Shown: one piece after another, positions 1 to 43,674 of the stretch | Numbering within the stretch: the stretch's first letter is position 1 | Layout of the letters: each line of letters starts with the position of its first letter | Source: a virus | Virus record (IMG/VR): IMGVR_UViG_3300005511_000019 | Location: 1 to 43,674 of that record | Reading direction: 5' to 3' (one strand) | Length of the DNA: 43,674 nucleotides | Made by a program: the position numbers and the translations under genes | The notes under the pieces: generated by a model | Database searches by the model: none | Told to the model about the DNA's origin: nothing | Seen by the model: only the letters and a program-made list of their open reading frames with translations

Positions 1-148
1 CGGAACCAAAAATTGCCACAAGCAGATGTTTTTGCTCAGATAATTTTTAGTTCAGCTTTCGATACCGTCAGAAATACCGTCAGATTTGATCGGTGTGACC
101 GGCTAGAGGGAAATTGGGAATCACATTCAGGAATCAAACCCCGAAAGA
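1..148. other. Left edge spacer
   Basis: No gene seen. ATACCGTCAGA occurs twice in tandem (62-72 and 74-84). The repressor stop lies at 149. Confidence 0.4.
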
Positions 149-880
149 TCAGCCCTTACGCTTCAACGGCATTTCGCCGTCCAGGTTATCAAAGGATCTG
201 ATCAGCGCGAGAGGTTGATCGCCAAGCGCGGGCAGATCGTCCGTTGTGAGAACGGCTTCGACATAGCCACCCTTTGATGTGCCGACGTCCGAAATTGTCT
301 GCGAGGGGACACGGTAGATGCGATAGCTGGTAGGACCCTCGACCACGACAATGAGCGAGATGAGGCGTTCGTGATCGTGCGGAAAGTGCACAACGGACGC
401 CTCAGCCTTTTTCGTGAACGCCTTCACAGAGATGGACTTCTGCGCGCCACCAATGATCGCATAGAGGTCGATTGACGTCTCTCCCGCTTCGGGAAAAGCG
501 ATGTGTCCCCCATTGAGTTGGATCATGCCGGCGATAAGGTTGGTGGCCCCGCCAGCCAGCGCTTTATGTTGCCGGCTTGCGATATCACTTTGAGCAGGGT
601 TAGTTCCGTAGGTCAGCCAGGCAGCATCAACGTTAAGCGCGCCAGCGATCATCTGGATAATATTTGGCCGAGGCTTATTATCACCCGCGAAATAGCGACG
701 AATGGCTTCTGGACTCAGCGTTTTGCCGAATTTCTGCTCGATACGTTCGCGCAGCCACTTCTGCTGTCCGTGCAATTGCGGGGCCTCACGGTGATTGCTG
801 ACCGCAGTTTTCAACCGCTTCGCGAACTCAGGGTCAGCCCAATTCGCGTGACGGCTCGGCTTTTTCGGATTTTCAGACAC
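149..880 (-). CDS. XRE-type phage repressor
   Basis: Probable transcriptional repressor of 243 residues. A helix-turn-helix region spans about residues 42-92 (from WLRERIEQ to DAAWLTYG), with the usual XRE pattern ending in an ALNVDAAWL segment. The C-terminal half is not recognisable as an S24 protease domain. The frame is open back to an ATG at 946, but I prefer the GTG at 880: it has GGAG nine bases upstream, and the longer form would run through a promoter and an operator. TTGACA-N17-TATTCA (946-918) lies upstream, and two 15-bp palindromes (906-920, 954-968) flank it, which suggests autoregulation. It is the best candidate for the protein that binds the genome-wide palindromes; this is inference. 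Confidence 0.8.
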   Translation of the reverse strand: MSENPKKPSRHANWADPEFAKRLKTAVSNHREAPQLHGQQKWLRERIEQKFGKTLSPEAIRRYFAGDNKPRPNIIQMIAGALNVDAAWLTYGTNPAQSDIASRQHKALAGGATNLIAGMIQLNGGHIAFPEAGETSIDLYAIIGGAQKSISVKAFTKKAEASVVHFPHDHERLISLIVVVEGPTSYRIYRVPSQTISDVGTSKGGYVEAVLTTDDLPALGDQPLALIRSFDNLDGEMPLKRKG

Positions 881-905
881 GACAAATTTCTCCGACGACA
901 ACTCG

Positions 906-920
906 TCAACGGAGTGTTGA
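906..920. promoter_or_regulatory. Operator-like palindrome 1
   Basis: TCAACGGAGTGTTGA, an imperfect copy of the 15-bp consensus TCAACATAATGTTGA. It overlaps the -10 of the repressor promoter. Confidence 0.65.
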
Positions 921-946
921 ATATCCACAATCCGAATCACTGTCAA
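918..946 (-). promoter_or_regulatory. Promoter of the repressor gene
   Basis: On the minus strand TTGACA (946-941) is followed 17 bases later by TATTCA (923-918). The -10 box lies inside the palindrome at 906-920, and the second palindrome sits just upstream of the -35. Confidence 0.55.
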
Positions 947-953
947 ACGACGA

Positions 954-968
954 TCAACAATGTGTTGA
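954..968. promoter_or_regulatory. Operator-like palindrome 2
   Basis: TCAACAATGTGTTGA, just upstream of the repressor -35 box. With the copy at 906-920 it forms the only closely spaced pair in the window, 48 bases centre to centre. Confidence 0.7.
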
Positions 969-1018
969 ATATAAGTTAATGTCGAGGCCGTTTCGTCGGA
1001 AAATGTGACTGTGCGACA

Positions 1019-2608
1019 CTAAGTTGAATTTAACCGAACGCGAACGCGGTCAGTGATCCGATCCTGCGTGATCCCTCGCTCGCGAAGCGTCTCGTATTGC
1101 ACGAGATCGTAGGTATTTTCGGCCAATATGGCGTGAATGAAGACGGTATGCGCCTCCTGGCCGGGCCGAGCGAGACGGCGGTTGAATTGATCCCACAACT
1201 CCAGTGACCACGTCAGGCCATACCAAGCTTGGATGTGACCGCCGAACTGGAGGTTGAGCCCGTGACCGATCGAAGCGGGATGGGCGACGCCATGTCGGAT
1301 GCGCCCAGCGTTCCAGTTTTTGACGAAATCAGGGTCGTTCTTGAAGAATACCGCCTTCGGGAAGCGCTTCATGATGCGCTCCAGATCGAACTGAAAGCTG
1401 TATGCGGTCAACACGGACTGGCCCGCAGCTTCCTCAACGATATTTTCGAGGGCTTTCAGCTTAAAGTCGTGGATCGCGATCGTTTCGCGAGGCGCGTCAG
1501 GATCATCAGGGTCTTGGCGATAGAGCCCGCCGTTCGCAAATTGCAGCAGCTTGTTGATTAAGACGCCGCGTGACAGGGCTTCAACGTCATATTGCTCGGC
1601 GATCATCGTGCGCTCAAAGGCGCGATATTGCTTCATCAGCTCTGACGGCAGGCGGACCTTGATCGGATTGAAGTGCCTCGGCGGCAGATCGATGTAATCC
1701 TGCGCGCGCAGACCGATCATCACATCTTTCATGCGGCCCATGATCTCGGCTTCCGCATGAGCTTTCGGCTTGATTTCGTAGCTGTATTTGTCCTCGTCGA
1801 ACCATCGCTGCTTGAAGGCAGTCTTGTTCTCGCCGAGCCGGCGCCCGCCGTCCAGAATGAAGGCTTGGCCGCCGAGGTCAATCAGGCCGTTGGGTGATGG
1901 TGTGCCAGACAGTTCCACCACGCGCTGAATGCGCGGCCGAGCCTGAGCAAGCACGCCGAACTCAGTCAGACGCGGCTTCTTTTTCTTCGTGCCCTTGGTG
2001 CGCCGCGTGAAGCCCTTGAGGCGACTGGACTCGTCATAGACCAGGATCGTCCAGCGCCAGCCGATCGCGCCGCCGATCTTCTTCCAGAGCCATTGCAAAT
2101 TCTCGCGATTGATGATGGTCAGATCGGCGTCGACCTTAAGCGCAGAAGATCGCTCAGCCTCGTCGCCGCAGACCACCGTGAAGGTGAGATCCTGCAAGTG
2201 TTCCCAGGCGCCGACTTCATCCGGCCAGGTGTTCTTCGCGACTTCGAGTGGCGCGACGATAAGGCAGCGGTGCCGACGATCGGCGCGGAGCAGCCGTCGA
2301 ACGCCCGTCAACGTGGCGCCGGTCTTGCCAAGGCTCATCTCAGCCGCGCCGAGCAGCGCGTCCATCTCCACGATCTTGTCAGCGAGATAGCGTTGATAGG
2401 AGCGTAGCGCCGATTCCGGCCGCAACCCCTTTTGCTCGACGAGCGCTTCCCGCTCGGCCCCTGTGTCGATCTCGAAGCCAAGCTGTTCGAGCAGAGAGAG
2501 GAATGGGGAGCCTGAGATCGGCTCGAACGGTGCCGGCGCATCGATCGCTAATCCGGCGTCTGCCAACAAGCTCAGATAAGGGGAGCGCTCAATCGTCGAA
2601 GAGAGCAC
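1019..2608 (-). CDS. SNF2/DEAD-like phage helicase
   Basis: ATP-dependent DNA helicase or translocase of 529 residues. The Walker A variant AAEMSLGKT lies near residues 88-96, and the Walker B/DEAD equivalent YDESSRLK near 191-198, the DESS form often seen in phage SNF2 helicases. LSGTPSPNG and a C-terminal RecA-like half with QFNRRLARPGQ (motif VI) follow. The GTG start overlaps the end of the VRR-NUC gene by 20 bases, a pairing common in phage replication modules. The N-terminus carries two copies of SP[YF]LSLL (residues 9-15 and 34-40) before the helicase core; their role is unknown. Its function in replication restart or recombination is inferred from context. Confidence 0.88.
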   Translation of the reverse strand: MLSSTIERSPYLSLLADAGLAIDAPAPFEPISGSPFLSLLEQLGFEIDTGAEREALVEQKGLRPESALRSYQRYLADKIVEMDALLGAAEMSLGKTGATLTGVRRLLRADRRHRCLIVAPLEVAKNTWPDEVGAWEHLQDLTFTVVCGDEAERSSALKVDADLTIINRENLQWLWKKIGGAIGWRWTILVYDESSRLKGFTRRTKGTKKKKPRLTEFGVLAQARPRIQRVVELSGTPSPNGLIDLGGQAFILDGGRRLGENKTAFKQRWFDEDKYSYEIKPKAHAEAEIMGRMKDVMIGLRAQDYIDLPPRHFNPIKVRLPSELMKQYRAFERTMIAEQYDVEALSRGVLINKLLQFANGGLYRQDPDDPDAPRETIAIHDFKLKALENIVEEAAGQSVLTAYSFQFDLERIMKRFPKAVFFKNDPDFVKNWNAGRIRHGVAHPASIGHGLNLQFGGHIQAWYGLTWSLELWDQFNRRLARPGQEAHTVFIHAILAENTYDLVQYETLRERGITQDRITDRVRVRLNST

Positions 2609-2858
2609 AGCCGGCCTCGTAGTTGTCGATCACATGCACTTCCATGCCGGCGCCGCGCAGCTCGCGGATGCGACGCCACTGCTGCTCGTCGGGCTCCTTC
2701 CCCTTGTCCTTGAACTCGATGATCTTCACGCGCCCATTGCGGAAGCACCAGGAGTCGGGACAGCCGCGGCGGCCGAGGAATGTCACTCGGCGCACTAGCC
2801 AGCCGCGGCGGCGCGCATATTCGGTTACAGGGTTCTGGACGGCGGCGATCTCAGCCAT
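2589..2858 (-). CDS. VRR-NUC domain nuclease
   Basis: Small nuclease of 89 residues in the PD-(D/E)XK superfamily. The catalytic signature is GCPDSW followed by KIIEFK about 13 residues later, then a conserved Q (DEQQ). Single-domain VRR-NUC proteins of this size are common in phages beside SNF2 helicases and may act as structure-specific nucleases. It lies six bases after the cytosine methyltransferase stop and overlaps the helicase start, so the three are probably cotranscribed. Confidence 0.88.
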   Translation of the reverse strand: MAEIAAVQNPVTEYARRRGWLVRRVTFLGRRGCPDSWCFRNGRVKIIEFKDKGKEPDEQQWRRIRELRGAGMEVHVIDNYEAGCALFDD

Positions 2859-2864
2859 GCGCCG

Positions 2865-4037
2865 TCACCCGAGGAGTTCTGCGAACGGGGTCACGTCAGC
2901 AGCGACTGAATCAATCTGGCGTAGGGGCTGGAAACTTGCCGCCTCGGCTTCGAGGAACGCTTCGATGAAGACGCGCGTCGCTTCGGCATCGACTGCATTG
3001 CCATAACCGCGCAGACGTCCCACGCGGGCGGCAGCCCCATGAGCCAGCGGGAATGTGCCGGGTTCAACTGGCCGCCACTTTCCATCCCGGCAGAAAAGCC
3101 AGTCAACATCTCGCCAGAGGCCGTTAGTCGGGCCGGCCCATCTGCCCGCAAAGCCGCGTGATTGAGCGTGATGTTCGGCGTCGTGAATTCCCGGTCCGGA
3201 TGACGCAGCGCATCCGTCGTCGTCGTCGTGGGCCAGCCGGTTAAAGCGCCCATCGTCACCAAGTCCGAATTCGGCCGCCCATTGTCCCGTCGCGTGTCCG
3301 CTCCTCCCTGATCGTCTGCCTTCTTCGGCGATGGCCATCCTGCCAAGTTCGCCTGTCGAGGAAGTTGATCCAGCCGCTCCGATCCGTCCGATCTCGGTTT
3401 GATGTCCGCGCCCGAATCCTTCCAGTCCCTGGTGGTGGTGGTGACCCAACTCGTCAGCGCGACATCCGCCGAGAGGGCGCCATTCGCCTGATTTGGTCCA
3501 CCTTTCGAGCCATTCGTTGCCCGAGGCGTATTCCAGCTCTGTTGCGGCAAAGCGGAGGCGTTGGCGGATGTGCGGCGCGCCACTCCCCGCAGAGCAGGTA
3601 TCGAGAGCCCCTGCGGCGTAACGCGTTCCTTCCATGTCAGCTTGAACAAGGTCGAGCCAAGCAAGTCCGTCTTTACTCGCAACCTGCTCGCCAAAGACGA
3701 CTGAAGGGCGCTCGATCTCGATGAGATAGTGCCAGAATGGCCATAGGTGCCGCTCGTCATCAAACCCGCCGCCTTGGCCTGCCGAGGAGAAAGGTTGGCA
3801 CGGGCAGCTTCCGGTCCAGAGAGGGCGGTCGTCAGGCCAGCCAGCGAGGCGGGCAGCGTAGCTCCAAACACCGATGCCGGCGAAGAAATGGCATTGGGTG
3901 AAACCTCGGAGGTCAGAAGGTCGAACATCCAGAATGCTCCGTTCGTCGACAACGCCGGGCGCGATATGGCCTTCGGCTATAAGCTCGCGCAACCATGCGG
4001 CAGCGAACGGGTCGATCTCGTTGTACCAAGCGGTCAT
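2865..4037 (-). CDS. DNA cytosine-C5 methyltransferase
   Basis: Transfers a methyl group from S-adenosylmethionine to C5 of cytosine in DNA. Motif I FFAGIG is at about residues 51-56, motif IV PCQPFSSAG (catalytic Cys) at 79-87, the ENV equivalent as FGEQV at 115-119, motif VIII QRLRF at 159-163, and motif X RLRGYGNAV near the C-terminus. Length is 390 residues. The target-recognition region (about 180-300) is low in complexity, with HHHH and DDDD runs, because the same DNA also encodes a second long frame (2891-3928). The protein ends in FAELLG, a variant of the tail shared by other proteins here. It probably protects phage DNA from restriction. An operator-like palindrome lies at 4051-4065, just upstream of the start. 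Confidence 0.9.
   Translation of the reverse strand: MTAWYNEIDPFAAAWLRELIAEGHIAPGVVDERSILDVRPSDLRGFTQCHFFAGIGVWSYAARLAGWPDDRPLWTGSCPCQPFSSAGQGGGFDDERHLWPFWHYLIEIERPSVVFGEQVASKDGLAWLDLVQADMEGTRYAAGALDTCSAGSGAPHIRQRLRFAATELEYASGNEWLERWTKSGEWRPLGGCRADELGHHHHQGLEGFGRGHQTEIGRIGAAGSTSSTGELGRMAIAEEGRRSGRSGHATGQWAAEFGLGDDGRFNRLAHDDDDGCAASSGPGIHDAEHHAQSRGFAGRWAGPTNGLWRDVDWLFCRDGKWRPVEPGTFPLAHGAAARVGRLRGYGNAVDAEATRVFIEAFLEAEAASFQPLRQIDSVAADVTPFAELLG
2891..3928 (-). CDS. Overlapping-frame protein inside the methyltransferase gene
   Basis: A second open frame of 345 codons inside the cytosine methyltransferase gene on the same strand. The start at 3928 (MFDLLTSEVSPN) has GGAG eight bases upstream. The sequence is not random: it contains TLFKLTWKERVTP, three GW-[PV]-x-T/S-type segments, and GGQLNPAHSRWLMGLPP. 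From memory, strings like these recur in phage proteins annotated as hypothetical or methyltransferase-associated, which suggests real dual coding. No function can be assigned. The alternative is that codon bias in a GC-rich gene keeps the frame open by chance, but the recognisable strings argue against that. Confidence 0.5.
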   Translation of the reverse strand: MFDLLTSEVSPNAISSPASVFGATLPASLAGLTTALSGPEAARANLSPRQAKAAGLMTSGTYGHSGTISSRSSALQSSLASRLRVKTDLLGSTLFKLTWKERVTPQGLSIPALRGVARRTSANASALPQQSWNTPRATNGSKGGPNQANGALSADVALTSWVTTTTRDWKDSGADIKPRSDGSERLDQLPRQANLAGWPSPKKADDQGGADTRRDNGRPNSDLVTMGALTGWPTTTTTDALRHPDREFTTPNITLNHAALRADGPARLTASGEMLTGFSAGMESGGQLNPAHSRWLMGLPPAWDVCAVMAMQSMPKRRASSSKRSSKPRRQVSSPYARLIQSLLT

Positions 4038-4045
4038 ACGTCACT

Positions 4046-4786
4046 CTAAATCAACATAGAGTTGATTATCAACTCGAAAGGAGACACCCGGAGTATTTTC
4101 ATTTCCCACCGTTTTGCTTCCCGCCAATCGTTAGCGTTTCGCCCTTGTTTGCGCGCAGCAAATGACCAAGCCATTGAGTCGGCCGTCCATAAAAGATTTC
4201 GAACAATATCTGACGCCAGCGCGGTCGTTTTCAGACCGAAGCCATGTAAGAGTAGATCAGGCCGGGCAGTCTTAATCGCGGTGAGCACCTCTTCGATCGC
4301 CGATGGATCGCCATTCCGTTTACAGACACTTCCGACACCGACCCAAGCGCCATGAGCCAGCCGATCACCGTACATTTCGATATGGCGCACGTAGTCAACA
4401 GGCGAATACCCTTGCAGAACTGGCATGATGTACACGCCACCAGTGTCGCAAGTGATTAAAGCGTCGTAACGCTCGATTGTCAGGCGCTGATGCTCCTCAA
4501 TCGTCTTGCCTGTGAGCGCCAGCATATGCGCCTCGCACATGTAGTCTTGTGCCACAGCGGCGAGTAAATTTCCATGAGTTGACCACCGCTTTATTTGGTC
4601 AGCATAGAATTCGACGCCTTCAGGATATCCGCCATGTGTCAAGATAGTCGTAAACGCACCGCTATCCATTATCCACGATTTTGCTGCAATTGGCTTTATG
4701 CGCTTCCGAATGCGATTTACTGAAATGAAGGCGTGATTGAAATGCGCCGCATCAGACGGCTGATGTAACCCGACAAAAAACCTCAC
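4046..4786 (-). CDS. dpdA: DpdA-like DNA guanine transglycosylase
   Basis: Related to tRNA-guanine transglycosylase. DpdA proteins swap guanine in DNA for a 7-deazaguanine base such as preQ0, which blocks many restriction enzymes. Family features seen: N-terminal RFFVGLHQPSDA, then MDSGAF (equivalent of the TGT DSGGF active-site loop), AVAQDYMCE, VGVGSVCKRNG, LHGFGLK, and ADSMAWSFAARKQGR, whose Asp matches the TGT nucleophile position. Length is 246 residues. The frame is open to 4822, but the GTG at 4786 fits the family N-terminus and overlaps the upstream stop as GTGA. No QueC, QueD, QueE or FolE gene is visible here, so the precursor would come from the host or from genes outside the window. 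Confidence 0.82.
   Translation of the reverse strand: MRFFVGLHQPSDAAHFNHAFISVNRIRKRIKPIAAKSWIMDSGAFTTILTHGGYPEGVEFYADQIKRWSTHGNLLAAVAQDYMCEAHMLALTGKTIEEHQRLTIERYDALITCDTGGVYIMPVLQGYSPVDYVRHIEMYGDRLAHGAWVGVGSVCKRNGDPSAIEEVLTAIKTARPDLLLHGFGLKTTALASDIVRNLLWTADSMAWSFAARKQGRNANDWREAKRWEMKILRVSPFELIINSMLI
4051..4065. promoter_or_regulatory. Operator-like palindrome 3
   Basis: TCAACATAGAGTTGA. It overlaps the last codons of the dpdA-like gene and lies 14 bases upstream of the methyltransferase ATG. Confidence 0.65.
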
Positions 4787-4881
4787 TTTTTGACTCTGCC
4801 CAGCAGCCAATGCGCTCCCCACGCGATATACGTGACGGCCACGATGGAGGGTAGAATGAGACCTAGCGGATCGTCGAACAT
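4783..4881 (-). CDS. Tiny membrane protein upstream of dpdA
   Basis: Thirty-two residues starting MFDDPLGLILPSIV and ending LLGRVKK. One hydrophobic segment (about residues 6-28) with positive residues after it predicts a single membrane span. The stop TGA overlaps the GTG start of the dpdA-like gene (GTGA), so the two are translationally coupled. The start lies 13 bases downstream of the palindrome at 4895-4909. There is no clear Shine-Dalgarno. Function unknown. Confidence 0.55.
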   Translation of the reverse strand: MFDDPLGLILPSIVAVTYIAWGAHWLLGRVKK

Positions 4882-4894
4882 GGCGATAATTTAA

Positions 4895-4909
4895 TCAACT
4901 CTATGTTGA
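4895..4909. promoter_or_regulatory. Operator-like palindrome 4
   Basis: TCAACTCTATGTTGA, between the DNA polymerase stop and the tiny membrane protein/dpdA pair on the minus strand. Confidence 0.7.
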
Positions 4910-4917
4910 TTATCAAG

Positions 4918-6990
4918 TTATGAAAGACTGCCAATAATCCGCTTCCCGACAAAGACGTCTTCGAGGAGTTGCTGATAGGCTGACGGCGCGGTAGCTGGCA
5001 CCTCGTATCCAACCGCTCTGAGGATGTCGTAGGCCTCGGCGATGTAGCGCGCATAATCGAGATCGGTTGGCATCTCGTCGGGCAAGGTCATCGCCGGCTT
5101 ACACCCATCTGTCTTCGAGACCTTGGGGCGATTGCCGGTCTTCGGATGCCCCTTGACCTTGATGATCGGATCGCCGTCCGTCGACCAGTAGTAGCGCACC
5201 ACCTTGCCGAGATAGTGATCCCGCCAGGTGCCGCCTCCCGTGGCCTTCACGACGGTCACGAAGCCCCTGATGTCGGTGTTGCCGCGGATCGTCTCCTCGA
5301 TAGGCGTACCGTCCTTGAGGAAGGCTAGGACCGCATCACCGCAAATCGTCATCTGCGGGTTCTTCTTCATCTGCTCGCGGCCGGGATCATAGTCCGGCGA
5401 CTCGGGATGCCAGTGATTGGCGATGGCCCCCTTCCGCTTCGCCTTCCCGTTCGCCTTGATCGCGAAGTAGGTGTTGACGTCGCGGTTGTAGATCGAGCGG
5501 TACTCGGCGAATTCCAGCTCGAAACCGGTCTTCTGCTCCCACCAGTCGGTGATCTCCTTGAGCTTGCCACCGAGGAGGCGATCCTTGTCAGGCCCTTCCT
5601 TACCGATACCCTCGAACATCGAGCGCGGGCAGCGGAACACCACGCCATCGGTGTTGCCCGAAACGACGGAGATGCTGGCTGCCTCGGCCCGCTCGATCAG
5701 CATCAGCAAGGAGAGCTGTCCGGTGAGGGTGACGGCGATCATCAGGTGCGGAGCGTAAAGCACGCTGTAGATGCTGCCGAGCTTCCCGTAGGCGCCATTG
5801 AGCGCGATCTTGCCACCTTTGTCGCGTGCGAGCGCCTGGCGCTTCTCAGCTTCGAGCGCAGCAATGCGATCCTGTGCGGCGACGAGGGCTGCGGGATCGA
5901 GAGCACGCAGCGGCGCGAGCTGGTCGTTGATCAGCTTGGCCTGATGCTTGGCCTTGACGCGATCGTCGATGAGGCTGCCGTAGACAGGCAGGAACGATGG
6001 CCCGAGCGATTTCGGATAGAGCCCCAGCTTCATGATGATGCGCGGGTATTGGCTGGCCACGTCAGCGTCGACCAGGACATAGTCGTCATCGGAGTGGACG
6101 GCGCGACAGCTCTCGGTCGAATGCAGGCCGCCGATTCCCATTCGATAGGTCGACGATCCGATCGTGATGTTGAAGTCGTCGAATGCCTTCGGAAATTCGA
6201 CCTTGCCGTTGCGATCAATATGCAGATCGGTCTTACGGATCGTGTCGACGATCTCCCGCATTTGTGGGCTCTGAAATTCGAAGAACTCGGGCACCTGGTA
6301 GCGGAAGCTCGTGCCACCGATGTTCCTGGGCCTTTCGGCGCGCTGCTTGGTGATCGTCTCGACGCGCTTCTTGATAATGGCTTCACCCATCTGCGCATCG
6401 GATTTCGAGCGGAAATCCATGCCGTACTGCCGACCGAGCGCTTCACGAAGCTCCAGCGGCTCGGCGAGAGCGTTGAACAGGTTCTCGGTCGCGTCGAGAT
6501 CGCTCGTCAGGCAATAATCGGCGACGATGTCCATCTGCTCGGGCGACAGGATGGTCGCCTCGTCATACGGCAGATCCTGCAAGCGCTTCCCGTGCAGCCG
6601 ACCATTGAGCGTCTTGAGGCCGTCCTTCACCGCGGGATTGGGCTCGAACAGATCGATGTGGTTGAGCTTCGGAATCTTGATGTCGAGCGCTTCTTCGACT
6701 TCCCACCACCGGAGCCCGCCCTTGATGATCCGATCGCTCGCGATCTTGAGGTCGTCATTGCTGGCACCGCTCAAGGCCAGGAATATCATCGGCACGTCGT
6801 ATGGCAGGCTGTTGAAGCCGATCGAGAGGTTGTTCTTCATGATCTGCCGGATGCGACCGCGGTCGAAACCACCCGTAAGATCAGTTCGCTTGCTGAATTC
6901 AAAGCCAACGCGACGCCCGTCTTCGAGACGCTTGATGCCGATGTAGAAGAAATTGCGATAGCATTCGACGTCGACAAAGAGCGTCGCCAT
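4918..6990 (-). CDS. Family B DNA polymerase
   Basis: Replicative DNA polymerase of 690 residues with a 3'-5' exonuclease domain. The exonuclease has DVECYRN at about residues 7-13, FNSLPYD near 59-65 and DYCLTSDLDAT near 158-168. Polymerase motif A is DADVASQYPRII (about 308-319), motif B KIALNGAYGKLGS (about 394-406) and motif C SGNTDGVVF (about 445-453), where the usual DTDS is NTDG as in several phage PolB proteins. The ATG at 6990 has AGGAGG four bases before it; the longer frame to 7086 lacks such a site and would run over a palindrome. It is clustered with SSB-like and nuclease genes. Confidence 0.88.
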   Translation of the reverse strand: MATLFVDVECYRNFFYIGIKRLEDGRRVGFEFSKRTDLTGGFDRGRIRQIMKNNLSIGFNSLPYDVPMIFLALSGASNDDLKIASDRIIKGGLRWWEVEEALDIKIPKLNHIDLFEPNPAVKDGLKTLNGRLHGKRLQDLPYDEATILSPEQMDIVADYCLTSDLDATENLFNALAEPLELREALGRQYGMDFRSKSDAQMGEAIIKKRVETITKQRAERPRNIGGTSFRYQVPEFFEFQSPQMREIVDTIRKTDLHIDRNGKVEFPKAFDDFNITIGSSTYRMGIGGLHSTESCRAVHSDDDYVLVDADVASQYPRIIMKLGLYPKSLGPSFLPVYGSLIDDRVKAKHQAKLINDQLAPLRALDPAALVAAQDRIAALEAEKRQALARDKGGKIALNGAYGKLGSIYSVLYAPHLMIAVTLTGQLSLLMLIERAEAASISVVSGNTDGVVFRCPRSMFEGIGKEGPDKDRLLGGKLKEITDWWEQKTGFELEFAEYRSIYNRDVNTYFAIKANGKAKRKGAIANHWHPESPDYDPGREQMKKNPQMTICGDAVLAFLKDGTPIEETIRGNTDIRGFVTVVKATGGGTWRDHYLGKVVRYYWSTDGDPIIKVKGHPKTGNRPKVSKTDGCKPAMTLPDEMPTDLDYARYIAEAYDILRAVGYEVPATAPSAYQQLLEDVFVGKRIIGSLS

Positions 6991-7057
6991 AAGGCCTCCT
7001 CGGCGAAATCCAGGTTCGCCCATGTGGAAAGCCGTCGCCACGGAAGCGACGGAACAA

Positions 7058-7072
7058 GCAACATTATGTTGA
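7058..7072. promoter_or_regulatory. Operator-like palindrome 5
   Basis: GCAACATTATGTTGA, between the SSB-like gene and the DNA polymerase gene, 68 bases upstream of the polymerase ATG on the minus strand. Confidence 0.65.
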
Positions 7073-7122
7073 ATATCCCGACGCACTTATGGCGTCGGGA
7101 TACTGGCGTCAGGGATCAGCGA

Positions 7123-7857
7123 TCAGATGCCGAGACCGTCGTCATCATCGTCCTTCTTGGACGATCCGCCGCCGACATCGAGATCATCGTCGTCGAGGCC
7201 ATCGCCTTCCTCGTCCTCGAACTCGTCATCGACATTGGTGCGGGCGCCGCCACCGAACGCCTCGCCGTCCTTGGCGAACTGGACGGCCTCGATCGAGCAG
7301 TTGATGCGCTTGCCGTACTCCTCGTCGTCCTGCGCCCAAAAGCGCACCTTGGCGTTGACGTAGCAGCCGGAATACGGGGCGTCGCGCTCACCCTCCTCGA
7401 CGTCGGGGAAGCGCATGGCGCCATCCGACTGCCTGACCTTGCGGGGGCCGATGATGCGGAACGGGCGCTTCGGGCGCTGCGACTCCTCCCCATCCTTCGG
7501 CCCATAGCTCGTGCGGCTGGCCGAGACGTAGTAGCGCCCGGCATAACCGGCCCATTCCTCCTCGTCGCCGTCGCGCATCGCCAGCTTCTCACCCTTGATC
7601 TTGGGCGGGTCGGTCGGCCACTGAGCATCGCGCGCCTCGACCATTTTGGCCTTGATCGCCTTCTCCATAGCCTTGCCTTCAGCACTGTCCTTGTCGGGCA
7701 GCAGAAGGTTGATGCTGTTGCGGAAGGGGATCTTACCAGCGTGCTTTCCCTTCTTCCTGCGGTCGCCGGCCTCGGCGACAAAGAGGGTGTCGGCAAAAGA
7801 CAGCCGAACCGCCTTGAGCATGATGATTCCGATTTCGTCCTTTTTGGCCTCAGCCAT
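7123..7857 (-). CDS. DUF2815 ssDNA-binding protein
   Basis: Probable single-stranded DNA-binding protein of the DUF2815 (T7 gp2.5-like) type, 244 residues. Family features are LKAVRLSFADTLF near the start, a central YYVSASRTSYGP segment, and GCYVNAKVRFWAQ before the tail. The C-terminal 40 residues are very acidic and end DDDDDGLGI, like the protein-docking tails of other SSBs. The ATG at 7857 has GGAG nine bases upstream. It lies between the DUF2800 nuclease and the polymerase, the usual order for this phage module. Confidence 0.85.
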   Translation of the reverse strand: MAEAKKDEIGIIMLKAVRLSFADTLFVAEAGDRRKKGKHAGKIPFRNSINLLLPDKDSAEGKAMEKAIKAKMVEARDAQWPTDPPKIKGEKLAMRDGDEEEWAGYAGRYYVSASRTSYGPKDGEESQRPKRPFRIIGPRKVRQSDGAMRFPDVEEGERDAPYSGCYVNAKVRFWAQDDEEYGKRINCSIEAVQFAKDGEAFGGGARTNVDDEFEDEEGDGLDDDDLDVGGGSSKKDDDDDGLGI

Positions 7858-7879
7858 CGTCGTTCTCCAGAGTCTCGTT

Positions 7880-9088
7880 TCAGTCGATTTCGTCGAACTC
7901 TTCCTCGATCGCGTTGATCGCGGGTCGAGCATCCTCCACCGGAACCAGGATGGGTTTCGGCTGGCTCTGTTCGACAAGAGCCGTAGGAATTTCGTACTTC
8001 TTGCCGACTTCCTTCTCAGCCTGGGCCGGGGATTTCAGCTTCTTGTTGAAGGGGTCGGCAGACGGCAGCTTCTGCGAAAGGAAGGCCTCCGCAGCCTGCG
8101 GGTTGGCCCAATTGCGCTTGCCGCGGCGTCCCGCGACAGCCTTCTTGCCGGCAGTCGGGCCGTGATCAAGCACATGCTGCAGCGCCTGCGCGTGGCAGTA
8201 TTCCAGCATTTTTTCGATATGAGGCTTCAGCTCTGAGATGCGGATCAACCGCTCGGGCGTCAGAAATTCGACGGTTGGCGGTTTCCACGTTTCGGCGGGT
8301 TCATCCAGATCCCCGAAGTCGAGGTCAATGGCGTCAGCCAGCCATTTCGCGTGCGCAGGGCAGCCTCCGGGGCGCTCCGCCACGTTCGCGGCTGGGCACC
8401 ATTTGCACTGATATTCGCCGGGCGTCAGTTCAGCATCGTCCGCATCACAGGCCTGAGCTGCCGCGACAATGCGCTTCTCGTGCTCGCGCAGCTCGGCGAG
8501 CGTCACGTACCAGTAGCCGCCGCCAGCCGAATTGCGAGGCTGATCGATGATGATCAGGAACGTCTCACACTCGGGCGCGATGTGCTTGATGATCTGCTCA
8601 TAGGCCGCGAGCAGATAGACAATTTGCTGATCGTTTCCGACCGCCTGGACCGGCACGCCTTCACCGGCCTTGAGGTCCGAGAGCACCGAGAGTTTTTTGC
8701 CGACAACGAGGCAGTCGAGCGTTCCACTCTGAGGCTTCCCGTTCTCGTCATGGCCGACCCACTTGGTGGTGTTGACCTTCTGCTCGACATACATTTGGCC
8801 GGCGAATTCGCGGATCTCATCAATGCCGTCTTGAACCGCATCGGCCAAATCGTCGGTGAATTCCCACACGACGCCGTTGATCTTCATCTTGAAGCCGATG
8901 AAGTCGTAAGCGTCGAAGCCGAACTCCAGGCATTGTTCGCGCACGGCGTGGCACATCGTGCCTTCATCGGCCGCCGCAGAGCTTTCGTTCGGATAGTCCC
9001 GCGTCAGCCGCAACGAGCCGGCGCAGCGCGTCCAGCGCGCGGCGTCGGAGGGGCGTTTGCGGAATCCGGTGCGGACGTGGACGTTCAT
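7880..9088 (-). CDS. DUF2800 RecB/Cas4-like nuclease
   Basis: PD-(D/E)XK nuclease of the DUF2800 family, 402 residues, probably an exonuclease for phage recombination or replication. The N-terminus has a conserved SDAARWTRCAGSLRLT, typical of a Cas4/RecB-like fold that begins with a Cys. The nuclease core has YVEQKV, GTLDCLVV, LSVLSDLKAGEG and QIVYLLAAYE. Cysteines at CKWCP and GGCPAH could bind a metal or iron-sulphur cluster together with the N-terminal Cys. It ends in an acidic EEEFDEID tail and starts 14 bases after the 63-aa gene. Confidence 0.85.
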   Translation of the reverse strand: MNVHVRTGFRKRPSDAARWTRCAGSLRLTRDYPNESSAAADEGTMCHAVREQCLEFGFDAYDFIGFKMKINGVVWEFTDDLADAVQDGIDEIREFAGQMYVEQKVNTTKWVGHDENGKPQSGTLDCLVVGKKLSVLSDLKAGEGVPVQAVGNDQQIVYLLAAYEQIIKHIAPECETFLIIIDQPRNSAGGGYWYVTLAELREHEKRIVAAAQACDADDAELTPGEYQCKWCPAANVAERPGGCPAHAKWLADAIDLDFGDLDEPAETWKPPTVEFLTPERLIRISELKPHIEKMLEYCHAQALQHVLDHGPTAGKKAVAGRRGKRNWANPQAAEAFLSQKLPSADPFNKKLKSPAQAEKEVGKKYEIPTALVEQSQPKPILVPVEDARPAINAIEEEFDEID

Positions 9089-9101
9089 CGCTTGTTTGGC
9101 G

Positions 9102-9293
9102 TCAGGCCGAAAGCTCGGCGCAAATGTCGACGAGGTATTCAGCCGCGCTCAAGCCGTACGAAGGCTCGGCGTCGCCGCTCTGCTCGGCAAGAAACCGCTT
9201 CACGGTCGCAAATTCCGCCTCGAAGCGCTCAGGCTCTTCGGTGTATCGGCGCATCCACTCATTGAAGGCACGAGCGAGCAGTTGCTTATCCAT
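9102..9293 (-). CDS. Conserved small phage protein
   Basis: A 63-residue protein starting MDKQLLARAFNEWMRRYTEE. I recognise this as a recurrent phage small protein of unknown function. It is acidic and predicted helical. The second ATG (9293) is chosen because GGGAG lies six bases upstream of it but directly abuts the first ATG (9299). It sits between the long inverted repeat at 9310-9391 and the nuclease gene. Confidence 0.75.
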   Translation of the reverse strand: MDKQLLARAFNEWMRRYTEEPERFEAEFATVKRFLAEQSGDAEPSYGLSAAEYLVDICAELSA

Positions 9294-9309
9294 GATCATC
9301 TCCCGTGAG

Positions 9310-9391
9310 GCTTTGCGGTGAGAGGTGACCGCTGGTCTGCAAACCGCTCGCCGTCGCTACACCGGCAAGGGGTCACCTCTCACCGCAAAGC
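9310..9391. repeat. Perfect 21-bp inverted repeat with 40-nt loop
   Basis: The arm at 9310-9330 (GCTTTGCGGTGAGAGGTGAC plus C) is matched exactly by its reverse complement at 9371-9391. The 40-nt loop contains a near-palindromic GGTCTGCAAACC. It fills the gap between the 172-aa gene and the 63-aa gene on the minus strand. No T-run follows, so a simple terminator is unlikely; an RNA processing or stability hairpin, attenuator or replication structure are alternatives. Confidence 0.85.
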
Positions 9392-9432
9392 CCCGGCCCC
9401 GGAGGGCCAGGGTTGCGCCGGCTCAGCGTCGA

Positions 9433-9951
9433 TCAGACGCCGAGACCGTCGTCGTCATCCTCGCCACCCTCGTCGATCGACGAGACCGGATCGGCGGCGA
9501 GACGGCCGATGCCATGGCCCTTGTCGGCCTTCTTGGCGGTCTCGTGCAGCCACTTGTGCAGGATGCCGATCTTCTCGGCATCGTTCTCGATCTCGGGCAG
9601 CTTGCCGATCTTGAGCTTGTCGTTCTTGAACACCTTCGCGAGGGCGTCCTTGCGGGCCGTCACCTCGGGATGGACGCCGTCAGGGTTCTCCTTGTCGGAC
9701 TCCTTGGCGAACTCGCCGAGCCAGGCCGTCAGGTCCTTCTTGAGCGTGTCGAAGCTCGGGCCGGAAGCCGCGCCGGCATCGTTGTCCTTCGGTTTGCGCG
9801 TGCGGGTCGTCTTGGGATCATCCTTGCCGGCGTCGCCGTCGTTCGATGCAGCGGCCTTGCCGGCGCCGGCCTTGGCGAGCACCTGCTTCAGCAGATCATT
9901 GTGTTCCGCCAGCAGTTCGTTGTTGCGGGTCAAAAGGTCTTCGAGGGCCAT
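9433..9951 (-). CDS. Acidic-tailed accessory protein of the replication module
   Basis: 172 residues, no recognised domain. An N-terminal amphipathic helix (LLTRNNELLAEHNDLLKQVL, about residues 6-25) looks like a short coiled coil. A charged low-complexity linker and a central helical domain with LTAWLGEFAKE follow. The end, EDDDDGLGV, nearly duplicates the SSB-like protein's tail, DDDDDGLGI. It is the first gene of the minus-strand operon, read from a promoter at 10036-10008. A role in replication, perhaps competing for the same partner as the SSB tail, is inference. Confidence 0.7.
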   Translation of the reverse strand: MALEDLLTRNNELLAEHNDLLKQVLAKAGAGKAAASNDGDAGKDDPKTTRTRKPKDNDAGAASGPSFDTLKKDLTAWLGEFAKESDKENPDGVHPEVTARKDALAKVFKNDKLKIGKLPEIENDAEKIGILHKWLHETAKKADKGHGIGRLAADPVSSIDEGGEDDDDGLGV

Positions 9952-10007
9952 CGTTCACTCCGTTTCAGGGCTTTGGAAATCTGGCGCCGATCGGCGCGAC
10001 GGGGATC

Positions 10008-10036
10008 ACATAATCACGCTCGGGATCGTTGGTCAA
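10008..10036 (-). promoter_or_regulatory. Leftward promoter of the divergent pair
   Basis: On the minus strand TTGACC (10036-10031) and TTATGT (10013-10008) are 17 bases apart. The -35 is one arm of the palindrome at 10033-10047. It would drive the replication operon starting at 9951. Confidence 0.5.
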
Positions 10037-10047
10037 CATAATGTTGA
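10033..10047. promoter_or_regulatory. Operator-like palindrome 6 (perfect, divergent)
   Basis: TCAACATAATGTTGA, a consensus copy. Its two arms supply the -35 boxes of two divergent promoters, so one bound dimer could shut both. Confidence 0.8.
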
Positions 10048-10072
10048 ATTTCAAATTGGGCTGGGCTACGGT
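10044..10072 (+). promoter_or_regulatory. Rightward promoter of the divergent pair
   Basis: TTGAAT (10044-10049), 17-base spacer, TACGGT (10067-10072). The next start codon is the GTG at 10097, with AGGAG at 10085. Confidence 0.5.
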
Positions 10073-10096
10073 GCATCCGCCAACAGGAGCTTTCAT

Positions 10097-10429
10097 GTGA
10101 CCGACACAGACAATTTGCTCGGGGATGCGGATCGACCGCGCAACGCTCGATACAAGCGTGAGAGCCGTGGCCCCCTGCACGATCTCATCACGCGCGCCCT
10201 CCCCGATCTCGTCGATCAGGAGCACGGCGTCGCGAATCTGCACAAGCTCGCCGAAGCGCTGGAGATGACCTATCAAGGCGTCTACAAGTGGTTCAAACCG
10301 GGCCGTCAGAACCTGATTTCGACCAATCGCGTCGACCGAATCGTCGAGATGTCGCGGAATCAGAGCAACCCGCCCGAGGGCTTCAAGCCGGTGACTCAGG
10401 CGGATTTTTGGGACTTTCTGCCGCGCTGA
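10097..10429 (+). CDS. Cro-like HTH regulator
   Basis: A 110-residue DNA-binding protein. The segment NLHKLAEALEMTYQGVYKWF reads as a helix-turn-helix of the XRE/Cro class, followed by a short C-terminus. The GTG start follows AGGAG by seven bases. It is the first gene of the rightward operon, divergent from the replication operon with a shared operator. By position it could be the antagonist of the repressor at 149-880, but that is inference. Confidence 0.7.
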   Translation: MTDTDNLLGDADRPRNARYKRESRGPLHDLITRALPDLVDQEHGVANLHKLAEALEMTYQGVYKWFKPGRQNLISTNRVDRIVEMSRNQSNPPEGFKPVTQADFWDFLPR

Positions 10430-10473
10430 TCGTCGCGCCGTAGTTTCCCGAATCCGCTGCGCGGCAGGCCAAG

Positions 10474-12951
10474 ATGCTCGACACTGTAAGACACCTGGTT
10501 GACGCCGGGTTCGCTATTCATCGTCTCCATCCCAAGTCCAAGCGTCCCATCGGCGACGATTGGAGCACGAAGCCTTTTCTGTCGTTCGACCAGCTCAAGC
10601 GCATCTATCGTGATGGCGAGAACCTGGGCGTTCGGCTCGGCCAATGGTCGAAGGTTGGCGGCGGCTTTCTGCATGCGCTCGATCTCGACATTCGCGATCG
10701 GAAGCTGGCCGGCGAAGCGCGCGCGAAGCTCGGCGAACTATTTCCCGGCTGGAAAGAGATGCCAACTGTCGCCTCGGGCTCGGGTGGCGAAAGCCGGCAC
10801 ATCTATTTCCTGAGCGACAAGCACTTCCCCTCGACCAAGCTCGCGCACAGCGCTGAGAAGATCGAAGGACCGGACGGCACGAAGCATTGGGCCTGGGAGA
10901 TCGAGCTGTTCGGCACGGGCAAGCAAGTCGCTCTGCCGCCCTCTATCCATCCTGACACTGGCCGCCCTTATATCTGGACCAAACGCTTCGATTTCAGCGC
11001 TCTCGAACTCGGAATCGGCCCCTTTGTGCCGGCCGAGACGATTGAGGAACTGATTGGAGCCGACGACGAAGACGCGCTCGATCCTGAAAAGCAACAACCG
11101 CTCGGGCTCTCCGTAGATGAGATCCGCGAACTGCTCGACGAAATCCCGAACGACGATCTGGACTATGACGAGTGGTTGAACGTCATGGCCTCGGTGCAGC
11201 ACGAGGCCTTCGGTCGCGAGGAGGAAGAGCGGAAAGCGATCTTCGAGGTCTTCCGCGCCTGGTCTGCGCGCTCGAAGAAGCATGACGATCGCACCTGCCG
11301 CTACAAGTTCTTCTCCTTCAAGAACAAGGAGAGCCGACGCCATCGCACGATGCGGTCGATCCAGGCGGAAGTGCGCGAGCTACGGCTTGAAGCTGAATTC
11401 GACAATCTGGAAGACGAGTTCGACGATCTCGGCGACATGCCGGATATCGGCGAGGAGGATGAGCCCGAAGGCGACAACTCCATCATCGACGATCTGCTGG
11501 GCTTATCGGCTGCGCCTCGCAAGGAGGTCACGAAACGCCAGCAGAAACTGAACAAGGCCGACGTCGAACAGAAGCTAGGGTTCGTCCCGCCCAAAGTCGC
11601 GCGCATCAACAAGAAACACGCCGTCGCCTTCATCAACGGCAAGACGGTGATAGTCACCGAGAACAAGGACGGCTCGGTCAGCTATGGTACGGTCGGCGAT
11701 CTCCACAACTTCTACGAGAACGATCGCGTCGCGACGGAAAAGGCCACTGAGCCCCTGACGAAGGCGTGGCTACGGCACAAAGCCCGGCGCGAATACCCGA
11801 ACGGCGTCGTGTTCGCGCCGGGCGAGGATGTCGAGGGGGCCTATAACCACTGGCGCGGCTTCGCCGTCGAGCCGAGCAAGCGCGGCTCCTGCAAGCTGAT
11901 CCTCAAGCACATCAGAGCGATCATCTGCCGCGGCGACGAGACGGCCAACACCTATTTCGTCGGCTGGCTCGCTCACATGATCCAGAAGCCGTGGGAAAAG
12001 CCGGGCGTTGCCGTGGTGCTGCGTGGCGAGAAGGGCACCGGCAAGGACACGATCGGCGACTATGTCGGCGGCCTGTTTCCGCACCATCACGTCAAGATCG
12101 CCAATCAGGAGCATATGGTCGGCCGCTTCAACGCGCACCAGGAAAAGTGTCTGATGCTCCATGTCGAGGAAGGGTTTTGGGCCGGCAATAAACAGGCCGA
12201 AGGCATGCTGAAGCACCTCATCACCTCGGAGAAGGTGCTGATCGAGCCGAAGGGTCTGAACGGCTTCCACGTCAAGAGCGTCCTGCGGCTGTTCATGTCG
12301 TCGAACGAAAAATGGGTGGTGCCGGCCTCCGAAGATGAGCGCCGGTATTTTGTCCTCGACGTTGATCCGCGCTTCAGCCGCAAGCGCAGCGACGACGAGA
12401 CGCGCGACGCCTATTTCGACGCGATCCGCCAGGAGATGTTGAACGGCGGCCGGGAAGCGCTCTTGCACTATCTGCAGAACTACGACCTGTCGGATTTCAA
12501 TGTCCGCGCTGTGCCGAATACGGCTGCCCTGGCCGATCAGAAGCTCCAGGGTCTACGCAATATCGAGCGTTGGTGGCATGGCCAGTTGCAGAGCGGCGAG
12601 CCCGACTTCCCGTGCTTCCACGAGGAGCGCGCTGGCGACTGGCCGCGCGAGACCATCAGCGCCGATCGGCGCGAGTTCCGCGACGCCTATAGCCGCTGGA
12701 TGCGCTCGCGCCGCTATGATGGTGAGGAGCTGCGCGACGTCGATATCGGCAAGCATCTGCGGGCAATGTGTCCCGAGGTCCGCGAGACGCGGCCGAACAG
12801 CGGCGGTGGCGGCGCGCGCCCGCGCACCTATCAGTTCCCGATGCTGGAAACGTGCCGCCGAGCGTTCGAAGTGTGGATCGGTTCTGAGTTGGAATGGCCG
12901 GACGATCTGCCCGATCCACCGTCCGACGAGTACGATGATCTGCTTCATTAA
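10474..12951 (+). CDS. Primase-polymerase/helicase fusion
   Basis: Bifunctional replication protein of 825 residues. The N-terminal 200 residues look like a bifunctional prim-pol domain: HALDLDIRD (about 68-76) holds the metal-binding Asp pair, with SGGESRHIYF and GTGKQVALPPSIH following. A PriCT-2-like segment (YDEWLNVMASVQHEAFG) follows. The C-terminal half is a DUF5906/SF3-like helicase with Walker A GEKGTGKDT (about 518-526), Walker B-like CLMLHVEEGFW and the sensor-like LFMSSNEKWVVPA. A linker at about 337-343 reads IIDDLLG and the last residues are YDDLLH, both resembling the shared DLLG tail. It starts 44 bases after the HTH gene. Confidence 0.88.
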   Translation: MLDTVRHLVDAGFAIHRLHPKSKRPIGDDWSTKPFLSFDQLKRIYRDGENLGVRLGQWSKVGGGFLHALDLDIRDRKLAGEARAKLGELFPGWKEMPTVASGSGGESRHIYFLSDKHFPSTKLAHSAEKIEGPDGTKHWAWEIELFGTGKQVALPPSIHPDTGRPYIWTKRFDFSALELGIGPFVPAETIEELIGADDEDALDPEKQQPLGLSVDEIRELLDEIPNDDLDYDEWLNVMASVQHEAFGREEEERKAIFEVFRAWSARSKKHDDRTCRYKFFSFKNKESRRHRTMRSIQAEVRELRLEAEFDNLEDEFDDLGDMPDIGEEDEPEGDNSIIDDLLGLSAAPRKEVTKRQQKLNKADVEQKLGFVPPKVARINKKHAVAFINGKTVIVTENKDGSVSYGTVGDLHNFYENDRVATEKATEPLTKAWLRHKARREYPNGVVFAPGEDVEGAYNHWRGFAVEPSKRGSCKLILKHIRAIICRGDETANTYFVGWLAHMIQKPWEKPGVAVVLRGEKGTGKDTIGDYVGGLFPHHHVKIANQEHMVGRFNAHQEKCLMLHVEEGFWAGNKQAEGMLKHLITSEKVLIEPKGLNGFHVKSVLRLFMSSNEKWVVPASEDERRYFVLDVDPRFSRKRSDDETRDAYFDAIRQEMLNGGREALLHYLQNYDLSDFNVRAVPNTAALADQKLQGLRNIERWWHGQLQSGEPDFPCFHEERAGDWPRETISADRREFRDAYSRWMRSRRYDGEELRDVDIGKHLRAMCPEVRETRPNSGGGGARPRTYQFPMLETCRRAFEVWIGSELEWPDDLPDPPSDEYDDLLH

Positions 12952-12966
12952 TCAACATAGTGTTGA
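12952..12966. promoter_or_regulatory. Operator-like palindrome 7
   Basis: TCAACATAGTGTTGA, starting right after the primase stop codon. Its right arm forms the -35 of the next promoter. Confidence 0.75.
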
Positions 12967-12991
12967 CTAATCATTTTTGACGTGCTTATCT
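12963..12991 (+). promoter_or_regulatory. Promoter of the 13.0-kb gene pair
   Basis: TTGACT, 17-base spacer, TTATCT. This is the clearest sigma-70-like promoter built into a palindrome; the downstream start is the GTG at 13022. Confidence 0.6.
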
Positions 12992-13021
12992 CCGTCCAGC
13001 AACCCGGATGGAGCCTTTCCC

Positions 13022-13459
13022 GTGCTCAAACTCGAAGACGAACTCGCCCGCCTGGGTAGAATGATCGCGCAGGATCATGAGGATCGGATCGCCGATTATC
13101 TCCCGCGCTACGGCGAAAAGCGGCCTCTTTCGGATGCGGTTACGACGCAGACGAGAGCGGATTCAACCCGGTCGGCGAGCGATTTTCTCAGCAATTTCGC
13201 AAAGCTCGCGGCGGCGCTTCCACCCGCACCGCACGACACGCTCTATATGACCGGCGCGACGCGCGACAAGCTGGTTGCGCAGGTGGAACCTGGGCACTTC
13301 AACCCGCTTTTCCCGAACCGGATGGGCGGCATGATCCTGCAAGTCCATCCGGCCAGGACACTCCTTCGCAATAAGAAGTCGGGTGAGATCCTGGGCATCA
13401 TAAGCGACGAGGCTGTGTTCGCCGGCCACCGCCATGAGATCGAGGTGATCGAGCTATGA
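13022..13459 (+). CDS. Unknown phage protein
   Basis: 145 residues, not recognised. The GTG at 13022 has GGAG eight bases upstream; an upstream ATG at 12977 would overlap the promoter. The C-terminal half (TLYMTGATRDKLVAQVEPGH to GIISDEAVFAG) looks like a compact globular domain. The stop overlaps the next start by four bases. Confidence 0.65.
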   Translation: MLKLEDELARLGRMIAQDHEDRIADYLPRYGEKRPLSDAVTTQTRADSTRSASDFLSNFAKLAAALPPAPHDTLYMTGATRDKLVAQVEPGHFNPLFPNRMGGMILQVHPARTLLRNKKSGEILGIISDEAVFAGHRHEIEVIEL

Positions 13460-13773
13460 GCATCGTGACGCAGTACGGTGAGCGCATTACCGATCGTGTT
13501 GTCATAACGGAAAGCACCGACAGCAACGGCTTTACAATTTTCTCGGCCAGATTCGATGACGAGGATATTCCTGGTTATTCGCACAGTGGTCAAGGCGCGG
13601 TGCGAATCGCCAAAGCGTGGCTGACTGAACGTCAACGAGTGCGAGAGAATGAAGCTTCAGCAGCCATTACACGTTCGGAAGACGATTTTATTGAATCCAT
13701 GGCAGATAAACTCGGCGTCGACTCGACCGATCTTATGCGGCTATTGGAAATCGCAGTAAGGCGCGCGCAATGA
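13456..13773 (+). CDS. Unknown phage protein
   Basis: 105 residues, not recognised. The ATG overlaps the upstream stop (ATGA), implying coupling. The N-terminal part is beta-like (RVVITESTDSNGFTIFSARF) and the C-terminus helical and charged, with ADKLGVDSTDLMRLLEIA. It ends just before the opposite-strand tRNA. Confidence 0.6.
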   Translation: MSIVTQYGERITDRVVITESTDSNGFTIFSARFDDEDIPGYSHSGQGAVRIAKAWLTERQRVRENEASAAITRSEDDFIESMADKLGVDSTDLMRLLEIAVRRAQ

Positions 13774-13794
13774 CGCCGCGCCTTAAGGCCCAAA

Positions 13795-13871
<77 letters not shown>

Positions 13872-13909
13872 ATCGCCATCCAGATAGAACGGGCTGACGG
13901 TAAGAGCAA

Positions 13910-14275
13910 ATGGTGAGAGTTCTCGTGTGCGGCGGCCGGGATTTCCGCAATGTGCGGCGGCTCGAATTTGAGCTGGACAGCATCCGCAACACGATCGGGT
14001 GTGACCGCCTCATCCACGGCGATGCGCCTGGCGCTGATCGACTGGCCGGCTCCTGGGCGAAGCGGCGCGGCATCCCCGTGACGGCGTTTCCCGCGATCTG
14101 GTATCCCGATGGGAAAGACGGCGGGCGCGATGACAAGGCCGGCACGAAGCGGAACACTCAGATGCTCGCCGAGGGGAAACCCGATCTCGTCGTCGCGTTC
14201 CCCGGCGGCTCTGGCACGGCCAACATGGTGGACCAAGCTCGCGCCGCAGGCGTGCGCGTTATGGAGGTAGCGTGA
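13910..14275 (+). CDS. SLOG-family protein (DUF2493-like)
   Basis: 121 residues with a Rossmann-like SLOG fold. Signatures are RVLVCGGRDF at the start, LIHGDAPGADRLAGSWA, TKRNTQML, and the phosphate-binding VVAFPGGSGTANMV. Proteins like this (DUF2493/YspA type) bind nucleotides or nucleotide-like ligands; their role in phages is unclear. AAGAG precedes the ATG. It is the first plus-strand gene after the tRNA and overlaps the next gene at its stop. Confidence 0.82.
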   Translation: MVRVLVCGGRDFRNVRRLEFELDSIRNTIGCDRLIHGDAPGADRLAGSWAKRRGIPVTAFPAIWYPDGKDGGRDDKAGTKRNTQMLAEGKPDLVVAFPGGSGTANMVDQARAAGVRVMEVA

Positions 14276-14607
14276 TGGAAGGCTGGAAACACTGTCCGAG
14301 GTGTCGTGGTGAAGGTGTAATTTGGTCCGACAGCGGCGAAGATTATGAGGTCTGCAGCAGACAACCTCCGTCGCCGCTTCAAGACTACGAACCTTACCCT
14401 GATCAGGGTAGCGCTATCGTGGACGATGATCGCTTCGTGAAAGCACCTGTTGGGAACGCCTACGGTCAACCGTATATCCGCAAGGTCAATGATGTCTGGC
14501 TTTTTGGCGTGTCATGCGTTCTGAGCTTCCAGGAAGTCGTTGTAAGCGACGAGTTTGCAAAGGCATGGATGTCGCAATTCCAGCCGAGCTACAATGTTCA
14601 ACCTTAA
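14275..14607 (+). CDS. Unknown protein with N-terminal CPRC motif
   Basis: 110 residues. The ATG at 14275 overlaps the preceding stop (TGATG) and lies seven bases after GGAGG. HCPRCRGEG near the N-terminus resembles half of a DnaJ-type zinc repeat, with a later single Cys (VCSR), so a small zinc site is possible. The rest is not recognised. Confidence 0.6.
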   Translation: MEGWKHCPRCRGEGVIWSDSGEDYEVCSRQPPSPLQDYEPYPDQGSAIVDDDRFVKAPVGNAYGQPYIRKVNDVWLFGVSCVLSFQEVVVSDEFAKAWMSQFQPSYNVQP

Positions 14608-14932
14608 ACGCCCCTGCGTGAATTGCCCGTTCCGCCGCGGCTCGGGCTCGACGTTCCAGCTCCATCCCGAGCGGCTGGCCGAGATCAAGGCGGCGGTGGC
14701 TTTCCAGTGCCATAAGACCGTCGACTACTCGGGCGACGAGCCCGACAAGGGTGATCGACCGCAGCAGTGTGCCGGCCTGATGGCCGTGCTGGCGCGCGAG
14801 GAACGGCCGAACCAGATCATGCAGGTGGCGATGCGTCTCGGAGCGCTGGACACCGCTACGCTCGATCCGCGAGCGGAAGCCTATTCAACCTGGCGAGACG
14901 TGTGCGCCGCCCATGCAGGGAGTGAGCCGTGA
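14594..14932 (+). CDS. Cys-rich phage protein (DUF6283-like)
   Basis: 112 residues. The start MFNLKRPCVNCPFRRGSG and the later FQCHKTVDY and QQCAGLMAVL segments match a recurrent phage family I know as DUF6283. Four conserved Cys and a His suggest a metal site. It overlaps the previous gene by 14 bases and the next by four. Function unknown. Confidence 0.7.
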   Translation: MFNLKRPCVNCPFRRGSGSTFQLHPERLAEIKAAVAFQCHKTVDYSGDEPDKGDRPQQCAGLMAVLAREERPNQIMQVAMRLGALDTATLDPRAEAYSTWRDVCAAHAGSEP

Positions 14933-15237
14933 CCAAATCCCCGCGCGAACTGGCGGCCCGAGCGCTCTGCCGCAAAGCCGGTCATCCAGAGAACACGATG
15001 TTCGAAGGGAAGCCGATGTGGATGAGCTTCCTGGATGAGGTAGACGCCGTGTTGGAAGCGATCCGCGAACTCGATCGCCCAACGGCAACGGTCGTAAGTG
15101 TCTCGTGGACGCTATCCGCAGAGCAGGTTTCCCGCCTCTACACGCAAGCGATCGACGTGATCTCGTGTAACCGTGCGGGGCCGCGGGAGCGGGAATTGAC
15201 GCTGGGCGAGATCGTCGCTCGATATGGATCGCATTGA
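14929..15237 (+). CDS. Unknown protein, copy A of a tandem pair
   Basis: 102 residues from a GTG that overlaps the upstream stop. The first 45 residues (from TKSPRELAARALCRKAGHP to DAVLEAI) are nearly identical to the gene at 15304; the C-termini differ entirely. The shared part looks like a small helical domain with one Cys and one His. Function unknown. Confidence 0.65.
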   Translation: MTKSPRELAARALCRKAGHPENTMFEGKPMWMSFLDEVDAVLEAIRELDRPTATVVSVSWTLSAEQVSRLYTQAIDVISCNRAGPRERELTLGEIVARYGSH

Positions 15238-15303
15238 GGTGATGCACATATCGCTGCTTTTTCAGCAATTAGATAATTTTCTCAAGCCCTTGAGGTGATG
15301 CGC

Positions 15304-15600
15304 ATGACCAAATCACCGCGCGAGCTGGCGGCCCGAGCGCTTTGCCGCAAAGCCGGTCACCCCGAGAACACGATGTTTGATGGCGACCCGATGTGGGTGA
15401 GCTTTCTGAACGACGCCGATGCCGTGCTGGAGGCGATCAATCTGCCGTCGATAATCCGCGATGCGGAAGATGCTGCGATCGAGAAAGCCGCGTTGATTGC
15501 CGATCCTCCGCTCGTGCACCGCAAGGGGTCATTGGGGCTCTGGCGCATCAGGCGCATTGAGATCGCCGAGCGCATCCGCGATCTGAAATCCAAACGCTGA
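15304..15600 (+). CDS. Unknown protein, copy B of a tandem pair
   Basis: 98 residues. The N-terminal half is duplicated from the gene at 14929. The C-terminal half (AAIEKAALIADPPLV to ERIRDLKSKR) resembles the helical segment often seen at the end of phage proteins that read AAxxAxxIAxxIRxLK. GAGGTGA upstream of the ATG is repeated after copy A (15234), a scar of the duplication. A terminator follows. Confidence 0.65.
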   Translation: MTKSPRELAARALCRKAGHPENTMFDGDPMWVSFLNDADAVLEAINLPSIIRDAEDAAIEKAALIADPPLVHRKGSLGLWRIRRIEIAERIRDLKSKR

Positions 15601-15625
15601 ACTACTTCCATTTTGGAACGAGTTG

Positions 15626-15653
15626 CCCCGGTCACAAGCCGGGGTTTTTCTTT
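15626..15653 (+). terminator. Rho-independent terminator
   Basis: CCCCGG-tcacaag-CCGGGG followed by TTTTTCTTT. It closes the 13.9-15.6 kb operon and lies seven bases before the end of a convergent minus-strand gene. Confidence 0.85.
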
Positions 15654-15659
15654 GCGCGC

Positions 15660-15974
15660 TCAGCCGAGCAGATCTTCGTAAATGGCGACGATCGGTGGCT
15701 TGGGCCGGTACTCCCAATGCCGGCACCCTTTGGCATCGACAATGCGAGAGCCGCTTTTCTCCCATCCGAGCTTCTTGGTGAGGATGAACGCGATCCGCTG
15801 AGCTTCCGCAGTTTGCAGATCACGCGGGTTTCGCTTGAGCCCTTTTCCCCATAACTGGACCATCGTGATCGACGACTGCCGCGCCAACCATTTGCGGATC
15901 GTCCGCATCTCCTGAATGAACAGGCGGTCCTCTCGGAATTTCCTCACGCTCGCCTCCCGCGATTTCCCAGCCAT
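15660..15974 (-). CDS. Unknown protein with DLLG tail
   Basis: 104 residues, basic, starting MAGKSREASVRKFREDR and ending AIYEDLLG, the tail shared with other proteins here. The middle has TAEAQRIAFILTKKLGWEKS and CRHWEYRP. No family recognised. An alternative ATG lies six bases upstream; the palindrome at 15995-16009 sits just upstream. The gene is transcribed toward the terminator at 15626, alone on this strand. Confidence 0.6.
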   Translation of the reverse strand: MAGKSREASVRKFREDRLFIQEMRTIRKWLARQSSITMVQLWGKGLKRNPRDLQTAEAQRIAFILTKKLGWEKSGSRIVDAKGCRHWEYRPKPPIVAIYEDLLG

Positions 15975-15994
15975 AACCATGCCTGAAGCGCGAG

Positions 15995-16009
15995 TCAACA
16001 TAATGTCGA
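15995..16009. promoter_or_regulatory. Operator-like palindrome 8
   Basis: TCAACATAATGTCGA, one mismatch from consensus, upstream of the minus-strand gene at 15660-15974. Confidence 0.7.
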
Positions 16010-16027
16010 TTAGCAAAAGTGCTCAGA

Positions 16028-16357
16028 GTCCAAGTGATTACTTGGACCGGTCCAAGTGAAAAAACGACTCGTTGGACGGGAATTTTCCTTAGTTTTCAGT
16101 CGGATGTTAATTTTGGTCCAAACGTCCAAGTAAAATGGGCCAAAATCCCTATACGTGACAGAGCCGTTCGTTGTGCATCCTTCTCCAATGAGTTGATTTA
16201 TGCACAACGGACGCTTCTGCCAGCAGGTGTGTGATCGCGCATACACGGGAATTTCACTTGGACTCTTTGGACCATTGGACTTTATTTAATAAGTATATGA
16301 AAAATAACAGAAAACTTCCGTCCAAGTAGGAGCCAAAAACCGTCCAAGGGTCCAAGT
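16028..16357. other. Candidate replication origin with GTCCAAGT boxes
   Basis: A gene-free stretch (16017-16593) that holds the octamer GTCCAAGT at 16028, 16050, 16124, 16320 and 16350, its reverse ACTTGGAC at 16040 and 16256, and a near copy at 16342. Shorter TTGGAC copies occur at 16072, 16267 and 16275. Between them lies a strongly AT-rich segment at about 16281-16318. Clustered repeats beside an AT-rich tract resemble an iteron origin; a multi-site operator is the alternative. Short open frames here are unlikely to be genes. Confidence 0.55.
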
Positions 16358-16468
16358 AAATCGCCAAAACCGTATATTTTAGGAAAAAAATCTCAAAATC
16401 CGCACGCAACGGGGTCTCAGCGCCCCCGCGGTCGTCATTTTTAGCGGCCCAGGACCCGAAGCCACCTT

Positions 16469-16488
16469 GTCCGTTGTGCATCAATCAA
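16469..16488 (+). repeat. 20-bp direct repeat, left copy
   Basis: GTCCGTTGTGCATCAATCAA, identical to 17349-17368. Related partial copies lie at 16169-16178 and, inverted, at 16200-16213, 17677-17688 and 17703-17713. The two full copies bracket the HNH gene. Confidence 0.85.
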
Positions 16489-16520
16489 CTCATCAGCGCA
16501 TCGGCGCATCACTTGATCGA

Positions 16521-16535
16521 TCAACATAAGGTTGA
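16521..16535. promoter_or_regulatory. Operator-like palindrome 9
   Basis: TCAACATAAGGTTGA, upstream of the HNH gene at 16594. Confidence 0.7.
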
Positions 16536-16593
16536 TATTCCTATCCATCTAAGCGCGCCCCACATCGGGCATTGCGTTAGGTGAGGTTGTGCT

Positions 16594-17310
16594 GTGTTGA
16601 CTGATAGCGACATTGCCCATGATCGAGGTGCGGCCAGGCTGCTAGGCGCGCGCTGTTATCGAGGCTCCCCCTGTGCACGGTGCGACGCTCGATTGCGCTA
16701 CACGGCGAACGGCGCTTGCGTGCATTGCCTCGCTGCGGATGGCAGGCGCTACAAGGCAGGGCGCATTGAGCAAGAGCGGGAACGAAAGCGCGCATGGAAG
16801 CGGGCGAACCCCGACAAGGTGAGGGCTTCCAAGGCTGCAGCATATGCACCCAAGCGTGAGGCTGCTCGCTTGCGCCGTGAGGTGCGTGAGGCTGATGCAT
16901 TGGCCATGCGGCAGGCCTATGGGCATGCAATCGAGATGGCTCGGCAAGAGCGCGAGACTAACCGCCCTCAACGCCAGCGCGATCTATGGCGGCGCATGCG
17001 TTCATTGAGGCGTGCCAGGATGCGAGCTGCGGAAGGCGAGTTCAGCCTTGATCAGGCGGCATTGCTATTAGTGCTGCAGGGTGGCCAATGCGCCTATTGC
17101 GATGCCGCCGAGCGACTGACGATTGACCACATGACGCCTTTGTCTAGAGGCGGATCTAACCGCGCTTCCAACATTCAATGGCTTTGCAAACCGCATAACG
17201 ATTCCAAGCATGCGCGCACGGATGAGGCGTATCGAGCTGCGGCCGGCATCGATCGGGAAACCGGGGCTGTTGATTATGCCCGACTCCTCTTTTCGATCAT
17301 GGGCGATTAA
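16594..17310 (+). CDS. HNH endonuclease
   Basis: 238 residues. The C-terminal domain is an HNH nuclease: CAYCDAAERLTIDHMTPL, then GGSNRASNIQWLC and HNDSKH. The N-terminus has a separate Cys-rich region (CYRGSPCARCDARLRYTANG then CVHC) that is related to the gene at 17380, followed by a long basic helical linker. The GTG start has GAGG upstream. It may be a homing endonuclease or a host-DNA nuclease. The gene lies between two identical 20-bp direct repeats, which fits insertion as a mobile unit. Confidence 0.85.
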   Translation: MLTDSDIAHDRGAARLLGARCYRGSPCARCDARLRYTANGACVHCLAADGRRYKAGRIEQERERKRAWKRANPDKVRASKAAAYAPKREAARLRREVREADALAMRQAYGHAIEMARQERETNRPQRQRDLWRRMRSLRRARMRAAEGEFSLDQAALLLVLQGGQCAYCDAAERLTIDHMTPLSRGGSNRASNIQWLCKPHNDSKHARTDEAYRAAAGIDRETGAVDYARLLFSIMGD

Positions 17311-17325
17311 TCAACATTGTGTTGA
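17311..17325. promoter_or_regulatory. Operator-like palindrome 10
   Basis: TCAACATTGTGTTGA, right after the HNH stop. Its right arm is the -35 of the promoter at 17322-17350. Confidence 0.7.
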
Positions 17326-17350
17326 CTGCGCTGCAGCCAGGCTCTAGCGT
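17322..17350 (+). promoter_or_regulatory. Promoter of the 90-aa gene
   Basis: TTGACT, 17-base spacer, TAGCGT. The right-hand 20-bp repeat begins at the end of the -10 box. Confidence 0.45.
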
Positions 17351-17368
17351 CCGTTGTGCATCAATCAA
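17349..17368 (+). repeat. 20-bp direct repeat, right copy
   Basis: GTCCGTTGTGCATCAATCAA, an exact copy of 16469-16488, 880 bases downstream. Confidence 0.85.
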
Positions 17369-17379
17369 TGAGGTGTTGA

Positions 17380-17652
17380 ATGGAACATGCAAACGCCACC
17401 CTGCCGCACACACGGCTAGAGGCGCGCTCGCAAGGCAGTCGCCTTTATTGGGGCCTGCAGTGTGAGGCGCATCCCGGCTCGCCACGCTATACGGCCAACG
17501 CCCGATGTGTGGCCTGCGCCAAGCTCGATCGGCAGGCGAGGGGTAAGGCTAATCCTGCCTATGATGCGGCGCGCAAGCGCTTGGCCAGGGCACGCCTTGC
17601 GGCTGAACGAGCTGCAACCGTCGCCCCGCAGTTCGCCGATTTGTTGGGCTGA
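17380..17652 (+). CDS. Small Cys-rich protein with DLLG tail
   Basis: 90 residues. The segment RLYWGLQCEAHPGSPRYTAN then CVAC aligns with the N-terminal Cys-rich region of the neighbouring HNH protein, so it looks like that zinc-binding domain on its own. It ends APQFADLLG, the shared tail. No nuclease residues are present. Possible roles are a regulator of, or competitor for, the HNH protein's DNA site; this is inference. Confidence 0.65.
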   Translation: MEHANATLPHTRLEARSQGSRLYWGLQCEAHPGSPRYTANARCVACAKLDRQARGKANPAYDAARKRLARARLAAERAATVAPQFADLLG

Positions 17653-17656
17653 ACAC

Positions 17657-17671
17657 TCAACATAGTGTTGA
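17657..17671. promoter_or_regulatory. Operator-like palindrome 11
   Basis: TCAACATAGTGTTGA, five bases after the stop at 17652. Its right arm is the -35 of the promoter at 17668. Confidence 0.75.
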
Positions 17672-17696
17672 CTAATGCAACACGGACGCTCATAGT
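17668..17696 (+). promoter_or_regulatory. Promoter of the 69-aa gene
   Basis: TTGACT, 17-base spacer, CATAGT. The start codon is the GTG at 17724. Confidence 0.5.
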
Positions 17697-17723
17697 CAGA
17701 CTCACAACGGACGGAGATTGATT

Positions 17724-17933
17724 GTGTTTGATCTTGCTGCCTTGAAGAGCGAAGCGCTGGACGCCGTTATTAGGCTCCTTGAAGTCTCGCCTGCCGACGA
17801 AGTCGAAATTCGCTATTGGGCCGAGTGGATCGATGCGGGCAATGGCTGCCACTATCTCGACTTGGATATTGATCTTGGCGTGACGCTTGTGTGCGCCAAG
17901 ATCATCCGAGGCGTTCCGTCAATCCTTATTTAG
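17724..17933 (+). CDS. Unknown small protein
   Basis: 69 residues, acidic, not recognised. The GTG has GGAG seven bases upstream; a TTG at 17718 is in frame but too close to it. The sequence alternates helix (LKSEALDAVIRLLEV) and strand (CHYLDLDIDLGVTLVC). It stands alone between two palindromes. Confidence 0.55.
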   Translation: MFDLAALKSEALDAVIRLLEVSPADEVEIRYWAEWIDAGNGCHYLDLDIDLGVTLVCAKIIRGVPSILI

Positions 17934-17937
17934 ATAA

Positions 17938-17952
17938 TCAACATAAGGTTGA
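17938..17952. promoter_or_regulatory. Operator-like palindrome 12
   Basis: TCAACATAAGGTTGA, ending six bases before the ATG at 17958. Its AAGG doubles as a weak Shine-Dalgarno. Confidence 0.7.
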
Positions 17953-17957
17953 TAATC

Positions 17958-18227
17958 ATGGCTCGCCCCCACATTCCGCACCATCGCCCCGCCATCCTGC
18001 CCGCCCTTGGCGCTGGCGTCATGCTCGCAACCGCGTTCGGCGCCGGCCTCCTTTGGCCCGTCATGCAGCCGCGCGCGACGTACCAGCTCATTGCGGAAAC
18101 GCGGGCCGGACACGTCTACATTGCGGGCGCCGGCTCTACCTGCCGCGAGGCGAGCAAGGGCGCCGTCATTCCCGACGACTGGACTCGCCTCACTTGCGAG
18201 CGCTCGCGCTTTTCCGCGTCCCGTTAA
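17958..18227 (+). CDS. Small membrane-anchored protein
   Basis: 89 residues. A short basic N-terminus is followed by one hydrophobic segment (ILPALGAGVMLATAFGAGLL, about residues 14-33), probably an uncleaved signal anchor. A small outer domain follows with two Cys (STCREAS and LTCERS) that could form a disulphide. Function unknown; a superinfection or envelope role is possible. Confidence 0.6.
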   Translation: MARPHIPHHRPAILPALGAGVMLATAFGAGLLWPVMQPRATYQLIAETRAGHVYIAGAGSTCREASKGAVIPDDWTRLTCERSRFSASR

Positions 18228-18242
18228 TCCACATAGTATTGA
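18228..18242. promoter_or_regulatory. Operator-like palindrome 13
   Basis: TCCACATAGTATTGA, two changes from consensus, 12 bases upstream of the ATG at 18255. Confidence 0.55.
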
Positions 18243-18254
18243 AAGGCTATCGTC

Positions 18255-19529
18255 ATGCTTTCCCACAACGTTCGCGCCGGCTATTTCCATCACAAGGGCC
18301 GCGCCCTGAACAACGCGGCTGCAGCTCGCGCCGTCAATCCGACTCCGTATGTGCAGCGTCTTCGCGGCCAGGCAGCAATCGCCTGTTTGGCCAAAGCGCG
18401 GGCCGATGATGAGCGCGGGCAGACGTTCTACAATGAGGCCCGCTATCCCGAATTCGCTTACTTTTCGCGGCAGGCGGAAAAGGGCATAGCTCATGTCGAG
18501 CTGCCCGCAAATTTCGGCCTGCGCTATGTCGGCGCCGTCAACCCGGAAGAGCGTCGGGACTCTCGCTGGCAGCGCAATGCGGAAGCGCCTGATCATGGTT
18601 GGATCACTGATCCACATGGCGACGTCTTCAAAGACGGCAGCGGGCTTTGCTATGGCGTCGTGTATCAGCTTCCCGGCAAGCGCGGGCATTCCCGCTTCGT
18701 CGCGGGCTATCAGTTCGGCGGGATGGATGGCGGGCCGACTCTCGACTTCTCGCGCATCTTTTCCGGCCGGGCCGATGGATACGGGAACGCTCGCGACGAC
18801 GATATGGCGCACGACGCGGCGCGGGCAGCCGATGACATGGCCAAGCGCGCGGCCGAGGAAGAGCGCGAATATCAAACGGCATGGGCGGCAGGCTCGCGCT
18901 ATGCGGATCTAGGGGCGCAGATTGCCGAATGGCGGAAGGCTATTCTTGCGCTTGGCCGCGACCGTCGCGCCGCTAAGGGCGTGGGGGAATTCCCTGCAAT
19001 CTGCAGCGCCGTCCGCAAGGCGTTGAAAAGGAATCGACCCATGCCAGCCTTCATTCTCACCGGCGCCGATGCGCCCGCGTTCCAGGCTTTGGACGCCTTC
19101 ACACAAGGTTATATCGAGGCGCTTTTCTTCACTGAGGAAGAGCGGCTTTGCGAGGAAGGTGAGGGGCGCGAAATGCCGACTGTTGCCTTCAATACCGCCA
19201 CCATGGAGTCGAGCTTCGTCGGCGGCAATTCCTATGGTGTTGCGGACCTTGCGTCGGAAGCGCTCGCCTCGATCATCGCCGATTGTAGCGCGTTCCAAGC
19301 GACGCCCGCATGGCGTGCTCTAGGGACTAGCGCTCTTGCTGGCGAAGAAGAGCAACCTGACGACATCCGCGCGGGTCGAGATTTTTGGTACACGCGCAAT
19401 GGCCATGGTTGCGGCTTTTGGGATGGTGATTGGCAAGAGCCCCATGCAACAGCTCTTTCCGAAGCTGCGAGCGCCATGGGTGGCTGCGACGTCTATATCG
19501 GCGATGACGGCAAGGTGCATTTGTCATGA
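18255..19529 (+). CDS. Unknown two-part accessory protein
   Basis: 424 residues. The N-terminal part (residues 1-230) is soluble with an Arg/Ala-rich helical stretch (about 180-230). The C-terminal part begins at about residue 262 (MPAFILTGADAPAFQALDAF) and contains QGYIEALFFTEE and a Trp/Gly-rich DFWYTRNGHGCGFWDGDW, then DVYIGDDGKVHL. That C-terminal unit recurs, from memory, as a free-standing hypothetical protein in phages and plasmids, so this may be a fusion. No function known. The gene overlaps the next by four bases. Confidence 0.65.
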   Translation: MLSHNVRAGYFHHKGRALNNAAAARAVNPTPYVQRLRGQAAIACLAKARADDERGQTFYNEARYPEFAYFSRQAEKGIAHVELPANFGLRYVGAVNPEERRDSRWQRNAEAPDHGWITDPHGDVFKDGSGLCYGVVYQLPGKRGHSRFVAGYQFGGMDGGPTLDFSRIFSGRADGYGNARDDDMAHDAARAADDMAKRAAEEEREYQTAWAAGSRYADLGAQIAEWRKAILALGRDRRAAKGVGEFPAICSAVRKALKRNRPMPAFILTGADAPAFQALDAFTQGYIEALFFTEEERLCEEGEGREMPTVAFNTATMESSFVGGNSYGVADLASEALASIIADCSAFQATPAWRALGTSALAGEEEQPDDIRAGRDFWYTRNGHGCGFWDGDWQEPHATALSEAASAMGGCDVYIGDDGKVHLS

Positions 19530-19861
19530 GCCGCGACGTCATCCTTTACACCGTGCTTCACAACAGCGCGGCCGATCATCCGCAATGCGTCAAGGGGCCG
19601 GTCAAGGCCGTGCCGCATCAGGGCGCCGGCTATTCGGCCCATTTCTTTGAAGGGCACGGACTCGTTAATCCCGACTATGACGCCGTGAGGGAATGCCTGC
19701 CGCACTATTGGCGCAAGGCATGGGACCGTCGCGGCGGGGTTTGGTTCACTAGCGAAGCTGGGGCGCCGGAACCGCGCAAGCCGGCATCCGTGACGCTTCA
19801 AAGCACACGCGGCCGAACGCTCGCGACAATCTACCTGCAGCCATATCGGTTTGCAGCCTAA
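19526..19861 (+). CDS. Unknown small protein
   Basis: 111 residues, not recognised. The start overlaps the upstream stop (ATGA). The sequence has YTVLHNSAADHPQC, several His and aromatic residues, and a beta-like C-terminus (TLATIYLQPYRF). It belongs to the accessory run at 17.9-21.5 kb. Confidence 0.6.
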   Translation: MSRDVILYTVLHNSAADHPQCVKGPVKAVPHQGAGYSAHFFEGHGLVNPDYDAVRECLPHYWRKAWDRRGGVWFTSEAGAPEPRKPASVTLQSTRGRTLATIYLQPYRFAA

Positions 19862-19897
19862 CCCTTCCCGATCCGCGCCACAGGTGCGCCCTCTCAT

Positions 19898-19912
19898 TCA
19901 ACATAAGGTGGA
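19898..19912. promoter_or_regulatory. Operator-like palindrome 14, fused to the ribosome site
   Basis: TCAACATAAGGTGGA. The left arm is intact and the right arm is changed to AAGGTGG, which serves as the Shine-Dalgarno for the ATG at 19918. Confidence 0.6.
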
Positions 19913-19917
19913 AAATC

Positions 19918-20310
19918 ATGTCTGACATCTACAAGCAATTCGACGCCGCCTTTTCCAACGTCTCGGCCTTTGTCATCGTCAAAGAGGGCCAGCGCGTCGC
20001 AACTATCGCCTTCAAGTTCCCCCGTGACGGCGCAGGGCGGCTCTATGCGTATGTGCATTGGACCGGCTCGCAGATGGTGCGCGGATATGCGGGCGGTTAC
20101 GGCTATGACAAGAAAACGGCCGCCGCTTCCGTCGCGGCGCACAAACTGCCTTTTCCCTATCAAATGAGCGATGTCATGGCGGACAACTACGTTTCGCCGG
20201 ATACGGCTCCAACCTATGACGCCTTTCGCTATGCGCTGCAGCGTGACGGCGGCGAAAATTGGGACTCGGCCCTGCGGAAAGCAGGCTTCGAAGTTTGGCA
20301 GGCCGTATAA
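19918..20310 (+). CDS. Conserved accessory protein of unknown function
   Basis: 130 residues. The start MSDIYKQFDAAFSNVSAFV and the segment IAFKFPRDGAGRLYAYVHW are familiar from phage and plasmid accessory regions, without a known role. The middle GYAGGYGYDKKTAAASVAA is Gly-rich. It ends 64 bases before the HerA-like gene. Confidence 0.65.
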   Translation: MSDIYKQFDAAFSNVSAFVIVKEGQRVATIAFKFPRDGAGRLYAYVHWTGSQMVRGYAGGYGYDKKTAAASVAAHKLPFPYQMSDVMADNYVSPDTAPTYDAFRYALQRDGGENWDSALRKAGFEVWQAV

Positions 20311-20374
20311 TCCGCGTGACTTTGATCGAGCCGGCGCCAGGCGTGCCGGTTCCGTCGAAAGCAACGGATTCCCA

Positions 20375-21541
20375 ATGATCAATCTCAACAGCACGGCAGG
20401 CATTCCGGCTCGATACGCCAATCGGCACGGGCTGATCACTGGCCAAACCGGAACCGGCAAAACCGTAACGCTGATGACGCTCGCGGAGCGGTTCAGCCGG
20501 GCCGGCGTTCCCGTCTTCATTGCGGACGTAAAGGGCGATATTGCCGCGCTAGCGCGGTCATGCCCTGCCGTGCAGCTCGACTTGTTCGGCCATGCCGGCA
20601 ACCCTATCCGCGTATCCTTTGACGCCATGGGCGCCGATCTAGTGGCGCGTGCCCTGGAACTAACCGACGCGCAAAGCGGGGTTGTGGAAGTCGCCTTTGC
20701 CTATGCGCGGGACAACCGCCTAGCGCTCGCCAGCATCGCCGATTTTCGCGCCGTGCTCGCCAGGCTGCATGCAGACGCCAAAGCGATATCCGCTCAATAT
20801 GGGCAAGTCGGCGCAGCGAGCATTGCCGTTGTGCAGCGCGCCTTGATGCGCCTTGAAGGGCAGGGCGGGCGCACCATGTTCGCCTACCCTGCTTTCGACG
20901 TTGCGGAGCTGCTAGAGCCGTCGCGGATCAGCATCCTAAAGGCCGATAGGCTGATGCAATCGCCGCGGCTCTATGGTGCCTTCCTGCTTTGGATGCTGTC
21001 GGATCTTTATGAGCGCTTGCCGGAAATCGGCGATCAACCGGCGCCGCGACTCGTCTTCTTTTTTGACGAGGCGCATTTGTTGTTTCAGGATTGCCCGGCT
21101 GCCCTGTTGCGGCGGATCGAACAAACGGTGCGCCTCATCCGATCGAAGGGAGTCGGGGTCTATTTCGTCACGCAAGCGCCCGATGATGTCCCGACCGTTA
21201 TTCGTGATCAGCTCGCGCACCGTATCGAGCACGATCGCGCCTTGCCGGTTGGAGTCGCCAGGTTCCGCACCATGACGCGTGAGGGGAAGCCGGCGCCGAT
21301 GATAACCGCCAAGGTTGACTTGCCGGAATGCCCGCTAGGGCCGCTGCAGGCTCATGAGCTACCGCCAAGCCCGGCGCCAGGTGCATCGGCCGCGCCGTCG
21401 CAATGGCCAGCCGTCGCGCTCATAGCGGCGGGAGTCGTGCTCGCTGCCTTCCTCGCATGGTGGCTGATAGCGGCAGGCCATACAGGCAAGGCGGTTGCCG
21501 TTCTCGCTGGCCTAGCCATATTCGCGCGGATCAGGCGCTAG
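20375..21541 (+). CDS. HerA/DUF853-like ATPase with C-terminal membrane anchor
   Basis: 388 residues. Walker A GQTGTGKT at 23-30, then VFIADVKGDIAALA as in DUF853/YjgR ATPases, and Walker B LVFFFDEAHLLFQ near 225-237, with a sensor-like GVYFVTQAPDD. It is shorter than the usual family member of about 500 residues. In place of the normal C-terminus there is a Pro-rich linker and a hydrophobic region with probably two membrane spans (about 345-380), ending basic. This would put a HerA-like DNA pump or translocase on the membrane; substrate and role are unknown. The start is the ATG at 20375; the upstream open frame overlaps another gene. Confidence 0.8.
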   Translation: MINLNSTAGIPARYANRHGLITGQTGTGKTVTLMTLAERFSRAGVPVFIADVKGDIAALARSCPAVQLDLFGHAGNPIRVSFDAMGADLVARALELTDAQSGVVEVAFAYARDNRLALASIADFRAVLARLHADAKAISAQYGQVGAASIAVVQRALMRLEGQGGRTMFAYPAFDVAELLEPSRISILKADRLMQSPRLYGAFLLWMLSDLYERLPEIGDQPAPRLVFFFDEAHLLFQDCPAALLRRIEQTVRLIRSKGVGVYFVTQAPDDVPTVIRDQLAHRIEHDRALPVGVARFRTMTREGKPAPMITAKVDLPECPLGPLQAHELPPSPAPGASAAPSQWPAVALIAAGVVLAAFLAWWLIAAGHTGKAVAVLAGLAIFARIRR

Positions 21542-21548
21542 ACATCAG

Positions 21549-21575
21549 CCCGGCCCTAGAGCCGGGTTTTTCTTT
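21549..21575 (+). terminator. Rho-independent terminator
   Basis: CCCGGC-cctaga-GCCGGG followed by TTTTTCTTT. It ends the 17.9-21.5 kb run and abuts a convergent lipoprotein gene. Confidence 0.85.
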
Positions 21576-21945
21576 AGATCGGCACGCCATCGGCCAGGCA
21601 ATTGTTGAGGATGGCTTGCGCCCATGACGCGCCACCATCCAAGCCGGCTATATCAGCCGTCCTGTAAGTCCCATCGGGCTTAAGCCATCCCTGAAACGCG
21701 GCAGGGTTACCATAGGCGCCGAGCGCATTGCGACCGCTGACGGTCCCGCAAACTTCGATAGTGCCGTTATCAGCGCGCCCGGCTGCAATCTTCCCAAAGC
21801 GGGCCGAGTCGGGATCTTTGAGCCGCGTCATCACTTCAATGCGGACTTTCGCCAGGTCGCTTTCGCTAAGCTCGATTGGCCGGGTTTGGACTGTCTGACA
21901 TCCCGCCAGCATCAGCGCGGCGCCGATCAGTAATGCAGCTCGCAT
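21574..21945 (-). CDS. Small lipoprotein
   Basis: 123 residues. A signal sequence with lipobox LAGC (Cys at residue 16) predicts a lipid-anchored protein. The mature part has VMTRLKDPDSARFGKI and CGTVSGRNALGAYG, as in small bacterial lipoproteins of unknown function. It is the only gene here on this strand and converges on the ATPase terminator. In a phage it could be a superinfection-exclusion (lysogenic conversion) lipoprotein; that is inference. Confidence 0.75.
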   Translation of the reverse strand: MRAALLIGAALMLAGCQTVQTRPIELSESDLAKVRIEVMTRLKDPDSARFGKIAAGRADNGTIEVCGTVSGRNALGAYGNPAAFQGWLKPDGTYRTADIAGLDGGASWAQAILNNCLADGVPI

Positions 21946-22096
21946 CCTATTCCCTCGCCAAAACTCAATAGGAAGGCCAGGGAAGCCCCTTGCCGCCTAT
22001 GCGAGCTACCATGGCAGCGGGCAAGGTCGCAAATGCCGCCACAGGCGCGCTAATGGCGCGGAATGCTGTTCGCGTCGGGATTTTCCGCGTCAATAT

Positions 22097-22111
22097 TCCA
22101 CCTAGTGTTGA
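22097..22111. promoter_or_regulatory. Operator-like palindrome 15
   Basis: TCCACCTAGTGTTGA, with a degenerate left arm, lying in the gene-poor spacer. Confidence 0.5.
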
Positions 22112-22360
22112 CTATCGGGCGAATCCTGCTATTCGCGGGCGCCCGCCTGCACCTGCCTGCGGACGGGTGTGCATGCACGCTTGCCCGTGATCGCGGGCGG
22201 ATAGCGCGAGCGTATAGGCGCAGGAGCGCGAGCGCGCGCAACCGACGTCGGTACTTGAAAAACCTCGCCTGTTCCGAAAATCAGGCCAGAGAACCAAGGC
22301 GTCAAAATCCTGGTTCACTCAAGCCCTCGCCAGACCTCACGTCCGGTGCATGATGGCCGG

Positions 22361-22389
22361 TTGACATAATCAACATAATGTTGATTAAT
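22361..22389 (+). promoter_or_regulatory. Promoter with operator in the spacer
   Basis: TTGACA, 17 bases, ATTAAT. The consensus palindrome at 22370-22384 fills the spacer, so binding would block polymerase directly. Confidence 0.5.
22370..22384. promoter_or_regulatory. Operator-like palindrome 16 (perfect)
   Basis: TCAACATAATGTTGA, a consensus copy 40 bases before the ATG at 22425. Confidence 0.8.
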
Positions 22390-22424
22390 GAGGACACCAG
22401 AGCTGAATCTCACGAGGAGCGGTT

Positions 22425-22568
22425 ATGTATAAGCATCGCGAACCTGACTATCTCCCCGGTCATGCGCCTTCACCACTCGCCGGAATGCTGATGATGCTGT
22501 TTTTCGGCTTCACGATCGGCGTCGTCAGCACGGCTCTCTATCTGTCACTTTTCGTGGTGCCACGATGA
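22425..22568 (+). CDS. Small single-span membrane protein
   Basis: 47 residues, starting MYKHREPDYLPG. One hydrophobic span, GMLMMLFFGFTIGVVSTALY, covers about residues 20-39. GAGGAG lies five bases before the ATG, and the stop overlaps the next start (ATGA), so it is a real coupled gene. Function unknown. Confidence 0.65.
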   Translation: MYKHREPDYLPGHAPSPLAGMLMMLFFGFTIGVVSTALYLSLFVVPR

Positions 22569-23098
22569 GCGCCGAATGGGTGCCGTGGTTCGGCCTGCCT
22601 AATTCAAGCGTGACGCCGCAGAGCCAGGGCATGGTCGACGTCAAGCTGCGCAACGGCCAGTACCTGCGTTCCATGTGTGCTTCTGCGCTCATGTGGGGTC
22701 ACGACGGCTCGTCAAGCGACATCGTCTTTTTCCGTCAATCGGAGCTTCAGGATCGCGGCCACATCGGCAGCCAGAGGGCCGAGCCCGAGCCGATCATCTC
22801 GGTCGGCCGCCTCGATCCCCGCATCACGCACGGCGTTCTGACAGCCGCGGTGAAGGCCGCTTCACACTACAATCGAACGCACTCCTTTCAGGTGGCCATG
22901 CTCGCCGGCGTTCAGGCTGCGCTCGCGAGGATCGACGCCGATGCTCAGGCCAGAGCCGGTTACCAGACGGTCACGGTCAAGATCGACGGGAGCGAGAAGA
23001 TCGGCGCCGCCCTGGATCGCTTCAAGCGGGACATAGCTCGGGCTCTGCCGCGCGCCATCGAAACCCTGAAACGAATCTCGAAAACGAATCTGCGCTGA
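22565..23098 (+). CDS. Unknown protein
   Basis: 177 residues, not recognised. The N-terminus has EWVPWFGLP and VDVKLRNGQYLRSMCASALMW, which reads as a beta domain also seen in phage proteins that describe on-screen fields such as GxVxVxxRxG. The C-terminal part is a helical, basic tail (ERFKRDIARAL-like). It is coupled to the upstream membrane protein by a four-base overlap. Confidence 0.6.
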   Translation: MSAEWVPWFGLPNSSVTPQSQGMVDVKLRNGQYLRSMCASALMWGHDGSSSDIVFFRQSELQDRGHIGSQRAEPEPIISVGRLDPRITHGVLTAAVKAASHYNRTHSFQVAMLAGVQAALARIDADAQARAGYQTVTVKIDGSEKIGAALDRFKRDIARALPRAIETLKRISKTNLR

Positions 23099-23134
23099 CG
23101 ATTCACTTCGAGTCCAAAGCCAAAGAGCAAAGCT

Positions 23135-23791
23135 ATGCCCACGAAATACGACGACGTGCGAGACTATGTTCAGCGATCGAGCTGGCGTGCACTCCAGACC
23201 CTGATCGAGGGCGTCACATACAATCAATCGGTCAGGCGCATGACGACCGCCGAGGAGCGGGAAGCTCTCCGCGCCGATGGGTTCATTGCCCACGATCATC
23301 GCCTCACGCCTCGCGGCGAGACCATGGGCAATTTCCTGCGCTCGAACCCCAAGTGGCGGCCCGAAGCCCCCAAGCGTTATCAACTAATTACTCAAGTTCT
23401 GGCTAAATTCGACGAAAATGCGAAGCACTATTCCGATACCGGTTTCACGATGGCCCATGCTGCTCAAGCTGGGACATGGGCTGCTGCGGCGTCCATTCTG
23501 CGCGAAGCCCTCTCCAGCCCGAGGGGTGAGCCAGCCATGCTGGTGGACCGCGAGCGACTGCGAGAGAAGATCGCTGCCGACCCTGATTTGGAATACGAGG
23601 TTCGGCCCGCGCATCCCGCGCCCGCCACGGTGGAGAGCGCCAAGCTAGACCGTTGGCAGCGCATCCTTGCCGCCGCGAAGGAAGTCGGCTGCGACAAGGT
23701 GCAGTTCACAATTTCGGACGCTGAAGCCCTGCTTGCCGTCCTAGTCGAGGGGAGGAAGGGATCTACTGCTCCCGGTTCGCCACGCACGTAG
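23135..23791 (+). CDS. Unknown protein
   Basis: 218 residues, not recognised. A helical N-terminal half (RSSWRALQTLIEG to LRSNPKWRPEAPKRYQL) might be winged-helix-like, with LRADGFIAHDHRLTPRGETM resembling a wing region. The C-terminal half is helical and charged. Its 3' end overlaps that of the convergent gene at 23763 by 29 bases. Confidence 0.55.
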   Translation: MPTKYDDVRDYVQRSSWRALQTLIEGVTYNQSVRRMTTAEEREALRADGFIAHDHRLTPRGETMGNFLRSNPKWRPEAPKRYQLITQVLAKFDENAKHYSDTGFTMAHAAQAGTWAAAASILREALSSPRGEPAMLVDRERLREKIAADPDLEYEVRPAHPAPATVESAKLDRWQRILAAAKEVGCDKVQFTISDAEALLAVLVEGRKGSTAPGSPRT

Positions 23792-24023
23792 GGCATCCGC
23801 AGGGCTCGGTTTTCTCCAGCCACCAGTCGCATCTCCAGCCGATCTGTGTCGTGAGGATTTGCGGGCCGTGACGGAATCTGACCACACGACCAGGCCGGTG
23901 TTTCAATGCCTCGTCATAAGCCGCTCGGGCCACGACGACGTTGGCGGACTCTGCGATCCACTCCTCAGCGCCTTCCGGTGAGACGCTGTCGACGATCCAG
24001 TTTGAACCGATCTTGTTGCCCAT
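23763..24023 (-). CDS. Unknown small protein
   Basis: 86 residues. The ATG at 24023 follows GGAG by eight bases. The sequence is compact (WIVDSVSPEGAEEWIAESA) and ends with three Cys (CGCPTC) that, with an earlier Cys, may bind zinc. It follows the SGNH hydrolase gene on the minus strand. Confidence 0.6.
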   Translation of the reverse strand: MGNKIGSNWIVDSVSPEGAEEWIAESANVVVARAAYDEALKHRPGRVVRFRHGPQILTTQIGWRCDWWLEKTEPCGCPTCVANREQ

Positions 24024-24072
24024 CTTCCGCGCTCCGTTAAGAGAACAGAAAGGGAACAAACGCACTATTGAG

Positions 24073-24759
24073 TCAAGCGGGCGGGATGCATCTCACCTTG
24101 GACTGCTCGCCAATCTCGCGGATGCGGCTCATGCGTTCTTGATTGGCCTTGGCGGTCAGATGCACGTCATCATCGAAAAGCGCATCGGCGCGACCGTGTA
24201 GATTGGTTGACCACTGAGATTCCAGCGCGACCTTCTCCGTCTTCGCCACGCGCTTGATGATCTCGTTGATGACGTTGACAGACTCCGGATCGGCAAAATT
24301 CTTGCCGACAGGCGGAATCAACCACAAATAAATCGCAGTTTCGTTACGGTGGAAGGCGCGAATGACGCGCTTGAAATCAGTTTCAAGCTTCGCTTCATAA
24401 CCGTCAATCTTGCCGACAAGAGGCACATCGTTCGTGCCCAGCATAATGTGAGCGACTGAGGGGCGGGTTACGCCGACAATGAATTCCAGTCGATCGGCAA
24501 CGTCCGACACGCGAGCACCAGCAAGGCCGGCATTTACAATCTTGCACGCGCCAGCTTCGTTCCACCAAAAGCTCTCGGTATTGCTATCGCCGACCAGTAA
24601 TGTTTGCCAAAGGCCCGATGTTTTGGCCTGAAAGCGAATGATGTTCGAGCGGGCGGTGAAATGTGAATCCCACGGGCTCTTCTCCTGGGCAGGAGCGAAC
24701 GTAGGGATCATGACGGCGAGGGCGATGGCCAGCGAACGCACGGGCAGGGGCAGGGGCAT
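24073..24759 (-). CDS. Secreted SGNH/GDSL hydrolase
   Basis: 228 residues with a cleavable signal peptide (hydrophobic run to FAPAQ). SGNH blocks: VGDSNTESFW (nucleophile Ser), NAGLAGAR (Gly), MLGTNDVP (Asn) and FDDDVHLTAKA (catalytic Asp/His). It would be an esterase, perhaps removing acyl groups from a surface polysaccharide. The ATG at 24759 is six bases after GGAG. Why a phage would export a free esterase is not clear; changing the host surface against superinfection is one option. Confidence 0.78.
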   Translation of the reverse strand: MPLPLPVRSLAIALAVMIPTFAPAQEKSPWDSHFTARSNIIRFQAKTSGLWQTLLVGDSNTESFWWNEAGACKIVNAGLAGARVSDVADRLEFIVGVTRPSVAHIMLGTNDVPLVGKIDGYEAKLETDFKRVIRAFHRNETAIYLWLIPPVGKNFADPESVNVINEIIKRVAKTEKVALESQWSTNLHGRADALFDDDVHLTAKANQERMSRIREIGEQSKVRCIPPA

Positions 24760-24833
24760 AGACATCTCCAGAGCACTTCGCCTTTAGCGTGTGGTGGAAA
24801 ATTCCTCAAGGGCACGTTGACGACAGGTCAAAG

Positions 24834-24848
24834 TCAACATAATGTTGA
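24834..24848. promoter_or_regulatory. Operator-like palindrome 17 (perfect)
   Basis: TCAACATAATGTTGA, a consensus copy 24 bases before the ATG at 24873. A TTGACG at 24817-24822 lies upstream. Confidence 0.8.
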
Positions 24849-24872
24849 TTATCAAATCAGGAGCTGAATTCA

Positions 24873-25499
24873 ATGTTCAACCATGAAGCACTGCGCACGC
24901 ATATCGCCGGTTTTGCGAGCGGCAGCGTGCCGATCAATGTCGAACATCTCAAGGCGCTGTTGCGCGACTATGACCGACTCGATCAGCTATCGGCCATCGC
25001 ACCGTCGACCAACATCAATGACTGGATCGACGAGCAGGTGCGCACCGGCCTGTTCTCTGCCGGAGATGTTCGGGCCTGGGCCGCCGAGGTCGCTCGCGGC
25101 GCCGTGTGTCTGCTGCTCGCCAACCCGGCCGCGCTGATCGACAACCTCGTCAACATGGTCCACGCCGACAACGTACGGGCCGGCTGGTGGACCGATCTGC
25201 AAACCGGCGAGGATCTGCACGGCAAGCGCAACGTCGGCGAGCTGTTGGCGCTCGTGCATTCGGAGATCAGCGAGGCGCTGGAAGGCCACCGCAAGAATCT
25301 GCCCGACGACAAGCTGCCGCACCGCCCGATGTACCGTGTCGAGCTGATCGACGCCGTCATTCGGCTCTTCGACATTCTCGGCGCCGACAATCGCGAGCAC
25401 CCGGCCGGCACGATCTTCATGGAAAAGCGCGGCTATAACGCCAAGCGTCTCGACCATAAGCCTGAGCACCGCCGAGCGGCAGGCGGCAAGGCGTTCTGA
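24873..25499 (+). CDS. MazG-like NTP pyrophosphohydrolase
   Basis: 208 residues. The C-terminal half has the all-alpha NTP-PPase pattern: LVHSEISEALEGHRK with the ExxE metal site, then ELIDAVIRLFDIL, and a trailing EKRGYNAKR. The N-terminal 95 residues form an extra helical domain. Such enzymes hydrolyse (d)NTPs or the alarmone ppGpp. It suits the nucleotide-metabolism group but is placed with small unknown genes downstream. Confidence 0.75.
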   Translation: MFNHEALRTHIAGFASGSVPINVEHLKALLRDYDRLDQLSAIAPSTNINDWIDEQVRTGLFSAGDVRAWAAEVARGAVCLLLANPAALIDNLVNMVHADNVRAGWWTDLQTGEDLHGKRNVGELLALVHSEISEALEGHRKNLPDDKLPHRPMYRVELIDAVIRLFDILGADNREHPAGTIFMEKRGYNAKRLDHKPEHRRAAGGKAF

Positions 25500-25501
25500 T
25501 C

Positions 25502-25735
25502 ATGAGCAACAAACTCACGATCGAGGAACTTCTTCAGCAGATTCAGCCTCTTCAAGGTTATGTCGGCCAGAAGATGCAGCACGCGCGGTCAAGCGATTGG
25601 TATCGGATCACCGGAATACACTTCCGCGAGAGCGATATGAGTATCGAGTTTACGTATCAAACGCTTCACCGTGAACCCGTTGCCTTCAGCCGACCGATCG
25701 CCGAGTTATTCGACGGCCGGTTCGTGATCAAGTGA
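25502..25735 (+). CDS. Unknown small protein
   Basis: 77 residues, not recognised. It starts two bases after the MazG stop. A helical N-terminus (IEELLQQIQPLQGYVGQKM) is followed by beta strands (WYRITGIHFRESDMSIEFTY). It belongs to the MazG operon. Confidence 0.6.
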   Translation: MSNKLTIEELLQQIQPLQGYVGQKMQHARSSDWYRITGIHFRESDMSIEFTYQTLHREPVAFSRPIAELFDGRFVIK

Positions 25736-25745
25736 GATCGGTATA

Positions 25746-26021
25746 ATGAGCCTGTCCAAACTTAAGCCCGGCGACCGAGTCCGCTATCTCGGCAACCCGA
25801 ACACCCCGCTTGCTCGGCGTATGAAGAGCACGATCGACAACCTGACGATGATCAAACTCGCCGACCAGGAGGGTGAGGTTGTTGAGATCGATGGGCCGCC
25901 TGTCCGCGATGTCGCCACTGGCGTCATGACCTTCCCGTCGATCAAGGTGAAGTTCGACAACGTCGCCTTCTCCCGAGCCAACGAAGAGTACCTGCCCGAG
26001 GCGGAATTCGAGCGGGTTTAG
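25746..26021 (+). CDS. Small beta-barrel-like protein
   Basis: 91 residues. LKPGDRVRYLG and EGEVVEIDGPPV with a later IKVKFDNVAFSR suggest a KOW/SH3-like barrel, a type common in phage small proteins. No specific function. It is the last gene before the palindrome at 26035. Confidence 0.6.
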   Translation: MSLSKLKPGDRVRYLGNPNTPLARRMKSTIDNLTMIKLADQEGEVVEIDGPPVRDVATGVMTFPSIKVKFDNVAFSRANEEYLPEAEFERV

Positions 26022-26034
26022 CACGCCTTTTCGA

Positions 26035-26049
26035 TCAACATAATGTGGA
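26035..26049. promoter_or_regulatory. Operator-like palindrome 18
   Basis: TCAACATAATGTGGA, with a right arm changed to TGTGGA, 12 bases before the ParB-like ATG at 26062. Confidence 0.65.
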
Positions 26050-26061
26050 AAGAGCCCTGAC

Positions 26062-26871
26062 ATGTCCACGAAACACGGCATCAAGGATCTCGCGATCGGC
26101 CGTTCCGACACCTACCGGATCGACCCTCGCGAGCTTCGTGTGAAGGAAGGCTGGAACAGTCGCGTCAAGAACTTCGACCCGGCCGATCCCGATGACCTGG
26201 CACTCGCACAGTCGATTGCCCAGGTCGGCGTGAAGCAGAACATCACCGTTTATTGGGAGGAGGGCGCCCCCTTCATCTCTGACGGTCATCGTCGATACGG
26301 CGCGACGCTCTACGCGATCGAGCACCTGGGCGCCGAGATCAAGTCGGTGCCGGTCCAGACCGAGGAGCGCTATTCGAGCGAGGCTGATCGCGTCTTCAGC
26401 CAGATCGTCCGTAACTCGGGCAAGCCGCTCGCTCCGATCGAGCAGGCGCAGGTGTTCAAGCGTCTCATCGATCTCGGCTGGAGCGAGACGGACATCGCCA
26501 ACAAGTCCGGTCTGAATCGCGCCTGGATCGTCGAGTTGCTGACCCTGCGCGCCTCGCCCGACGCGATCACCAAGCTTGTGGAGAGCGGTAAGGTGGCGGC
26601 CACGCTCGCCATCCAGACCCTCAAGCAGAACAAGGGTGATGTGAAGGCCGCCAGTGATGCCCTGAGCGACGCCGTCAGCACCGCCGAGGCCGAAGGCAAG
26701 AGCCGGGCGACGGCGAAGCACATGGCCAAGGAAAAGCCGGCGTCGCTGCGCGATCAGCTCAAGGCTTTCATGGCCGATGTCGAGACCCGCGAGAACAAGG
26801 AGACCGGCAAGGTCGGCCTCATCATGACCGCGGACCAGTACGACCGGTTCCGCGTGCTCGTGGGCATCTGA
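26062..26871 (+). CDS. ParB-like protein
   Basis: 269 residues with a ParB/Srx-like N-terminal domain: LALAQSIAQVGVKQNITVYW, then FISDGHRRYGA, the GHRR box that binds nucleotide in ParB. A helical DNA-binding middle follows (APIEQAQVFKRLIDLGWSETDIANKSGL, about residues 128-155), matching the ParB HTH. The C-terminus is charged. No ParA is visible, so partition is not certain; phage ParB-like proteins may act as regulators or nucleases. Confidence 0.8.
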   Translation: MSTKHGIKDLAIGRSDTYRIDPRELRVKEGWNSRVKNFDPADPDDLALAQSIAQVGVKQNITVYWEEGAPFISDGHRRYGATLYAIEHLGAEIKSVPVQTEERYSSEADRVFSQIVRNSGKPLAPIEQAQVFKRLIDLGWSETDIANKSGLNRAWIVELLTLRASPDAITKLVESGKVAATLAIQTLKQNKGDVKAASDALSDAVSTAEAEGKSRATAKHMAKEKPASLRDQLKAFMADVETRENKETGKVGLIMTADQYDRFRVLVGI

Positions 26872-26873
26872 CG

Positions 26874-27164
26874 ATGCTGATCTACGCCTTCACCTTCGAC
26901 ACGCTCGGCTACGCCTGGCGAGCCTTCTGCGTCGGCCTGATGTGGGGTTGGTTCGTCACGCCGATCGCCGGCCTGCCGGTGCCGGCCTTCTGGCACCTGG
27001 TCGGTCTCATAGCGCTGATCGACGTGCTGCTGGTGAAGGCGCCTGGCCACTACTTCGGCCACGCCACGGCTGTCGGCGTCAAGAACAGCCTCATCCTCAA
27101 CTTCATCAACCCGGCGCTCGCGCTCAGCTTCGGCTGGCTCGCGCGCGTCCTGACATTCAACTGA
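26874..27164 (+). CDS. Integral membrane protein
   Basis: 96 residues with about three hydrophobic segments (AFCVGLMWGWFVTPIAGLPV, HLVGLIALIDVLLVK, and LNFINPALALSFGWLARVLT). It starts two bases after the ParB-like gene. No family recognised. Confidence 0.6.
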   Translation: MLIYAFTFDTLGYAWRAFCVGLMWGWFVTPIAGLPVPAFWHLVGLIALIDVLLVKAPGHYFGHATAVGVKNSLILNFINPALALSFGWLARVLTFN

Positions 27165-27171
27165 AAGTGGA
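27157..27171. promoter_or_regulatory. Degenerate operator-like palindrome 19
   Basis: TCAACTGAAAGTGGA, a weak match whose right arm supplies GTGGAG as Shine-Dalgarno for the ATG at 27180. It may be chance. Confidence 0.35.
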
Positions 27172-27179
27172 GAATCAAC

Positions 27180-27452
27180 ATGAAGACCACGCGAAAGCCC
27201 GGAATGCTCGCCGCCATCGCCACCGGTCTGGCGCGCGCCTTCGGGCTGAATGGTTTCGAAGCGCCTCCCATGCCGGTGAAGCGTCATCAGCCGTCACGTC
27301 CCGGTTTCGGCAACCGGCGCTTCGCGCGCAGTCGATATACGGGGCGCATCCTTCGCGAAATCCGCGCGAGCGCAATCCGCTTCGACGGTGCGCCGCGACG
27401 GGAATGCTCTCGTCGCGTTCGCCAAATGGAGCGGGCTAAGGCTGCGGCTTGA
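27180..27452 (+). CDS. Small basic protein
   Basis: 90 residues, Arg-rich, with no recognised domain. GTGGAG lies six bases before the ATG, and the stop overlaps the next start (TGATG). The arginine content suggests nucleic-acid binding, but this is weak. Confidence 0.5.
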   Translation: MKTTRKPGMLAAIATGLARAFGLNGFEAPPMPVKRHQPSRPGFGNRRFARSRYTGRILREIRASAIRFDGAPRRECSRRVRQMERAKAAA

Positions 27453-27964
27453 TGACGGCCTACAGCGCAGCGCGAGGGCGGCTCACCGGCAGACGGCGCC
27501 GCTCGAACAAAGAGCGCTTCCTCGACAAAATCCAGCGGCAAGAAAATGGATGTTGGATTTGGCTGGGTTGGTGTGATCGCGATGGATATGGAATGTTCAA
27601 CTTCCGTTTCCCCGACGATCAACTCAAGGATATTCGGGCTTCTCACGCTGCGCTTAACATCTTTTGCGACGTGCCGCTGCCGATTGATGAGCAAGCCTGT
27701 CACCACTGCGACAACAGCGCTTGCGTCAATCCCGAACACATCTTTCAGGGTTCGCAGCTCGCTAACATGCACGACATGATCGAGAAAGATCGTGGAATGT
27801 ATGGAGAGCGAAATTGGAACGCTGTTCTAGACGAAGACACTGTCAGGGACATTCGGGCACGCCGCAAGCGAGGGCAGTCGATCGCGGGGATTGCGCGAGA
27901 GATTGGCTTCAAGGAATCGACTGTCGGAGCCGTCGCTCGACGACAGAACTGGCGTCACGTTTAA
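27452..27964 (+). CDS. HNH endonuclease with C-terminal HTH
   Basis: 170 residues. The HNH core has GCWIWLGWCDRDGYG, RASHAAL, then ACHHCDNSACVNPEHIFQGS, as in HNH_3-type homing endonucleases. The C-terminal 40 residues (VRDIRARRKRGQSIAGIARE plus IGFKESTV) read as a helix-turn-helix that would place it on DNA. It is a likely homing-type gene and differs from the one at 16594. It lies just upstream of the ribonucleotide reductase. Confidence 0.83.
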   Translation: MTAYSAARGRLTGRRRRSNKERFLDKIQRQENGCWIWLGWCDRDGYGMFNFRFPDDQLKDIRASHAALNIFCDVPLPIDEQACHHCDNSACVNPEHIFQGSQLANMHDMIEKDRGMYGERNWNAVLDEDTVRDIRARRKRGQSIAGIAREIGFKESTVGAVARRQNWRHV

Positions 27965-27972
27965 GGGACATA

Positions 27973-27990
27973 ATCCTAGTTATCTAGGAT
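27973..27990. repeat. Hairpin after HNH gene
   Basis: ATCCTAG-TTAT-CTAGGAT, nine bases after the HNH stop. No T-run follows. The same TAGGAT/ATCCTA hexamers form a hairpin at 34682-34697. Confidence 0.6.
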
Positions 27991-28052
27991 AATAGACCTA
28001 TTGCCGCGTAAGGCCGATCGCACGTCGCTTTCGGGTTTGCGCGGCTTCATTT

Positions 28053-28067
28053 TCAACATAATAGTGA
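28053..28067. promoter_or_regulatory. Operator-like palindrome 20
   Basis: TCAACATAATAGTGA, with a degraded right arm, 51 bases before the reductase ATG. Confidence 0.55.
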
Positions 28068-28118
28068 TCGGTCCACATTGACGCCGCTATATGTGGTGTC
28101 GCCAACCGAGAGATCGTC

Positions 28119-30062
28119 ATGTCTCAGCTCCCCACCGACTACCAGAACTACATCGGCAAGTCCCGCTATGCCCGATTCCGCGACCAGGATGGTCGGCGTG
28201 AGAATTGGGATGAAACGGTCGGCCGCTACTTCGAATATTTCCTCGACCATCTCGATCGCCACCACGGCTACACGCCCTCGCAAACACTCGTGACCGAGCT
28301 GCAGGATGCAGTCATGAACCTGCACGTCATGCCGTCCATGCGGGCGCTGATGACCGCAGGACCGGCCGCCGAGCGCGAGAACCTCGCCGTCTACAATTGC
28401 GCCTATCTGCCCATCGATCGACCGAAGGCCTTCGCCGAAGCGCTCTACATCCTCATGTGCGGCACGGGCGTGGGCTTCAGCGTCGAACGGCAGGTGATCA
28501 AGCTGCTGCCCGAGGTGCCCGACACCTTCGTCAAGACCGACGACGTGATCGTGGTCGAGGACAGCAAGCTCGGCTGGGCCGTCGCATATCACAACCTGAT
28601 CCTGGCTCTCTATGCCGGCGAGATTCCGAAGATCGACGTCAGCTTGGTCCGGCCCGCTGGCACCCGTCTCAAGATCTTTGGCGGGCGTGCCTCGGGGCCT
28701 GCGCCGCTGCTCGATTTGTTCAACTTCGTGATCCGCAGCTTCGTCGATGCCAAGGGTCGGCGCCTCAACAGCCTCGAAATCCACGAGATTGTCACCAAGA
28801 CGGGGGAGATTGTCGTGGTCGGCGGCGTGCGGCGCAGCGCCGAGATCAGCCTGTCGAACCTCTCCGATCTGCGGATGCGCGATGCGAAGTCGGGCAACTG
28901 GTATCAGGACAAGCCGCACCTGGCGCTTGCCAACAATTCGGTCGCCTATACCGAGAAGCCTTCACCTGCCGCCTTCATGGAGGAGTGGCTGTCGCTCTAC
29001 AAATCGCGATCCGGTGAGCGCGGCATCTTCAATCGCGCTGGTGCTGTGCAAAAGATGCTCAAGCTCGGCCGCCGTGACCATCGCTTCGAATTCGGCGTCA
29101 ACCCGTGTGCGGAGATCATTCTGCGGCCCCGCGGGCTTTGCAACCTCAGCGAGGCAGTCGTTCGTGAGTCCGACACGATCGGCGACCTTCGCGAAAAAGT
29201 GCGTCTCGCCGCGATCCTGGGCACATGGCAGTCGACTCAGACCCGGTTCAACTTCGTCGACCCTGAGTGGGCGCAGAACGCGATGGAAGAACGACTTCTC
29301 GGAGTCTCCCTGACCGGCATCTACGACAACGAGGTCATGCGTGGTGACCGCGGCCTCGAAGCGCTCGGCGCTCGGCTCTCGAAGCTGAAGGCCGACGTCA
29401 TCAAGGCCAACCGAGTCGAGGCACACGAGATCGGGATCAGCCCGAGCGTCGCCACCACGACGGTCAAGCCGAGCGGCACGGTCAGCCAGCTCGTGAACTG
29501 CCCAAGCGGCATCCACCAGGGCCATTCCGAGTTCTACATCCGGCGCGTCGTCGGCGATAACAAGGACCCGATCACGCAGTTCATGGCTGATGCCGGCATT
29601 CCCAACGAGCCCCACGCTTCCAAGCCGCAGGAGATGACCGTCTTCAGCTTCCCGGTGCGCCTGGGCCGCGGCACGGTCACGCGAGAGGACGTCACGGCCC
29701 TGCAGCATCTCGAACTGGTGCGGACCTACAATGAGCACTGGTCCGAGCATGCCGTGTCCTGCACGATCTCGGTCAAGGAGTCGGAATGGCCTTCGGTCGG
29801 CGGATGGGTCTACGACAACTTCGACGAGTTGGCCGGCGTGAGCTTCTTGCCGCATTTTGCGGGCGACAGCTCCTATACGCAGATGCCCTACGAGACGATC
29901 GACGAGGCGGCCTATGTCGCCATGCTGGCCCGCATGCCGGCTTCTATCGACTGGTCGGAGCTGGCTCGATACGAGCGCGGCGAGGACAGCGTGACGGGCA
30001 CGCGCGAGTTCGCCTGCGTCGGAAACACCTGCGAGATCGTCGACAGCGCCAAAGCCGTTTGA
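28119..30062 (+). CDS. nrdJ: Class II (B12-dependent) ribonucleotide reductase
   Basis: Adenosylcobalamin-dependent reductase of 647 residues that makes deoxynucleotides. Seen: NLAVYNCAYLPI with the substrate-site Cys, MCGTGVGFSVERQ, NPCAEIIL (Asn328, Cys330, Glu332 active-site triad), and C-terminal CVGNTC (about 633 and 638), the redox pair. VKPSGTVSQL and CPSGIHQGH fit the monomeric triphosphate-type enzyme. Start is the ATG at 28119. No B12 riboswitch pattern is visible upstream, so regulation would be by the phage. Confidence 0.92.
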   Translation: MSQLPTDYQNYIGKSRYARFRDQDGRRENWDETVGRYFEYFLDHLDRHHGYTPSQTLVTELQDAVMNLHVMPSMRALMTAGPAAERENLAVYNCAYLPIDRPKAFAEALYILMCGTGVGFSVERQVIKLLPEVPDTFVKTDDVIVVEDSKLGWAVAYHNLILALYAGEIPKIDVSLVRPAGTRLKIFGGRASGPAPLLDLFNFVIRSFVDAKGRRLNSLEIHEIVTKTGEIVVVGGVRRSAEISLSNLSDLRMRDAKSGNWYQDKPHLALANNSVAYTEKPSPAAFMEEWLSLYKSRSGERGIFNRAGAVQKMLKLGRRDHRFEFGVNPCAEIILRPRGLCNLSEAVVRESDTIGDLREKVRLAAILGTWQSTQTRFNFVDPEWAQNAMEERLLGVSLTGIYDNEVMRGDRGLEALGARLSKLKADVIKANRVEAHEIGISPSVATTTVKPSGTVSQLVNCPSGIHQGHSEFYIRRVVGDNKDPITQFMADAGIPNEPHASKPQEMTVFSFPVRLGRGTVTREDVTALQHLELVRTYNEHWSEHAVSCTISVKESEWPSVGGWVYDNFDELAGVSFLPHFAGDSSYTQMPYETIDEAAYVAMLARMPASIDWSELARYERGEDSVTGTREFACVGNTCEIVDSAKAV

Positions 30063-30068
30063 CGATAA

Positions 30069-30083
30069 TCAACTTTATGTTGA
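30069..30083. promoter_or_regulatory. Operator-like palindrome 21
   Basis: TCAACTTTATGTTGA, six bases after the reductase stop. Its right arm could serve as the -35 (TTGATT, 17 bases, TATTTG at 30103). Confidence 0.7.
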
Positions 30084-30093
30084 TTATGTATTT

Positions 30094-30131
30094 GCGATCG
30101 GATATTTGTCTTCTGGCGACGATCCGATCGC
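30094..30131. repeat. Perfect 10-bp hairpin before thyX
   Basis: GCGATCGGAT (30094-30103) and ATCCGATCGC (30122-30131) with an 18-nt loop. It lies in the 182-base gap between the reductase and thyX. A leader hairpin or RNA processing site is possible. Confidence 0.7.
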
Positions 30132-30289
30132 TGTCGAAGCGCCGCGAGCAAAGGCACGCACATGACATGGTATTCCGAATAGGCCGGACATAGAGGCTCG
30201 GGTTCCGGCCTTCAGAGCAGCCCGATTGATGCGTTTGGCGGTGAATGATCGCGCCTCAGAAAAACCGCCATCAAGCCCTGGAGACTCCT

Positions 30290-31210
30290 TTGACCACCAT
30301 TTCAGCGAAGACGATCCTGCGCAGCCGCAATGCGGCCGACCCTAGCGGCAACGTGCTGTCCTGCCTGCTGCTACGCTATCCGCGCTGCATCCATGCCGAG
30401 TTCATGACGCACAAGATGCTCGTAAAGAACTCGGCCAGCTCGCGGGCGATTCCCGTCAAGAAGCTGATCCAGTCGATCAAGGACGACCCGTTCGTGCCGC
30501 TGCATTGGGGCAAGAATCAGAAGGGCATGCAGGCATTCGATGAGACCGACGAGAAGGTCTTCATCAACGGCAAGCTTCGGTCGCGCGAGACAGCATGGTT
30601 GATTGCCAGGGATCACGCGCTCATCGCTGCCGAGGCATTCGATCAGGCTGGCTATCACAAGCAGATCGTCAACCGCCTGATCGAGCCGTGGATGCACATC
30701 ACCGTGCTTGCCTCGGGCATGGATATGGTCGGCTGGTCGAACTTCCTCGGTCTGCGCGACCACGAGGCGGCCGAGCCCCACATCCAGCTTCTCGCCAAAG
30801 AGGTTCGGAAGTGCCTCGAAGACGAGAGTACGATCCAGGTACTCCAACCGGGCGAATGGCACACGCCGTTCGTCCACACGGTGAGAGAGGCTGACAGCTC
30901 TCTTTCCTTCCGCGATAAAACCGAATTTTTCGAGCTTCTGACTACGAAGGAAGCCGTCAACCTTTCAACCGCCCGCTGCGCCTCGACTAGCTACAAGACG
31001 GTCGAAGGCTTCGACATGGATCTACCGACCGCGATCCGCATCCATGACCAGCTCGTCGGCTCGGTGCCCATGCACGCCAGCCCGGCTGAACACGTCGCTC
31101 AGGCCGACGAAAAATGCGCAAATGCCGACTCGTGGGTAGCACCCGGCCTTCACGCCGCGTTCAGCGGATTCCGACAGTACCGCAAGATGCTCCCAGGAGA
31201 ATGCCTCTGA
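30290..31210 (+). CDS. thyX: FAD-dependent thymidylate synthase
   Basis: Makes dTMP from dUMP using folate and FAD. The ThyX core is clear: RCIHAEFMTHKMLVKNSASS then RAIPVKK (the ThyX nucleotide-binding loop), PWMHITVLASGMDMVGWSNF, EPHIQLLA, and ARCASTSYKTVE near the end. About 306 residues from the TTG at 30290, which has GGAG six bases upstream. An ATG at 30245 is in frame but has no good ribosome site; either may be used. The stop overlaps the kinase ATG (TGATG). Confidence 0.88.
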   Translation: MTTISAKTILRSRNAADPSGNVLSCLLLRYPRCIHAEFMTHKMLVKNSASSRAIPVKKLIQSIKDDPFVPLHWGKNQKGMQAFDETDEKVFINGKLRSRETAWLIARDHALIAAEAFDQAGYHKQIVNRLIEPWMHITVLASGMDMVGWSNFLGLRDHEAAEPHIQLLAKEVRKCLEDESTIQVLQPGEWHTPFVHTVREADSSLSFRDKTEFFELLTTKEAVNLSTARCASTSYKTVEGFDMDLPTAIRIHDQLVGSVPMHASPAEHVAQADEKCANADSWVAPGLHAAFSGFRQYRKMLPGECL

Positions 31211-31776
31211 TGAAACGCCACGTCATCATCGTCAACGGTGCGCCGCGCTCGGGCAAGGACTCGACCGTCGAAGCCATGTGCCGCCCGCTCAATGAGGCCG
31301 GCGTTCATACCGAGGCCTTCAGCTCGATAGACCCTGTCCGCGCCATGCTCAGCGGCGCGGGCTTCGAGTTGAGCCGCAAGACACCTGCTGACCGTGCGCT
31401 CCTCGCGACCGTTGGCGCTGCGGTCGAGCTGCACAGCAATTGGCGCAGCCGCTGGTGCGTGGACATGACAAGCCGCTTCTTCGAGCGGGCGGGCGACGGC
31501 GATGCCGTCATGTTCCTCCATATCCGCGAGCCCGAGATCATCGGCCGCGTGCGGACCAACCTGAAGCTTTCCAACCGGGGCTGCAATGTCACCCTGCTCC
31601 TGGTACGCTCGCCGCGAGCGGAAACGACGCTCTCCAATGACGCCGATCGAAACGTCGCCAACATCAAGTACGACGTCACGGTCGACAATGATGGCACGCT
31701 CGAAGACCTAGCGCGTACCAGCGAGAACGTCCTGTTCAATCTCGATCTCGTCGGCCAGCTCACGCTTTTGGCTTGA
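31210..31776 (+). CDS. Deoxynucleoside monophosphate kinase-like protein
   Basis: 188 residues. A P-loop NGAPRSGKDS at residues 9-18 follows a beta strand, as in adenylate-kinase-like phage dNMP kinases. HIREPEIIGRV and LLLVRSPRAET match the lid and Arg-rich substrate side. It would phosphorylate dNMPs produced by the reductase and ThyX. The longer open frame upstream overlaps thyX; the ATG at 31210 has GGAG upstream and is coupled to thyX. Confidence 0.8.
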   Translation: MKRHVIIVNGAPRSGKDSTVEAMCRPLNEAGVHTEAFSSIDPVRAMLSGAGFELSRKTPADRALLATVGAAVELHSNWRSRWCVDMTSRFFERAGDGDAVMFLHIREPEIIGRVRTNLKLSNRGCNVTLLLVRSPRAETTLSNDADRNVANIKYDVTVDNDGTLEDLARTSENVLFNLDLVGQLTLLA

Positions 31777-31784
31777 CCCGTTAA

Positions 31785-31799
31785 TCAACATTGTGTTGA
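31785..31799. promoter_or_regulatory. Operator-like palindrome 22
   Basis: TCAACATTGTGTTGA, 24 bases before the GapR-like ATG. TTGACC at 31773 could pair with a -10 in its right arm. Confidence 0.7.
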
Positions 31800-31823
31800 A
31801 TATCAAAATCAAGGAGTCGCGCT

Positions 31824-32162
31824 ATGGCCGATGAAGACGACGCGTTGGGGCTCGATGAGGAGTCCGAGGTGCCTGCCTCCGACCGGAAGGTGAAGAGGCA
31901 GGACAACAAGACGATCGATCCCGACAGCCTCAATGGTGACAATCAGCTCAAGAGCATTGTTGAGCGGATCGAACGGCTTGAGGAAGAGAAGAAGACCGTC
32001 GCCGACGACATCAAGGAAGTCTATGCCGAGGCCAAGGGCAACGGTTACGACACCAAGATCTTGCGCAAGGTCATCGCCCTTCGTAAGCGTGACCTCGACG
32101 AGCGCAAAGAAGAGGAATCCATCCTCGAATTATACTTGGACGCGGTCGGACATACTGCCTGA
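31824..32162 (+). CDS. GapR-like nucleoid protein (DUF2312)
   Basis: 112 residues. The segment [20 protein letters not shown] then [20 protein letters not shown] is the hallmark of DUF2312/GapR, a Caulobacter-type protein that binds overtwisted DNA ahead of moving polymerases. Host forms are about 90 residues; this one has a charged 30-residue N-terminal extension. A phage GapR could support its own replication or compete with the host one. It supports an alphaproteobacterial host. Confidence 0.9.
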
Positions 32163-32395
32163 TGACTGATTTCGAGCGCTTCTTCGAGACTGAATTTCCC
32201 GAGCGACTGCGTTCGGTCGGGGATGAGGTCGGGGCGCTGTCGAACGGTCTCCCGCTGAGGGATGCGAGTTGGGATCGCAAGGCAGCTTTCCTCCTTTGGG
32301 AAGCGCTCGGTAAGCCCGCCCCCGTCGTTCACGCGCCGGCCAAGATTGCTCTCAACCAATTGGCTGAGCGCATTTTCGAGGATCTGCTCGGATGA
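32162..32395 (+). CDS. Small protein 1 of the DLLG series
   Basis: 77 residues, starting at the last base of the GapR stop. The body is helical (DFERFFETEFPERLR to AFLLWEALGK) and the end is IFEDLLG. GAGG inside the tail codons lies 10 bases before the next ATG. Function unknown. Confidence 0.65.
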   Translation: MTDFERFFETEFPERLRSVGDEVGALSNGLPLRDASWDRKAAFLLWEALGKPAPVVHAPAKIALNQLAERIFEDLLG

Positions 32396-32628
32396 CGTCG
32401 CTCGATACCCTGTTCGATCGAGCACGCCACGAGAAGCTGCGCATCGGCATTTTGGCGCAGGGCACGCACGGCGGCTGGCATTGCTATGCCTATCGAAAGA
32501 CCAAGCTTCACGGCGTCGGCTTCGGCGCCACGCCGGAAGCGGTGCTCGAACTGGCCATCAACGGTCACAGCTACATCGAGAAGCCGCCTGAGCCGGTGGC
32601 CTCGCAATTTGCGGATTTGCTCGGATGA
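32392..32628 (+). CDS. Small protein 2 of the DLLG series
   Basis: 78 residues. The middle, GTHGGWHCYAYRKTKLHGVG then GATPEAVLELAI, looks like a small alpha/beta unit with an aromatic core. It ends SQFADLLG. The start overlaps the previous stop (ATGA) and its own stop overlaps the next start. Confidence 0.65.
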   Translation: MTSLDTLFDRARHEKLRIGILAQGTHGGWHCYAYRKTKLHGVGFGATPEAVLELAINGHSYIEKPPEPVASQFADLLG

Positions 32629-32855
32629 AAGCCTTGGAAATCGGAGTCTACCAGCGCGTCAGCGGCGAAGGACCGGAGTTCCTGTCGCGACCACTCGTCA
32701 ACGAGAAGGAGCGCCTGATCTTCACTGGCGCTACGGCGGCTGAAGCCGAGGAACGGGCTCGCGCCTGGTATCAGAAGAACTTCGAGCCGCAGCGTGGCGC
32801 ACCCGTTCGCGCCAAGGTGAAGGCCGCCGACGAGTTCGAGGATCTGCTTGGATGA
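32625..32855 (+). CDS. Small protein 3 of the DLLG series
   Basis: 76 residues. The body has FLSRPLVNEKERLIFTGATA and AAEAEERARAWYQKNFEPQ, a helical segment that resembles phage DUF proteins ending RAxxWYxxN. It ends DEFEDLLG. Coupled to both neighbours by four-base overlaps. Confidence 0.65.
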   Translation: MKALEIGVYQRVSGEGPEFLSRPLVNEKERLIFTGATAAEAEERARAWYQKNFEPQRGAPVRAKVKAADEFEDLLG

Positions 32856-33130
32856 AGACGCTCGACGAATTGCTGCGCGAGACCGCGGCCAAGGGCGAGC
32901 TGAACTATCTCTCGATCGCCTGCACTGAAAAGGGATTCGAGGTCGCCTACCGGGGAGTCAAACGCTCTGACGGCTCGATACGCGCTCACCGCGACCCCGT
33001 CTGCGCCGTCATGCTGGCTCTGACCGGCAAGCCCGGTGAAGAGCCAGCGCCGCGTGCGCGCAAACAGCGAGCCCGGCAAGCTGAACCGGCCGCCGCCCCG
33101 CGTGATGCATTCGACGACCTGTTGGGATGA
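32852..33130 (+). CDS. Small protein 4 of the DLLG series
   Basis: 92 residues. KTLDELLRETAAKGELNYLS and GFEVAYRGVKRSDG, then a basic linker (RARKQRARQAEP), ending RDAFDDLLG. Its stop overlaps the methyltransferase start. Function unknown; the linker-plus-tail layout fits a flexible docking peptide. Confidence 0.65.
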   Translation: MKTLDELLRETAAKGELNYLSIACTEKGFEVAYRGVKRSDGSIRAHRDPVCAVMLALTGKPGEEPAPRARKQRARQAEPAAAPRDAFDDLLG

Positions 33131-34422
33131 CCATGTCCGTCAAACTCTACGAAGGCGATAATCGAGTTGTGCTGCGCGAGATGGCCGAGCGCGGTGAGCT
33201 GGTGGATTCCGTCTTCACCGATCCACCTTATGGCCTCGTGAGCGTCACCAAGCGCTTCGGCAAGGATGGGTCGAAGGCAGCGAAGCATGGCCGTGACGGC
33301 GCCTTCGCACGCCAGTCGCGCGGCTTCATGGGCAAGCAATGGGACGGCACCGCCATCGAGCGTGATCCTGAGTTCTGGCAGCTCGTCTACAACGTGATGA
33401 AGCCCGGCGCCTATATCGTCGCGTTCTCGTCGAGCCGCACCTATCACCATATGGCGGTCGCGATCGAGGCCGCGGGCTTCGTCACCCATCCCATGATCGG
33501 ATGGGTGTTCGGCTCGGGTTTCCCGAAGGCACACAATGCCGCAATGGCGATCGACAAGCAGTTAGGTGCCAAGGGTGCAGTGAACGCCACTGGTGAGCCC
33601 GTCCGTCGCATTCGCCCCGGCGCTGACCAACACAAGGACGGCTCCTGGGAAAAGCTCGAAGATCGGGTCTACCAACCGGGCACGTATGAGCCGGCCACGC
33701 CCGAGGCTGCGCAGTGGCAGGGATGGGCGTATGGCGGTCAGGCCCGCAAGCCGGCGCTAGAACCTATCTACGTTGGCCAAAAGCCGTTCTCGGAACCCAA
33801 TGGCGCAGCCAACATCCTGAAGCATGGCGTCGGAGCAGTGAACATCGACGGATGTCGTGCCGGCGAGCGATATCCTGCCAATCTAATTCTGGACGGCTCT
33901 CCCGACGTTGAGGCCCTATTCCCTTACACCAAGAGCGGCAAGCCCGGCGTAATGCGCAAGGGTCAGAACGACGGCGCCTGTTACGGCGCCGAAAGTCGAG
34001 CCCCCGGCACGGCGATGACGGGCTTCGGCGATGAGGGATCGGCGGCGCGCTTCTTCGAGAGCTATCCGTTCGACGGTGAGCCCGTCTTCTACCGCGCAAA
34101 GGCCAACAAGCTGGACCGCGCCGGCTCACGCCATCCGACCGTGAAGCCGGTATCTCTCAACCAGGCGCTCATCCGCCACGTCACGCCACCAGGCGGCCTT
34201 GTGCTCGATCCCTTCGCCGGGAGTGGCACGACCGGAGCAGCGGCGCTCGCGGAAGGCATGCGGGCCGTCCTGATCGAGATGGAGGCCGAATATGCGGCCG
34301 ATATCAGGCGTAGGCTCAATCTGACGCATCCAGCGAGTACACTCTTCTCGGATCTGCTGGGTGAAGCTGCGCCTGATAATTCAACACAATGTCGAATTTC
34401 GTTCGAGGATCTGCTTGGATGA
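33127..34422 (+). CDS. Beta-class DNA methyltransferase (N4-cytosine or N6-adenine)
   Basis: 431 residues. Motif IV DPPYG at 32-36 precedes motif I DPFAGSGTTGAAAL at about 361-374, the beta-class order, with YDxxGxW-like features absent. GWVFGSGFPKAHN, ANILKHGVGAVNIDGCR, YPANLIL and HPTVKPVSLNQ are hallmarks of phage adenine or N4-cytosine enzymes. It would protect phage DNA or alter its regulation. The C-terminus has two tails: LFSDLLG at about 406-412, then EAAPDNSTQCRI and SFEDLLG at the end. The first looks like the original end, read through after loss of its stop codon. Confidence 0.88.
   Translation: MTMSVKLYEGDNRVVLREMAERGELVDSVFTDPPYGLVSVTKRFGKDGSKAAKHGRDGAFARQSRGFMGKQWDGTAIERDPEFWQLVYNVMKPGAYIVAFSSSRTYHHMAVAIEAAGFVTHPMIGWVFGSGFPKAHNAAMAIDKQLGAKGAVNATGEPVRRIRPGADQHKDGSWEKLEDRVYQPGTYEPATPEAAQWQGWAYGGQARKPALEPIYVGQKPFSEPNGAANILKHGVGAVNIDGCRAGERYPANLILDGSPDVEALFPYTKSGKPGVMRKGQNDGACYGAESRAPGTAMTGFGDEGSAARFFESYPFDGEPVFYRAKANKLDRAGSRHPTVKPVSLNQALIRHVTPPGGLVLDPFAGSGTTGAAALAEGMRAVLIEMEAEYAADIRRRLNLTHPASTLFSDLLGEAAPDNSTQCRISFEDLLG
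34381..34395. promoter_or_regulatory. Operator-like palindrome 23 inside the methyltransferase end
   Basis: TCAACACAATGTCGA, within the read-through extension of the methyltransferase, 24 bases before the ATG at 34419. It would have been intergenic before the stop was lost. Confidence 0.55.
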
Positions 34423-34652
34423 TCGAGAACTACGGCAAACAGAGCACCCTCCTGTGCGACGGCTGCGATGACCTATTCGACCGGGTCGATCGGCGCGATT
34501 TCAATGAGATGATCGCGCGAGCGCGCAACGATGGCTGGACCATCAAACCGGGCGGCGATGGCTCCTTTTCCCATCACTGCTCGAAGTGCGCGCCGCCGTC
34601 GCGGCTCGAAGCGCAGCGACAGCTCCTGACTCGCGGAGTCAACAGAGGTTGA
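34419..34652 (+). CDS. Small zinc-finger-like protein
   Basis: 77 residues starting MIENYGKQSTLLCDGCDD. Two Cys pairs (CDGC and CSKC, with HH before the second) form a plausible zinc site. The ATG overlaps the methyltransferase stop. Proteins like this are common in phages, without a known role. Confidence 0.7.
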   Translation: MIENYGKQSTLLCDGCDDLFDRVDRRDFNEMIARARNDGWTIKPGGDGSFSHHCSKCAPPSRLEAQRQLLTRGVNRG

Positions 34653-34856
34653 TGGCAGGGGTTCTCATTCTGTTCTGATTGTAGGATAACGATCCTATCT
34701 TCCGTCGGAAGATGAACGTAGTCCTAAAAACGAAGAACAGTTTGCAACAGGTGTATTAACTTCGCCATTCGGCAACCTTGAAGAAAGATCAATGTCGAAT
34801 AGCGAAGTTTAGTGAGTACCAATGTGGCGTTTGGCAGAGACGAAAGGGGATAACAC
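34653..34856. other. Gap with two adjacent hairpins
   Basis: No gene seen. TAGGAT-aacg-ATCCTA (34682-34697) is followed at once by TCTTCC-gtc-GGAAGA (34698-34712). The second has a sharp three-base loop; neither is followed by a T-run. The rest is AT-richer than its surroundings, so it could hold a promoter for the gene at 34857. Confidence 0.5.
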
Positions 34857-35132
34857 ATGAATATTGCACTGCAAAATGATACGGAGATGATCGCAATTCC
34901 GCTGCCTGATCAGTTTTCTTCAATCCATAACTGGTCGCGCGAAGCGACAGGCGATTGGGCGCGCGATAATGCGCTCGGGCGTCAGCGAGCCGGCGAACTT
35001 CGCGCCTATATTCAGATGAGCGGCAATTTTCCAGCGCTCGCGGTGGTCACAGAGATGATCGCCACTCACGGCCATTTCGGCGGGATCGAGGCGGGCTTCT
35101 TCCAGCGCGTCAGCGAGTTGATGGCTCGCTGA
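34857..35132 (+). CDS. Unknown small protein
   Basis: 91 residues, not recognised. It has IHNWSREATGDWARDNALGR, a Trp-rich segment, and a helical C-terminus. It is the last rightward gene; the convergent membrane protein gene ends one base after it. Confidence 0.6.
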   Translation: MNIALQNDTEMIAIPLPDQFSSIHNWSREATGDWARDNALGRQRAGELRAYIQMSGNFPALAVVTEMIATHGHFGGIEAGFFQRVSELMAR

Positions 35133-35627
35133 TCACCACTTCGCAATGAAGAAGCCGATCGTGATGCCCGCGATCGTAGAACCGAAACAGGCTGCGAAAA
35201 CCACGTACAGCTTGTTTCGGTTCAGCACCTCACCCTCGATCGTGCCTGGCGACATGATGATCATCGCACCAAAGCAGGCGATGCCCCATGCGGTAAACGC
35301 GCCGACTGGTAGCTCCAGCATCCATTCCGGCCGATCCGCCCAACGCAGGGCGGTGCTCCAAATCCGCTGCAACAGCAAATCCACGGAGAGTCCCCACAGC
35401 CCGAGATGGAACATCTGGTAGCCATCCAGCCCGACACCCCCGGTCACCTTGGCGAGGGCTCGCATGGATGCGGGCAACCAGGTAATCGATAGCGTCAGCA
35501 TAGCTCCCAAAGCGAGCCCTGCGGAGATCTCGGTGGTAGCGTCGAGACCTGTCGCGAAATAGAGAAGCCAGAACAGCAGGAAGCTGCCGACCAGGAACAT
35601 CAGGACGAAGTTCTTGAGTCGTTTCAC
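35133..35627 (-). CDS. Multi-span membrane protein
   Basis: 164 residues with four to five hydrophobic segments (NFVLMFLVGSFLLFWLLYFA, ISAGLALGAMLTLSITWLP, the GIACFGAMIIM region and the C-terminal VVFAACFGSTIAGITIGFFI). It is the last gene of the leftward tail and lysis cluster. A holin-like role is possible by location but unproven. Confidence 0.6.
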   Translation of the reverse strand: MKRLKNFVLMFLVGSFLLFWLLYFATGLDATTEISAGLALGAMLTLSITWLPASMRALAKVTGGVGLDGYQMFHLGLWGLSVDLLLQRIWSTALRWADRPEWMLELPVGAFTAWGIACFGAMIIMSPGTIEGEVLNRNKLYVVFAACFGSTIAGITIGFFIAKW

Positions 35628-35637
35628 GTCGGTATCC

Positions 35638-35877
35638 TCACAGCTTTCTCAGGGCTTCGTTGACCAGTTCGGAACGCAACGCCTCCGACCTTCGGCTAAG
35701 CGTCAGAAGACCTTGGGCAAGCTCGCCTCGGAGCGACTTGATTTGGTTTGCGACGACAATGTTGGGAGGCGCCGCGGCTGGCACCTCGTGGAGGACGATG
35801 GCCTTCTGCTCCATCACAGGGATCTTCGGCCGCTCGCGTTTCGGCCGGCTCCAAAGGCTGCTGATTGACCAGCTCAT
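35638..35877 (-). CDS. Small unknown protein of the lysis region
   Basis: 79 residues. A Trp-rich N-terminus (MSWSISSLWSRPKRERPK) is followed by a helical segment (IKSLRGELAQGLLTLSRRSE). No membrane span is obvious. It lies between two membrane protein genes. Confidence 0.55.
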   Translation of the reverse strand: MSWSISSLWSRPKRERPKIPVMEQKAIVLHEVPAAAPPNIVVANQIKSLRGELAQGLLTLSRRSEALRSELVNEALRKL

Positions 35878-35880
35878 CGA

Positions 35881-36237
35881 CTACTGCCTCCTGGTCCCGA
35901 GCGCCACGAGTGCGGCGTCAACGGATTCAGTGACGGCCTGCACCGTGGCCAAGGTAGATTTCAGTTCCTTAAAGCGTTCGTCCTGCAATTCCTTGTTCAG
36001 TCGCCGCTCCGAAGCGATCTCTTCGGCGTGGCGATTGCGCTCGCTCAGAAACTCCGCGTTATGGCGCGTTCTTTCTTCAACGAGATCGTCGTCATATTGT
36101 TGCCTCTGCTTGATGTTCTCGCGGTAGAGATAGACAACAGTGCAGGCCAGTACGAAAGTGGTGATCCCAAGAATGCCCTGGGTTACCAGCGCTTCTGCAG
36201 TCAGCTTCGCGGCAGCCTCGGGCAACACGGCCAGCAT
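35881..36237 (-). CDS. Membrane protein with long coiled coil (spanin-like?)
   Basis: 118 residues from the ATG at 36237, just after the fibre esterase stop. One membrane span (ILGITTFVLACTVVYLY, about residues 18-34) is followed by a long charged coiled coil (ENIKQRQQYDDDLVEERTRH onward). That layout matches i-spanins (Rz-like) that bridge inner and outer membrane at lysis, or other phage membrane proteins. No o-spanin lipoprotein is seen next to it. Confidence 0.55.
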   Translation of the reverse strand: MLAVLPEAAAKLTAEALVTQGILGITTFVLACTVVYLYRENIKQRQQYDDDLVEERTRHNAEFLSERNRHAEEIASERRLNKELQDERFKELKSTLATVQAVTESVDAALVALGTRRQ

Positions 36238-36239
36238 CC

Positions 36240-37256
36240 TTAAGCAGCGATCAGCGAATTGAGGTTGTTCGCGATCTCGGTCGAGCCGCTGTCGTTCGGA
36301 TGCACGCCATCCACGAGAAGGCCGTTCGAATTCGTCATGATCGACAGGCCGTTGATGTAGGTGACATTGGCACCGCCAACAGCGGCCACCGCAGCCTGAA
36401 CCGCGGTGCGATATTGAGCGAGAGTGATCGGTCCACTGTTCGGCGAATAAACCGGACTGATCACGTAGATTTTGGCCGAGGGCAGCGCCGCCTTCGCGTT
36501 GGTGATCCAACCCTCGACCTGGCTTTGGAAATTGGCCAATGGGGTCTGCGCAGCGAAATTGTTGTAGCCGATCATATAGGTCACGCGATCGGCGCCGGTC
36601 CCGATGAGCGCGTTCGCATAGCTGGCGGTCGCAGCATCACCGCCATCGCCCAGGTTCAATAGTTGGCGCGACTTCGCGACTGCGAGTTTGAAAGCCCAGG
36701 TCGCAATGACGCTCGTGGCGGTAAAGCCTTGTGTGATGCTGTCGCCTGCACAAGCAATTTTGGCGGCGGGCCTAGCTGCCGGGGTGGTAAAAGAGCCACC
36801 TGCATTGATCGTTATGCTGTGCAGATCCATTGCGTCGGCATACGGCCAGACGATCTCGAACAGGCGGCTCACTGCCGATCCGAGGTTGATGACCATGCCG
36901 CCATCGCGGGTGTCGAAGCTGTAAGTTGCGACCCCGTTGACCAGAACATACGCGAAGTAATTGCGCGCGTCTGAACGATCGACCGTATTGCTCGATGAAG
37001 CTGCGATCGTGATCTGCGTTGCGTTGGTCTGGAAGCGGTAGCGCGCTCCAGGTGTGCAGTTCCGATAGTCTTCAAACCCCGGCCGCGTCAGCCGCAAACG
37101 GCGAGGCGAGCGTTCGACGATCTGCACATAATCCGTGACCTCACCCCGGTCGTCATCCGGCAACAGGATCAACGGTGAAACGGGATTTGGGAATTCGGGC
37201 GTCCACGCACGGATTCCACCGGGAGGATTCCGAACCCTGATGAGACTCGTCACCAT
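36240..37256 (-). CDS. Tail-associated SGNH esterase
   Basis: 338 residues. The C-terminal half is an SGNH hydrolase: IACAGDSITQGF (nucleophile), LLNLGDGGDA, MIGYNNFAAQ in the Asn block, and LLVDGVHPNDSG (Asp/His). The N-terminal half (VTDYVQIVERSPRRLRLTRP and on) is a beta domain. It overlaps the fibre gene by seven bases, so it is probably a virion part that deacylates host surface polysaccharide during adsorption. Confidence 0.75.
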   Translation of the reverse strand: MVTSLIRVRNPPGGIRAWTPEFPNPVSPLILLPDDDRGEVTDYVQIVERSPRRLRLTRPGFEDYRNCTPGARYRFQTNATQITIAASSSNTVDRSDARNYFAYVLVNGVATYSFDTRDGGMVINLGSAVSRLFEIVWPYADAMDLHSITINAGGSFTTPAARPAAKIACAGDSITQGFTATSVIATWAFKLAVAKSRQLLNLGDGGDAATASYANALIGTGADRVTYMIGYNNFAAQTPLANFQSQVEGWITNAKAALPSAKIYVISPVYSPNSGPITLAQYRTAVQAAVAAVGGANVTYINGLSIMTNSNGLLVDGVHPNDSGSTEIANNLNSLIAA

Positions 37257-38539
37257 CCCGGCTGCTCAGTCATGGAGAACTGCGGCGTACCGATCGAAGT
37301 GCGAGCGATGCTCACGCCAGAACCGGCGTCCCACAGTACGACCGGAGCAATGCCGGCGTTTCGTGCGAATTGGACGCGCTGCGATGATTTCAGCAGCGCA
37401 TAGGTACTTGCTGGAGAGCTGCGCTGGTCACGATCATTCGACTGACTAGTATTGAATGCGATGGCATAAATGTAATTCGGGGCGCTTGTCCATTGAACTG
37501 CCACCTCGAAATTGAGCGTATAAAACCCTTTGCGTGGCACAATAATTGTGCTGCCTGTAAGCGCCCACTCTTCACCGCCCTGCTGAGAAGAAATCCACCC
37601 GCTGCTGGCAACCCACGTGGTTGGCATATCTGCGCCAGGGTTGGTTGCTTTGAAGGCGAGCGGCTTGCAGCGCCCTCCGATGATGTCCCAACGCCCAGCA
37701 CGGCCGACGAGCGTCAGACTCTCTCCCGACCAGATCGCCAAGCTGTTGGGCTCATACTTCCCGATCGGATCGACGCTGGTGACAACCAGGAGGCCGCGAG
37801 AAGGCTCATCGACCTGGATGTGGATGATCCGACCGATGTAAGTGTCGGGATCGGGCAACGTGCACGTGTAAGTGGTCCCGAGAGGAATCGACCAATTATG
37901 CACTTGATCGAAGTCGGAGGCCCCGACATTGACATTCCCGCTCCGAGCAACCGGGGCGGCGAAGTCGAGCGTCGGGTTCGGCAAAGGCATCGCCTTGAAC
38001 CAAATGCCGTTCGACGACTGGAATTTGTCCACCGAGCCGGGATCGCTCGCAACACGCTCATAATAGCGCGTGTAGGGCGAGTAGTTGGCGATAGCGACCC
38101 AGCTCGCAGCCGGGTTGATGAAAGCCGCTTGGGCCTCGGCGAGAGTGCCAAACACGCGGAATAGCAGGTCGGCTGCCGAGTTTGCGGCTTCCGCAGCATA
38201 GACCTTTGCGGACTTGCTGCCGGGACCACCAGGCGCCGAGTCGCTTTCGGCCCAGGCCTGGGATTTGTCGCGAGCGGTTTCCGAAGCACCTTTGGCGGTG
38301 TTGGCGGCGCCGGCAGCAGTTTCAGCAGCATTCTTGGCTGTAACAGCTTGCTCAAGGATGCCATCGGCTGCCGCGTTGATTTCGGCGTCCTTGTCGGCGA
38401 GGAACTTCCTGACGCTCGGGACCGCAACGCCGCCTGATGTCGTCCAGGAATCCGCTGGCGCACCATTGATAAATCGGTCCATCCGATCTTCGTTGGATTT
38501 GAAGCGCGGGATCGCTCCGTCGAGCGGCAGTTCGGCCAT
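37250..38539 (-). CDS. Tail fibre or tail fibre-like protein
   Basis: 429 residues. The N-terminus (RKFLADKDAEINAAADGILE, then AVTAKNAAETAAGAANTAKG) is an Ala-rich coiled-coil stalk like those of phage fibres. It is followed by beta-rich domains (WVAIANYSPYTRYYERVASD; then a jelly-roll-like end). It starts 35 bases after the tail tube stop and is followed by the esterase gene. Confidence 0.7.
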   Translation of the reverse strand: MAELPLDGAIPRFKSNEDRMDRFINGAPADSWTTSGGVAVPSVRKFLADKDAEINAAADGILEQAVTAKNAAETAAGAANTAKGASETARDKSQAWAESDSAPGGPGSKSAKVYAAEAANSAADLLFRVFGTLAEAQAAFINPAASWVAIANYSPYTRYYERVASDPGSVDKFQSSNGIWFKAMPLPNPTLDFAAPVARSGNVNVGASDFDQVHNWSIPLGTTYTCTLPDPDTYIGRIIHIQVDEPSRGLLVVTSVDPIGKYEPNSLAIWSGESLTLVGRAGRWDIIGGRCKPLAFKATNPGADMPTTWVASSGWISSQQGGEEWALTGSTIIVPRKGFYTLNFEVAVQWTSAPNYIYAIAFNTSQSNDRDQRSSPASTYALLKSSQRVQFARNAGIAPVVLWDAGSGVSIARTSIGTPQFSMTEQPGW

Positions 38540-38559
38540 GAGCGCACCTATGTTGGATA

Positions 38560-38574
38560 ATCTACTTTATGTTG
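38560..38574. promoter_or_regulatory. Operator-like palindrome 24
   Basis: TCTACTTTATGTTGA, between the tail tube and fibre genes, 21 bases upstream of the fibre ATG on the minus strand. Confidence 0.6.
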
Positions 38575-38578
38575 ATTT

Positions 38579-39481
38579 CTAGGTTAAATAGCCCCGTGAG
38601 GCAATGATTTCGTTGATGATGATATCGAGTTGGTTTTCCCAATACGGGAAGGCGTCGAGCGTGATCCCCGAATGATCCAGGATCGCCTGCTCGTCGACCG
38701 AGTAGGCAGCCGGCCCATCCTCGACAACGTAAAGCAACTCGGCGCTCGGATTGAGTTGCCTGATCTCGAAATCGAAACCGAATTGCTGCCATTCATCGCC
38801 TTTCAGCGACAAATCGCCGGTCGGCTTTAAGGCTGCGCTCGGTATAAAGTAGTCCTTGTTCCGACCAACCGGGTTGTCAGCAATAAAGCGCAAAGAGCCG
38901 AGCACTTCCTTGGGTTTGCTCGCGGTTCGAGAAGCCGTGGGCGATTGCCGCCACTCGAAAGTAACGACCAGTTGCGCTCCATCGACCAGAACTTCCGCCC
39001 CTGGCAGCACATAGAATCGCCCGTCCGCCTTGCTCAGCTCAAGTTCGTCTTGCGGGTCCAATGGATTCCCATTGACCTCGAAAGTCACCTTTTCGACGTG
39101 ACGAACGCCGGTCGGGTGATAGGTTTTGCCGAGCTGATAGTATCGCCCACGCTTGACGAAGAAGGTCTCGGTTCGGGGATTTCCTGCCGGCACGCCTTCG
39201 AGATCAGCATCATCGCCAAACCACGCTGCCACGTTCTCGGTCGAGATAGCGTCCGTAGTGAATGAACCCGTGAGCTTTTCTCGAACAACGTAGCTGCGAG
39301 CTTTCTGAAGATGGCCGCGGCGAGACTTGATGCATTCAATCTCGTCGATATCCCGGCTGAGCGAAAAACCCGTCGTATTGCCGATGTAACGCTCACCCTC
39401 GCCAACACTCTGGCCATCAAGAAAGCGGTCGAAGAACACTCTTCCTCGACCGAAAACGATGTTGGAGGGAAACAGCAGCAT
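38579..39481 (-). CDS. Tail tube-like protein
   Basis: 300 residues, starting MLLFPSNIVFGRGRVFFDRF. YIGNTTGFSLSRDIDEIECI then SFTTDAISTENVAAWFGDDA match the pattern of siphovirus tail tube or tail-structural proteins I know (GNTPEFNLT...DNIDKANLALFF type). It argues for a non-contractile tail. The ATG overlaps the endolysin stop (TGATG). Confidence 0.68.
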   Translation of the reverse strand: MLLFPSNIVFGRGRVFFDRFLDGQSVGEGERYIGNTTGFSLSRDIDEIECIKSRRGHLQKARSYVVREKLTGSFTTDAISTENVAAWFGDDADLEGVPAGNPRTETFFVKRGRYYQLGKTYHPTGVRHVEKVTFEVNGNPLDPQDELELSKADGRFYVLPGAEVLVDGAQLVVTFEWRQSPTASRTASKPKEVLGSLRFIADNPVGRNKDYFIPSAALKPTGDLSLKGDEWQQFGFDFEIRQLNPSAELLYVVEDGPAAYSVDEQAILDHSGITLDAFPYWENQLDIIINEIIASRGYLT

Positions 39482-40644
39482 CAGACGTGGCGCCCTTCGC
39501 GGTAGGCCTGAACCTGCTCGCGGATGATTTTGGAGCCGAAGTAGATTGCACCAGCGCCCGCTGCGCCAAGCAGCAGCCACGGTGAGAAAGACAACACCGT
39601 ATCGGTCAGCGCCTTGAGCTTGCCGGCGCCGTCAACCCAACCGTCGAGATCGAGGCTTTTGAGGACACTACCGAACACGCTGATGCCGGCGAGCCCGGTG
39701 CCGCCCTTCTTGAGTGCGTCAGCCATGTCGACCGAGTCTGACTTGCCCTTGAGATCTTCAGCGGTTGCGTTCGCACGGGCGGCTGCCACGACGCGCGGCT
39801 TTGCGATCATCAGCGCAGTCAGGAGCTGAGTGTCGATCGTCGGCGTCAGCGGCAGACCAGCGTCGGCGCGGAAAGCCAGGATGGCGCCACTGGTCTTCGA
39901 GCCAACATCTCCATCGATTTCGCCGACCTCAGGATAGTTCAGTTCGCGCAGTCGCCTTTGGACGTTCTCGATAACTTCCTTTTCAGGCGCGGTCGCGGCC
40001 GGGGCGACCGGGTTGGAATCACCAGGCGACCACGGCGTGTCAGGGATCTTGCGCCACTTCGCGAAGGCTTTGGCGAGCTTTGGCGCATAGTCCGCGACCT
40101 TGCCGGGGCCATTGTATACTCGTGCCACGACCTCCCAGCGATGGGCCCGCAGATCGTCGTCAATTCCTGCGGCCACAATAAAGCTGACCATCGCCTCGAT
40201 GTGGTTTTCCTCGTCGGCCATGAACGCGCGCACCATGGCCTGCGGACTGTCGAAGCCCGCCATTTGGAAATTCTCACCGAGAACCTGGCTGTAGCCCCAC
40301 GACGCAGCTTTCAGAGCCGCCGTCTCGTTGATCTTCATAGCCGCCGTCAGGCGTGGATAGCTGTCCTTGGGATAGCCCGACTTCTTCCATTTCGCGTATG
40401 CCACCCCGGCTTTCACCGCCGCATCGCGCTCAGCCCCCGAGAGGTTGCGGTAGAAGACGTGGGGCTCGAAGAGCATCTTCGGCCGCCCCTCCTTATCGAA
40501 CCCGGCGCCCGCGGCCTCGACTTCCATGAAGGCGTGCAGCTCGTCTTCACCGACGCCAATGCGATGGCCGATGCGGGGAAGATCGACGTCGTCGAGCTTT
40601 TTAGCCGCGCCCTTGAATCCGTTCCATTTGTCGACGGCGGCCAT
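39481..40644 (-). CDS. Endolysin: N-acetylmuramidase with membrane tail
   Basis: 387 residues. N-terminal N-acetylmuramidase (DUF3380-like): FMEVEAAGAGFDKEGRPKML, then LFEPHVFYR, and ASWGYSQVLGENFQMAGF. A PG_binding_1 domain lies at about 225-290 (VQRRLRELNYPEVGEIDGD then GAILAFRADAGL). The C-terminus adds a linker and a membrane span (SPWLLLGAAGAGAIYFGSKI). The enzyme cuts peptidoglycan. A lysin with its own membrane segment may be anchored until holin acts. ATG at 40644 follows GGAG by five bases. Confidence 0.85.
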   Translation of the reverse strand: MAAVDKWNGFKGAAKKLDDVDLPRIGHRIGVGEDELHAFMEVEAAGAGFDKEGRPKMLFEPHVFYRNLSGAERDAAVKAGVAYAKWKKSGYPKDSYPRLTAAMKINETAALKAASWGYSQVLGENFQMAGFDSPQAMVRAFMADEENHIEAMVSFIVAAGIDDDLRAHRWEVVARVYNGPGKVADYAPKLAKAFAKWRKIPDTPWSPGDSNPVAPAATAPEKEVIENVQRRLRELNYPEVGEIDGDVGSKTSGAILAFRADAGLPLTPTIDTQLLTALMIAKPRVVAAARANATAEDLKGKSDSVDMADALKKGGTGLAGISVFGSVLKSLDLDGWVDGAGKLKALTDTVLSFSPWLLLGAAGAGAIYFGSKIIREQVQAYREGRHV

Positions 40645-40678
40645 GGTCGCTCCTGAGTTCGAATTTCGCTCAGGATAT

Positions 40679-40693
40679 ACCACATAATGTTGA
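40679..40693. promoter_or_regulatory. Operator-like palindrome 25
   Basis: ACCACATAATGTTGA, upstream of the endolysin ATG (40644) and just after the tail tip gene stop. Confidence 0.6.
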
Positions 40694-40703
40694 ATTTGAA
40701 AGA

Positions 40704-42890
40704 CTACGAGCGCGTCAAGCTGAAATCGTACATCTGCGTCGATGGCAGTCCATCACGGATGGATTCCAGCTCAAACCGTAGTGCCCCCGTCAGGCCCAGG
40801 GAAACCGTATAACTGGTCCCGGTGAGCCCGGCAGCAGTTGTAAGCAGCGTACCAGAACCAGAGAAGATCCTGATCGTGTAGGTCGTTCCGGCCTCAGGTC
40901 CGACGTTCGGCTCTTCATGATCGACAATCTGGTCTTTCTGCAGCAAGCGATCACGATGAGCCCATTGGATCACAAGCGCGCCTGTTACGGATGAGACGTC
41001 GAATGCGGGTGTCCCGTTGATCCTGACGCGGCCAGGGGGATAGGGGCGCCCCTGCCGCCCGCCAATGTTGACGGTGTCAACCGGCGCCAGTCCCGAAGCC
41101 AGTGTCCCGGTATTGGTGATCGAGAGCATCTTGACGTTGACGCTCTCGCCCGTCGCATATTCGCGTTGATCACTGCCGATCGCATCCACGAGAATGAAGG
41201 CTTGCGCGCCCAGCGCGTGGGTCTGCGGAACGGTATCTATGCAGCCGCGGGCAACAGTTAGTGTGCCTGCCACACCACTCGCATCCACCGCGATATCGTC
41301 GAGACGCAGCAGCTCGTTGCCGATCTGCATCAACGAACCGACCTCAATCAGGCCCATGTCCACGCCAGCTTCGAACGTTATCGTCGTGTCATAGTGACCA
41401 ATAGCGGACGCGAGGGTCATCGACGGCGCGAATGTTTGGCGCGAGCGCTCGACAAAAGTGTCAGTGCCGGTTCGCGTGCTGATCCCATAGTTGAGCGTCA
41501 ACGAAGTCGGCTTGGCGGCGACAGTGGCGATTGCGCCGGAATGGACGTCAAAAAGCGCGAGATCAGACGGCGAGAGGCGATTGAACATGTCGAAGTAAGT
41601 CGCTTCACGAGCAATTCGATCAGTGACGATCGACGGCGTCGAATCGGGCGGCACCCACTCGGGCTCCTGCTGCTCGACGAATGCTGCGGACGGAAGGCCG
41701 AAAACGTCGATCACCGCTTCAACCGTGATCTCACCACTCGTCGGCGAGCCATCGGTGATCTTGCCAGCGCGCAGGATCAGATTCGCGATGCCCTTGTCGG
41801 GCGCCGAGACGCGGAAGACCGCACCTGGGTAGATGCGCCACGCACGGCGATCGAGCTTGACCTTGAAGCGCCTCGTAGCGGTCGTATTGATGCGCAGGTC
41901 ACGCTGTGCCAGGCGCGCGGCCAGCGTATGGGTTGGGACGCCGGTATAATCGGTTGTCGTGCTGTTGATGGCACCCACGCTTTGGATGGAAGCCAGATTC
42001 TGTGCGCGTACCTCGCGATCTTCGTCGCCGAGAGGGGTGTGATATTTGACGATCACCTCGTTGACCGACTTGTCGCGAGCAGCGGTCTCGCCCGAGTCCA
42101 TCGAGAGAAGCCCCGAGTTATAGTCGAACAACGGGACGTCGGCCGGGACGTAATCGTTGCGGAGCAGCTTGAGCGTCAGAAGCCCCGTCTGGCGATCGAC
42201 GAAAATGCTGCCGCCAATGTGATCAAGAACGCTCTGTACGAACTCTTGTAGCGTCCCCTGGCGGTTCCAACGCAAGCAGAGGCCGAATTCTTCGTTGTAG
42301 AGCGTTATCGCCGCTGCCCGCCAAGCGGCGTTGTCGATGATCTCACGAGGGAATCCGCGACCCCAATCGCGATTGGTCGCGCATTCGTAGAGAATGTGCG
42401 CCGGGTTCATAGCCTTGATGTTGAAACTTTCCAGCCATATCGTGGCCAGTGTCGGTTCCCAAACAGGACCGTCCCAGCCGCCGACTGTGCGGCGCAGGCG
42501 GAATTTCCACTTCTTCGGATAAGGGTTGAGCGCGCATATTAGGCCGTCGAACAGCGCCACGGCCACGCCTCGGAAATCAGAGACATTCCCACCGACGCCG
42601 GTTTTGAGCCAACCAGGGGCGAATTGATCGGGATCGCCCATGAGGAAGGTCAAATTTCCTTCCACGCCACCTTCACCCTTATCGCCGCCGAACACTTGCC
42701 CGGCGTTTACGAAATACGTTCCGGTGCCGGTCACGGTTGGCTGATCGAGCGGGAAAATCTCCTTGTCGCCGGCAGAAATTGCCTTCAACTCATCGATCGG
42801 ACCTCGGCAGAAGCCCATCAAGATCGACATGTAGTAGCGATATCCAATCGTGACGGAGCTACCGCCTTTACCGCCCCCGCCGCCGCTCAT
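40704..42890 (-). CDS. Tail tip or baseplate hub protein
   Basis: 728 residues, large and beta-rich, starting with a Gly-rich MSGGGGGKGGSS. VTIGYRYYMSILMGFCRGPI then ALKAISAGDKEIF-like and LNPYPKKWKFRLRRT, with AHILYECATNRDWG, match phage tail-tip proteins near the J/gpJ type. It ends with fibronectin-like strands. It overlaps the next small gene by 23 bases. Receptor or hub role is inferred. Confidence 0.7.
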   Translation of the reverse strand: MSGGGGGKGGSSVTIGYRYYMSILMGFCRGPIDELKAISAGDKEIFPLDQPTVTGTGTYFVNAGQVFGGDKGEGGVEGNLTFLMGDPDQFAPGWLKTGVGGNVSDFRGVAVALFDGLICALNPYPKKWKFRLRRTVGGWDGPVWEPTLATIWLESFNIKAMNPAHILYECATNRDWGRGFPREIIDNAAWRAAAITLYNEEFGLCLRWNRQGTLQEFVQSVLDHIGGSIFVDRQTGLLTLKLLRNDYVPADVPLFDYNSGLLSMDSGETAARDKSVNEVIVKYHTPLGDEDREVRAQNLASIQSVGAINSTTTDYTGVPTHTLAARLAQRDLRINTTATRRFKVKLDRRAWRIYPGAVFRVSAPDKGIANLILRAGKITDGSPTSGEITVEAVIDVFGLPSAAFVEQQEPEWVPPDSTPSIVTDRIAREATYFDMFNRLSPSDLALFDVHSGAIATVAAKPTSLTLNYGISTRTGTDTFVERSRQTFAPSMTLASAIGHYDTTITFEAGVDMGLIEVGSLMQIGNELLRLDDIAVDASGVAGTLTVARGCIDTVPQTHALGAQAFILVDAIGSDQREYATGESVNVKMLSITNTGTLASGLAPVDTVNIGGRQGRPYPPGRVRINGTPAFDVSSVTGALVIQWAHRDRLLQKDQIVDHEEPNVGPEAGTTYTIRIFSGSGTLLTTAAGLTGTSYTVSLGLTGALRFELESIRDGLPSTQMYDFSLTRS

Positions 42891-43080
42891 CAGCTTCCTC
42901 CTCTCGTGCGATCGCGGTGACCTTCAGCGCCATAGCATCACCAGTCGCGTCCAGCTCCTCAGCGGGCTTTCCGTTGGTGAGGAAGTCCGACCAATCGAAG
43001 CCGTAATGCCGAAACCAGTCGCGCGCACCGGATGCGCAGAGATTGGCTGCCCTGATGTGCCTGATGTAGACAGTCGTCAT
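42868..43080 (-). CDS. Small conserved tail-region protein
   Basis: 70 residues, starting MTTVYIRHIRAANLCASGAR. The segment RDWFRHYGFDWSDFLTNGKP recurs beside tail genes in other phages, without a known role. The start overlaps the stop of the gene upstream (ATGA). The end is charged and helical. Confidence 0.7.
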   Translation of the reverse strand: MTTVYIRHIRAANLCASGARDWFRHYGFDWSDFLTNGKPAEELDATGDAMALKVTAIAREEEADERRRGR

Positions 43081-43313
43081 TTGCCCGTTGAACTCTTGAT
43101 CGGCGACGTCCGGTAGTTCCCGTACCAAAGGATGAACCAATCCGGCGACCACACGTCTCCGAACACCACTGCTTGAGGGGTGCCTTCGTTGATCTGCGGG
43201 AATTCGAATTCGTCCAGCGACGCCGGTTTGGGCTTCGTCGGTTTTGGCTGCATCAAGGCGCTGATCGCATATGATGCGATCATCAGCGCAATGGCGAAAA
43301 GAAATGTCGGCAC
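43077..43313 (-). CDS. Small membrane-anchored tail-region protein
   Basis: 78 residues. One hydrophobic span (FLFAIALMIASYAISALM, about residues 4-21) followed by KPTKPKPASLDEFEFPQINE then GTPQAVVFGDVW. I recognise this as a common neighbour of phage tail-tip genes, without a known function. Confidence 0.72.
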   Translation of the reverse strand: MPTFLFAIALMIASYAISALMQPKPTKPKPASLDEFEFPQINEGTPQAVVFGDVWSPDWFILWYGNYRTSPIKSSTGK

Positions 43314-43322
43314 GAAGGAACC

Positions 43323-43673
43323 TCAGACGACAGGATTGCCACTGAACGGCGATTTCCCTGGCATCTGTGGGAAGCCGCCATAATTCGACATATTGTTGAA
43401 TTTCATACAGCCAGAGACGGTTCGATTGCAACCCGGATAGACCGCAATGACCTGTCCGATCCTGAGACCATCGGGGGTTCCCAAAATATTGAAATAATTA
43501 TCGTAGTGAAACTCAATCGCACGTCGATCCAAAGAACCCTCGATTAATGCAAATTCGAAGAATCCGTTGCCAAAATGCATGTCGGTGAATAAACCCAATG
43601 CGTCCGAAACGATAACATTGCCAACTATGTTCTCGATAGTGACCACTACACCGTAAGACGATTTGTTGACTTT
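43323..43673 (-). CDS. BR0599-like tail protein, partial
   Basis: C-terminal 116 residues only; the frame stays open to the window edge. The end, GCNRTVSGCMKFNNMSNYGG then FPQMPGKSPF, resembles the conserved Cys-rich end of the phage BR0599/GTA-type tail proteins (PGCDKTLETC...NFGGFPHVPG). It would sit near the tail tip. Its 5' part lies beyond the right edge. Confidence 0.65.
   Translation of the reverse strand, partial: KVNKSSYGVVVTIENIVGNVIVSDALGLFTDMHFGNGFFEFALIEGSLDRRAIEFHYDNYFNILGTPDGLRIGQVIAVYPGCNRTVSGCMKFNNMSNYGGFPQMPGKSPFSGNPVV
43385..43399. promoter_or_regulatory. Operator-like palindrome 26, inside a gene
   Basis: TCGACATATTGTTGA, within the BR0599-like coding sequence. It is the only copy deep inside a gene and may be chance. 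Confidence 0.35.
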
Positions 43674-43674
43674 G

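Follow-up and report, generated by a model that had tools for sequence, protein, structure and literature searches.

The window analysed here, i.e., the whole stretch of 43,674 nt, is the IMG/VR virus record IMGVR_UViG_3300005511_000019. Since the record is linear and no terminase, portal or capsid genes were found in it, it was regarded as incomplete, and the absence of a gene from it is no proof of absence from the phage. The gene of interest, dpdA (4046..4786, minus strand), has a GTG start and encodes 246 aa; it was predicted from PF23859, phrog_1279, AlphaFold2 and Foldseek to be a TGT-like enzyme inserting 7-deazaguanine into DNA. An ORF of 32 aa with a single helix (4783..4881, minus strand) precedes it, and the coupling by GTGA described in the initial annotation was confirmed, the TGA of the ORF overlapping the GTG start at 4783-4786. 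The upstream neighbour of these two genes encodes a phage DNA polymerase (4918..7086, minus strand; phrog_1252, E 4.5e-186) and the downstream neighbour a C5-type DNA methyltransferase ending in TPFAELLG (2865..4037, minus strand; PF00145, 26.3 bits against a cut-off of 22; phrog_363, E 1.4e-73). An N4/N6-type DNA methyltransferase ending in SFEDLLG is encoded at 33127..34422 on the plus strand (PF01555, E 2.5e-25). Both methyltransferases had been recognized from the sequence before, and three kinds of modification of the phage DNA are possible. Two of about 25 copies of a palindromic site also lie here, TCAACATAGAGTTGA (4051..4065) 5' of the C5-methyltransferase gene and TCAACTCTATGTTGA (4895..4909) 5' of the peptide-dpdA unit.

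The protein had been called DpdA-like, with TGT-type motifs, and the profile searches bore this out: it matched the Pfam family DpdA, PF23859 (E 6.6e-40; 137.3 bits, curated cut-off 27), and phrog_1279, annotated as queuine tRNA-ribosyltransferase (E 1.5e-65), and the motifs (D41-SGAF, D81, Q125-G126, G150-VGS, H181-GFG and D203-S) are kept in the relatives. Alignment of the relatives showed no variation (90/90) at D41, S42, D81, Q125, G126, G150, G152, S153, C155, H181, G184, D203 and S204. Asp41 (DSGAF; codon 4664..4666, minus strand) and Asp203 (TADSMAW; codon 4178..4180, minus strand) would correspond to Asp102 and to the nucleophile Asp280 of TGT, judging from the motifs and from the weak Pfam TGT match of a distant relative (L145) rather than from a superposition. 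The AlphaFold2 model has a mean pLDDT of 94.6, and its only weak part is the last ~15 residues (codons 232-246; 4049..4093, minus strand). Foldseek placed a TGT (2ash, E 8.5e-7) and the DNA preQ0 insertase DpdA (7ui4, E 9.1e-7) on top, with TM-scores by query length of only 0.57-0.63, and a TGT-type fold is predicted. No match to the TGT profile PF01702 was obtained up to E 1, no relative was found among solved structures searched by sequence with the window protein or profiles, and PADLOC, used for defence-system assignment, gave no match for DpdA. The GTG start is supported by the fact that most of the relatives found start at the same residue. Identity to many relatives is 67-76% in a clade ranging from 45 to 100%, and an identical copy lies on a second IMG/VR contig, which could come from a related sample.

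The cysteine cluster that binds zinc in TGT near the C-terminus is absent from the window DpdA after Asp203. Three or more cysteines at that place were counted in 1/103 clade members, whereas such a cluster is present in the members from mycobacteriophage Larva and from Lentzea. That the clade does without the cluster after the predicted catalytic Asp is one of three new points of this study.

Another new point is that the peptide gene and dpdA form a low-GC cassette inserted between the polymerase and C5-methyltransferase genes. L155 and L176 are the nearest relatives as judged by the polymerase; in both, the polymerase gene is directly followed by that of the C5-methyltransferase, and dpdA has no match anywhere in the 74-kb record of L155. 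The cassette has a GC content of 51.2% vs 59.5%, within the lowest 1.4% of stretches of that length, and one copy of the palindromic site TCAACAnnnTGTTGA stands at each of its ends. The last dpdA codons read through the copy preceding the C5-methyltransferase gene. About 25 TCAACAnnnTGTTGA sites occur in the window vs 0.75 expected (e.g., at 906, 954, 4051, 4895, 10033, 24834 and 31785); 19 are fully intergenic though the window is 88% coding, and they mostly lie within 35 nt of gene starts. An XRE-type repressor gene (149-946, minus strand) has two copies at its start. The site was not seen in relatives and is possibly a phage-wide operator.

In line with the initial annotation, no gene for QueC/D/E or FolE was found in the incomplete record. 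QueC and the preQ0 transporter family YhhQ/Vut_1 had no match in it, and among the Pfam matches and the 25 PHROG families shown for the 41 other window ORFs there was no que/folE family. Similarly, QueC was above the cut-off in 0/45 dpdA-bearing virus records. Among 22 host genomes carrying close DpdA relatives, a strong QueC (E < 1e-50) was present in 16/22 and TGT in 20/22. Together with the published cases of lone dpdA, these counts make the host the likely source of the precursor. This part of the earlier proposal is supported; the part in which the 32-aa peptide takes up the base is not. When dpdA of phage 9g was expressed by itself in E. coli, preQ0 of the host was incorporated into plasmid DNA (PMC6884629). 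Hutinet et al. (2019) listed 76 phages with dpdA and without synthesis genes, for which host preQ0 or uptake was proposed (PMC6884629). In the Pantoea phage MED16, which has dpdA and no preQ0 genes, dADG amounts to ~0.13% of G and gives no visible protection from restriction; in phage 7-11 a 7-deazaguanine makes up ~0.02% of G (PMC8306585), in both cases presumably from host precursor. Based on these data for Hutinet's phages, 9g, MED16 and 7-11, the main idea of the initial annotation had already been published for the group. In three of the host genomes (G003, G004 and G009) a second QueC was observed ~4 kb or less from a weak TGT-like match; these are perhaps chromosomal DNA 7-deazaguanine islands.

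The idea that the 32-aa peptide is a partner bringing the precursor into the cell draws on the recurrence of directly coupled small helix ORFs before dpdA in ~6 lineages (9/107 relatives vs 6/677 control genes, the gene starts of the controls being rough). However, the peptides show little sequence likeness and look unrelated, more than 90% of the relatives have none, the known transporter family YhhQ is far larger (Pfam model of 152 positions) and absent from the window, and most host genomes make preQ0 themselves. We consider an uptake partner highly improbable. Translational coupling would be the simplest role: the small ORF is probably independent, and its translation before dpdA would aid that of dpdA.

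The known beta-clamp motif has the form Q1-L2-x-L4-F5 and is C-terminal (PMC4549789). Tails of the same kind follow the core in most relatives of the window DpdA, e.g., QMEMF, QYGLF, QHSLF, QLPLPL and QIPLPL, the Q lying a median of 13.5 residues from the core end in relatives with such a tail. A clamp-type motif (QxxLF or QxxLPL) was found after the core in 76/103 non-redundant tails vs 5.5 +/- 2.2 by shuffling. The strict QxxLF/MF form occurs in 37/103 tails (0.7 expected) and never in 23,751 core residues, and the QxxLP[LF] or QxxMP[LF] form in 15/103 (0.2 expected). The motif stands in the last 23 residues of 75/103 DpdAs vs 24/820 of the remaining long ORFs in these loci. It also occurs just past the core in distant Sphingomonadaceae relatives (QCELPL in L146, QSELF in L148). 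In the window DpdA, a motif of the QxxLF type is absent from the C-terminus, and the protein ends with SPFELIINSMLI. The putative clamp-type tail of the clade and its apparent loss here are the new and testable part of this study; a literature search of partial coverage turned up no account of a DpdA that binds a clamp. The tail may serve docking on the host clamp. For a DNA-modifying phage enzyme that binds a sliding clamp there is a precedent in the alpha-glucosyltransferase of T4 (PMC13216743); its partner, gp45, is the phage's own clamp, whereas that of the clade DpdAs would be the host's. A frameshift as the cause of the missing tail was considered and rejected: translation of the palindrome in the other frame gives NQLYVDLE, which was treated as coincidence because many site copies yield similar strings.

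The tail was also compared with the presence of an own polymerase, defined by a PF00476 or phrog_1252 match, in 72 long dpdA-bearing virus records. Four of the 72 encode one, i.e., the window, L035, L060 and L219. The relaxed motif was found in 0/4 of these vs 61/68 polymerase-less records (p = 3e-4) and, in the non-redundant set, in 0/4 vs 43/50 (p = 0.001), in a comparison that was drawn up after three of the four cases had been seen, the fourth coming from a second batch searched later, in which one of the four polymerase calls (L035; G039) is below the Pfam cut-off and record fragments may hide further polymerases in the polymerase-less group. A search with PF03175 (DNA_pol_B_2) gave no match, controls included, and is uninformative. 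Some polymerase-less members are also without the motif and have TLLSxM tails (e.g., L013 and L017). On balance we lean towards the clade DpdA being clamp-tethered: phages replicated by the host replisome would bring it to new DNA by way of the host's beta clamp, with 7-deazaguanine made by the host, and the tether would be lost in phages that have a polymerase of their own.

The window DpdA may thus be described as a real and probably active lone DpdA of a known kind on an inserted cassette, and, the clamp tail aside, the enzyme is ordinary. It would replace guanine bases of DNA with a 7-deazaguanine (preQ0 or one of its derivatives) drawn from the host queuosine-pathway pool. The exchange would be a double displacement of the TGT type, in which Asp203 would attack as the nucleophile and Asp41 would serve as general acid/base. 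Other clade members would dock on the host beta clamp via the flexible tail and modify DNA just behind the fork, a docking that would be lost once the phage brings its own polymerase. Its cassette is inserted between the genes of the polymerase and the C5-methyltransferase, and the DpdA encoded there has no clamp tail. As the phage has its own polymerase and its DpdA no clamp tail, the enzyme should work without host-clamp docking, probably at low occupancy. Taken as a whole, a cassette-borne lone DpdA with a host-supplied base, in which the clamp tail of the clade has been lost, is in our opinion a fairly probable explanation; it is built on the computed family, predicted fold, invariant residues, insertion, tail loss and motif statistics, and from these we infer activity, substrate, clamp binding and low occupancy.

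Other readings of these data were weighed against it. The protein could act on tRNA or other RNA instead of DNA, as a phage TGT helper, and the TGT fold and the name queuine tRNA-ribosyltransferase in several databases are in line with this. However, the Pfam match is to DpdA and none to TGT was seen up to E 1, the C-terminal cysteine cluster is missing, the gene sits between those of a DNA polymerase and a DNA methyltransferase, and the clamp-type tails of relatives point to DNA; an RNA target is very unlikely. The missing tail, the foreign GC content and the absence of the cassette from the nearest relatives would also suit a decaying relic, with an enzyme that is inactive or irrelevant. Against such decay, 13/13 tabulated catalytic-type residues are intact in an unbroken frame, the 67-76% identity to many relatives goes with a high-confidence predicted fold, and the second IMG/VR contig (L006), possibly of a related sample, holds the identical copy; decay is unlikely, if less so than an RNA target.

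A larger doubt attaches to the tail itself. The motif is short and clamp binding is predicted from sequence, so the conserved tail could bind a partner other than the clamp or be a functionless sequence habit. Yet both the pentapeptide and the QxxLPL forms occur repeatedly in one position across diverse lineages, including the distant L146 and L148, at a frequency far above that of shuffled tails and other proteins, and the absence of the motif coincides exactly with a polymerase encoded by the phage. A non-clamp tail keeps a small but real probability, and docking on the host clamp is preferred.

Comparison with known systems places the window phage beside group 3 of Hutinet et al. (2019), the dpdA-only phages (e.g., Salmonella phage 7-11, Pantoea phage MED16 and mycobacteriophages). 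There, dpdA occurs without preQ0 synthesis genes, none of which was found in the incomplete window record either; a host precursor was proposed, and low-level modification was measured in MED16 and 7-11. However, the mycobacteriophage and actinobacterial DpdAs are 35-37% identical to the window clade (whose members share 45-100% identity with the window protein), and those of 7-11 and MED16 were not linked to it by tblastn and, unlike most clade members, are without a clamp-type tail. The DpdAs of Sinorhizobium phage phiLM21 and Rhizobium phage RHph_TM3_3_3 belong to the window clade (~60% identity), and their genes are, as in the window, lone, situated in the early region and close to genes of DNA methyltransferases. 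Their proteins end in QMEMFA, whereas the window DpdA, whose phage has its own polymerase, does not. With TGT and the bacterial DpdA 7ui4, the window DpdA shares the predicted fold and the order of active-site motifs, but it has 246 aa vs 355-413 aa in the solved chains and has no cysteine cluster following its predicted catalytic Asp.

The lone DpdAs published so far form a large group among those of phages and have to act on sufficient DNA with no precursor genes to support them. A clamp tag would be a direct and testable answer to when and where they act. A motif of five residues would set host-replisome phages apart from self-replicating ones, and the clamp-type tail could help to find, at little cost, further phage DNA modifiers that are coupled to replication.

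Several other C-terminal features were observed. Longer DpdA-like proteins of 300-335 aa occur in L145-L150, which are Sphingomonadaceae genomes and one labelled Bacillus, and several have a clamp-type motif between the core and an extra C-terminal domain. In the window, eight unrelated ORFs, including both methyltransferases, end in the motif F/Y-x-D/E-L-L-G (2865-4037 and 15660-16016, minus strand; 17380-17652, 32162-32395, 32392-32628, 32625-32855, 32852-33130 and 33127-34422, plus strand), with 0 expected. Five proteins of the nearest relative, phage G097 (L155), have the same end, both methyltransferases again among them, and it looks like a putative shared docking tail. An SSB-like protein and a 172-aa protein (7123-7977 and 9433-9951, minus strand) end in acidic DDDDGLG tails, and the primase (10474-12951, plus strand) ends in DEYDDLLH.

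What the first reader, a model, noticed from the sequence alone, without database searches (positions are those of the whole stretch)
32374..34422. A shared C-terminal peptide, [F/Y]-x-[D/E]-L-L-G, on at least eight unrelated phage proteins
The cytosine methyltransferase (FAELLG, stop at 2865), the 104-aa gene (YEDLLG, 15660), the 90-aa Cys-rich gene (FADLLG, 17652), four tiny genes (FEDLLG 32395, FADLLG 32628, FEDLLG 32855, FDDLLG 33130) and the beta-class methyltransferase (FEDLLG 34422, plus FSDLLG internally) all end this way. The primase has IIDDLLG in a linker and ends YDDLLH. Codons differ (ctgctc, ttgctc, ctgctt, ctgttg, ctcctc), so the conservation is at protein level. In the 32-34 kb cluster the tail DNA also carries the next gene's GAGG and overlapping ATGA, but the copies at 2865, 15660 and 17652 have no such neighbour start, so ribosome binding alone cannot explain it. 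It may be a docking tag, like the SSB tail or a clamp-binding peptide, that gathers DNA-acting proteins at one partner, or a degradation or packaging tag. I know of no description of this tail.
Basis: seen in the sequence. Interest (0 to 1): 0.85.

Follow-up and report, generated by a model that had tools for sequence, protein, structure and literature searches.

The report
Phage-private shared protein docking tag
A group of bacterial viruses puts the same short peptide on many unrelated proteins that copy, modify, cut or package viral DNA, and each virus lineage has its own version of the peptide, which looks like a private docking code that gathers these proteins at one still unknown partner.

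Summary
Eight window proteins end in [FY]x[DE]LLG (8 of 53 genes; about 0.004 expected). Relatives carry the same kind of tail in lineage-specific versions that hardly mix: FxDLLG (window, G003, two prophages), FxD[IV]LG (Rhizobium phages), LxDL[LF]/LL[VI] (Rhodobacter phages), xVF[DEG] (EBPR siphovirus 2). Two lysogen genomes have the FxDLLG form only near the prophage. The motif also sits in a primase linker (8 of 8 homologues) and near the N-termini of small terminase and portal. In relatives, the same C-terminal place of the methyltransferases carries textbook sliding-clamp motifs (QLSLF, QLDLF) or forms like the Q-less DLPLF that works in Caulobacter MutS; one methyltransferase family ends QLTLFG, DLPLFS or FEDLLG in three different phages. 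I conclude that it is a short linear docking motif that replaced a clamp-binding motif and gathers modification, replication and packaging proteins at one hub. The hub is not identified: more likely phage-encoded than host DnaN. Ribosome-binding, degron and free-C-terminus explanations are disfavoured or rejected. No listing or passage I saw describes it.

The parts
2865..4037 (-). C5 cytosine methyltransferase (390 aa), tail FAELLG at 2868-2885
   Evidence: phrog_363 E 1.4e-73; PF00145; tail; tailed homologues in other dialects
15660..15974 (-). 104-aa protein of unknown function, tail YEDLLG at 15663-15680
   Evidence: homologue in G009 ends FEDVLGA
17380..17652 (+). 90-aa Cys-rich protein, tail FADLLG at 17632-17649
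   Evidence: homologues in G003 (FADLLG), G008 (FGDILG), RHph 1246-1527 (FDDVLG); several other homologues have no tail
32162..32395 (+). 77-aa protein, tail FEDLLG at 32375-32392
   Evidence: homologue in G003 with FEDLLG
32392..32628 (+). 78-aa protein, tail FADLLG at 32608-32625
   Evidence: blastp link to a G003 protein with FADLLG, E 6e-6 but including the tail; a search with the body alone found no homologue at E 1e-3
32625..32855 (+). 76-aa protein, tail FEDLLG at 32835-32852
   Evidence: homologue in EBPR siphovirus 2 ends AGNSVFD
32852..33130 (+). 92-aa protein, tail FDDLLG at 33110-33127; predicted alpha-beta-beta-beta-alpha domain (about 3-58) plus low-confidence, probably disordered extension that ends in the tail
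   Evidence: homologues end FDDLLG, FEDLLG, RYDDIV
33127..34422 (+). beta-class N6/N4 DNA methyltransferase (431 aa) with tandem motifs FSDLLG (34345-34362) and FEDLLG (34402-34419)
   Evidence: PF01555 E 2.5e-25; tandem tail in relatives
10474..12951 (+). primase-polymerase (825 aa) with motif IDDLLG in an acidic linker (11485-11502) and C-terminal YDDLLH (12931-12948)
   Evidence: phrog_1156, PF09250, PF08707; linker motif in 8 of 8 homologues
7123..7857 (-). gp2.5/Enc34-type ssDNA-binding protein with a second, acidic tail type (DDDDDGLGI)
   Evidence: PF10991 E 1.7e-25; tail
9433..9951 (-). 172-aa conserved protein with the same second tail type (EDDDDGLGV)
   Evidence: fold not determined
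4918..7086 (-). family A DNA polymerase; no dialect motif in 8 of 8 homologues; a candidate (unproven) hub
   Evidence: phrog_1252 E 4.5e-186

Best explanation
The peptide is a short linear docking motif, phi-x-[DE]-[LIV]-[LF]-G or a lineage variant of it, carried on flexible ends and linkers of the phage's DNA-handling proteins. It occupies the place where relatives carry a sliding-clamp-binding motif, and it tethers DNA methyltransferases, primase, small terminase subunit, portal, in some phages integrase, resolvase or exonuclease, and several small proteins to one shared hub at the replicating phage DNA. Shown here: enrichment, lineage dialects, restriction of the FxDLLG form to the phage in two lysogens, presence in linker and N-terminal positions, and exchange with clamp motifs in the same protein family. 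Inferred: that it binds a protein, that all copies bind the same one, and that the effect is local recruitment, so that new phage DNA is modified, processed and packaged by the phage's own enzymes. The hub is inferred to be phage-encoded and to co-evolve with the tails. By elimination and by analogy with T7, where the acidic tails of gp2.5 and gp4 bind the family A polymerase (recalled), I would test the family A polymerase first, then the large terminase and SNF2 helicase, then host DnaN.
For: Window 8 of 53 genes, nominal P 3.5e-24. Pattern F.[DE][LIMFV][LIMFV]G-stop in 14 records: 22 matches in 5 records against 1 for the reversed control. Dialects: RHph 6 of 95, RcCWillis 9 of 96, RcSalem 7 of 100, EBPR siphovirus 2 10 of 66; the LLG, L[LFI][VI] and VF[ADEGT] endings never occur in each other's sets. 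Same family, other dialect: G003 FSDLL, RcCWillis LDDLLI, RcSalem LDDLFV; w32852 family FDDLLG, FEDLLG, YDDIV. Only near the prophage in two lysogens. Primase linker 8 of 8; small terminase N-terminus 7 of 8 by pattern and RHph FDDIFG by eye; portal N-terminus 6 of 8 by pattern. No copy in large terminase (8 of 8), SNF2 helicase (8 of 8) or polymerase (8 of 8). Tandem tail shared by two methyltransferase families that blastp matches only in the tail. Clamp-motif place: 22 of 153 tails with Qxx[LM][FL] against 1.6 in shuffles; one methyltransferase family with QLTLFG, DLPLFS or FEDLLG. Low-confidence (disordered) tail extension predicted for one small protein.
Against: No interaction was or could be tested. 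The hub is unnamed, and 'phage-encoded' rests on the near-uniformity of each dialect within a genome, which is not perfect: G013 has FKEILG beside LLG endings, G008 has FDDIFGG, G009 mixes ILG and VLG, and the RcCWillis and RcSalem portals begin with LSDLLG. Dialect patterns other than the window's were written after looking at the tails, so their P values are nominal. Not every homologue has a tail: 21 of 31 C5 methyltransferase rows match none of the three motif classes (some of these carry another dialect, such as LDGLIV), the integrase has it in 3 of 8, several w17380 homologues lack it, and the window's Tgt-like protein ends without it. All polymerase homologues, KurtStettler's included, contain QL[STA]LL (11 of 11), which fits the clamp consensus but lies in a conserved helix-like stretch. 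Some remote links in the small-protein family are weak (E 0.0003-0.07).
Confidence: 0.57

Rival explanations
1. Same docking motif, but the hub is the host sliding clamp DnaN: the tails are divergent, glutamine-less clamp-binding motifs.
For: Relatives carry canonical clamp motifs at the same place. Passages of PMC8034640 report that Q-less DLPLF is needed for recruitment of Caulobacter MutS to the replisome, and passages of PMC13254535 say that Q is not absolutely required. A related polymerase (39% identical) in phage KurtStettler lies next to a gene annotated as polymerase beta subunit, with a weak PF02767 match below the curated cut-off. QL[STA]LL is present in 11 of 11 polymerase homologues.
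Against: No Q at position 1 in the eight window tails or the ten EBPR siphovirus 2 tails; the wider bearer list was selected for F, Y or L there and says nothing. The dialect is nearly uniform within a genome and differs between phages, whereas known clamp clients of one host are mixed (recalled). Two lysogen genomes lack the FxDLLG form outside the prophage region. These phages have their own family A replisome.
Confidence: 0.28
2. Proteolysis tag (C-degron) read by ClpXP, Lon or a tail-specific protease.
For: Hydrophobic C-termini, strongest in the LLV dialect of the Rhodobacter phages.
Against: Copies in a linker of the primase and near N-termini of terminase and portal, tandem internal copies, a conserved acidic residue, one-residue extensions tolerated (FHDILGG, FHDILGA).
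Confidence: 0.04
3. Virion-loading tag: tagged proteins are taken into the capsid and injected with the DNA.
For: The portal and small terminase carry the motif.
Against: Portal and terminase carry the ligand form, not a receptor; primase and integrase are not known virion cargo (recalled). No experiment or virion data were available.
Confidence: 0.06
4. No protein function: a by-product of overlapping stop/start and ribosome binding sites, or of gene conversion between neighbouring genes.
For: Five of the eight copies end in ATGA that overlaps a listed or possible next start, and three of these contain GAGG; the copy at 2865 has a start 6 bases further on.
Against: Codons differ between copies, the copies at 15660 and 17652 lack such starts, relatives end in TAA or TAG, internal and N-terminal copies exist, dialects change together across unlinked genes.
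Confidence: 0.01

Closest known systems
Bacterial beta sliding clamp (DnaN) binding motif, Q-phi-x-[LM]-[FL]
   Same: Short, mostly terminal, two adjacent hydrophobic residues at positions 4-5, acidic residue often at 3, on DNA-metabolism proteins; found at the same C-terminal place in homologous methyltransferases
   Different: F, Y, L or I instead of Q at position 1, L as often as F at position 5, a conserved G after it in the LLG/ILG dialects; one nearly uniform dialect per phage; bearers include small terminase and portal
T7 gp2.5 and gp4 acidic C-terminal tails that bind the family A polymerase gp5 (recalled; related papers seen only as a search listing)
   Same: Several replication proteins of a phage with a family A polymerase share a terminal tail that binds one partner; these phages also have a family A polymerase and a gp2.5-like SSB
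   Different: T7 tails are strongly acidic and C-terminal (recalled); here the motif is hydrophobic-acidic, occurs in a linker and near N-termini, and is spread over modification and packaging proteins
SSB C-terminal tail (DDDIPF) interactome (recalled)
   Same: One terminal peptide, many DNA-repair partners
   Different: In the SSB case one protein has the tail and many proteins bind it; here many proteins have the tail
Clamp-binding transposases (passages of PMC5371812)
   Same: Mobile-element proteins that reach the replication fork by a clamp motif
   Different: Described for single transposition proteins with the canonical QxxL(x)F-type motif

Membership tests
DnaN-binding motif | Glutamine at position 1 | tested here: not met
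   0 of 8 window tails and 0 of 10 EBPR siphovirus 2 tails; the literature says Q enhances but is not strictly needed and DLPLF works in Caulobacter MutS
DnaN-binding motif | Hydrophobic pair at positions 4-5, [LM][FL] | tested here: met
   LL in 8 of 8 window tails; LL, LF, IL, VL or VF in other dialects
DnaN-binding motif | Same place in homologous proteins as a canonical motif | tested here: met
   Canonical Qxx[LM][FL] in 22 of 153 methyltransferase tails, 1.6 expected from shuffles; QLTLFG / DLPLFS / FEDLLG within one family of three members found
DnaN-binding motif | Direct binding to DnaN | not testable with these tools
   No complex prediction or binding assay available
SSB-type or T7-type acidic C-terminal tail | Free C-terminus and acidic run with terminal aromatic residue (recalled) | tested here: not met
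   Internal and N-terminal copies and extended ends exist
C-terminal degron | Read only at the free C-terminus | tested here: not met
   conserved copies in a linker and near N-termini; half-life itself was not testable
Phage family Casjensviridae | Shared replication and structural genes | tested here: inconclusive
   Polymerase 51-56% identical to phages RHph_X2_30 and RcCWillis, which their records place in Casjensviridae, many shared genes, but the window is a 43,674-base linear record, possibly a fragment, and no family-level analysis was run

The most novel reading that the evidence does not exclude
Each lineage of these phages runs a private address code: a phage-encoded hub with its own peptide pocket, evolved from or in place of the sliding clamp, and a matching short motif on many of the proteins that replicate, modify, recombine or package phage DNA. 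The code links replication, modification and packaging physically, could keep the phage's enzymes off host DNA, and newly acquired genes are re-addressed by exchanging a host-clamp motif for the private one.
Probability: 0.48. Interest if true: 0.9.

Novelty: new variant of a known kind. Interest (0 to 1): 0.82.

Why it matters
A phage-wide motif turns a list of unknown small proteins into a proposed interaction network. Any protein with the tail can be placed, as a hypothesis, at the DNA-processing centre, and the hub can be fished with one peptide. The dialects give a natural experiment in co-evolution of one receptor with many ligands. If the private-hub reading is right, it offers a way in which a phage could keep its modification and packaging machinery specific for its own DNA. 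The methyltransferase result on its own (clamp-type motifs at the C-terminus of a broad family of phage and bacterial DNA methyltransferases) makes replication-coupled methylation testable.

Tried and rejected
Ribosome-binding or overlap artefact: rejected. Host docking lexicon: not supported in two lysogens, where all matches to the FxDLLG-stop pattern lie in one stretch of one contig; this pattern tests only the F form with G at the end. Phage-encoded DnaN clamp: PF02768 found none in 10 of 10 records, and phmmer with the KurtStettler clamp found none at E 10 among the ORFs then held for the tail phages. Both tests would miss a strongly diverged clamp: the KurtStettler protein itself matched only PF02767, below the cut-off, and PF02768 rang in 11 of 14 control genomes. 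The 172-aa conserved protein as hub: model too poor to judge (mean pLDDT 57.5). Fold of the 92-aa protein: no PDB match with E <= 0.001 (best 0.1, a dsRNA-binding fold), and no PHROG match at E 0.01 for 9 of 9 members. A collection scan for F[ADEGV][DE]LLG-stop in one codon form gave 45 loci with one match each, among them a near-identical copy of the window's C5 methyltransferase (L056) and many short ORFs; I did not compute the chance expectation. A very loose pattern search was only noise. Strict clamp motifs are enriched near C-termini but hardly near N-termini in loci L093-L251 (52 against 3.9 and 11 against 6.0 expected). My own gene callers missed or mis-started genes, so the counts use a hand-curated window list and deposited annotation; of the Loktanella, AH2 and KurtStettler annotation I counted only part (48, 30 and 44 CDS). 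Literature: searches gave no listing that describes this tail (48 and 82 had no hits; of 49, 62 and 85 only 20 of 81, 15 of 26 and 6 of 23 papers were listed). I read passages of PMC13254535, PMC3716654, PMC8034640 and PMC5371812; all others were seen as listings with abstract starts.
Full report
1. THE OBSERVATION. On a hand-curated list of 53 window genes, 8 end in [FY].[DE]LLG; there is one internal copy of this form, so the expectation is 0.004. The window is a 43,674-base IMG/VR virus record classed as linear. Its family A DNA polymerase is closest, at 51-56% identity, to phages of Rhodobacter capsulatus and to Rhizobium phage RHph_X2_30, which their records place in Casjensviridae. One correction: the copy at 2865 is followed after 6 bases by the start of the gene 2589-2858(-).

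2. IT RECURS IN RELATIVES, IN DIALECTS. A DNA pattern for F.[DE][LIMFV][LIMFV]G-stop was run over 14 records: 22 matches in 5 of them (window 7, G003 5, G008 5, G009 2, RHph 3) against 1 for the reversed pattern. RHph ends proteins in FLDILG, FHDILGG, FDDILG, FADILG, FSDVLG; RcCWillis and RcSalem in LSDLFI, LDDLLI, LDDLFV and xLLV/LLI; EBPR siphovirus 2 in xVF[DEGAT]. Counted on annotated genes: RHph 6 of 95 for F.[DE][ILV]LG, RcCWillis 9 of 96 and RcSalem 7 of 100 for L[LFI][VI], EBPR siphovirus 2 10 of 66 for VF[ADEGT]. Window-type LLG, L[LFI][VI] and VF endings score 0 in each other's genomes; the RHph pattern includes L and so also takes 7 of the window's tails. Caulobacter phage DMCA (91 CDS), Loktanella phage (48 CDS counted), Burkholderia phage AH2 (30 counted) and KurtStettler (44 counted) score 0 for all five patterns. 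Patterns other than the window's were written after seeing the tails, so those P values are nominal. Mixing is rare but exists: G013 has one FKEILG among LLG endings, G009 has ILG and VLG, and the Rhodobacter portals begin with LSDLLG.

3. THE BEARERS ARE UNRELATED, BUT THE TAIL FOLLOWS THE GENOME. All-against-all comparison of 48 candidate bearers (a few are chance ORFs) gives at least fourteen families by my reading; some blastp links rest on the tail itself. The same family carries the dialect of the genome it sits in: G003 FSDLL, RcCWillis LDDLLI, RcSalem LDDLFV; the 92-aa family of window 32852, searched without the tail, has FDDLLG in the window and in Gemmobacter L094, FEDLLG twice in L093, RYDDIV in L009/L010, and at weaker significance PKSVFD in EBPR siphovirus 2 (E 0.0025) and EEDVFS in L272 (E 0.0003) (tail included). 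C5 methyltransferase homologues: FAELLG, FDDLLG, FEDLLG, FEDVLG, LDGLIV, GCDDII, RNVFD, but 21 of 31 rows match none of the three motif classes tested. The C-terminal tandem module (phi-x-D-phi-L-G, ST linker, phi-x-D-phi-L-G) is shared by the beta-class methyltransferases and by another methyltransferase family in RHph and G008 that blastp matches to them only in the tail, so the tail was kept while the enzyme changed, or moved between them.

4. IT IS PRIVATE TO THE PHAGE. Of five whole bacterial genomes searched, the two with a tail-type prophage have 7 and 4 matches, all with true stops and all inside one 31-kb and one 30-kb stretch of the contig that holds the prophage, and none in the rest of 6.9 and 4.7 Mb. 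The other three have 1, 0 and 3 matches, of which one reads a true stop; reversed-pattern controls total 4 over the five genomes. Only the F form with a final G was tested.

5. IT IS NOT ONLY C-TERMINAL. The primase has the motif in an acidic linker in 8 of 8 homologues, in the dialect of each genome: window IDDLLG, G003 FDDLLG, G012 FDDLLG, G008 FDDILG, G009 FDDVLG, RHph FDDILG, RcCWillis LDDLLD, RcSalem LDDLLD. The small terminase has it near the N-terminus in 7 of 8 homologues by pattern (for G003 the start was not determined), and in the eighth, RHph, as FDDIFG. The portal has it near the N-terminus in 6 of 8 by pattern and, by eye, as EILEMLG and ESLELLG in the other two; RHph, G008 and G009 have a second copy near the C-terminus. 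I found no homologue of these two genes in the window. Large terminase (8 of 8), SNF2 helicase (8 of 8) and family A polymerase (8 of 8) have no dialect motif; the window's polymerase has a loose match, LEDVF, near its end. This speaks strongly against degron and other explanations that need a free C-terminus.

6. THE CLAMP CONNECTION. In 165 distinct homologues of the window's beta-class methyltransferase (hits that did not reach query residue 375 were dropped; only identical ends were merged), 153 have a tail of 8 or more residues after the catalytic core. Canonical Qxx[LM][FL] occurs in 22 of 153 (mean 1.6, largest 7 in 1000 residue shuffles), [PSDGT][LM]F in 100 of 153 (mean 6.6, largest 14), PLF in 59 of 153 (mean 1.2, largest 6), and [FLY]x[DEN][LIV][LIF] in 16 of 153 (mean 3.5, largest 10). 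Examples are QLSLF, QLDLF, QLKLF, QMDMF and QLDLLG. Another methyltransferase-like family (NPPF motif, read by eye) ends QLTLFG in L120, DLPLFS in L181 and QFEDLLG in the tail prophage L093 (phmmer E 3e-112 and 6e-74; three distinct members found). In loci L093-L251 a strict clamp pattern has 52 matches near ORF C-termini against 3.9 expected from its internal rate, methyltransferases included and near-identical loci not merged, but only 11 against 6.0 near N-termini. Passages of PMC8034640 report that DLPLF, without Q, is needed for recruitment of Caulobacter MutS to the replisome; passages of PMC13254535 give the consensus Q-phi-x-[LM]-[FL] and say Q is not absolutely required.

7. MECHANISM. 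Shown: a motif under selection at protein level, near chain ends and in one linker, on replication, modification, packaging and small proteins, nearly uniform within and different between phage genomes, at the place of clamp motifs in relatives. For one small protein the prediction is a compact domain (about residues 3-58) with a low-confidence extension that carries the tail. Inferred: binding to one hub. I put the hub as phage-encoded because uniform dialects within a genome and change between genomes are what a co-evolving private receptor would give, whereas clamp clients of one host are mixed (recalled); because two host genomes lack the form; and because these phages bring their own family A polymerase, gp2.5-like SSB and primase. 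PF02768 found no DnaN in 10 of 10 records, but a diverged clamp could escape that search. Core proteins without the motif, and therefore possible hubs, are the polymerase, the large terminase and the SNF2 helicase. Host DnaN stays a serious rival, and the QL[STA]LL stretch found in 11 of 11 polymerase homologues would fit it if it were exposed.

8. KNOWN OR NEW. It works like a clamp-binding or T7-type replisome tail, but it lacks the glutamine of the clamp motif and does not need the free C-terminus of the acidic tails. The searches, all in one open-access library and some listed only in part, showed no description of a per-phage docking dialect spread over replication, modification and packaging proteins. 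I rate it a new variant of a known kind.

Noticed in passing
window 7123-7857(-) and 9433-9951(-): SSB and a 172-aa conserved protein share a second, acidic tail type (DDDDDGLGI, EDDDDGLGV); in RHph the homologues end DDDDI and DDEI. A second docking class may exist.
   Followed up: partly
L287 (Burkholderia phage AH2): ParB-like protein, SSB, small terminase, RusA and exonuclease end in PADDL, PADGL, PAEGL, DDDL, FDDL: possibly another dialect.
   Followed up: no
L009 / L010: A phage related by its methyltransferase seems to use a DDI[IV] dialect (GCDDII, VNDDII, RYDDIV); its methyltransferase has no clear tail.
   Followed up: partly
window 31824-32162(+): A GapR-like gene (PF10073, E 1.6e-33) lies directly upstream of the tailed small genes; its homologues in RcCWillis, RcSalem and EBPR siphovirus 2 carry the dialect tail, the window one does not.
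   Followed up: partly
window 4046-4810(-) and L003 6474-7163(-): Queuine tRNA-ribosyltransferase-like genes (phrog_1279 and phrog_887), possible 7-deazaguanine DNA modification; the RHph one ends FSDVLG, the window one does not.
   Followed up: no
L092 19594-22089(+): The C5 methyltransferase gene of EBPR siphovirus 2 contains intein and LAGLIDADG domain matches.
   Followed up: no
L002 1246-1527(+): An open frame in RHph without an annotated CDS of this end is a homologue of window 17380-17652 and ends FDDVLG.
   Followed up: no
L135, L140, L142, L110, just upstream of the methyltransferase: A small Cys-containing protein family ends in canonical clamp motifs QGDLF or QGSLF; no homology to the window's 92-aa protein was found.
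   Followed up: partly
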